This document shows, one piece after another, positions 1 to 32,501 of a stretch of DNA of 32,501 nt; the stretch's first letter is position 1, and each line of letters opens with the position of its first letter. The notes beneath the pieces are model-generated. The model searched no databases, was not told the DNA's origin, and was given only the letters and a program-made list of their open reading frames with translations. The stretch covers positions 1 to 32,501 of the forward strand of contig WGEZ01000006.1 of assembly GCA_015492515.1 (NCBI GenBank), in the 5' to 3' direction. The position numbers and the translations under genes were made by a program. The stretch is from Nitrospirota bacterium (GTDB lineage: Bacteria > Nitrospirota > Thermodesulfovibrionia > Thermodesulfovibrionales > JdFR-85).

Positions 1-439
1 CAAGTGCGATGTCCCAGTTGAAGAGCTGGCCCGTGCCGCCGTAGGATTCCGGTGAGTAGGTGTCCAGCAGGTAAGCGGAGACCTTGTAGCCGCTCAGGGC
101 GTCGAGGTCGGTGAGCTCCCTCACCCTGAAGGCCTTGATCACCCTCGGCCAGCAGGAGCAGCTCTCCGGTGGTTCGTCGCCGTGGAGCTGAACGACCTCG
201 ATCCCCGTGATCCTGAGTATCTCGTCGATCCTGGAGGGCTCTTCGTTGACGAAGACCCCGACGGTGGTCACGAAGGGCGGCAGCTCGGCGATGATCTCAC
301 CCGCCGCCTCCGGCTGAAGCGACCTCGGGCTCCGGCTGTAGAAGACGAAACCGAGGGCGTCGGCACCGTACTCAACCGCCCTGAGGGCGTCATCCTTCCT
401 GGTGATCCCGCAGATCTTCACCCTGACCCTTGACCTCAT
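1..439 (-). CDS. trpF: Phosphoribosylanthranilate isomerase, 3' part cut by window edge
   Basis: Converts N-(5'-phosphoribosyl)anthranilate to the carboxyphenylamino-deoxyribulose phosphate in cytoplasmic tryptophan synthesis. The first 146 residues are visible; the family is about 200-210 long, so the C-terminus lies beyond base 1. Seen in the translation: the N-terminal VKICGIT motif with the catalytic Cys, the [12 protein letters not shown] segment, [15 protein letters not shown], and [14 protein letters not shown] with the general-acid Asp and the phosphate-binding GGTG. The ATG at 439 overlaps the stop of the upstream SurA-like gene (ATGA), so translation is probably coupled. No other trp gene is visible, so it is the tail of a housekeeping operon rather than of a trp operon. 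Confidence 0.93.
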
Positions 440-1113
440 GGGATCAGTTCCATATTCACCTTTACGTCCATGGACCCCTTGAGGGCCGCTACATAGGAGC
501 TGACCACCTTCTGCCGCTTGTCCGCCAGCAGTGACGTCCGGAGGGAGTCGAAGAACTGCCTGTTGGTCTGGGTGTCGTCGTTGAAGAGGGGCATCTCGTC
601 AGCGGTAAGGACCACGGACTCCTCGATCAAGGAACGCATCTTCCTGTAAAGCAGGCTCTGCCTCACCAGGGACTCGTACTGCATCGGCGTCAGCCTGTTC
701 AGCTCAAGGGTCCTCAGGTATATCTCCCTCCTGAAGACACCGTCCCTCATGAACGTCGGGTCGTTCATGATGTTGTCCTGGAGTTCCCTGTCCGTCACCC
801 TCAGCCCCAGCTCCTCCGCCTTCCTCAGGAGCATCCTCTCCTCGAGGAGGGTCTCGAGGGCCCTCTGCTTCAACCCCAGCTTCTCCTCCATCTCCTCGTC
901 GAACTTCTCCCTGTACCTCTCCCTGTAGAACCGTTTCAGCCTGTCGTAGGTCCGCCAGTACTCGTCAAGCAGTATCCGCTCGCCGCCGACCTCCGCCAGC
1001 ACAGGGGCCGTGTTCCTGTCCACCGGACCCACGTAGAAGAAGACGAAGGAGACGATCACGATGAAGAAGAATACATAGAAGAACTTGGCGTGTTTCCGCA
1101 TAAAGTGCAGCAT
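436..1113 (-). CDS. Membrane-anchored SurA/PpiD N-terminal-domain chaperone-like protein
   Basis: A 225-residue protein with one N-terminal transmembrane helix (about residues 10-28, rich in Phe/Val/Ile) and a periplasmic helical region typical of SurA_N-type chaperone domains (about 40-170, containing [17 protein letters not shown], a long charged helix, and [23 protein letters not shown]). No parvulin PPIase domain follows, whereas SurA and PpiD carry one or two, so a foldase activity is unlikely and a holdase or folding role at the inner membrane is inferred. GGGAGGTGG precedes the ATG. It lies 14 bases after the Nudix gene and overlaps trpF by 4 bases. Confidence 0.75.
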
Positions 1114-1127
1114 CTTTCCACCTCCCG

Positions 1128-1526
1128 TCAGTATCTCTTCCCGAAGTAATCCATCAGTATCTCCCTGTGATCGAAGGCGATATCACCGGGAAGGTCGTCT
1201 TTCCCGAACACCGCCGCATCGACTGCATCGTCACCGGCCCTCGGCTCTCCGGCGGCCCTGGCCACGTACACGGTGGTGATGGTGTGGAGCCTCGGGTCCC
1301 TTCCCGGCTCGGAGTAGGTATGGAACTGCCTCACCAGCTCGACGTCGAGCCCGGTCTCCTCCTTTGCCTCCCTTCTGGCTGCCTCCTCGAGGCTCTCCCC
1401 ATAATCGACGAAGCCGCCCGGCAACGCCCATCCGTGCGGCGGGTTCTTCCTCCTTATCAGCACAACCCCGCCGTTGCACTCGATGATCAGATCGACGGTC
1501 GGTACGGGGTTTCTCCGTTCCTTCAT
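1128..1526 (-). CDS. Nudix hydrolase
   Basis: A 132-residue single-domain Nudix pyrophosphohydrolase. The Nudix box is complete: G-x5-E-x7-REAKEETGL, starting at GFVDYGE, which binds Mg2+ and cleaves nucleoside-diphosphate-linked substrates. [28 protein letters not shown] before it resembles ADP-ribose and NTP pyrophosphatases of this size, but the substrate cannot be told from sequence. The reading frame stays open further upstream through hfq; I chose the ATG at 1526 because the Nudix fold begins there and it sits 11 bases after the hfq stop. It is co-transcribed with murA and hfq. Confidence 0.9.
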
Positions 1527-1537
1527 GCGAGGGGCCC

Positions 1538-1786
1538 TCAGGGCCTGCGGTCCTCCTCGGTCTTCGGTTCCTGATAGCTGAAACCGCCCTCGGGGATGAT
1601 TGTGGAGATGGCGTGTTTGTAGATCATCTGGACCGAGGACTCCTTCAGCAGAACGATGAAGCTGTCGAAGCCCTTGATGACGCCCTTCAACCTCACACCA
1701 TTGGTGAGGTAGACCACAACGGGCGTCTTCTCCTTCCTCAACTGGTTCAGGAAACCGTCCTGCAGACCCTGGTTCTTTGTCGACAT
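1538..1786 (-). CDS. hfq: RNA chaperone Hfq
   Basis: An 82-residue Sm-like protein that forms a hexameric ring and helps small RNAs pair with mRNAs. The Sm1 motif is visible ([20 protein letters not shown], then G-V[16 protein letters not shown]), as is the Sm2 segment with the conserved YKHAISTI (Lys-His proximal-face uridine-binding pocket). The C-terminal tail is short, about 12 residues, unlike the long tail of enterobacterial Hfq. AAGGAGTG precedes the ATG. It lies 16 bases after murA and 11 before the Nudix gene; I did not recognise the murA-hfq pairing from a standard hfq context (miaA-hfq-hflX). Confidence 0.96.
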
Positions 1787-1802
1787 GGCTCACACTCCTT
1801 TT

Positions 1803-3119
1803 TCAGAGATGCCCCCGGCCTTCATCCCCGACCCGCTGGACGAGGAAGGGGCCTGACCGTCCCGAATCAGGTTCGATCCTCTCGACCCAGGCTCCGAGGG
1901 ACCTCAGCTTCTCGTCGATCCGTTCGTAACCCCTGTCGAGATGATAGATCCTGTCTATGGTCGTCTCGCCCCTCACCGAGAGGGCGGCGATGATCAGGGA
2001 GGCGCTTGCCCTGAGGTCCGTCGCCATGAGGGGGGCTGCCGAGAGGGACCTTACGCCCTTGACGGTGGCGACGGAGCCGTCGATGCTGATCTCCGCACCC
2101 ATCCTCTTCAGCTCGGCCACGTGCATGAACCTGTTCTCGAAAATGGTCTCCCTTATCACGCTCGTGCCCTCGGCGATGCTCATCAGGGCCATGAACTGCG
2201 CCTGCATGTCCGTGGGGAACCCGGGATAGGGCATGGTCTTGAGGTTGCAGGCCCGGGGCCTCTCAGGCCCCGTCACCCTCAGGCCGCCGTCGGCGGCCTG
2301 GAAGGCGATGCCCGCCTCACCGAGTTTGGCGATCACCGCGTCAAGGTGTCCCGGCTCTGCACCCTCGATCAGCACCTCACCGCCCGTTATCCCCACTGCA
2401 GCCATGAACGTGCCGGCCTCTATCCTGTCAGGGATGACGGTGTGATCCAGGGGGGCCAGCTCATCGACACCCTCGATCTCGATCACGCTCCCGCCTGCTC
2501 CCTCGATCCGTGCACCTGCACGGGATAGCGCCCCTGCAAGGTCCACCACTTCCGGCTCCCTTGCGGCGTTCTCCAGCCTGGTCGTGCCCCTTGCAAGGGT
2601 CGCCGCCATCATGAGGTTCTCCGTGCCGGTGACCGTCGGGACGTCGAAGTAGATCACCGCACCCCTCAGCCTCCCGGCCCTGGCGTCGACGTAACCCCTG
2701 TCGAGGGTGATCTCCGCTCCCATCCTCTCGAGACCGGCGAGGTGGAGGTTGATGGGCCTTGCACCGATGGCGCAGCCTCCCGGAAGGGACACCCTCGCCC
2801 TACCATACCTGGCCAGGAGGGGACCGAGGACGAGCACCGAGGCCCGCATCGTCCTCACCAGGTCGTAGGGGGCCTCGAACCCCTCCACCCCGGAGGTCTC
2901 GACAAGGGCCGCGGAGTCCGTGAGGGTGACCACTGCACCGAGGTGTTCCAGGAGCCTGCCCATCGTGTAGACATCCTGGAGATCGGGTACACTCCGGAGC
3001 CTGTGCCTGCCGGGGCTCAGAAGGGTCGCCGCCATCGTCGGCAGGGCGGCGTTCTTCGACCCGGAGAGCCTGACGACGCCGCGGAGCTTCCTGCCACCTG
3101 ATATCAAGAGTCTATCCAT
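1803..3119 (-). CDS. murA: UDP-N-acetylglucosamine 1-carboxyvinyltransferase
   Basis: Catalyses the first committed cytoplasmic step of peptidoglycan synthesis, transferring enolpyruvate from PEP to UDP-GlcNAc. The 438-residue protein covers the whole two-lobed EPSP-synthase-like fold: [27 protein letters not shown] at the N-terminus, the [15 protein letters not shown] loop with the catalytic, fosfomycin-reactive Cys, [12 protein letters not shown], and the C-terminal [13 protein letters not shown]. It is about 15-20 residues longer than E. coli MurA, through a charged C-terminal tail. First gene of the murA-hfq-nudix-surA-like-trpF run; a TATAAT lies about 80 bases upstream. Confidence 0.97.
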
Positions 3120-3196
3120 GAAGCGGTTCAGGTAAGAGCTCTGTTAAGCTCCTTGCAGCTCACCGAGCAGGGCTCGGGGCTTACGACTGTGGAATT

Positions 3197-3202
3197 ATTA
3201 TA
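3197..3202 (-). promoter_or_regulatory. Candidate -10 box for the murA operon
   Basis: TATAAT on the minus strand in an AT-rich patch, about 80 bases upstream of murA, in the 190-base gap between the exonuclease gene and murA. The match at the -35 position is poor (CTCTCT with a 17-base spacer), so only the -10 box is convincing. In the same gap, 3251-3271 can form a 7-bp stem (CCGGTGG/CCGCCGG, one G-T pair) followed by only three T on the minus strand, a weak terminator candidate for the upstream operon. Confidence 0.3.
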
Positions 3203-3309
3203 TTTTACACAGCCCGGTCAGAGAGGGCATACAGCCGGCATCCTCGTAAACCGGCGGGGGAAGACCACCGGAGTGGCTGTCGTTGTTCAGGAGGGCCGGG
3301 GGGTGACCC

Positions 3310-3990
3310 TCAATGGCCGGGTCTGAACTTCACGTACCTCTCCCACCGGAGGAGGAGCTCCCTCGTCGCGATCAGGTCCCTGGCGCAGTACCGGGCTATA
3401 TCCCTGTACCGACCTTCCGTGAACAGCCTCTTTACGTCCTTCCCCGTAACGCCCTCTTCCTTCGAGCTCTTGATGCCGAAGGCCCTGCACCACATGTCAA
3501 GGCTGAACCTCCTCCGCGTTGCGCCGTAGAAGGTGAGCTGATCAAGGAGGTCTATGTGAGGGCCGTTGTATCTGTTCGGCATCAGCTCCCTCGAGGGTCT
3601 CAGTCTGTTTATGGCTGAACGTATCATGATGAACGGGCAGTCGAAGGTCCTCCCGTTGAAGGTCACGAAGTGATCGTACCCCTTGACGTCCTTCCAGAAC
3701 CTCTCGAGGATCTCCCTCTCCGTACCCGTCTCATACCTTATGCCACCTTCTTCAAAGGGTGGCAGGGACTCGCCCGGTGCCTGGAAATAGACGGCCCCCT
3801 TCAGGGTGTCCGGGTTCAGGAGACCTATGGCCACTATCTCTCCGGTGAGGGGATGGAGCCCGAGGCTGCCTTTCACGTCCTCGACCTCTTCTTCCGTCTC
3901 CGCGTTCCTGAGCAGGTACTGCCGCTGTGCATCGTCCAGGGTGTCGAAGTCGACACCTGCGGTCTCTATATCGAATATGATCCTCGACAT
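3310..3990 (-). CDS. Predicted DEDDy 3'-5' exonuclease, PolB-related
   Basis: A 226-residue RNase H-like exonuclease. Three metal-binding motifs are visible: Exo I FDIETAG near the N-terminus, Exo II FVTFNGRTFDCP in the middle, and Exo III YCARDLIATREL (Y-x3-D) near the C-terminus, which makes it the DEDDy type. It resembles stand-alone proteins annotated as predicted 3'-5' exonuclease related to the PolB exonuclease domain; the substrate is unknown. Its ATG directly follows the ctpA stop with no gap, so it is the last gene of the ftsEX-envC-ctpA operon, although nothing in its sequence suggests a division role. Confidence 0.85.
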   Translation of the reverse strand: MSRIIFDIETAGVDFDTLDDAQRQYLLRNAETEEEVEDVKGSLGLHPLTGEIVAIGLLNPDTLKGAVYFQAPGESLPPFEEGGIRYETGTEREILERFWKDVKGYDHFVTFNGRTFDCPFIMIRSAINRLRPSRELMPNRYNGPHIDLLDQLTFYGATRRRFSLDMWCRAFGIKSSKEEGVTGKDVKRLFTEGRYRDIARYCARDLIATRELLLRWERYVKFRPGH

Positions 3991-5301
3991 TCAGTTGCCT
4001 GCCCGGGGCTTCTCCCTGAATACCTTCAACCCCTTCAGCAGTTCTACGGCCCTCTGCAGCTGGGTGTCCTCCTCCTCGTCCACCTTCAGGGGTACGACCT
4101 CCCTGCCCTCACCTTCCTCCTTCTCTTCCGGTTTCTGCTCGTTGGGGAGGTGGTTCTTGAGGTCCTTCTCCCTGATCACGGCGTGTGCATTTTCATCCTT
4201 TGCCACGAGCTTCGCCTCGATGTCCGGGTCGATCCCCGTGTTCTGTATGGAGATCCCCTTCGGTGTGTAGTACTTCGCGGTCGTTAGCCTCAGCCCTGAG
4301 CCGTCGCTCAGGGGGACGACGCTCTGTACAGAACCCTTGCCGAAGGTCTTCACCCCGAGCAGCACCGCCCTGCCCCAGTCCTTCATCGCACCTGCGACGA
4401 TCTCCGATGCGGATGCGCTTCCGTGGTTGATCAGTACGACCATCGGGAGGTCGTCGTAATAGGGACGACTGCCCCGGGTGAGGTACTCCGATCTCTCACC
4501 GGACCTCCCCTTTATGTAGACGACGAGCCTGTTCGGCGGCAGGAACTGCTCGGCCACATCCACTGCAGCCGTCAGCAGCCCTCCGGGGTTGTTCCTCAGG
4601 TCGAGGATCAGGGAATCCATGCCCTCTTCCTTCAGCTCCTTCAGGGCCTTCTCGAGCTCCGACGCGGTCCTCTCCTGGAACTGGCTTATCTTTACGTAGC
4701 CGATGCCGTCGTCCATAACCTTGTACTTCACGCTCTTCACCTTGATTATGTCCCTGGTGATGGTGAAGTCCTTCGGTCTCTTCCAGCCCTCCCTCATTAT
4801 CGTTATGGTCACCTTCGTCCCCTTCGGCCCCCTCATCTTGTTCACCGCCTCCAGGAGGGTCATGTCCTTTGTCGGTTCATCCTCCACCTTTATGATCTTG
4901 TCGCCGGCCTTTATACCGGCCCTCCAGGCAGGCGTGTCCTCGATAGGGGCGATGACGGTCAGCACCCCTCCCTTTATCCCTATCTGGATGCCGAGGCCTC
5001 CGAACTCCCCCTTCGTATCGATCTGCATCTCCTTGAAGGCCTCGGGGGGCATGAACCCCGAGTGTGGATCGAGGGACCTCAACATCCCCCTTATGGCGCC
5101 GTAGACGAGGTCCTTCGTCTCCACCTCCTCGACGTAGTTCCTCTTTACGATGCTCAGCACCTCTGTGAAGAGCTTAAGCTCCTGGTAGCCCTCGGAGTCG
5201 GCGATGGCGCTGTTCATGGAGATCTGACTGGTCAGGAGACCAGCCAGCACCAGACAACCCAGCACGATCCATCCGATCAGCAAGAGTCTCCTTCTGTTCA
5301 T
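3991..5301 (-). CDS. ctpA: Carboxy-terminal processing protease, S41 family
   Basis: A periplasmic serine protease of 436 residues, the usual length for CtpA/CtpB. Order: uncleaved or cleaved N-terminal membrane segment (about 6-24), helical N-domain with GMLRSLDPHSGFM, PDZ domain (about 97-170, starting at the GGLGIQIG carboxylate-binding loop), and the S41 core. NHGSASASEIVAGA carries the nucleophile (Ser297 by spacing) and TFGKGSVQ the general base Lys322. The last 60 residues are charged and low in complexity. CtpA-type proteases commonly process cell-wall enzymes or their regulators, which fits the adjacent envC-like and ftsEX genes. Gap to the envC-like gene is 17 bases. Confidence 0.95.
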   Translation of the reverse strand: MNRRRLLLIGWIVLGCLVLAGLLTSQISMNSAIADSEGYQELKLFTEVLSIVKRNYVEEVETKDLVYGAIRGMLRSLDPHSGFMPPEAFKEMQIDTKGEFGGLGIQIGIKGGVLTVIAPIEDTPAWRAGIKAGDKIIKVEDEPTKDMTLLEAVNKMRGPKGTKVTITIMREGWKRPKDFTITRDIIKVKSVKYKVMDDGIGYVKISQFQERTASELEKALKELKEEGMDSLILDLRNNPGGLLTAAVDVAEQFLPPNRLVVYIKGRSGERSEYLTRGSRPYYDDLPMVVLINHGSASASEIVAGAMKDWGRAVLLGVKTFGKGSVQSVVPLSDGSGLRLTTAKYYTPKGISIQNTGIDPDIEAKLVAKDENAHAVIREKDLKNHLPNEQKPEEKEEGEGREVVPLKVDEEEDTQLQRAVELLKGLKVFREKPRAGN

Positions 5302-5318
5302 CTACCCATACCTCCGTC

Positions 5319-6527
5319 TCAACCTTTCCCTCTCTTCCTGCTCCTTAACCAGTGAAGGGGGTTCAGCGGCCTGCCCTTGTATCGGACCTCGAAGTACAGA
5401 CCCGGGGCGTTCAGCGTGCCCGAGTCTCCGACCTTTCCGATGGCGTCGCCTCTATTTATTATATCCCCTTTGTTCAAAAAAATCTCGCTCAGGTTTGCAT
5501 AGACCGTGTGGTAGCCTTCTCCGTGGTTTATTATCACGACCTTGCCGTAGCCCTTGAACCAATCGGCGAAGACCACCTTGCCCGAGTAGACAGCGGTGAC
5601 GATCCCCCCCTCTTCGGACTTTATATGTATGCCGTTTCTGAAGACAGGGGTCTTGAACTCGGGATCGCGGTAGCTTCCATAGGGGAGGGCGATCACACCC
5701 TTCACCGGCCAGGAGAGCTTCCTCTTCATCCTGGAGAAGCCCTTCTGGAGGTACTTCGTCTTCTCGGATTCCTCGATCATCTTCCTGAGCCTTTCGGAGG
5801 AGGCCTTCAACTCAGCGAGCATCTTCCTGAACAGGTCCTTCTCCTTCCGCACAGAGGCGAGGAGCTCCCTCTTCTGCCTCTTCTTCTCCCTCAGGGCGCC
5901 CTCCTTCTTCAGCAGCTCCTCCTTCTCGGCCTTAAGCCGGGCGAGGAGGCCCGAGAGCCTCTCCTGTCTCTCCTTCAGGCCCTCCAGATTCCTGGAGTAG
6001 TCCTTCAGGAGGCTGTATTCGTATTCGGCAAGCCTCTTCAGGTAACGCCAGCCCCTCACCACCCGGGGTATATCACCTGAGGTCATCAGCAGGATGAGCG
6101 ACGTTGCGGGCATCACGGCCGTCGAGGCGGCGGGCTCATCGGTCCGGCCGCTGAGGACGAGGAAGGATGAAAACCCGTACTTCTGCATCGCCCTCACCTT
6201 CCTCTCGAGCCATACCCTCTGTCTGTCGAGCCTCCTGGAGATCCCCTTCATCTCCCTGTTTACGGCGGCTATCTCCTTCCTGGTGCGGTTCATCTTCTTC
6301 TTCTGGCCCCTCAGCTCCCGCTTTATGGCATACAGTTCCTTGTTCAGGCCTTCGATCTCTTCCAGCACCGACCTCTCCCTCTTCTTCACCTTCTCGAGGG
6401 CCTTCTTCTTCCTCCTGATCTCTTTCTTTATCTTCTCGTACTGGGACTTGTAGTCCTTTGCAGCCAGGGAGGGCCCCGGTGAAAGCAGAAGGGAGCATAC
6501 CAGTGCGATCGACCCTATCCTGGTCAT
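5319..6527 (-). CDS. envC: EnvC-like murein hydrolase activator (coiled coil + LytM domain)
   Basis: A secreted protein of about 402 residues: signal peptide (MTRIGSIALVCSLLLS..SLAA), two long Lys/Glu/Arg-rich coiled-coil blocks (about 25-110 and 150-255) with a hydrophobic stretch between, then a C-terminal LytM/M23 domain (about 275-395). In that domain the zinc ligands of active M23 peptidases look replaced: NGIHIKS where G-x-H-x-G-x-D is expected, VYANL in place of YAHL, and LYFEVR in place of LHFEIR. This matches EnvC, which activates amidases rather than cutting peptidoglycan itself. I prefer the ATG at 6527, nine bases after GGAG; the in-frame ATG at 6536 abuts that GGAG. It sits directly downstream of ftsEX, its expected partner. 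Confidence 0.88.
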   Translation of the reverse strand: MTRIGSIALVCSLLLSPGPSLAAKDYKSQYEKIKKEIRRKKKALEKVKKRERSVLEEIEGLNKELYAIKRELRGQKKKMNRTRKEIAAVNREMKGISRRLDRQRVWLERKVRAMQKYGFSSFLVLSGRTDEPAASTAVMPATSLILLMTSGDIPRVVRGWRYLKRLAEYEYSLLKDYSRNLEGLKERQERLSGLLARLKAEKEELLKKEGALREKKRQKRELLASVRKEKDLFRKMLAELKASSERLRKMIEESEKTKYLQKGFSRMKRKLSWPVKGVIALPYGSYRDPEFKTPVFRNGIHIKSEEGGIVTAVYSGKVVFADWFKGYGKVVIINHGEGYHTVYANLSEIFLNKGDIINRGDAIGKVGDSGTLNAPGLYFEVRYKGRPLNPLHWLRSRKRGKG

Positions 6528-6557
6528 CCCGGCCATCTCCTCAATCGTCCCTCTTCA

Positions 6558-7424
6558 TCAGTATCTCAGTCTTCCCATGGCGATGCTCGATCCTATGACG
6601 CCGAGGATCAGGCCTCCGGCGGGAAGGAAGAGGATTATCTCGACGGGGAAGTACATGAAGCCGAGGAAGGGGAGTTCGGAAGCTGCCAGTCCGCTGACGG
6701 CCCTGTAGAGGGCGAATATGCCGACGCCGCCCAGGATGCCGCTGAGCAGCCCGAGTATAGAGCCCTCGATCAGGAAGGGCAGGCGAATGAAGCCCTTCGT
6801 CGCACCCAGGAGCTTGAAGATCTCGATCTCCTCCTTACGTCTGTAAAAGAGTATCTTCACGGTGCTGTAACATACGAAGACGATCGCCACGGAGAAGAGG
6901 ACGACCAGTCCGCCGCTTACGGTCTTGAAGCCCCGGCTGAGGTTGTGTATTGCACCGAGGAGGTCTTCGCCGTAGACCACGTCCTCGACACCCTTGATCC
7001 CCCTGATCTCTTCGATGAGTCTGCCCACCCTCCCGGCGTCGAACCTGTCCCGGTTGAGCCTGATCTCGATCGACGGGAAGAGCGGGTTTTCATTAAGACC
7101 CTCAAGTATGTAGGCCGCGTCCTTCAGCGAGGTCCTCAGCTCCTCGAGGGCCTCCTCCCTGGATATGTATATGGCCTTCTTGACCACGGGCTCCCTCTCG
7201 ATCCTCGATGTCAGCCTCTTGCCCGCGCTGTCGCTCAGGTCGTCGGAGAGGAAGACGGTGATGGAGAACCGCTCGGGGAGCCTCCGCGTCACGCCCTCGA
7301 TATTGAAGAGGATGAGCATGATCATCCCGAGTATGAAGAGCCCCGTCCCTATGGTGAGCACCGTCAGGATGTTGATCCACCTGTCGAACCAGAGGCTCTT
7401 TACGGCGAGTCTGACGGGATACAT
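6558..7424 (-). CDS. ftsX: Cell division protein FtsX
   Basis: A 288-residue inner-membrane subunit of the FtsEX complex. It has one N-terminal transmembrane helix (about 18-42), a large periplasmic loop (about 45-165) that includes the ERFSITVFLSDDLSD start and the EEIRGIKGVEDVVYGEDLL end typical of FtsX extracellular domains, then three C-terminal helices with the FtsX-type KILFYRRKEEIEIFKLLGATKGFIRLPFLIEG segment. FtsX passes the ATP cycle of FtsE to EnvC-type hydrolase activators across the membrane. Its ATG directly follows the ftsE stop. Confidence 0.95.
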   Translation of the reverse strand: MYPVRLAVKSLWFDRWINILTVLTIGTGLFILGMIMLILFNIEGVTRRLPERFSITVFLSDDLSDSAGKRLTSRIEREPVVKKAIYISREEALEELRTSLKDAAYILEGLNENPLFPSIEIRLNRDRFDAGRVGRLIEEIRGIKGVEDVVYGEDLLGAIHNLSRGFKTVSGGLVVLFSVAIVFVCYSTVKILFYRRKEEIEIFKLLGATKGFIRLPFLIEGSILGLLSGILGGVGIFALYRAVSGLAASELPFLGFMYFPVEIILFLPAGGLILGVIGSSIAMGRLRY

Positions 7425-8087
7425 CTAACCCTTCTCCTCGGCCACGAGGTTGCCGTTGTCAAGCCTGAAGACCCTCAGTCCCGTGTTTCTGAAGAGCTCC
7501 CTGTTATGGGTGGCCACGACGATGGTCGTCCCCTTTGCATTGATCTCCCTCAGTATATTCATTATACCAGCTGCGTTGTCAGGGTCGAGGTTGCCCGTCG
7601 GTTCGTCCGCAAGCAGCACCGTCGGCTCGCCGACTATCGCACGGGCGATGGTGACCCTCTGCTGCTCACCGCCGGAGAGGGCGACGGGGAAGTTGCCCAC
7701 CTTGTGCCTCAGGTTCACCATCTTCAGTGCATCGTGTACCCTCTCCTTGATCTCCTTTTCGTTGTATCCCCTGATCCTGAGTGCAATGGCGATGTTGTCG
7801 TAGACCGTGCGGTTGCCGAGGAGCTTGAAGTCCTGGAAGACTATGCCGATGTTCCTCCTGAGGTAGGGGATGGAGGCCTCCTTCAGCGTCTCCGTGTCCC
7901 ACCGGGCTATGCCGATGCTCCCCTCGTCGGGTTTCTCGGCGAGGTAGATGAGCCTGAGCAGGGTGGACTTGCCGGCGCCGCTGGGACCGGTCACGAAGGT
8001 GAACTCTCCCTTGTTTATCTGGAAAGAGACGTTTCTCAGGGCCGTTATGTTGTCGTAGATCTTGGTGACGTTGTTGAACCTTATCAT
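7425..8087 (-). CDS. ftsE: Cell division ATP-binding protein FtsE
   Basis: A 220-residue ABC ATPase of the septal ring. Visible motifs: Walker A GPSGAGKST, Q-loop FQDFKLL, signature LSGGEQQR, Walker B TVLLADEPTGNLD, and the switch His in VVATHN. It starts MIRFNNVTKIYDN as expected for the family. It is the first gene of the ftsE-ftsX-envC-ctpA-exonuclease operon and has a promoter candidate about 100 bases upstream on the same strand. Confidence 0.96.
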   Translation of the reverse strand: MIRFNNVTKIYDNITALRNVSFQINKGEFTFVTGPSGAGKSTLLRLIYLAEKPDEGSIGIARWDTETLKEASIPYLRRNIGIVFQDFKLLGNRTVYDNIAIALRIRGYNEKEIKERVHDALKMVNLRHKVGNFPVALSGGEQQRVTIARAIVGEPTVLLADEPTGNLDPDNAAGIMNILREINAKGTTIVVATHNRELFRNTGLRVFRLDNGNLVAEEKG

Positions 8088-8184
8088 GACTTCCCCGTGG
8101 AGCAGGGTTCACCCCCTCCTCCCGCCTTCCCCTCTCCCCGTGCAAAGAGGAGCAACAGCCGCTCGCTTCACGAGCCGATGTGAT

Positions 8185-8214
8185 ATTATATAGTAATGTA
8201 GAAGGCTGCGGCAA
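8185..8214 (-). promoter_or_regulatory. Candidate sigma-70-type promoter for ftsE operon
   Basis: On the minus strand TTGCCG (8209-8214), an 18-base spacer and a perfect TATAAT (8185-8190). It lies in the 244-base divergent region between ftsE and the nucleotidyltransferase-like gene. The leader downstream contains GCTCG-TGAAG-CGAGC, a 5-bp hairpin, and on the other side of the promoter 8237-8250 is GCCGTC-N2-GACGGC. No coding sequence is seen in this gap. Confidence 0.5.
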
Positions 8215-8331
8215 GCCGGGCTTCTTCCGGGAGGACGCCGTCGTGACGGCGACGGGGAGCTGTGTCGCACGGCGTACACCCTTCAACGACGTCCGGTGCA
8301 GGCGATGCCTTCACGGTTCAGGAGGCAGGCG

Positions 8332-9084
8332 ATGGAGGCCGAGGGTCTTTCGCACCTTGAGAGGAGGACCAGGGAGAGGATATCGAGGTTCACCGGGACG
8401 GTGAAGGAGCTGGCGGGCGAGGACCTCGTCTCCGTCGTCCTCTATGGAAACGCCGCCAGGGAGGGCTTCGACCCCAAGACCTCGGCGATCAACGTCATGA
8501 TCGTCCTCAGGAAGATAGAGGCGGACTTCCTCGCTGCCTATGCAAAGGCTGCAAGGAGGTTTCCGGAGATCTCGACCCCCCTCTTCTTCACCCCTGAGCT
8601 GATAAGGACCTCGCTGGACATATTCCCCATCGAGTTCCTCTCCCTCAAGGAGTCGTACATAGTCCTCCACGGTGAGGACCCGCTCAGGGAGATCGAGGTG
8701 AGGATCGAGGACCTCAGAGCCGAGATAGAGCAGCAGATCAAGAGGAACCTCATAAGGATGCGCGAGGAGTTCATCCATTCCCTCGACAGGAAGGCGGATC
8801 TGGAGCATTTCCTGATCTCCTGCCTCATGGCCTTCATCCCCCTCTTCAGGAACATCATGAGGCTGTTGAACAGGGAGTGTGCCGTCGAGGGGGTCCTCTT
8901 CAGGGAGTTCTGTAAGGAGACGGGGCTTGACGAGAGGCCCTTCTTCGCCATATGGGACATCAGGACGGGCAGGGCGAGGTTCCGGAAGCGGGAGCTCATC
9001 AGCCTCTTCGGTGAGTTCATGAGGGAGATAGAGACCCTCGCTGGCCGGCTCGACGGCATCGTCCCCGAGGGGAGGGTCTGTTAG
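8332..9084 (+). CDS. Nucleotidyltransferase-fold protein with degenerate active site
   Basis: About 250 residues. The N-terminal part VVLYGNAAREGFDPKTSAINVMIVL has the layout of the Pol-beta/MNT nucleotidyltransferase motif (hG[GS]-x9-13-DxD), but the GS is GN and the two metal-binding Asp are Asn and Met, so catalysis is doubtful. The rest is helical and charged and I recognise no second domain; HEPN-like helices are possible. I chose the ATG at 8332 because GGAGG lies six bases upstream; in-frame ATGs at 8296 and 8305 lack such a site. Its stop overlaps the convergent M29 gene by 4 bases. Function unknown; a nucleotide sensor or binding role is only a guess. Confidence 0.75.
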   Translation: MEAEGLSHLERRTRERISRFTGTVKELAGEDLVSVVLYGNAAREGFDPKTSAINVMIVLRKIEADFLAAYAKAARRFPEISTPLFFTPELIRTSLDIFPIEFLSLKESYIVLHGEDPLREIEVRIEDLRAEIEQQIKRNLIRMREEFIHSLDRKADLEHFLISCLMAFIPLFRNIMRLLNRECAVEGVLFREFCKETGLDERPFFAIWDIRTGRARFRKRELISLFGEFMREIETLAGRLDGIVPEGRVC

Positions 9085-10217
9085 GGGCCGGCCTGGAGGA
9101 GCCTGCCGTCCTCAAGGAGCGTCACCCGCCGGGAGTCCCTGAGCCCGAGCACCACCGTGGGATGGAAGATCACGAAGTCCTGGTGGAAGGGGGTCTTCAC
9201 CTTTCCACCGAAGGAGCTGTTGTCCCCGAGGGCGACGTGGACGGTGCCGAGGATCTTCTCCGACTCCAGTATGTTATCCGGCCTTCTGGCCCTGTCGTTG
9301 GTCCCTATGCCGACCTCGGCTATGTTTGCATTCTCCCTCCTCCGGCCGAGCTGCTCCTTCAACGTCAGGACGAAATCGTCCTCACCCTCGACCTCCTCGA
9401 CACAGCCCTCCCTTATCCAGAGCGTGACGGCGGAGGAGAGCCTCCTCGTCGGCGCCCACTCCAGGACGAGCCTTCCCTCCGCGGTCCCCTCCAGGGGTGC
9501 GAAGAAGACCTCTCCTGCGGGGAGGTTCCCGAAGGAGCCGGGCCTCCTCAGGTTCCCCGTATCGGCATGGGCCCTTCTGCCCCTCTTCGAGAGTCGGAGA
9601 TCCGTGCCGTTCGGGGCCGTGACGGTCACCTCCGTCGCCCTGTTGACGACCCTTGCGATCGCCTTCGTCCTCCTCTCGAGGGCCTTCCAGTCCACATCCA
9701 TCGCACCCTCCAGCATCCCCACATCGAAGAGGGGCATGCTGGCATACCTGGTCCCGCAGAGGCGGGTGAGGAAGTCCCTGAACCTCGTGTGGCTCGTGGA
9801 GTAGTTCGAAAGGGCGATCACGACGTCCACAGCGTCCTTCCTGTAGCAGAGGATCACCTCCTCGGCGGCCTCGAGCATCTCCGGAGAGGCCTTCTTCTGG
9901 ATGATCCTCCTCAGGAGCCTCCTCTCCTTCAGGGCCTCGACGGTCCTGCCGCCGAAGGCCGCCTTCCAGAGCCCTTCAGGGGGCTCGACGCCGTGCCCGC
10001 CCCTTGAGGGGAAGGAGTAGTAGATGCAGTTGTCGGTGAACCCCCTTCCGGTCTCGACGACAAGCATGGCGATATCCCTCAGCCCCATCCATCGCTGGAG
10101 CTCCTCCTCCGGGAGCTCATCCCTGCCGGTCGGCCTGTCGGTGAAGACGAGCACCCTCTCGTCCCTCTTCACACCGAGGTTGGTTCGGAATATCTCCCTG
10201 ACGGAGCCTGTGAGCAT
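9081..10217 (-). CDS. M29-family (thermophilic-type) aminopeptidase
   Basis: A 378-residue protein resembling the AmpS/AmpT/PepS family, cytoplasmic cobalt- or zinc-dependent aminopeptidases. C-terminal half motifs are visible: NLPAGEVFFAPLEGTAEG with the first Glu ligand, NIAEVGIGTN with the second Glu, TVHVALGDNSSFGG with the His, and PFHQDFVIF (H-x-D). The Tyr expected in the GDN-x-x-Y region is Phe here, which may affect catalysis. The N-terminal 170 residues are more divergent than in characterised members. It follows the small gene at 10232 by 14 bases and is probably co-transcribed with it. Confidence 0.85.
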   Translation of the reverse strand: MLTGSVREIFRTNLGVKRDERVLVFTDRPTGRDELPEEELQRWMGLRDIAMLVVETGRGFTDNCIYYSFPSRGGHGVEPPEGLWKAAFGGRTVEALKERRLLRRIIQKKASPEMLEAAEEVILCYRKDAVDVVIALSNYSTSHTRFRDFLTRLCGTRYASMPLFDVGMLEGAMDVDWKALERRTKAIARVVNRATEVTVTAPNGTDLRLSKRGRRAHADTGNLRRPGSFGNLPAGEVFFAPLEGTAEGRLVLEWAPTRRLSSAVTLWIREGCVEEVEGEDDFVLTLKEQLGRRRENANIAEVGIGTNDRARRPDNILESEKILGTVHVALGDNSSFGGKVKTPFHQDFVIFHPTVVLGLRDSRRVTLLEDGRLLQAGP

Positions 10218-10231
10218 CCCCCTCCCGCTGT

Positions 10232-10408
10232 TCAGGCCATCTCGTAGGAGATCAGGATGTACCTGTCCTTGTCCTTGAAGTACACGACCGGCCTTCCATG
10301 CTCGTTCTCATAGATGATCGCCTCTCCGAGCTCCTTCACCATCTTGAGCCTCATCCTCTCCTTCCTCACCATCTGTCCCCCCTCGTAGATCTCTACATCA
10401 GCGTACAT
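10232..10408 (-). CDS. Small conserved-looking hypothetical protein
   Basis: A 58-residue protein of beta-rich, charged character (YADVEIYEGGQMVRKERM, then IIYENEHGRPVVYFKDKDRYILISYE). I do not recognise the family. No membrane segment or Cys/His metal motif is seen. The frame is open further upstream, but the ATG at 10408 has a GGGGG-type ribosome site four bases before it and the preceding residues look non-coding. It precedes the M29 gene by 14 bases on the same strand. A minus-strand TATAAT at 10500-10505, with a poor -35, could drive both. Confidence 0.6.
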   Translation of the reverse strand: MYADVEIYEGGQMVRKERMRLKMVKELGEAIIYENEHGRPVVYFKDKDRYILISYEMA

Positions 10409-10571
10409 AAAACCCCCTTTCGGGCCTTGCCGGGACCGGAAAGTCAAGGCCCTCTGGTTTCCAGGCTCCCATACGTGACACGCCCTCTCAGCCTACTAAA
10501 TTATACCGGATCGGGAGGATTCTTTGTTCAGCCTCGTCCTTTCTCAGGGGAGGCATGAGGTATAATAGAGA

Positions 10572-10841
10572 ATGAGGGTTTTCTTCTACACGAAGGAGGG
10601 GTGTCCCCTCTGCAGGACGGCGGAGGAGATGCTCGAGGAGATCGCCGGGGAGTACGGCCTGACGGTCAACAGGATCGATATCAGCGACGACAGGGAGGCC
10701 CGGCGGAGATACGCCGAGATGATCCCCGTGATCGAGCTCCCGGGCGGCGGGGTCCTCTGGGGCAGGATAGACCGCGACGAGATCAGGGAGGCCCTGCTGA
10801 GGGCTCACTCAGGCGGTAAGGGTGAGGTTGAGGGGAGGTGA
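10572..10841 (+). CDS. Glutaredoxin-like thiol protein
   Basis: An 89-residue thioredoxin-fold protein starting MRVFFYTKEGCPLCRTAEEML, with the CPLC redox motif at about residues 11-14, the cis-Pro in MIPVIELP and a C-terminal helix. This is the compact glutaredoxin/DUF836 type, and a cytoplasmic thiol-disulfide exchange role is likely. A perfect TATAAT at 10561-10566 lies only five bases before the ATG, so a transcript from it would start at or just inside the start codon. GGGGAGG is 18 bases upstream, too far to serve this start. The gene is followed directly by a hairpin terminator. Confidence 0.85.
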   Translation: MRVFFYTKEGCPLCRTAEEMLEEIAGEYGLTVNRIDISDDREARRRYAEMIPVIELPGGGVLWGRIDRDEIREALLRAHSGGKGEVEGR

Positions 10842-10879
10842 AAAGGGCCGCCGGACGGGTGTTGTGCGGCATTTTTCAC
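10838..10879 (+). terminator. Hairpin terminator after the glutaredoxin-like gene
   Basis: Begins at the stop codon. Outer arms GTGAAAA (10838-10844) and TTTTCAC (10873-10879) flank an inner GC stem GCCGC (10847-10851) / GCGGC (10866-10870), followed by A and five T. The T-run and outer arm make it a good rho-independent candidate, possibly working in both directions. The speD promoter starts immediately after it. Confidence 0.55.
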
Positions 10880-10907
10880 TTGACAAAAAGAGGGCCTTTG
10901 CTATATC
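10880..10907 (+). promoter_or_regulatory. speD-speE promoter
   Basis: A perfect TTGACA at 10880-10885, a 16-base spacer and TATATC at 10902-10907. The transcript would start near 10914 and run about 53 bases to the speD start. The best sigma-70-type match in the window. Confidence 0.65.
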
Positions 10908-10921
10908 CTTACAGTCTTGTC

Positions 10922-10938
10922 AGGGGTTTTTAACCCCT
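10922..10938 (+). promoter_or_regulatory. Hairpin in the speD leader
   Basis: Perfect 7-bp inverted repeat AGGGGTT-TTT-AACCCCT in the predicted 5' untranslated region, ending 13 bases before the AAGGGGGG ribosome site of speD. It could stabilise the mRNA or tune translation; whether polyamines act on it is unknown. Confidence 0.4.
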
Positions 10939-10966
10939 TGAGTCTGGATCGAAGGGGGGTTGTGGA

Positions 10967-11374
10967 TTGCATGCTTTAGGTACCCATTTATTAGTTGAGT
11001 TAAGGGAATGCAGTCACGAAATCCTCAAGGATTTAAACGCCGTAAAGGAGGCTATGGTAACTGCTGCAAAGCAGGCCAGGGCAACCGTCATCGATGTATC
11101 CTTCCATGAGTTCAGTCCCTTCGGGGTCAGTGGTGTCGTGGTTATCGCGGAATCTCACCTCACCATCCACACCTGGCCGGAGTACGGATACGCTGCAGTG
11201 GATATATTCACCTGCGGAGACATAATAAGGCCGGAGGCTGCGGTCCAGTATCTCGTCGAACGGTTCAAGTCGAGGAACACCTCCATCGTTGAGATGAAGA
11301 GGGGTATAATCTCCAGCTCCAACGAGAAGCTGCCTCACAAGGTATGTGATGCTCGGCTCCAGATGGTTTCTTGA
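10967..11374 (+). CDS. speD: S-adenosylmethionine decarboxylase proenzyme
   Basis: The cytoplasmic enzyme that decarboxylates S-adenosylmethionine to supply aminopropyl groups for polyamines. The 135-residue proenzyme is the short bacterial/archaeal class 1b type. AESHLTIHTWPEYGYAA contains the Glu62-Ser63 self-cleavage site, where Ser63 becomes the pyruvoyl cofactor, and VDIFTCGD carries the conserved Cys. The start is a TTG at 10967, seven bases after AAGGGGGG, giving the expected HALGTHLLVEL beginning; the ATG at 10971 is out of frame. The protein is about 12 residues longer at the C-terminus than many homologues and overlaps speE by 26 bases. Confidence 0.94.
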   Translation: MHALGTHLLVELRECSHEILKDLNAVKEAMVTAAKQARATVIDVSFHEFSPFGVSGVVVIAESHLTIHTWPEYGYAAVDIFTCGDIIRPEAAVQYLVERFKSRNTSIVEMKRGIISSSNEKLPHKVCDARLQMVS

Positions 11375-12254
11375 GTTCACCACCGAGAGCGAGGCCAGTC
11401 TCCACCAACTCGAAGAGGTCATCTATACCTGTCAGACCAGATATCAGAGCCTCGAGATACTAAGGCTCGGCAGCTACGGGAAGACCCTCGTCCTCGACGG
11501 GAAGATGCAGTCCTGCGAGGCCGACGAGTTCATCTACCACGAGGCCCTCGTACACCCTGCTTTGATCACCCACGGCGCTCCCAGGAAGATATTGATCGCC
11601 GGCGGAGGAGAGGGGGCCACCGTGAGGGAGGTGCTCCGCTATCCGACGGTGGAGTCCGTCTGCATGGTGGACCTCGACGAAGAGGTCGTCAACGCCTCCA
11701 GGAGATACCTCAAGGAGTGGCATCAGGGATGCTTCGACGATCAGCGGGTGAGGGTGTATCACGAAGATGCAAGGAGGTTCATCGCCGAGCGCGAAGAGGT
11801 CTTCGATGCCGTAATCCTCGACCTCCCGGAGCCGGCGGAGGAGGGGCCGGCGATCATGCTCTATACGGTGGAGTTCTACCGGATGGTCTCGGAGCGTCTC
11901 GCCCCGGAGGGGGTGATGGTGACCCAGGCGACCACCGTCTCGGTTAACAACCTCGGTGCCTTCACCATGATCCACAACACCCTCGGTCGGGTCTTCCCGA
12001 AGGTGATCGGTTACTGGACCTCTGTGCCCTCCTTCTATGTGCCCTGGGGGTTCATCTATGCCTCCCGTACAAGGGACCCCCTCTCGGTGGATGCCGATGA
12101 GCTGGAGAGGCGGCTCGGAGGGCTCAAGGGGAGGCTCAGGTTCTACAGCCCCGAGGTCCACAGAGGGATGTTCGCCCTCCCCCGATACCTCAGGGAGGCC
12201 ATTGGGCGTGAGAAGAGGGTGAACAGCGACAGCAACCCCCTCTCCTTCTATTGA
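11349..12254 (+). CDS. speE: Aminopropyltransferase (spermidine synthase family), Thermus SpeE-like
   Basis: Transfers an aminopropyl group from decarboxylated SAM to a polyamine acceptor. About 301 residues: N-terminal beta domain with GKTLVLDGKMQSCEADEFIYHE, then a Rossmann methyltransferase-like fold with AGGGEGATVREVL, MVDLDEEVV, HEDARRF and the acceptor-side DLPEPAEEGPAIMLYTVEF. Canonical spermidine synthases have D[ST]xDP-x-GPA at that last site. The E-GPA-x-x-LYT version, plus EWHQGCFDD, MFALP and the NSDSNPLSFY end, recalls Thermus triamine/agmatine aminopropyltransferase and plant ACL5, so the acceptor may be agmatine or a longer amine. ATG at 11349 has AAGG six bases upstream; GTG at 11346 is possible. 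Confidence 0.92.
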   Translation: MLGSRWFLEFTTESEASLHQLEEVIYTCQTRYQSLEILRLGSYGKTLVLDGKMQSCEADEFIYHEALVHPALITHGAPRKILIAGGGEGATVREVLRYPTVESVCMVDLDEEVVNASRRYLKEWHQGCFDDQRVRVYHEDARRFIAEREEVFDAVILDLPEPAEEGPAIMLYTVEFYRMVSERLAPEGVMVTQATTVSVNNLGAFTMIHNTLGRVFPKVIGYWTSVPSFYVPWGFIYASRTRDPLSVDADELERRLGGLKGRLRFYSPEVHRGMFALPRYLREAIGREKRVNSDSNPLSFY

Positions 12255-12278
12255 GCGGACCCTGGTTCATACAGCCCC

Positions 12279-13523
12279 TTAAGCACCTGTCCTGTCTTCC
12301 TTCTTGTCGGTGAGCGCGGCGATGCCGGGGAGCTCCCTGCCCTGGAGCAGCTGGAGGGTCGCGCCACCGCCTGTCGATATGAAGGATATGCTGTCCGAGA
12401 CCCCCGCCCTGTGGACGGCGAGGTCCGTGTCACCCCCGCCCACGATGGTGAGGGCGTAGGCGTCGGCCACGGCCCTGGCCACTGCAAAGGTGCCGCGGGA
12501 GAAGGCGTCGATCTCGAAGACACCCATCGGTCCGTTCCAGAGGATCGTCTTTGCGTTCTCCAGCGCCTCGGAGAAGAGCTTCGCCGTGGCCGGCCCTATA
12601 TCGAGGGCCTTCCAACCCCTGGGTATCTCGAGGGTGGGCACTATCTTCGTCTCTGCCCCGGGCTCGAGGCTCTGAGCAATAACGCAGTCAACGGGGAGGT
12701 AGAACTTGACACCCCGGCCCTTCAGGTTCTTCCTTATCCTCTGGGCGGTCTCGAGCATCTCCGTCTCCACCAGGGACTCACCGACCTCGTAGCCCATCGC
12801 CTTTATGAAGGTGAAGGCCATGCCGCCTCCGATCAGTACCTTGTCGACGTTCGGCTCCAGGTTTTCGAGAACGCCGATCTTGCCGGAGACCTTTGCACCG
12901 CCGAGGATCGCCACGAAGGGCCTCACCGGGTTGTTCACCACTCCCTTCAGGTACTCGATCTCCTTCTTCAGCAGGAAGCCCGCTGCGGCAGGAAGGAACT
13001 TCGGTATGCCCACGATGGATGCGTGCGCCCTGTGTGTGGTGCCGAAGGCGTCGTCGACGTAGTAGTCCGCCAGGGAGGCGAGGGCCCTTGCGAAGCCCTC
13101 GTCGTTCTTCTCCTCTCCGCTGTGGAACCTCAGGTTCTCCAGCAGGACCACGTCGCCGGGCTGCATCTTCTCGATGATGTTGCTCACCTGCGGCCCCACG
13201 CAGTCCGGAGCAAAGACGACCTCCTTGTTCAGGAGCCTCTTGAGCCTCTTTGCAACGGGTGCGAGGCTGAGACGCGGATCAGGCCTCCCCTTCGGCCTGC
13301 CGAGGTGTGACGCGAGGATGACCTTTGCACCCTCGTCGATCGCATAGTTTATGGTGGGAAGGGAGGATCTGATCCTCCTGTCGTCGGCTATGTTGAGGTT
13401 CTCGTCGAGGGGGACGTTGAAGTCCACCCGGATGAAGACCCTCTTCCCCTGAAGATCCAGGTCCTGGATCGTGAGCTTGTTCAGCACGTCCCTGATCGGG
13501 ACCGGGTTTTCCGCTACAGCCAT
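12279..13523 (-). CDS. pgk: Phosphoglycerate kinase
   Basis: The glycolytic and gluconeogenic enzyme exchanging phosphate between 1,3-bisphosphoglycerate and ADP. At 414 residues it is complete: RVDFNVPLD, the [16 protein letters not shown] substrate loop, [24 protein letters not shown], the [16 protein letters not shown] nucleotide lobe, WNGPMGVFE, and the terminal [14 protein letters not shown]. It carries about 15 extra residues at the N-terminus before KLTIQDLDL; the ATG is nevertheless supported by AGGAGG upstream. gap lies 44 bases before it on the same strand, the common gap-pgk order, and speE converges from the left with a 24-base gap and no clear terminator. Confidence 0.97.
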
Positions 13524-13567
13524 GATCGCCTCCTCAGCATTGGTATCTTAATTTCGCAGGGTCCAGC

Positions 13568-14638
<1,071 letters not shown>

Positions 14639-15886
14639 TTAGTCGAGATCCTTCATGACGAAACCGGTCAGGACCTTGGGGTAAAAGTACGTCGACTTCG
14701 GGGGCATTCTCAGGCAGGCGAGGGCCACCCTTTCGACGTCCTCGGCCTTCGTGGGGTTGAGGAGGAAGGCTGCCTGATAACTGCCGTCTCTGAGCTTATC
14801 GAGGATGATCTCTGTGTTCATCTCGTAATCTATGCTGCTGATATTATACAACTTGCCGAATATTAACTCATGCAGCACCGTGACATCAAGCCCCCTCAGG
14901 GGCTCGGGCACACCGGAGAGGTCTCCGCCCCTGTGCAGCAGGATGAACCTCTCCCTCCCTCCGCCTGCTACGAGGCCGATGGCGCCTTCCAGACCCTTCA
15001 TCTCGGCCACGACGTCCTTGTCCTCATCCATGGTCCTGATGTCGAAGTGCCCTCTGAGGGGCTCGAGGAGGTCCTCCGTAGAGCCGTCCCGGACCCGGAC
15101 GAGCCTGTGGGTGGGCAGTATCGAGAGACCGTCGTCGGCCATGTTCACCAGATACATCATCGTGTAGTTGTACGCCTCCGTGCCGGTGTGTGAGGGGTTC
15201 TGCCGCCTCATCTCCGCCTGGTAGGCGAGTGCGGTCTCGTATCGGTGGTGACCGTCGGCTATGTAGATGGGGTTGCCCGAGAGCTCCTCCCTTATCAGGT
15301 CCATCTCTTCAGGGTCGTCGATGACCCACATCCTGTGCTCCGCACCCCAGAGGTCGGTGGCGGAGACGAGGGGCGGGGTGGAGAGGAGTCTCTCGAAGAC
15401 GGAGAGGTAGCCCCTGCGGGGGCTGTTGTAGATGGAGAAGATCGGGCTGAGGTTCGCCCTGCAGTGCCGCATGACGTTCAGCCTGTCCGCCTTGGGCTTC
15501 GAATGGGTCGCCTCATGGGGGTATACCCCTTCGCAGAGCTCCGTCAGCTTCACGCTGGCGAAGAGCCCCCTCATCACCTTCCTCTCCTTTCGGAGGGTGT
15601 ACTCCACCTCGTACAGGTAGAAGGCAGGCCTTTCCGTCCTCCTCAGGACCCCCTCCGAGAGCCAGTCGTGCAGATACCTCCCGGCGCGGGTGTAACGGTT
15701 CTCCGATTCGTCGTCCCCGTCGAGGTCCTTCCCGTAGTCTATCCTTACGATATTGAAGGGGCTCCTGGCATAGAGGGCGTCCTTCATCTCAGGGGTGATG
15801 ATGTCGTAGGGCGGGCAGACGACGTCGTCAGCCCTCACCCTCTCGGTATTGTACAGGATCCCTCTGAAAGGCAAGACTTCGGTCAT
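14639..15886 (-). CDS. DUF1015 family protein
   Basis: A 415-residue protein starting LPFRGILYNTERVRADDVVCPPYDII, the standard opening of DUF1015. Further family landmarks are NIVRIDYGK, RPAFYLYEVEY, GVYPHEATHSKPKADRLNVMR, PIFSIYN, IADGHHRYETALAY and the closing AFLLNPTK...MPPKSTYFYPKVLTGFVM. The conserved His/Glu/Asp clusters suggest an enzyme or kinase-like role, but the function of the family is not established to my knowledge. No Shine-Dalgarno site is clear upstream. The downstream 66 bases to gap show no terminator, so it lies after gap only by position: gap reads away from it. Confidence 0.88.
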   Translation of the reverse strand: MTEVLPFRGILYNTERVRADDVVCPPYDIITPEMKDALYARSPFNIVRIDYGKDLDGDDESENRYTRAGRYLHDWLSEGVLRRTERPAFYLYEVEYTLRKERKVMRGLFASVKLTELCEGVYPHEATHSKPKADRLNVMRHCRANLSPIFSIYNSPRRGYLSVFERLLSTPPLVSATDLWGAEHRMWVIDDPEEMDLIREELSGNPIYIADGHHRYETALAYQAEMRRQNPSHTGTEAYNYTMMYLVNMADDGLSILPTHRLVRVRDGSTEDLLEPLRGHFDIRTMDEDKDVVAEMKGLEGAIGLVAGGGRERFILLHRGGDLSGVPEPLRGLDVTVLHELIFGKLYNISSIDYEMNTEIILDKLRDGSYQAAFLLNPTKAEDVERVALACLRMPPKSTYFYPKVLTGFVMKDLD

Positions 15887-16080
15887 GACGTTCTTAACCC
15901 AATCACGCGGTGCGCTTCAGATGAGCCGCAACGGCCGGACACAGGCACGGCATACGAATGACGTAGGAATCATACCTCCTGGTCACGAAGCGGTCTGTTT
16001 GAAGGTCACGCAGCAGGGCATGACCCGTCTTCGATATGTTAGCATTTAGGGAGGTCTAAATTCAATCGGAGGTCAGCGTG

Positions 16081-18867
16081 ATGGGCCGGGACGAGGGGTT
16101 ACGGAGACTGATTTCCGAGGTGAGCGCCGGGATGCCCGACCCGGAGAGGACGGAGAGGAACATGCTCAGACTCTTCGAGGCCGCTCCGGAGGGAGAGGCC
16201 TTCCTCCCCTACCTGTGGGAGATAGGCAGGCTCTTCTCGGTCAGCCAGTTCCTTTCGAACTACTGTATCGCCCGGCCCGACGAGCTCCTCGCCGCCCTCG
16301 GCGAGCTCGGGAAACCCGTCGGGAGGGAGCTGCTCCTTGAGCGGGCGGGGTCGGAGCTCTCCCTCCCGGAAGAGGCGGATGCCGGAGAACGGATGAGGGT
16401 GTTGAGGGGGTTCAAGCGCCGGTACCTGCTGAGGATAACCTTGAGGGACCTCACGGGGCGGACCGGTGTAACCGCCTCGATGGAAGAGCTCTCCCACCTC
16501 GCCGAGGTGATCGTCACCACGGCGCTTCGATGGTCCCTTGAGCTCAACCGCCTGAGGTTCGGTGAACCGGAGGAGAGGGCGATCACCCTGATCAGCCTGG
16601 GGAAGCTGGGGTGCGCCGAGCTCAACTACAGCTCGGACATCGACCTGATCGCTGTCTACGACAGGGAGGGCGGCGAGACATCGGGTGTGCTGAAGTCCTC
16701 CGGCGTGAGGATGAACAGGATCAGCAACCACGAGTTCTACTGCAGGGTCGTCGAACTCTTCAGCAGGCTGCTCTCCCACCAGACCGGTGAGGGGATCGTC
16801 TACAGGGTCGACCTGAGGTTGAGACCCCAGGGGCAGAAGGGCGAGCTCGCCCTTCCCCTCAAGGCGTACCAGACCTACTACGAGTCATGGGGACGTACAT
16901 GGGAGAGGATGGTGCTCATAAGGGCCAGGCCTGTGGCGGGTGACGCCCGGCTCGGCCGGGCCTTCCTGGAGATGATCGTCCCCTTCGTCTGGAAGAGGAG
17001 CATCGACTACACCGAGATAGAGGAGATCAGGGGGATGAAGAAGAAGATAGACTCCACCCTTGCGCGGGACGACATCAAGCGCGGTTACGGCGGCATCAGG
17101 GAGATAGAGTTCTTCGTCCAGACCTTCCAGCTCATCTACGGCGGAGAGAACCCGGAGCTGAGGAGCCGGAGGCTCTCGGAAGCGATGGAGGTGCTGAAGG
17201 GGATGGGCCTCGTCCCTGGTGAGGAGATCGAGGTGCTCCGGGCCAACTACCTCCATCTCAGGAGGATCGAGCACTACCTCCAGATGAAGGACGACCTGCA
17301 GACCCACCTCCTGCCCCGGTCCGGGAGGGAGATGGAGGTGCTCTCCAGGCTGATGGGTTTCGCCTCCGGGGAGGAGTTCCTCACAGACCTCCGTCTGAGG
17401 CGCATGCAGGTGAAGAAGATGTACAACTCCCTCCTCGGCACCGAGGAGGAGATCCACGCAGAGGCCCTCACACTGCTGGAGGGTGATCTGACCGATGAGG
17501 AGCTGAAGGGGTATCTCTCCTTCAGGGGGGCGAAGAGGCCGGAGAGATGCATAGTGCATCTGAAGAAGGTGAGGGAGCAGATAGGGAGCTTCAAGAGCCG
17601 GAAGGACCGTGCCGTCCTCAGAGGCGTGCTCCCGGTGCTGCTGGAGAGGGTGCTCGTATCGGAGAGCCCCGACAGGGCCCTCTCGGGGCTCGAGAGCCTC
17701 CTGGCCCTTATGGGAGAGAACGAGACCAGCCTCACGGCACTGACAACGCACAAGGGCCTGATGGATGCGATCGTGACGATCTTCTCCCTCAGCCCCTACC
17801 TCACCAGGCTCTTCCTGAGCAGCAGCAGGTACCTCGGCGTACTCGTCGAGGGTATGACCATCAGGAAGACGTTGAGGAGGATGGAGGAGGAGCTCCGGAG
17901 GATCATCGAGTTCGGCGGCCGCTTCCCCGACCCCCTCGGTGAGTACAAGAGCATCGAGGAGATCCGCCTGGGCATGTTCTTCCTCACCGGCGTCATAACG
18001 ACGGGGGACCTCCTCAGATACCTCTCACACCTTGCAGAGGCCGTTATCAGGACGGTCCTGGACAGGGCCGACGGCGGTGCGGGGTTGTCCGTCATCGCCA
18101 TGGGGAAGCTCGGGGGGAGGGAGATCACCTTCGGCTCGGACCTGGACGTGATCTTCCTCACCGAGGGGCACGAAGGCGTGAAGACCGCAGAGACGGTGAT
18201 AAAGACCCTCACCACATACACCGGCAGGGGGATGCTCTACGATGTCGACGTCAGGCTGAGGCCGGACGGTACGAAGGGCGTCCTCGTAAAGGACATCGAG
18301 GGCTACAGGAACTACTACCTCAGGAACGCCCATCCCTGGGAGCTCCAGGCGCTTCTGAGGGCGAGGCCCGTTGCGGGGGACGAGGGTCTTGTAAGGGGTT
18401 TCATGGCCATGGCCGCGGAGGTGATCAGCCTGAGGGGCGCGGAGGTGGACCCCGGGGAGGTCCGTGCCATGAGGCAGAAGATCCTGAGAGAGCTCTCACA
18501 GGAGCAGGAAGGGGTGGATATAAAGCTCGGCCCGGGCGGGATAGAGGAGATCGAGTTCCACGTCCAGCTGCTCCAGCTCCGGAACGCCCGAAGGCTGCGG
18601 GAGGTCCTCGTGCAGAACACCTCGGCGGCCCTCAAGAGGCTGGCGAAGGGAGGGCTGATCACACCCGCCGAGAGGGAGACCCTCGCGGGAGCCTACCAGT
18701 ACCTGAGAAGGCTCGAGACATTCCTCAGGCTGAACGAGGAACAGGTGGTCGTGGGGGATTCCGAGACGGCCGAGCTGGCGGCAACCTTCATGGGCCACGG
18801 GGGCAGGGAGGAGTTCCTGGACCATCTGCAGGGGCTGAGGGGCTCCGTCTTAGCAGTGGTCGGCTGA
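16081..18867 (+). CDS. glnE: Bifunctional glutamine synthetase adenylyltransferase/deadenylase
   Basis: Adenylylates a Tyr of glutamine synthetase to switch it off and removes the AMP to switch it on. About 928 residues, with two related nucleotidyltransferase domains: the N-terminal adenylyl-removing domain with LGKLGCAELNYSSDIDLI (about 175-195) and the C-terminal adenylylating domain with MGKLGGREITFGSDLDVIF (about 673-695), joined by helical regulatory regions. Both G-S-D-x-D cores are intact, so both activities should be present. In proteobacteria PII proteins and glutamine control it; only nifI-type PII genes are visible here. GGAGG lies eight bases before the ATG at 16081; GTG at 16078 is the alternative. 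It is followed by the NrpR-like gene after 51 bases. Confidence 0.95.
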   Translation: MGRDEGLRRLISEVSAGMPDPERTERNMLRLFEAAPEGEAFLPYLWEIGRLFSVSQFLSNYCIARPDELLAALGELGKPVGRELLLERAGSELSLPEEADAGERMRVLRGFKRRYLLRITLRDLTGRTGVTASMEELSHLAEVIVTTALRWSLELNRLRFGEPEERAITLISLGKLGCAELNYSSDIDLIAVYDREGGETSGVLKSSGVRMNRISNHEFYCRVVELFSRLLSHQTGEGIVYRVDLRLRPQGQKGELALPLKAYQTYYESWGRTWERMVLIRARPVAGDARLGRAFLEMIVPFVWKRSIDYTEIEEIRGMKKKIDSTLARDDIKRGYGGIREIEFFVQTFQLIYGGENPELRSRRLSEAMEVLKGMGLVPGEEIEVLRANYLHLRRIEHYLQMKDDLQTHLLPRSGREMEVLSRLMGFASGEEFLTDLRLRRMQVKKMYNSLLGTEEEIHAEALTLLEGDLTDEELKGYLSFRGAKRPERCIVHLKKVREQIGSFKSRKDRAVLRGVLPVLLERVLVSESPDRALSGLESLLALMGENETSLTALTTHKGLMDAIVTIFSLSPYLTRLFLSSSRYLGVLVEGMTIRKTLRRMEEELRRIIEFGGRFPDPLGEYKSIEEIRLGMFFLTGVITTGDLLRYLSHLAEAVIRTVLDRADGGAGLSVIAMGKLGGREITFGSDLDVIFLTEGHEGVKTAETVIKTLTTYTGRGMLYDVDVRLRPDGTKGVLVKDIEGYRNYYLRNAHPWELQALLRARPVAGDEGLVRGFMAMAAEVISLRGAEVDPGEVRAMRQKILRELSQEQEGVDIKLGPGGIEEIEFHVQLLQLRNARRLREVLVQNTSAALKRLAKGGLITPAERETLAGAYQYLRRLETFLRLNEEQVVVGDSETAELAATFMGHGGREEFLDHLQGLRGSVLAVVG

Positions 18868-18874
18868 TTTCGGT

Positions 18875-18893
18875 TATAATATCAGGCCTGATA
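18875..18893 (+). promoter_or_regulatory. TATAAT box overlapping a 14-bp palindrome before the NrpR-like gene
   Basis: A perfect TATAAT at 18875-18880 runs into TATCAGGCCTGATA (18880-18893), a perfect 14-bp palindrome located where transcription would start. The -35 is weak (TTAGCA at 18850-18855, 19-base spacer). The arrangement suits an operator for autoregulation or another repressor. Confidence 0.45.
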
Positions 18894-18918
18894 GATCCAG
18901 ATCGCCACCGGAGGCCCT

Positions 18919-19935
18919 TTGAACAAGACCCTGATATCCATACTGAGGGTGCTCGGAAAGCACCAGGACGAGATCGTCGGCTCCCGGGAGATCGCCCGCC
19001 AGCTCAAGATGCACGGGGTGAACCTCTCGGAGAGGACGGTGAGGTATCATCTGAAGATGCTCGACGATCGCGGCCTGACCGACCCCTTCGGAAAGGAGGG
19101 ACGGAGGATAACGGAGAGGGGGAAGGAGGAGCTCTCCAGGGCCCTTGTTTCGGAGAAGGTCGGCTTCGTAATCAGCAGGATCGACACCCTCTCCTATCTC
19201 ACCAGCCTCGATCTCGACAGCCTCAGGGGTGAGGTGATCCTGAACGTCTCCTTCATCCCGAAGAGATGCCTCAGGGAGGCCCTCAGGATAATGAGACCCG
19301 TCTTCGCCTCACCCTATGTAATGAGCGACAGGGTGGTTGTAGTGAAGGAAGGCGGCAGGATAGGCGACGTCACCGTACCCCGGGGACGGGTCGCTGTAGG
19401 GACGGTCTGCAGCGTCACCATAAACGGGGTGTTCCTGAAGGCCGGGATCCCCGTGGTCTCCAGGTTCGGCGGCGTGCTCGAGATCGAAGAGGGTGGACCG
19501 ACGAGGTTCATCTCCCTGATAAGCTACGAGGGGTCGTCGCTCGACCCCCTGGAGGTCTTCATCCGCGGGAAGATGACCGACGTCACGGGGGCCGTCAGGA
19601 ACGGAACGGGCCGCATCCTGGCCAGCTTCAGGGAGATACCCGTTGTCTGCCACAGGAAGGCCAGGGAGCTGTCCGAGAGACTCAAGGCAAGGGGCATAGG
19701 GGGGATACTCGCCATCGGCGAGCCGAACGCTCCGCTGTACGAGATGCCAGTGAGCATGGACCGCTCCGGCATGGTGATAGTGGGCGGGCTCAACCCTGTA
19801 GCCGTCCTCGAGGAGGCGGGTATCCCCACGGAGAGCAAGGCCATGTCCACCCTCCATGAGTTCTCCTCCCTGACGGTATTTGAAAACCTCTGTTCCGACG
19901 GCAGACAAAGGAGGGAGAGATGCCGGAGATCCTGA
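18919..19935 (+). CDS. nrpR: NrpR-type transcriptional regulator (winged helix + one NRD/DUF128 domain)
   Basis: A 338-residue regulator. Residues 1-70 are a winged helix (SREIARQLKMHGVNLSERTVRYHLKMLDDRGLT); residues about 77-320 match the NrpR regulatory domain (GTVCSVTINGVFLKAGIPV, SRFGGVLEI, YEGSSLDPLEVFI, ILASFREIP, MVIVGGLNPVAVLEEAGI). In methanogens NrpR represses nif and glnA operons and releases DNA when 2-oxoglutarate is high. The single NRD matches the NrpRI form; M. maripaludis NrpR has two. The start is TTG with GGAGG four bases upstream. It lies between glnE and the PDO-TrxR gene (overlap 16 bases) and about 3.6 kb before nifA, so a nitrogen-repressor role is well supported by both sequence and context. 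Confidence 0.88.
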   Translation: MNKTLISILRVLGKHQDEIVGSREIARQLKMHGVNLSERTVRYHLKMLDDRGLTDPFGKEGRRITERGKEELSRALVSEKVGFVISRIDTLSYLTSLDLDSLRGEVILNVSFIPKRCLREALRIMRPVFASPYVMSDRVVVVKEGGRIGDVTVPRGRVAVGTVCSVTINGVFLKAGIPVVSRFGGVLEIEEGGPTRFISLISYEGSSLDPLEVFIRGKMTDVTGAVRNGTGRILASFREIPVVCHRKARELSERLKARGIGGILAIGEPNAPLYEMPVSMDRSGMVIVGGLNPVAVLEEAGIPTESKAMSTLHEFSSLTVFENLCSDGRQRRERCRRS

Positions 19936-21521
19936 CAGAGGGGATAAGGAAGGTCCTGAAGAGGGAGTTCGCCGCACTGACGGCCGATGTGGAGCTCCTC
20001 GTCTTCACCAGGAAGGGGCTGAATGATAAGTTCAACGAAATAACCGTCGGCCTCTGCAGGGAGCTTGAGGCACTGAGCGGGAAGATTCACTTCAAGCACA
20101 GGGAGGCGGACGGCGGAGAGGCGGAGAGGTACGGCGTCACCACATCGCCCGTGGTCCTCCTGAATCCCGACCGGTACCGCATCCAGTTCATGGGTGCACC
20201 TGTGGGTGAAGAGATGCGTTCCCTGGTCCTCGCCATAAGGATGGTCTCCCAGGGCAGGGGGGTCCTCTCCGGGGCCTCCGCCGCGAAGCTTAAGGGGCTG
20301 AAGGAGCAGCGGGAGGTGATGGTCTTTGTGAGCCCCACCTGTCCGTACTGCCCCCAGCAGGCTGTCTATGCGGTCTCGGCCGCTGTCGAGGCACCGGAGG
20401 CGGTCTCGGTAAAGGTGGTCGAGATCTACGAGAACCGGGAACTCGCCGAGCGGTACTCCGTCGTCTCCGTGCCCCAGACCGTGGTGAACGGAGAGGTGAT
20501 CGGTGTGGGTCTGCAGGAGGAGGGCGTCTTTGTCGACTCCCTGCTGAAGGGCGTCCGCCCCCGGGAGGGGCCCGCCCCTCCGGAGGAGGTGGTGAAGAAG
20601 GACCTGGTCATCGTGGGAGCCGGGCCCGCAGGGCTGACGGCGGCCATCTATGCCGAGAGATCGGGGCTCAGCACCGTTGTCCTCGAGAGGGGCAACATAG
20701 GCGGTCAGGTGGCGCTCACCCCTGTGGTCGAGAACTATCCGGGCTACACCCGCATCGCGGGCAAGACCCTCGTGGACCTGATGGCCGAACAGGCGCTCCA
20801 GTACGCCGAGATCCACCAGGGTGAGGGTGTCTCGGATATAGAGAGAACCGGGGAGGGCCTCTTCCGCGTGGTGACCGACTCGGCGGTCTACCTGGCGAAG
20901 GCCGTCATCCTCGCCACGGGAGCCGAGCACAAGAGGCTCGGCGTCCCCGGTGAGAAGCGGTTCTTCGGCAGGGGGGTGAGCTACTGCGCGACCTGTGACG
21001 GATACTTCTTCAAGGACGGCAAGAAGGTCGTCCTCGTGGGCGGGGGAAACACCGCGGTCACAGAGGTGCTCTACCTCGACAGTATCGGTGTGGATGTGAC
21101 CCTCATCCACAGGAGGGACAGGCTGAGGGCGGAGGAGAGGCTCCAGCAGAGCCTCAGGGAGAGGAGGATACCGATCCTGTGGAATACGGTGGTGGAGGAG
21201 ATACTCGGTGATACGGTGGTGAACGCCGTGAAGATCAGGAACCTCAAGGACGACAGGACCTCCGTGATGCCTGTGGACGGTGTCTTCGTGGCCATCGGCT
21301 ACGAGCCGCTCAACGAGCTCGCCAGGAAGCTCGGCCTCGAGCTCACCGGGGAGGGCTACATAAAGGTGGACGAGCGGCAGAGGACGTCGATGAAGGGTGT
21401 CTACGCCGCAGGTGACATCACGGGCGGGATAAAGCAGATCGTCACCGCCGTGGGACAGGGCTCGATCGCCGCGATAACCGCCTTCGAGGACCTGATGAAC
21501 CCCTACTGGAAGAAGGACTGA
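19920..21521 (+). CDS. Fusion of protein disulfide oxidoreductase (PDO) and thioredoxin reductase
   Basis: A 533-residue flavoprotein. Residues 1-215 hold two thioredoxin folds as in thermophile PDO: the first lacks a CxxC (TRKGLND at that site), the second has C141-PY-C144 and cis-Pro in VVSVPQTVVNG. Residues 226-533 are a complete thioredoxin reductase: FAD GAGPAG (233-238), redox C356-AT-C359, NAD(P) GGGNTA (374-379), HRRDRLRAEE favouring NADPH, and YAAGDITGG. Electrons should pass from NADPH through FAD and CATC to CPYC, similar to AhpF layout, but no ahpC is visible. The ATG has AAAGGAGGG six bases upstream and lies inside the end of the NrpR-like gene, so they are co-expressed. Confidence 0.88.
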   Translation: MPEILTEGIRKVLKREFAALTADVELLVFTRKGLNDKFNEITVGLCRELEALSGKIHFKHREADGGEAERYGVTTSPVVLLNPDRYRIQFMGAPVGEEMRSLVLAIRMVSQGRGVLSGASAAKLKGLKEQREVMVFVSPTCPYCPQQAVYAVSAAVEAPEAVSVKVVEIYENRELAERYSVVSVPQTVVNGEVIGVGLQEEGVFVDSLLKGVRPREGPAPPEEVVKKDLVIVGAGPAGLTAAIYAERSGLSTVVLERGNIGGQVALTPVVENYPGYTRIAGKTLVDLMAEQALQYAEIHQGEGVSDIERTGEGLFRVVTDSAVYLAKAVILATGAEHKRLGVPGEKRFFGRGVSYCATCDGYFFKDGKKVVLVGGGNTAVTEVLYLDSIGVDVTLIHRRDRLRAEERLQQSLRERRIPILWNTVVEEILGDTVVNAVKIRNLKDDRTSVMPVDGVFVAIGYEPLNELARKLGLELTGEGYIKVDERQRTSMKGVYAAGDITGGIKQIVTAVGQGSIAAITAFEDLMNPYWKKD

Positions 21522-21572
21522 GGCCCGTGAGGGCGGAAGAGACGGCTTTTATCAAGATTCCCGGGAGGTGTG

Positions 21573-23279
21573 ATGCAGGAGCAACCCCTTGAGGCCTTTA
21601 CGAGGGAACCGAAGATAGCCTACTTCTCCATGGAGATCGGCCTGAGCAGCGAGATCCCGACCTACAGCGGCGGCCTCGGCGTGCTGGCCGGCGACACCGT
21701 CAGGTCCTCTGCCGACCTGAAGCTGCCCATGGTGGGCGTCACCCTCCTGACGAAGAAGGGTTATTTCCGGCAGGAGCTGGACGACTCGGGCAGACAGATC
21801 GAACTGCCCGACGAGTGGGAGCCCCGGATGTTCATGACGCCCCTTCCCGAGAGGGCGGCCGTCTCCATCGAGGGCAGGGAGGTGATGGTCGGTGCATGGC
21901 TCTACGTCGTGGAGAGCGTCACCGGCGGCAGGGTGCCCATTATATTCCTGGATACCGATCTGCCCGAGAACTCCGGGGAGGACAGGGGGATCACCCACCA
22001 CCTCTACGGAGGGGACGAGGCCTACAGGCTCAAACAGGAGATAGTCCTCGGCATCGGCGGGGTGAGGATGCTCGATGAGCTCGGCTTCGAGATAAAGAAG
22101 TACCACATGAACGAGGGCCATTCGAGCCTGCTCACCCTCGAGCTGCTCCGTATCCACAAGCGGGATATCGAGGAGGTGTGGGACGAGAGGCTCGTCTGGG
22201 ACGCCGAGAAGGTGAGGGGCCTCTGCGTCTTCACGACCCATACGCCTGTGGAGGCAGGGCATGACAAGTTCTCCTACGACCTCGTCCAGAGGGTGATGGA
22301 CGAACTGATCCCCCTCGGGGTGATCAAGGAGTTCGGCGGCGAGGACCGGCTGAACATGACCCTCCTGGGGCTGAACCTCAGCAACTACATAAACGGTGTG
22401 GCCAAGAGGCACCGTGACGTCTCCAGGGGGATGTTCCCGGGCTACGAGATCAGCTCCATAACCAACGGGGTGCACTCCTTCACCTGGACCTCCGGGAGCT
22501 TCAGGGCCCTGTACGACAAGTACCTCCCGGGCTGGGCGAACGAGCCGGAGATATTCGTCAGGATCGGACGGGTTCCGGATGAAGAGATCTGGGCGGCCCA
22601 TATGGAGGCCAAGAGGACCCTGATCGACCATGTCAACAGGGAGACCGGAGCCGGGATGGACTACGATACGCTGACCATCGGGTTTGCAAGACGCGCCACC
22701 GCATACAAGAGGGCCGACCTCCTCTTCTCGGACGTGGAGAGGCTGAGACGGATCGGGACGGGAAGGATACAGGTGATCTACGCCGGAAAGGCGCATCCGA
22801 AGGACGAGCCGGGCAAGAGGCTGATCCAGCGCATCTTCGAGATAAGGGAGGCCCTGAGGGGGAGCATAAACGTCGTCTACCTCAAGAACTACGATATGGC
22901 CCTGGCGCTGAAGCTCGTCTCCGGCGTCGACGTCTGGCTCAACACGCCCCTCAGGCCCTACGAGGCCTCCGGGACGAGCGGGATGAAGGCGGCGCACAAC
23001 GGCGTGTTGAACTTCAGCGTCCTGGACGGCTGGTGGATCGAGGGGCACATCGAGGGGTACACGGGCTGGGCAATCGGCCCTCCGCCGGGTGTGCCCTCCG
23101 ACCCGGAGAAGGATGCCGAGGACCTCTACCGGAAGCTCGAAGATGTCGTCATCCCCGCCTTCTACAACGACAGGAAGCACTGGATAAGGATGATGCAGAA
23201 CGCCATCGGGAAGGTGGCCTATTACTTCAACTCCCACCGGATGATGAGGAGGTACGTCACCGAGGCCTACATCCGGTGA
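21573..23279 (+). CDS. glgP: Alpha-glucan phosphorylase, short GT35 type
   Basis: Releases glucose-1-phosphate from glycogen or maltodextrin using pyridoxal phosphate. The 568-residue protein belongs to the short alpha-glucan family phosphorylases and is much shorter than the roughly 800-residue animal/E. coli type. Visible: IAYFSMEIGLSSEIPTYSGGLGVLAGD at the N-terminus, KYHMNEGHSSLLTLELL, FTTHTPVEAGHD, NGVHSFTWTS, FARRATAYKRADLL, IYAGKAHP, and EASGTSGMKAAHNGVLNFSVLDGWWIEG, whose Lys (near 472) should hold the PLP. ATG at 21573 follows GGAGG by four bases; GTG at 21570 is possible. It lies between the PDO-TrxR gene (51-base gap) and nifA; glucan breakdown could feed nitrogenase with ATP and reductant, but that is inference. 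Confidence 0.93.
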   Translation: MQEQPLEAFTREPKIAYFSMEIGLSSEIPTYSGGLGVLAGDTVRSSADLKLPMVGVTLLTKKGYFRQELDDSGRQIELPDEWEPRMFMTPLPERAAVSIEGREVMVGAWLYVVESVTGGRVPIIFLDTDLPENSGEDRGITHHLYGGDEAYRLKQEIVLGIGGVRMLDELGFEIKKYHMNEGHSSLLTLELLRIHKRDIEEVWDERLVWDAEKVRGLCVFTTHTPVEAGHDKFSYDLVQRVMDELIPLGVIKEFGGEDRLNMTLLGLNLSNYINGVAKRHRDVSRGMFPGYEISSITNGVHSFTWTSGSFRALYDKYLPGWANEPEIFVRIGRVPDEEIWAAHMEAKRTLIDHVNRETGAGMDYDTLTIGFARRATAYKRADLLFSDVERLRRIGTGRIQVIYAGKAHPKDEPGKRLIQRIFEIREALRGSINVVYLKNYDMALALKLVSGVDVWLNTPLRPYEASGTSGMKAAHNGVLNFSVLDGWWIEGHIEGYTGWAIGPPPGVPSDPEKDAEDLYRKLEDVVIPAFYNDRKHWIRMMQNAIGKVAYYFNSHRMMRRYVTEAYIR

Positions 23280-23286
23280 GCCCCTG

Positions 23287-23316
23287 TTGAATTCCAAAGC
23301 CCCTTTGTATTAAAAT
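23287..23316 (+). promoter_or_regulatory. Candidate nifA promoter
   Basis: TTGAAT (23287-23292), 18-base spacer, TAAAAT (23311-23316). Transcription would start near 23323, exactly where the 18-bp palindrome begins, leaving a leader of about 190 bases to the nifA GTG. A second weaker promoter-like pair lies nearer the gene: TTGACG (23444-23449) and TATTAG (23465-23470) with a short 15-base spacer. Confidence 0.45.
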
Positions 23317-23322
23317 GTTCTA

Positions 23323-23340
23323 TCGGCAATCTATTGCCGA
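23323..23340. promoter_or_regulatory. 18-bp palindrome, candidate NrpR operator at nifA
   Basis: TCGGCAAT-CT-ATTGCCGA, two perfect 8-bp arms around a 2-bp centre. It contains GGCA-N6-TGCC, the same geometry as the archaeal NrpR operator GGAA-N6-TTCC known from Methanococcus maripaludis. It lies over the predicted transcription start of nifA, a position for repression. That an NrpR-like gene lies 3.6 kb away makes it the leading candidate binder; this is inference. Confidence 0.5.
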
Positions 23341-23374
23341 CCCCTCCTTTCCCCCTTCCCGGGCAGGGGAGGGG
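23341..23374 (+). terminator. GC-rich hairpin between glgP and nifA
   Basis: CCCCTCC (23341-23347) pairs with GGAGGGG (23368-23374), with an alternative pairing between the inner C-runs and G-run, followed by GTTTGAA. Only three T follow, so it may be a weak glgP terminator or a structure in the nifA leader that can adopt two folds. Confidence 0.4.
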
Positions 23375-23446
23375 GTTTGAACATGAGTCGCGGGCGATGA
23401 TCCCGGCCTGTGTATGGTATATGCACTGCAGGGAGCCTCAAGATTG

Positions 23447-23465
23447 ACGTCCGGTGCACGGACGT
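23447..23465. repeat. Inverted repeat before nifA
   Basis: ACGTCCG-GTGCA-CGGACGT, perfect 7-bp arms with a 5-base centre, between TTGACG and TATTAG and 49 bases before the nifA start. It may be a second operator or an RNA hairpin in the leader. Confidence 0.45.
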
Positions 23466-23514
23466 ATTAGAATTCCGTCGGGCGTTCGGTCCCGGCTGCC
23501 CGGAGGATCATGGA

Positions 23515-25068
23515 GTGACGGACAGGGAGAAGGAACTGATAGTCAGGAAGAACAGGGAGCTGAGTGCGATCCTTGAGGTGAGCCGCGTCCTCACCGCCTC
23601 CTTCGACCTCGAGGAGAACCTCAGTGCGGCGATGAAGATCCTGGGAAGCCTCCTTGAGATGCAGAGGGGTTGCGTATTCCTCCTGGACCCCATCTCGGAG
23701 GAGCTCCGCATCGTCGCCGCCCACGGGCTCACGAAGGAGGAGATCAAGCGCGGCAAATACCGTATAGGGGAGGGGATCGTGGGCAGGGTGATCAAGACGG
23801 GCTCGCCCATGTTCATACCAAACATCGGTGAGGAACCGAAGTTCCTGAACAGGACCGGTTCAAGGCCGAACAAGTACGGTATATCCTTCCTCTGCATCCC
23901 CATCGAGCTCAAGGGTGAGATCCTCGGTGTGATCAGTGCGGACAGGATCTATGCGGAGGAGCACGGCGGGGTGGACGACGACCTCAGGGTGCTGACGATC
24001 GTGGCCTCCCTGATCGCCCAGTTCGTGAAGCTCTGGGAGAACTACAGGAAGTCAGAGCAGGAGAGGGAGTCCCTCCGGTCCCAGTTGAAGGAGAGATACA
24101 GCCTGCCGAACATAGTGGGTGAGTCCGAGAAGTTCCAGAGCATACTGAAGACGGTGATGAAGGTCGCCGGCACGGATACGACCGTCCTCCTCCTTGGTGA
24201 GAGCGGGACCGGTAAGGAGCTGATCGCCAGGACGCTTCATTACCAGAGCCGCCGTGCGAAGGGACCCTTCGTGACGGTGAACTGTGCGGCACTGCCCGAC
24301 AACCTCCTGGAGGTCGAGCTCTTCGGCGTCGAGAAGGGGGCGTTCACAGGGGCCACGGCGAGCAGGGCCGGCAGGTTCGAGATCGCCAACGGAGGGACGA
24401 TCTTCCTTGACGAGATAGGGGAGCTTCCGCTGGGGCTGCAGGCGAAGCTGCTGAGGGTGCTGCAGGAGCGCGTGTTTGAGCGCGTCGGCTCCTCCAGGTC
24501 GATAAAGGTCGACGTGAGGGTCATTGCAGCGACGAACAAGAATATACTCGAAGAGGTGAAGAGGGGGAACTTCAGGGAGGACCTCTACTGGAGGCTGAAC
24601 GTGGTGCCCATCGTCCTGCCCGCCCTCAGGGAGAGGAAGCGCGACATTCCGCTTCTGCTGAACTACTACCTGGAGAAGTTCAACAGGACCTACGGCAAGA
24701 GGGTGAGGTTCTCCGAGGAGGCCCTCTCGACCCTGAAGGAATACCCCTGGCCGGGGAACGTGAGGGAGCTCGCCAATACGGTGGAGAGGCTGGTGATAAT
24801 GGCCGAGAAGGACGTGGTCGACACGGAAGACCTGCCCTTCAACCTCACAAGCGCGGCACCGGGAGCGGGGACGGAGACGAGCCTCCACGCATACGAGAAG
24901 CACACCTTGAGCCACGAGGTGCAGAGCCTCGAACGGGAGAGGATCATCAGGGCCCTGAGGGATCACGACTACATTCAGCACAGGGCGGCAAAGGCCCTCG
25001 GGATAACACCGAGGCAGCTCGGCTACAGGATAAAGAAGTACAGGATCGAGCTCAACCAGATAAAGTAG
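23515..25068 (+). CDS. nifA: Nif-specific sigma-54 activator NifA
   Basis: Activates sigma-54 RNA polymerase at nif promoters. About 517 residues from the GTG at 23515, which has GGAGG eight bases upstream; an in-frame ATG at 23410 is less likely. Order: GAF domain (about 20-180, [23 protein letters not shown].. at its start), AAA+ domain with Walker A GESGTGKE (about 228), the sigma-54-contacting GAFTGA loop (about 276) and Walker [10 protein letters not shown] (about 295), then a Fis-type HTH ([21 protein letters not shown], about 488-509). The linker lacks the Cys-x4-Cys of oxygen-sensitive rhizobial NifA, and no nifL is visible. A general sigma-54 activator is possible, but the GAF layout and location beside nif genes favour NifA. 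The 3' end overlaps hesA by 17 bases. Confidence 0.92.
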
Positions 25069-25807
25069 GTCCCCGGCCGCTGCAGACCGAACAGTTCTCA
25101 TCCCTCCGGATGTTGACCGTTCTGAACTCCGTATCCAGGGCATCGAACAGGAGCATCCTCGACAGGAGGGGCCTTCCGTATCCTGTCAGCAGCTTTATCG
25201 CCTCCACGCCCATGATGGACCCTGCCAGGCCTGATACGGCACCCAGCACCGGGAAGCCCAGCTCCTCCCAGCGGGGGTCGTCCTCCGGATACAGGCAGTT
25301 GAGGCACGGCGTCCTTCCGGGTACGACGTTGAAGAGGTAACCCTCCGTCCCGTTCACTGCAGCCTCGATCACTGGGATGCCTCTCCTGATGCAGGCCTCG
25401 TTCAGCACCCTTCGTTCTTGAAAATTCGGGCGGGCGGAGAGGGCGATCTGAACGCCCTCAAGGAGGGGCTCCGCATTGTCCTCTGATATCCTTTCATCAA
25501 AGACATCGACCCTTACATCGGGGTTCACCTCTTCTATCGTCCTCCTTGCCCGGAGGACCCTGCTCTTCCCTATCCAGTCGTGCCTCATCAGTATCTGTCT
25601 GTTCATGTTGGAGAGGGTCAGGGTCCCGGCGTGGACGAAGACCATCCTTCCTATCCCTGCGACCGCGAGATAGACGGCTGCGGTCCCGCCGAGGCCGCCG
25701 ATTCCAGCGACCAGGGCGGTTGACGCCTTGAGCCTCTCCTGGTGCCGCAACGTGAACCCCTGGAGCATCAGCTGCCTCCGATACCGCTCCCTCTCCTCTT
25801 CGGTCAA
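25052..25807 (-). CDS. hesA: HesA/MoeB/ThiF-family E1-like adenylyltransferase
   Basis: About 251 residues. E1-like proteins adenylate the C-terminus of a small sulfur carrier; HesA members are typical companions of nif clusters and are thought to help supply sulfur or molybdenum cofactor parts. Seen: [11 protein letters not shown] start, ATP-binding GIGGLGG (35-41), NMNRQILM with the conserved N-x-x-[18 protein letters not shown], and two CxxC pairs (CLNCLYPE and CSVC) for a zinc. No sulfur carrier gene is visible. I chose the TTG at 25807, five bases after GGGGAGG and 16 bases after the nifB stop; a GTG at 25852 would overlap nifB. Last gene of the nifK operon, convergent with nifA. Confidence 0.85.
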
Positions 25808-25823
25808 TGTCGCCTCCCCGCTG

Positions 25824-26714
25824 TCAGAGGACCATCTCACAGTACTCCTCACCGATCATCGCGTTTATCATCTCCAGGTCCGTGTCCCTCTCCTCACCGA
25901 TCCCGCCGAAGGCGTCCGCCCTGCATTGACGGCAGTGGGTCATCTGAGGGATGAAGCGGCTGCATTCATTGCGCAGCCGGTGGAGCTCCTCACGGGTGGG
26001 TCTCGGCAGGTGTCCGAGCTCAGCCAGGGGTATGAGGGGGATTATATTCATGAGACCCGCCCCTCTGCCGCCGGCAAGTCGTGCTATGAGGGGGAGTTCG
26101 GTGTCGTTGACGCCGGGGATCAGCACGGTGTTGACCTTCACGACAAGCCCCGCGGCAGCGGCCTTTCCCAGTCCTTCCCACTGGTTGCGCAACAGACGCT
26201 CCGCTCCCTCTCTGCCGTGGCAGCGCCTCTCCTTGTACTCCACCCATGAGTATATCCTTTCGGCGGTCTCGGTCGTAACGGCGTTTATCGTGATCGTCAG
26301 GCTCCTCACCCCTGCCTCCAGGAGGTCTTCGAGCCTGTCGGGAAGGCAGAGGCCGTTCGTCGAGACGCAGAGGATCAGCCCGGGAAACTCCCTGTGGACC
26401 GACCTCAGGACGTCGAAGGTGGTTCCGTTTGCCAGGGGGTCACCCGGTCCGGCTATCCCCACGACGTTCATCCCGCCGTCTCTCTCGGCAAGCACCCTCA
26501 CCCTTTCCAGGGCCTCGCGGGTGGTCAGGACCCTGCTCGTCACACCGGGCCTTGATTCATTCGCACAGTCATATCTCCTGATGCAGTACCTGCACCGTAT
26601 GTTGCATGCAGGGGCTACGGGGAGATGAAGCCTGCCGAACCTCCTGTGAGCATCCTCCGAGAAACAGGGGTGCTTCTTCACGACGTCGGCGCCGGCCTTC
26701 AAGGTCTCCTTCAC
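25824..26714 (-). CDS. nifB: Nitrogenase FeMo-cofactor core synthase NifB, short form
   Basis: Radical-SAM enzyme that fuses two [4Fe-4S] clusters with carbide and sulfur to make NifB-co. About 296 residues: HPCFSEDAHRRFGRLHLPVAPACN start, the SAM-cluster motif C37-x3-C41-x2-C44, DCANESRPGVTS, GIAGPGDPLAN, STNGLCLP, and C-terminal MTHCRQCRADAFG, so ligands of the extra clusters (Cys17, His23 and the CxxC pair) appear present. The NifX-like C-terminal domain of proteobacterial NifB is absent, as in archaeal-type NifB; a separate nifX lies upstream. The GTG at 26714 overlaps the nifI2 stop by four bases (GTGA), with GGAGAGG upstream. Longer readings through nifI2 are out-of-frame shadows. Confidence 0.95.
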   Translation of the reverse strand: MKETLKAGADVVKKHPCFSEDAHRRFGRLHLPVAPACNIRCRYCIRRYDCANESRPGVTSRVLTTREALERVRVLAERDGGMNVVGIAGPGDPLANGTTFDVLRSVHREFPGLILCVSTNGLCLPDRLEDLLEAGVRSLTITINAVTTETAERIYSWVEYKERRCHGREGAERLLRNQWEGLGKAAAAGLVVKVNTVLIPGVNDTELPLIARLAGGRGAGLMNIIPLIPLAELGHLPRPTREELHRLRNECSRFIPQMTHCRQCRADAFGGIGEERDTDLEMINAMIGEEYCEMVL

Positions 26715-27127
26715 GCTATCGCCTCTCCATCCCGCTCTCCGGTCCGTATCCTCAGGGCACCGTCCACAGGAGATACGAAGACCTTGCCGTCTCCGTGCCT
26801 TCCTGTCCGGTTGACCCTGACGATCGCCTTCACGAGCATTGTGACAGCCTCGTCCGGCACGACGATGGTGAGCAGCTTCTTCGGTACAAAAAGCGCAGCC
26901 TTCGGCAGGGTGTGCTCGAGGGCGTATGTGGATGGCGTGGGTTTGAGTCTCGCCGCTGTGCAGAAGCTCTCGGGCATCTCTGAGTCCATCTCGGCGCACA
27001 TGGCGCCCTTCTGTTTCCCTCTTCCGTCGACGCTCTGGATCGTGAGCGAGGGGTAGCCGAGCTCATCAAGCACCCGCTTCGTCTCCGGGACCTTGTCCCT
27101 CCTGATGATCGCGGTGATCTCCTTCAT
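26711..27127 (-). CDS. nifI2: PII-family nitrogenase regulator NifI2
   Basis: The larger PII-like partner of NifI1, 138 residues. It begins MKEITAIIRRDKVPETKRVLDELGYPSLTI and has GRGKQKGAM, then an extended T-loop region (about 48-80, LKPTPSTYALEHTLPKAALFVPKK) longer than in GlnB, then RTGRHGDGKVFVSPVDGALRIRTGE. In methanogens and anaerobic bacteria the NifI1-NifI2 complex binds the MoFe protein and blocks nitrogenase when 2-oxoglutarate is low. Here it overlaps nifI1 by four bases (ATGA) and nifB by four. Such genes normally sit between nifH and nifD. Confidence 0.93.
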   Translation of the reverse strand: MKEITAIIRRDKVPETKRVLDELGYPSLTIQSVDGRGKQKGAMCAEMDSEMPESFCTAARLKPTPSTYALEHTLPKAALFVPKKLLTIVVPDEAVTMLVKAIVRVNRTGRHGDGKVFVSPVDGALRIRTGERDGEAIA

Positions 27128-27441
27128 AGGCCGGCCTCCCCGGTCCTGACGGTGTAGGCGCTCTCCACGGGGCTGACGAAGATCTTGCCGTCGCCGATGA
27201 AGCCGGTCCTCGCCTTCGCCTGAATTATACTCACCACCTTCTCCTCGTCCTCGTCATCGACGATGATCATCAGCAGGGTCTTGGGCAGTTCGTCGTAATG
27301 CACAGGCCCCACATGGAGGCCCTTCTGCTTACCCCTTCCGAAAACCGGCATCTTCGTAACGGACGGAAACCCTGCACCCTCCAGGGCCAGAACCACCTCC
27401 TGCTCCTTCTCCGGTCTTATGAACGCCCTGATCATCTTCAT
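27124..27441 (-). CDS. nifI1: PII-family nitrogenase regulator NifI1
   Basis: A 105-residue PII-like protein: MKMIRAFIRPEKEQEVVLALEGAGFPSVTK, FGRGKQKGLHVGPVHYDELPK (a T-loop without the uridylylated Tyr context of GlnB), LLMIIVDDEDEEKVVSII, and GFIGDGKIFVSPVESAYTVRTGE. This pattern is NifI1 rather than GlnB/GlnK. It forms the switch-off complex with NifI2 on nitrogenase. AAGGAGGAAAGACC precedes the ATG, a strong ribosome site at the start of the nifI1-nifI2-nifB coupled trio, 58 bases after nifX; no separate promoter is convincing in that gap. Confidence 0.93.
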   Translation of the reverse strand: MKMIRAFIRPEKEQEVVLALEGAGFPSVTKMPVFGRGKQKGLHVGPVHYDELPKTLLMIIVDDEDEEKVVSIIQAKARTGFIGDGKIFVSPVESAYTVRTGEAGL

Positions 27442-27499
27442 GGTCTTTCCTCCTTCATCAAATTTCCGTTAGTGCCCGACAAAGATTTATAAAAACCCT

Positions 27500-27889
27500 C
27501 TAACCGTCATTCATGGCCTTTCTGAGCCACGGCGGCGGCGACGTCCTTACGGTCCGGAGGAGCCTCTTCAGTGCCTCTTCCACGGGGGTCCCCTCCCTCA
27601 CCTTTACGGGCATCATCCCCCTCCTGGAGAGCCTTGCAGCCGACGGCCCTCCGATCTCCGTAAGATACACGATCCTGCAATCCGAGAGGCTGTCGACCTT
27701 GCGCTCCACCCTCTCCTCATGTAACCGTCCTTCCGACTCCTCTATGCCGGAGTCCCTGCCCTCGGCGAACCTCCTGATCTCGACGAACTGATAACCCTCC
27801 TCCGTCAACTCGTATATGGCGAACGCGCCTGCCCTGCCGAAGTGCTCATCCACGTTGAGGCCGTCCGTCGTGGCGAAGGCGATCTTCAT
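27500..27889 (-). CDS. nifX: NifX-like dinitrogenase FeMo-cofactor carrier protein
   Basis: A 129-residue protein of the NifX/NafY/NifB-C-terminal fold, which carries NifB-co or FeMo-co precursors between NifB, NifEN and apo-nitrogenase. It starts MKIAFATTDGLNVDEHFGRAGAFAIYEL, containing the conserved DEHFGRA with the His used for cofactor binding, and has CRIVYLTEIGGPSAARLSRRGMMPVKV, then VEEALKRLL. The Cys is the only one in the protein. Its ATG shares one base with the nifEN stop (TGATG), so the two are translationally coupled. NafY-type proteins are longer. Confidence 0.88.
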   Translation of the reverse strand: MKIAFATTDGLNVDEHFGRAGAFAIYELTEEGYQFVEIRRFAEGRDSGIEESEGRLHEERVERKVDSLSDCRIVYLTEIGGPSAARLSRRGMMPVKVREGTPVEEALKRLLRTVRTSPPPWLRKAMNDG

Positions 27890-30510
27890 CAGCGCACCTC
27901 CATTAAAAGATCAGCCACTTCATTGATGGTCGTCAGGGTTCCCCTGTAACCTACGGTTATCCTCGCGTTGTACCCCAGGGTCTTGTACACGGGAAATCCC
28001 ATCTGATACAGGGGAATTCCGAGCCTCCTCGCCGCAAGCTCTGCATGGGAGTTTGAAATCATGAGATCAAACTCGCCCTCCGGAGAGAAAAGGTCACCGA
28101 TCTTTACCTCTTTTGCATCAATCCCTCGCACCGATGGTGAATGATGTGGAATCACTGCAAGCTCAACCACTGCACCCATCTCCCCGATCACCCTCGAGAC
28201 CTGGACCGAAAGGTCAGGCTCAAGAGCTGTGCAGAACCTCTTTCCTCCGTAGCAGAAACGGGCGTCTCTCATCCCATCGATCAGAACCCTTCTCTGTCTT
28301 TCATATCTGAGAGGCAGCGCTCTGCCACTCAACGCCGAGAGTATGTCCATCAATGCGTCTGTCCCGCTTAGACCGGAGATGCTTTCAAGCAGCGTGTACT
28401 CGATTCCGAACTTCTCCCTCAACATTTTAGCGGGCTGCTCCATACTCATCCCGACGGCGATCGTGAACTCTGAACTCCCCATCTGATCTACCTCTGACAG
28501 TCTTATGCCTCCAGATGCAAGGGGGGAGAAATCCCGCCTGCTTCCGTCGAGAGCGGACAGATCGGGTAACATAAGGGGTCTCAGCCCGAAGGATTCGATC
28601 ATCTCCCTTAGTTCTGTAAAGTCAGCAGGCGTCAGATGTGGACCTGCAAGGACATTCACCCGTCCCGCGGCCTCTCTCCTGTGCCCCGTCCGCTCAGCCT
28701 CTATACCCTCAAGTACGGCCTCCACCGCCTTTGCATATCCTGCCTCCAGGCCACCTTCATACTCCGGTGCAGGGACATGAACGATCCTGCATCTGCCGCT
28801 CGACGTCTGCAATCTCTTCATCGCTCCTGTCACATCATCACCCCTGACCTCTGAAAGCCCGGAGGTAAGGACGGCGATCAGATCCGGTCCCTGTTTCTCC
28901 ACGATCCCTTCAATGACGTTTACGAGTCTTTCCTCGCTTCCCATCACCACATCCTCTGTAAAGAGTTTTGTACTCGCAAGGGCTATGGGCTCCCTGAAGT
29001 GTTTTGTAATGAGCGCCTTTGCAAGGAAGCTGCAGCCCTGTGCGCCGTGAATCACCGGCAACGCCCTGTCTATACCCTGAAACGCGATGGCGGCCCCGAT
29101 GGACCGGGAGTGTTTCAGGGGATTGATAACCACATCCCTGCTTCGAAGGATCTCTGATCTGTCGGGAAGACCTCCTGACTTCCGGCTCCTCACCCCTCCC
29201 CCGGCCGGCTCTTGACCGAAGAAGCGGATACCGTTGCTGATGTCTTCCGCAAGATTAACGAGCCCTTCATATCCGGCATACGCTCTGTGCCGTTCCTGAT
29301 TCACGTCCACGAACGGGAAGCCCTCTTTCACGGCAAGATAGAGGTTTCTGCCGCCGGCCACAAGTATGTCTGCCTCCTTCTCCTTCATGAGCGCCCTCAG
29401 CCTTTCGGGACCCACATCTTCATAGAGGGGTGCGTCCTCACCAAGCAGCTGCCTCATCTTTTCTTCATCCTCATAGGTGCTCTTTTTCGTCCCCGCTGCA
29501 ACGACGTCGACACCCAGGTCGAGGAGGGCCGAGATGAAGGACCAGCTCTTCACACCGCCTGTATAGAGGACCGCCTTCCTGCCTCTTAAATGGGAAAACT
29601 CCCTCAGTCGTTCCTCAAGCCGCCTTTCCTCTCTCTCGATTATCTCCTCAATCCTGCCGCGCAGCCTTCTGAATCCCGGGTTTCGAATTTCGAGTCTTGA
29701 ACATATCGCCCTCAGCGCCCCGGTCATCTCGGTCTTTCCGAAAAAAGAGACCTCAACATAGGGAATGCCGTATCTCTCCTCCATCCTCCTCGCGACGTTC
29801 AGAAGGGCACGGCTGCAGACCACCACATTCAGCCTCGCCCTGTGTGCATAGGTTATCTCTTCAAAGCATGCATCTCCGGTGATCCTGGAGAGTATCCTGA
29901 CGCCGGCCTCCTCGAGCAAGGGCTCGACGTTCCAGAGGTCCCCGGCGATGTTGTACTCGCCGATGAGGTTTATGTCGTAATCGGTCCTCGACGGGGGTTC
30001 TCCGGTCCCGATCACGTGATCAACGAGCACCTCTCCCGCCATCCTGTTGCCGAGGTTTTTGGGGCCGACAAAACCAGGAGCGTTCACAGGTATCACCCTG
30101 ATGCCGAGGGTGGTCTCCGCCTTCCTGCATACCGCCTCAATGTCCTCTCCGATGAGCCCGCTTACGCATGTTGCGTAGACGAAGACGGCGGCGGGTCTTA
30201 CAGCCTCGTACGTCCTGATGATGGCTCTGTAGAGTTTGTCCCCGGAGCCATAGACGATATCCAGCCCCGTTATGTCTGTTGTAAAGCCCATCCTGTACAG
30301 GTTGCCTTTTGTGGAGAGGGTGCCCCTGCCTTCCCAGGAGTTGCCGCAGCATGCTATGGGGCCGTGAACGATGTGAGCGGCGTCGGCAATGGGCTGAAGC
30401 ACGATCATCGCACCGTCGAAGGCGCAGGATTCACCTCCGCGGCTGCGGCATACCCTGTCGACCGATTTGCTGCATCCGTCATCAAGTATTTTATCCGCCG
30501 CCTTCAACAT
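27889..30510 (-). CDS. nifEN: Fused FeMo-cofactor scaffold NifE-NifN
   Basis: One 873-residue reading frame carries both scaffold subunits that mature FeMo-co from NifB-co. Residues 1-433 are NifE: Cys29 (GGESCAFDGA), Cys54 (GPIACCGNSW) and Cys115 (YATCVSGLIGED) match the [4Fe-4S] ligands, and VDVNQERHRAYAGYEGLVNLA closes the domain. A 20-residue Gly/Arg/Ser linker (about 434-454) follows. Residues 458-873 are NifN: NPLKHSRSIGAAIAFQG, GAQGCSF with the fourth ligand (Cys493), and LFTEDVVMGSE. No stop or frameshift is seen between them. NifE and NifN are usually separate genes. Starts 17 bases after nifK, with GGAGAGG upstream. Confidence 0.94.
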   Translation of the reverse strand: MLKAADKILDDGCSKSVDRVCRSRGGESCAFDGAMIVLQPIADAAHIVHGPIACCGNSWEGRGTLSTKGNLYRMGFTTDITGLDIVYGSGDKLYRAIIRTYEAVRPAAVFVYATCVSGLIGEDIEAVCRKAETTLGIRVIPVNAPGFVGPKNLGNRMAGEVLVDHVIGTGEPPSRTDYDINLIGEYNIAGDLWNVEPLLEEAGVRILSRITGDACFEEITYAHRARLNVVVCSRALLNVARRMEERYGIPYVEVSFFGKTEMTGALRAICSRLEIRNPGFRRLRGRIEEIIEREERRLEERLREFSHLRGRKAVLYTGGVKSWSFISALLDLGVDVVAAGTKKSTYEDEEKMRQLLGEDAPLYEDVGPERLRALMKEKEADILVAGGRNLYLAVKEGFPFVDVNQERHRAYAGYEGLVNLAEDISNGIRFFGQEPAGGGVRSRKSGGLPDRSEILRSRDVVINPLKHSRSIGAAIAFQGIDRALPVIHGAQGCSFLAKALITKHFREPIALASTKLFTEDVVMGSEERLVNVIEGIVEKQGPDLIAVLTSGLSEVRGDDVTGAMKRLQTSSGRCRIVHVPAPEYEGGLEAGYAKAVEAVLEGIEAERTGHRREAAGRVNVLAGPHLTPADFTELREMIESFGLRPLMLPDLSALDGSRRDFSPLASGGIRLSEVDQMGSSEFTIAVGMSMEQPAKMLREKFGIEYTLLESISGLSGTDALMDILSALSGRALPLRYERQRRVLIDGMRDARFCYGGKRFCTALEPDLSVQVSRVIGEMGAVVELAVIPHHSPSVRGIDAKEVKIGDLFSPEGEFDLMISNSHAELAARRLGIPLYQMGFPVYKTLGYNARITVGYRGTLTTINEVADLLMEVR

Positions 30511-30527
30511 ATCGACCTCTCCGTCTC

Positions 30528-32033
30528 TTATCTGATTACATCAAAGCTCTGTGTATCCATGGACGCCCTGTCCATCTCGTCAAGCACGGTGTTGACTATC
30601 CAGTTCACGAGGTTTATCACCCCCTGATATCCGACTATTGGATATCTGTGCAGATGATGCCTGTCAAAGATCGGGAAACCGATCCTGACGAGTGGGGTTC
30701 CCGTATCCCTCCAGAGAAACTTCGCATAGGAGTTTCCGATGAGCAGATCCACAGGCTCTATAAACATCAGGGACCTCAGGTGCCACATGTCCTTCCCGGT
30801 GTAGACCTTTCCGTTCCTTCCGTGGTAGCTGCTCCCGAGTAATGCACCGGCCTCCTCTTCAAAACTCCTCTCACCGTTCGTGCAGACGACATGGACGGGT
30901 TCTCCACCCATCTCCATGAGAAAGCCCATCAGGCCCAGGAGCAGATCGGGATCCCCCACAAGGGCGAACCTCCTGCCGTGGACGTAGGGGTGGGAGTCCA
31001 CCATGGCATCGACGGCCCGGCCCCTTTCTGCTTCAAGCTCTTCAGGGATGGGGCTGCCGGTGAGCCTGCTTACCTCTTCCAGGAACCGGTCGGTGTTCTC
31101 CACCCCTATGGGCATCGGTCCCGCAATGAACTCCTGTCCCCACACCTCTCTGACAAACTCCCCCGTCTTGAGGGTGGAGTACCTCTGCATGGACATCGTC
31201 GCGACGGCGTTGACGGCATCCCTCACATCCTCAAGGGGGGTTCCTCCAGGATACATTACATGCTCGCCGTAATTCGGAGAATCCATGACGTCAGAGATAT
31301 CGGCAAGCACCGAATACTCAACACCCATGAGGCCCAGGAGCCTCTTCATCTCCCTAATGTTTCCTGTATAGGTATCAAACCCTGGAATTATATTTATCCT
31401 TCCGTTGGAGCCACCTTTTCCTCCGGTGAAGTAGCCGAGGATCCCCTTCAGCATGTTGTCGTAACCCGTGATGTGGGAACCGACGAAACTGGGAGTATGG
31501 GCGAAAGGCACAGGAAGCTCCAGCGGTATTCTTCCCTTGTCTTTTGCCTGTTTTATAAAGGCGCTCAGGTCATCCCCGATCACCTCTGCCATGCATGTGG
31601 TTGATACAGCGAGCATCTCAGGTTTGTAAATGGCATAGGCATTTTCAAGCCCCTCGAGCATGTTGTTCAGCCCGCCGAAGACGGCGGCATCCTCCGTCAT
31701 CGAAGAAGAGACGGCAGGCACCGGTTCTTTGAAATGCCTGCTGAGATGACTCCTGAAGTACGCCGTACAGCCCTGGGAGCCCTGCACAAAGGGCAGGGTC
31801 TTCTCGAACCCGAGGGCGCAGAGCACTGCACCCAGAGGCTGACATGCCTTTGCAGGATTAACAACCAGTGCCTGCCGCGCAAAATTCTTTTCCTTGTACT
31901 CCTCGGTCTTTGTCCACTCAAGGGTCTCCTTTATCTCATCCTCTCCACAGGGCTTTTCAAATTCACGTTTTCTCTCAAACTGTTCGAGATAGCACTGTTC
32001 TTTGAAGAGTTCAAGGTGGTCCTTTACTCTCAT
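30528..32033 (-). CDS. nifK: Nitrogenase MoFe protein beta subunit NifK
   Basis: The beta subunit of dinitrogenase, holding half of each P-cluster. 501 residues, close to the short NifK group. P-cluster ligands Cys64 ([10 protein letters not shown]), Cys89 ([17 protein letters not shown]) and Cys147 ([13 protein letters not shown]) are in place, with [18 protein letters not shown] carrying the conserved Ser, and [13 protein letters not shown]. The V/Fe-type beta subunits lack some of the N-terminal extension; the KCMDHYELFKEQ-like start here ([20 protein letters not shown]) supports the Mo form. AGGGAGGA lies five bases before the ATG. It is the first gene of its operon; no nifD precedes it within the window. 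Confidence 0.96.
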
Positions 32034-32155
32034 CTGTTCCTCCCTATGGTGATGACTTTCCGATTACAGACCGAGAACATGATTCATACCACCAACCTCA
32101 GCGGTCCTTCCTTGTTCGTCCGCACTCGAGACAACGTAGTCCGGAATGCAAAAAT

Positions 32156-32171
32156 AACAAGAAACATGCCA
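32156..32171 (-). promoter_or_regulatory. Candidate sigma-54 promoter of the nifK operon
   Basis: On the minus strand TGGCATG-TTTC-TTGTT, close to the sigma-54 consensus TGGCAYR-N4-TTGCW. The -24 GG is exact; at -12 the expected GC is GT. Transcription would start near 32145, giving a leader of about 110 bases. The rest of 32034-32349 (316 bases, strongly AT-rich) holds only this site and the two activator sites below; no coding region was found there. Confidence 0.5.
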
Positions 32172-32287
32172 GTAACAGTGTGGGGACTGAACTGATAGAA
32201 GGTTATAAGAATGCAGTATTTTCAATGTTCTCAGGGCGGGAAGAGATTAAGGTAAATCCCTTATACGAAAGGCAGGCAGGACATAAA

Positions 32288-32303
32288 TGTTTAACGGATT
32301 ACA
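32288..32303. promoter_or_regulatory. NifA upstream activator site, proximal
   Basis: TGT-TTAACGGATT-ACA, an exact TGT-N10-ACA NifA site, centred about 150 bases upstream of the predicted nifK start site. The motif reads the same on both strands. Confidence 0.6.
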
Positions 32304-32327
32304 AATCTGTTGCAAAAATCAGTTTTT

Positions 32328-32343
32328 TGTATCTATCTAGACA
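32328..32343. promoter_or_regulatory. NifA upstream activator site, distal
   Basis: TGT-ATCTATCTAG-ACA, a second exact TGT-N10-ACA, 40 bp from the first, so on the same DNA face (about four turns). It ends seven bases before the stop of the truncated nucleotidyltransferase gene. Confidence 0.6.
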
Positions 32344-32349
32344 GAAATG

Positions 32350-32501
32350 TCAAATCGGGACACCCTCTTTTTCTATGGCCATTGCAAGTAATGAGGACCT
32401 TTCAGGAGAATTTTCCCACTCATCTCTGCTATAAACAACAGGAACTATTACTATACCATGTTCAAACCCAGCCTCCCATGCACACTCACTTACATAATCT
32501 C
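32350..32501 (-). CDS. Nucleotidyltransferase-domain protein (MNT-like), C-terminal 49 residues only
   Basis: An open minus-strand frame enters from the right edge and ends at TGA (32350-32352). The 49 visible residues, DYVSECAWEAGFEHGIVIVP then VVYSRDEWENSPERSSLLAM and AIEKEGVPI, fit the C-terminal end of MNT-type nucleotidyltransferases, where a Pro-x-V strand, an acidic E-W/F-E segment and a final I-x-x-EG-V-x-[IL] recur. Such proteins are often antitoxins paired with HEPN toxins; neither the catalytic GS-x-DxD part nor a HEPN partner is inside the window. Codons are AT-rich (GTA, ATA, TTA), unlike the left part of the window. Confidence 0.6.
   Translation of the reverse strand, partial: DYVSECAWEAGFEHGIVIVPVVYSRDEWENSPERSSLLAMAIEKEGVPI

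Follow-up and report, generated by a model that had tools for sequence, protein, structure and literature searches.

The stretch of DNA analysed here (the window) is one entire contig, C6, of 32501 bases from a Nitrospirota genome of 2.19 Mb. Its features are listed in Table 1. As had been claimed in an earlier note on this DNA, nrpR was found between glnE and a redox gene. Beyond the redox gene the order is glucan phosphorylase, nifA, a ThiF-family gene, nifB, two PII genes, nifX, fused nifEN and nifK; the nifE-nifN fusion is a single frame of 873 amino acids (27889-30510). For nifA there are two start options, GTG 23410 and GTG 23515, and the latter, which follows a GGAGG and is where the homologues begin, is most likely the start.

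Table 1. Coordinates of nrpR, its neighbours and the nifA promoter elements in the window
Feature	Position	Strand	Basis or remark
nrpR	18919..19935	+	338 aa; TTG start with GGAGG ahead; Pfam and 3nek match
Winged-helix DNA-binding domain (HTH_12, aa 6-72)	18934..19134	+	Pfam
NRD domain (NRD1_2, aa 81-319), 3nek homologue	19159..19875	+	Pfam, PDB match, predicted model
glnE, glutamine synthetase adenylyltransferase	16078..18867	+	51 bp upstream of nrpR; profile matches
Thioredoxin-reductase/AhpF-like gene	19920..21521	+	16-nt overlap with nrpR 3' end
nifA promoter, -35-like TTGAAT	23287..23292	+	promoter reading
nifA promoter, -10-like TAAAAT	23311..23316	+	7 bp ahead of operator
Candidate NrpR operator CGGCAATCTATTGCCG in nifA promoter	23324..23339	.	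genome motif search and matrix score
nifA	23515..25068	+	TIGR01817 above cut-off; frame open from 23410
PII gene, probable NifI partner	26711..27127	-	best PDB match 9p1x chain G
PII gene, probable NifI	27124..27441	-	best PDB match 9p1x chain H, E 3.9e-38

The two PII genes are adjacent and lie inside the nif cluster, which is the pairing of NifI1/NifI2 genes, and by position and pairing they are likely to be nifI1/nifI2. Of the earlier claim that nifA and nifI1/nifI2 are close by, the nifA part thus stood (TIGR01817) and the PII pair is present, its identity as NifI being likely. According to the excerpt available of PMC9765008, NifI1/NifI2 switch off nitrogenase in archaea. The archaeal genes, as described there, are likewise two neighbouring PII genes within the nif cluster; as judged from the genes, the pair in the window differs in following nifX and not nifH.

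Pfam profile searches with the NrpR protein yielded HTH_12 with 68.9 bits (cut-off 21.4, E 3.6e-19) and the NRD domain (PF01995), as NRD1_2, with 287 bits (cut-off 25, E 1.1e-85), both matches being far beyond chance. The sole PDB sequence match was 3nek, the NRD of MJ0159 (E 2.8e-39). In the AlphaFold model (mean pLDDT 87.7) the NRD could be superposed on 3nek with a Z of 30.1 and 1.9 A over 220 residues, and residues 1-83 showed likeness to MarR-type and CggR winged helices. These matches bear out the proposed layout of a winged helix plus one NRD, as in NrpRI. A genome-wide profile search found nrpR to be the single NRD gene and no separate NRD-only NrpRII gene in the genome; such a partner had been suggested as something to look for. 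With one NRD gene per genome, the layout is NrpRI-like without an NrpRII partner. Compared with the Methanosarcina NrpRI/NrpRII system, the window protein (helix-turn-helix plus one NRD) resembles NrpRI, and what its genome lacks is the NRD-only protein; NrpRII reportedly contacts archaeal basal factors, to go by the title of a paper, and these factors are missing in bacteria. NrpR of Methanococcus maripaludis has two NRD domains, whereas the bacterial protein has one, and most of the archaea searched have two NRD genes per genome.

Identity of the domain and its conservation point to 2-oxoglutarate as the probable ligand of the window NrpR. That its NRD is only 40% identical to the archaeal NRD would also be compatible with a protein that recognises its DNA site yet responds to a different signal, or works with PII, and has no 2-oxoglutarate switch. 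However, the core residues of the NRD showed no variation in an alignment of the bacterial set with one archaeal NrpR, and the model fits 3nek closely (see above), which makes this alternative rather unlikely.

At least 21 of 32 bacterial loci indexed (L016 and L034 were left out of the indexing) have nrpR beside genes for glutamine synthetase, GltB-like GOGAT, PII or glutamate dehydrogenase, or beside glnE. In two relatives, G299 and G291, an intact short-type glutamine synthetase gene (GSI-alpha) lies between glnE and nrpR; it is absent in the window, and in a third relative, G188, it also follows glnE but has an internal deletion. Loss of the GSI-alpha glnA thus appears to be under way in the family (window 16078-19935 compared with L272, L273 and L274), in G188 alongside nrpR. 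The genome of the window keeps one longer glutamine synthetase gene, GSI-beta (glnA), on contig C92. Its product contains KDLYELPPEE, which resembles the GlnE target of the E. coli enzyme. The 51 bp that separate glnE from nrpR contain a perfect palindrome, TATCAGGCCTGATA (18880-18893), directly past a TATAAT (18875-18880); it differs from the operator described below and is absent from the relatives compared.

The near relatives of the window NrpR come from Nitrospirota and Thermodesulfovibrionia; NRD genes also occur in Chloroflexota and deltaproteobacterial-type loci. The NrpR family is best known from archaea, and among 14 control genomes an NRD match was obtained in two methanogens only, as might be expected if nrpR were a recent, isolated transfer from archaea with no integrated role. 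The phylogeny of the NRD, which the earlier note had proposed as a check, already contradicts this. In an unrooted tree of 99 sequences, thinned from 134 distinct ones, the 55 bacterial rows were set apart from the rest by a branch (support 100/98) that was present in 100% of the bootstrap trees. Since all archaeal rows belong to a single phylum and the tree has no root, the direction of transfer is only inferred. NRD genes were present in 64 of 295 sampled Nitrospirota genomes (those of G080, G096 and G213 are partial or broken, and that of G058 is a weak match below the cut-off), and both the gene order at nrpR and the operator are conserved among relatives. A recent transfer is thus extremely improbable. 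The description of the gene as an archaeal-type NrpR in a bacterium holds as to the identity of the protein, but instead of an isolated import it belongs to a widespread bacterial clade.

According to the excerpt available of PMC2723118, the sequence bound by NrpR of M. maripaludis is GGAAN6TTCC, located ahead of nif, glnK-amtB, glnA and other genes. Two copies of this sequence occur in the window, at 631 in a SurA-like gene and at 23832 in nifA; neither is at a promoter, and both were judged to be chance occurrences. The candidate NrpR operator proposed here is the palindrome CGGYAA-N4-TTRCCG, i.e. GGYA-N6-TRCC. It was first spotted by eye in eight promoters (PII-amtB, glnA and nrpR promoters of relatives, with the glnA promoter of the window's own genome included). 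Because the motif was read from these eight, they, own glnA among them, are not independent, whereas the nifA site is, since it was found by a genome search after the motif had been fixed. Exact copies in the genome number three, in the nifA promoter (Table 1), in the glnA promoter (C92:22780) and at C141:729. The last was rejected as a target; it lies inside a coding frame, by its look a transaldolase. By number alone the genome is not enriched, with three exact copies as against two of the reversed control. In a matrix scan of the window the site at 23324 scored 24.1 bits and the runner-up position 8.8 bits, and no operator was found upstream of glnE or nrpR. Accordingly, of the three upstream regions that had been put forward for gel shift experiments (nifA, nrpR and glnE), that of nifA has the operator when read by the matrix and the other two do not.

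To see whether the operator goes with nrpR, 41 genomes (own and relatives) were compared, of which 24 have nrpR and 17 do not; five contigs occur twice in the collection (L002, L004, L006, L011 and L014 are the same as in G299, G291, G111, G032 and G005), and the genome counts use the G genomes only. Of the 24 genomes with nrpR, 22 contained the exact operator (G040 and G192 do not); of the 17 that lack nrpR, two contained it (G062 and G083). Fisher's test for the exact site and nrpR presence gave a p of 2.5e-7, uncorrected for kinship; p values of this kind overstate the association because the genomes are related. Altogether there were 37 exact sites as against 6 of the reversed pattern in genomes with nrpR, and 2 as against 5 in genomes without it. 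All 39 exact sites were inspected. In nrpR-containing genomes 26 of 37 were upstream of nitrogen genes and 11 elsewhere; both sites of the genomes without nrpR were elsewhere (0/2). The 26 nitrogen sites belong to glnA (14), nifA (5), PII-amtB (2), the MCRLAAITS gene of GOGAT operons (3) and a class-I amidotransferase gene (2). They lie within about 110 bp of the gene start, the distance being 175 bp for own nifA if its start is GTG 23515. Of the six sites in G295, four resemble a dispersed repeat and were left out of the targets. When one glnA promoter per genome was searched for a relaxed site (the upstream stretch of L157 being set by hand), it was detected in 15 of 18 genomes with nrpR and in 0 of 13 without; the three nrpR-containing genomes whose glnA promoter lacks it are G136, G126 and G004.

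The closeness of glnE, nrpR and the redox gene could mean that NrpR controls only its own neighbourhood (glnE and the overlapping redox gene) and that the site at nifA is there by chance. This is very unlikely: glnE and nrpR are without operator, the sole good site of the window is at nifA, and the exact site recurs at nifA in four further genomes (G032, G047, G052 and G093, besides the own genome, G000). As to the identity of these genes, L170 was over the NCBIfam cut-off, whereas L177, L178 and L186 had nifA as best match with 483-492 bits (cut-off 528.85); each of the four frames continues to the end of the fetched piece. In three more genomes nifA is part of an amtB operon behind the site, either exact (PII-amtB-nifA in G269) or one base off (G154, and amtB-nifA in G297).

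A natural deletion is provided by G188 (99% complete), which has no nrpR. Its locus consists of DUF1015, glnE and the internally deleted GSI-alpha gene, and continues with the flank that is found after nrpR in G299, the nrpR interval being gone. The glnA promoter of G188 contains CGGCAAACCCAATACCG, which is one base longer than the site in the relatives G291 and G299, so that the half-sites are out of register. Such decay of the site after loss of nrpR is what is expected if NrpR read it.

At both targets of the genome the operator comes soon after the -10 box: at nifA TTGAAT-N18-TAAAAT is followed by the operator 7 bp on, and at glnA TTGACA-N18-TACTTT is followed by it 3 bp on. For 35 hand-picked rows, i.e. 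sites upstream of nitrogen genes (L185 being the L011 site in the other direction), the best upstream -35/-10 pair averaged 9.96 of 12.5, compared with 7.72 in 500 shuffles (sd 0.14, maximum 8.17), and the distance from the -10 box to the operator was 1-14 bp. A protein bound just past a sigma-70-type -10 box would cover the start site, which would be repressor-like. A consensus scan of the window and of the genome's own nitrogen loci detected no strong sigma-54 site at nifA or glnA. Past the nifA operator, in the long leader that runs to the likely start of the gene, there is a GC-rich inverted repeat, CCCCCTTCCCGGGCAGGGGAGGGGG (23345-23380), possibly an attenuator or terminator.

The glnB-amtB operon of the genome is without operator. 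Its promoter (L076:6140-6260, contig C92) carries TGGCACAATTATTGTT, which resembles a sigma-54 element, together with two or three copies of the palindrome CCTACAWTTTTGTAGG, and thus part of the nitrogen control appears to be outside NrpR. Sites of the TACAATTTTGTA type near amtB and PII genes were also seen in genomes without nrpR. These observations cover L118, L129, L135 and L137 besides L076, and the TACAATTTTGTA/CCTACAWTTTTGTAGG palindromes point to a putative second nitrogen regulator. An automatic dyad search in 70 upstream regions gave weak matches only, to ACAATATATTGT and CTTAAT-N14-ATTAAG. The former is common to loci with nrpR and a ribonucleotide reductase gene in divergent orientation; as a likely NrdR box it was set aside.

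In 14 bacterial loci from outside the Nitrospirota (about 201 kb) 13 positions reached 13 bits in the matrix scan, and 9 of these lay within the 100 bp ahead of nrpR (L021-L024, L027-L029, L031 and L033; 9 of the 14 loci). Three of the nine were already in the matrix and L024 repeats one, leaving five independent sites, which suggest autoregulation of nrpR in these loci. Among 71 Nitrospirota nrpR upstream sequences (duplicates included) only two had a GGNA-N6-TNCC palindrome, and autoregulation is therefore not claimed there. With 2 of 64 archaeal nrpR promoters carrying this palindrome, the comparison with archaea draws on the literature and on one of the 64, L249, in which GGCAACCTATTGCC lies shortly past a TATA-like box; the same 14 bases occur in the bacterial L006 and L119.

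These results bear on the question of whether the palindrome is read by another nitrogen regulator that is co-inherited with nrpR, the targets of NrpR being elsewhere. The link between NrpR and the site is one of co-occurrence, and the TACAATTTTGTA-type palindromes near amtB and PII promoters speak for the existence of a second regulator. Nevertheless, the site follows nrpR even within one genus, as it decayed in G188 where nrpR was lost, in Chloroflexota and deltaproteobacterial loci nrpR has it in its own upstream region, and its spacing equals that of the archaeal NrpR operator. We consider the co-inherited regulator unlikely, and NrpR remains the preferred reader of the site.

The circuit that we propose has NrpR as a 2-oxoglutarate-responsive repressor, which would block nifA and glnA through the operator when nitrogen is plentiful; taken as a whole, we hold it to be quite probable. 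With ample nitrogen and low 2-oxoglutarate, NrpR would bind CGGYAA-N4-TTRCCG immediately past the -10 box, blocking initiation at the sigma-70-type promoters of nifA in the window and of glnA, the product of which would be adenylylatable, on C92. When nitrogen is short, 2-oxoglutarate would bind to the NRD domain and NrpR would leave the DNA, as the archaeal protein does on binding it (according to the excerpt available of PMC11957540). NifA and glutamine synthetase would then be made, and NifA would switch on nif. Nitrogenase and glutamine synthetase would also be gated at the protein level, the former by the PII pair (probably NifI1/NifI2) and the latter by GlnE. The operators of nifA and glnA, which track nrpR, support the suggestion of the earlier note that NrpR is wired into a bacterial nitrogen circuit with NifA, and suggest that one sensor of nitrogen status may control both nifA and the glutamine synthetase gene.

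The NtrB/NtrC system sets glnA and nifA transcription by nitrogen status, NtrC being a phosphorylated activator of sigma-54 promoters. Nitrogen status would set the same two genes in both systems, but NrpR is proposed to be a one-component repressor of sigma-70-type promoters. As far as the excerpt of PMC2723118 goes, the M. maripaludis regulator shares with the bacterial one the NRD, the winged helix and an operator made up of two half-sites of 4 bases with a gap of 6 bases (here by comparison), as well as the types of target, i.e. glutamine synthetase, glnK-amtB type operons and nitrogen fixation; the half-site is GGYA in the bacterium and GGAA in M. maripaludis. M. maripaludis NrpR acts directly on the nif operon, whereas that of the window would act at sigma-70-type promoters and reach nif via NifA; the window ends before the nif operon promoter, which is off the contig.

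That NrpR occurs in "certain Bacteria" was already known, as the same excerpt states (PMC2723118). In the open-licence literature no paper was found on targets, an operator or a NifA link of bacterial NrpR, and the sites described here thus offer a testable regulon, at the level of single bases, for a repressor family barely mentioned in bacteria by the literature examined. They also provide a proposal for how diazotrophic Nitrospirota, which are known mostly as metagenome bins, may tie nifA and glnA to nitrogen status. With an unchanged operator geometry, the same family would act on archaeal promoters in the one domain and, in bacteria, on promoters of the sigma-70 type. More tentatively, and with somewhat less than even confidence, NrpR may be the main transcriptional nitrogen regulator in a broad set of bacteria (Thermodesulfovibrionia, Dehalococcoidia and syntrophic deltaproteobacterial lineages). 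In a single ancient transfer between the two domains, repressor and operator code (GGYA-N6-TRCC) would have travelled together, GSI-alpha and GOGAT genes often going along, and NrpR would later have been wired onto sigma-70 promoters and above NifA. If true, the same sensor acts on the basal machinery of both domains.

Some further observations concern the GOGAT genes. A gene whose product starts with MCRLAAITS (L010:4289-5398; homologues in L014, L015, L016, L069, L172, L175 and L188) accompanies GOGAT-type genes behind an exact operator. No match to it was found in Pfam, NCBIfam or the PDB; from its start and its place beside GltB-like genes we presume that it is class-II amidotransferase-like. 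Upstream of the GltB-like genes in L010, L014 and L016 a CTTAAT-N13/14-ATTAAG inverted repeat lies past a T-run, and is possibly recognised by a further GOGAT regulator. A KaiC-like ATPase that also carries a helix-turn-helix and a cupin domain as a fusion (family f4) is encoded beside GOGAT and nrpR genes at L010:6918-8204 and in six other nrpR loci.

Follow-up and report, generated by a model that had tools for sequence, protein, structure and literature searches.

Comparison of nif loci indicates that in one clade of Thermodesulfovibrio-like Nitrospirota nifD and nifK, the genes for the α and β subunits of the MoFe protein, have come apart, and that nifK there carries its own sigma-54-type promoter and an enhancer-like element shared with nifH. 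The split in the relatives, the conserved promoter module and the common element are read from the sequences themselves; NifA binding, a transcript start near 32145, balanced expression and the placing of nifHD of the window's organism in an assembly gap are what we infer from them. We hold with considerable confidence to the account as a whole, namely a clade-wide break between nifD and nifK, a promoter and enhancer belonging to nifK, and common control of both units by NifA.

The window, the whole stretch of DNA that was analysed, is the entire contig WGEZ01000006.1 (32501 bp, G000:C6), and its right end is the contig end. It belongs to a 2.19-Mb draft genome (G000) in 148 contigs, rated 100% complete, whose NifK has its best matches in records named Nitrospirota and Thermodesulfovibrio sp. 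On the minus strand at the right end of the window, the order is a cut open reading frame, a 316-bp gap, nifK, nifEN, nifX, nifI1, nifI2, nifB and a ThiF-like gene, with nifA convergent to the nifK-nifB run:

32350-32499, minus strand: open reading frame cut by the contig end, running off it at 32501
30528-32033, minus strand: nifK, MoFe protein β subunit, 501 aa (TIGR01286, 805.8 bits against a cut-off of 427.3)
27889-30510, minus strand: nifEN fusion, 17 bp after nifK (TIGR01283 and TIGR01285, both above cut-off)
27500-27889, minus strand: nifX (TIGR02663, above cut-off)
27124-27441, minus strand: nifI1, P-II family (PF00543; place in the canonical nif order)
26711-27127, minus strand: nifI2, P-II family (PF00543)
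25824-26999, minus strand: nifB as mechanically listed (radical SAM domain; TIGR01290 from residue 104, 325.8 bits, slightly below the cut-off of 343.65)
23410-25068, plus strand: nifA (TIGR01817, 540.8 bits against 528.85; GAF, sigma-54 interaction (AAA+) and Fis-type HTH Pfam domains)

The nifK product qualifies as a Mo-nitrogenase NifK both by TIGR01286 and by its P-cluster cysteine motifs, which are intact in an alignment with solved MoFe β chains from the PDB. With a dN/dS of about 0.05-0.07 against its nearest relatives, nifK is under purifying selection. The true start of nifB probably lies some 100 codons downstream of the first GTG of the listed frame; as listed, this frame shares the 25824-27127 region with nifI2, overlapping it in another frame. 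A Pfam search with the frame at 32350-32499 gave no match, and a first impression that it is the tail of a nucleotidyltransferase found no proof. The window also encodes, at 18919-19935 near glnE and nifA, a homologue of the archaeal-type nitrogen repressor family NrpR, which turned up in 34 of the 61 genomes searched; of 14 control genomes, the two methanogens alone have it.

The initial annotation had described the 316 bases before nifK (32034-32349) as free of genes, and this is borne out: the gap holds no nif gene, and the next open reading frame on the same strand ends at 32350. The gap is AT-rich, with a GC content of 42% against 60%, and contains the following features:

32281-32310, minus strand: 30-bp enhancer-like element, ACA-N4-TGT-N10-ACA-N4-TGT, 12/12 letters in 4/4 nifK upstream regions
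32328-32343, minus strand: second TGT-N10-ACA, not conserved in relatives
32172-32156, minus strand: sigma-54-type -24/-12 element CTGGCATGTTTCTTGTT, 5/5 conserved, with GG at 32170-32169 and GT for GC at -12
32145, minus strand: predicted transcript start (+1), placed from the -12 spacing, giving a 112-nt leader

The motif TGGCATG-N4-TTGTT lies where it had been reported, and across the nifK upstream regions of five genomes it has the consensus CTGGCAYGNTTCTTGTT, conserved in all five. A sigma-54 promoter is defined by GG at -24 and, after a 10-bp spacer, GC at -12; nifK has the GG but GT at -12. Because nifH of the relatives G007 and G008, in which the operon is canonical, also shows GT at this position, the substitution appears to be a local variant and not a sign of decay. 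In the five-genome alignment the conserved block spans about 150 bp, from the 30-bp element to -12, and outside it nothing aligns across the set except the ribosome-binding site. Promoter and start codon are separated by 70 to 273 bp, owing to insertions between them, as expected if it is the promoter alone that has been kept. The conservation of the promoter in five genomes thus supports the proposal that nifK heads a transcription unit with a control region of the NifA/sigma-54 type. That unit does not appear to consist of nifK alone, as had been suggested, since nifEN follows 17 bp on and nifX, nifI1, nifI2 and nifB come after it in the window; it is in two relatives that no nif gene follows nifK.

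Two exact TGT-N10-ACA sites, 40 bp apart, are present as reported, at 32288-32303 and 32328-32343. Their presence by chance had been judged improbable, and for the gap this holds, at least two sites arising in 0.6% of its Markov shuffles, but the quoted expectation of one per 4096 positions overstated the case, the window containing three such sites against 2.74 expected. The chance argument is weaker than was put forward; the main evidence comes from the relatives and from the 30-bp form. Of the two sites taken for tandem NifA sites, the one at 32288-32303 forms the core of the element at 32281-32310, to which conservation is limited; the alignment of relatives does not bear out the site at 32328-32343 as part of a conserved tandem upstream activator sequence, and it is probably a chance match or a weak extra site. 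All 12 letters of the 30-bp element are kept in each of the four nifK upstream regions, of five, that are long enough to reach it, and in these four the core lies 132-136 bp 5' of the -24 TGG. Shuffling the gap produces the element in 0.01% of cases. It occurs once in the 2.19-Mb G000 genome when the core may read TGW, and a scan with the pattern reversed as a control gives no site there.

The same element stands before sigma-54-like promoters at nifH, nifK and nifEN. It matches at 12/12 letters before nifEN of G003 and at 11/12 before nifH in the split clade, where the core has TGA for TGT. Among the nifH upstream regions of the relatives, 15 of 33 carry it with at least 11/12 letters against 0.0 in shuffles, a figure that is not independent for the split clade, the template having been derived from these same sequences, so that the genome-wide scan is the cleaner comparison. 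In some relatives, two ACA-N4-TG dyads are found 21 bp apart. Three further intergenic copies precede a porin-amtB operon in G007 and G011 and a UrtA-like gene in G003 (L193:1501-1530, L194:1501-1530 and L198:654-683; the names amtB, porin and UrtA-like were judged from sequence), and each is followed after about 78 bp by a TGGCAY-type sigma-54-like promoter. Nitrogen scavenging may also be under the control of the nif regulator. The remaining matches, several of them within coding sequence, look like chance occurrences.

The element lies 78-143 bp upstream of -24, in the position of an enhancer, and this placement suggests a site for a sigma-54 activator. Of the possible factors NifA fits best, since TGT-N10-ACA is the site published for it (PMC6066989) and its gene is present in the window. 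Binding instead by another sigma-54 activator, for example a general nitrogen regulator of the NtrC type, with the split itself real, is the alternative to be taken most seriously, and we consider it unlikely. The copies before the amtB and urtA operons would suit such a regulator, as would the TGA in the core at nifH of the split clade and the 21-bp dyad spacing, which breaks the N10 rule of NifA; against it stand the match of the core to the published NifA site (PMC6066989), the position of nifA beside the nif genes both here and in published Thermodesulfovibrio clusters (PMC12501866), and the fact that the sole copy in G000 is at nifK. To the idea that the element is an operator for the NrpR repressor we attach hardly any weight. 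Its gene is present in the window and in 34 of 61 relatives, and the site is palindromic and found at nitrogen genes, but the enhancer position argues against a repressor, and G027, a single contig rated 100% complete, has no NrpR and yet carries the element with 12/12 letters at nifH. NrpR was rejected on this last ground as the factor for the 30-bp element.

The initial annotation had proposed that nifD does not precede nifK, and the relatives uphold this. In the four nearest, G003, G005, G010 and G013, whose NifK is 87-91% identical, nifH and nifD are adjacent on a contig different from that of the single nifK; neither in these genomes nor in the window is nifD found immediately 5' of nifK on the same strand. 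Coordinates from 28 further relatives, 9 from the same family and 19 from the same order, put nifD directly 5' of nifK in every one, and among named relatives with enough upstream sequence a nifD-sized open reading frame or pieces of one mostly precede nifK. Contigs of two genomes span the break, with 3.5 kb of non-nif DNA before nifK and 1.1 kb after nifD in G010, and 1.8 kb and 0.6 kb, respectively, in G013. The sequence 5' of nifK in G010 includes a pair of genes judged from their sequence to be TRAP-like transporters. The suggestion that nifH and nifD be located in the complete genome was answered in these four relatives, where they are found apart from nifK, but not in the G000 draft, in which HMM searches of the assembly for nifH and nifD found neither. 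Because every other nif gene is intact there, an assembly gap is probably the reason rather than loss, and the place of nifHD in the window's organism is presumed from its relatives.

A branch separates the split genomes from the rest in the trees of NifK (94/88), NifD (93/87) and NifH (76/92), and the canonical G007, G008 and G011 are their nearest neighbours in the NifK and NifD trees. Since the split group occupies one side of this branch, a single ancestral break between nifD and nifK would be the simplest reading. Near relatives present three stages: nifHDK-EN intact; nifHD apart from nifK-EN; and nifHD, nifK and nifEN all apart. Downstream of nifK, G003 and G013 have a convergent gene and no nifEN, leaving nifK with no following nif gene; nifEN of G003 lies on a third contig behind a promoter-like region of its own. 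A conserved stem-loop, CTGCCCTCAGAG-loop-CTCTGAGGG, follows nifD in all four of G003, G005, G010 and G013, with folding z scores of -3.0 to -5.3; it has no U-run, and either a terminator or a stabiliser is possible. In G003 and G010 the 3' end of nifD also keeps a AAGGAGGAAGAA stretch, where canonical relatives carry the ribosome-binding site of nifK.

Two observations concern the surroundings of nifHD. The DNA after nifD is nearly identical in G003 (L163) and G013 (L165), which are placed in different genera and whose nifK differ by 12%; this may be a sign of recent exchange or of bin contamination. Near nifH in three split-clade genomes lies a conserved gene of about 300 aa in the opposite direction (L163:4459-5352, L164:1290-2195 and L165:3548-4387), of which G002 and G008 have full-length copies on contigs without nifH. 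An attempt to locate nifHD of G000 through this neighbour (297 aa) failed, there being no full-length G000 copy.

The split genomes are all drafts, apparently MAGs, and none shows nifHD and nifK together on a closed chromosome; it could be argued that nifHD truly precedes nifK and has been displaced by mis-assembly or mis-binning. Upstream of nifK, the contigs of G000, G003 and G005 stop after 374-468 bp, nifH and nifD are missing from the G000 assembly, and the near-identity of the DNA that follows nifD in G003 and in G013 may point to exchange or bin contamination. We nevertheless regard such an artefact as quite improbable: the break recurs in four further genomes, drawn from no fewer than three projects with different names; either side of it leads, within one contig, into unrelated sequence in G010 and G013; the block upstream of nifK is conserved between genera; the split group and its sister group are recovered alike in the NifD, NifH and NifK trees; and a conserved stem-loop ends nifD where nifK would begin. 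Improbable, too, is a true loss of nifHD from the G000 organism, the other nif genes being relics and nifK no longer used in a nitrogenase. An assembly rated 100% complete that has neither nifH nor nifD speaks for loss, but marker-gene completeness is uninformative on a single 2.3-kb locus, and nifK, nifEN, nifX, nifI1, nifI2, nifB and nifA are intact, with a dN/dS of about 0.05 for nifK and a fully conserved nifK promoter.

On the reading that we prefer, an ancestral nifHDK-EN-X-I1-I2-B operon would have broken between nifD and nifK in this clade of Thermodesulfovibrio-like Nitrospirota. The nifHD part would have kept the nifH promoter and now has a stem-loop at its 3' end, and nifK would have come to head a second nif unit (nifK-EN-X-I1-I2-B in G000, nifK without nif followers in two relatives), gaining a sigma-54-type -24/-12 promoter and one 30-bp enhancer with a NifA-site core. 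Under nitrogen limitation, active NifA would bind the elements before nifH and nifK and drive sigma-54 RNA polymerase at both, nifK transcripts would start near 32145 with a 112-nt leader, and matched enhancers in place of a shared mRNA would balance NifD and NifK. A more general proposition, towards which we lean only slightly, is that the α and β units separated once in the ancestor of several Nitrospirota genera, that each new head gene (nifHD, nifK and, in G003, nifEN) came to be preceded by a common enhancer of double-dyad form, with a NifA core and a 20-bp spacing of its two ACA-N4-TGT units, and that matched promoters keep the balance.

In Bradyrhizobium, nifH lies apart from nifDK. There, as here, the structural genes are divided among separate units that each have a NifA site; in the present case, however, the break falls not between nifH and nifD but between the two subunits of one MoFe protein. 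The nifDK and nifH promoters are handled separately in PMC6066989. The published Thermodesulfovibrio operon has the order nifHDKENXIIB with nifA downstream (PMC12501866). The window resembles it in its genes, in the order K-EN-X-I-I-B, in the nearby nifA and in a fused nifEN, as in strain TK110, and differs in that nifH and nifD are not in front and nifK heads the unit with its own promoter. Known NifA/sigma-54 nif promoters share with that of nifK the TGT-N10-ACA core, the enhancer spacing, TGGCAY at -24 and, in the window, the presence of nifA; unlike the classic examples, this one has a 30-bp form with outer ACA and TGT, GT at -12 and a position before nifK. In heterocyst cyanobacteria an 11-kb element sits inside nifD (PMC4284476; survey in PMC4874684), and in Anabaena this excisable element interrupts nifD and nifK1 has no promoter of its own (PMC4284476). 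There too nifK is cut off from its upstream promoter, but that state can be reversed by excision, whereas the separation described here appears fixed and nifK has a promoter. A literature search found no account of nifD and nifK being permanently separated, with nifK under a promoter of its own, though one may have been published elsewhere. The arrangement appears to be new; its parts are known.

The products of nifD and nifK are the two halves of one heterotetramer. Separate and separately promoted, the two genes offer a natural test of how much a shared mRNA matters for subunit balance, a question also relevant to rebuilding nitrogenase in other hosts, and the stages seen in the relatives trace an operon coming apart, every new head gene having a promoter.

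Searches for RNA families, covering the window and the nifK leaders of two relatives, found none. The leaders of G005 and G013 contain an insert (L011:1540-1770; L012, about 126-356), which is a 230-nt palindromic repeat of a dispersed family, so that a riboswitch is unlikely. The family has no member in G007 or G011, 13 matches in G008, 14 in G000 and 33-87 per genome in G003, G005, G010 and G013. The two leader copies are 100% identical, in species whose nifK differ by 10%.
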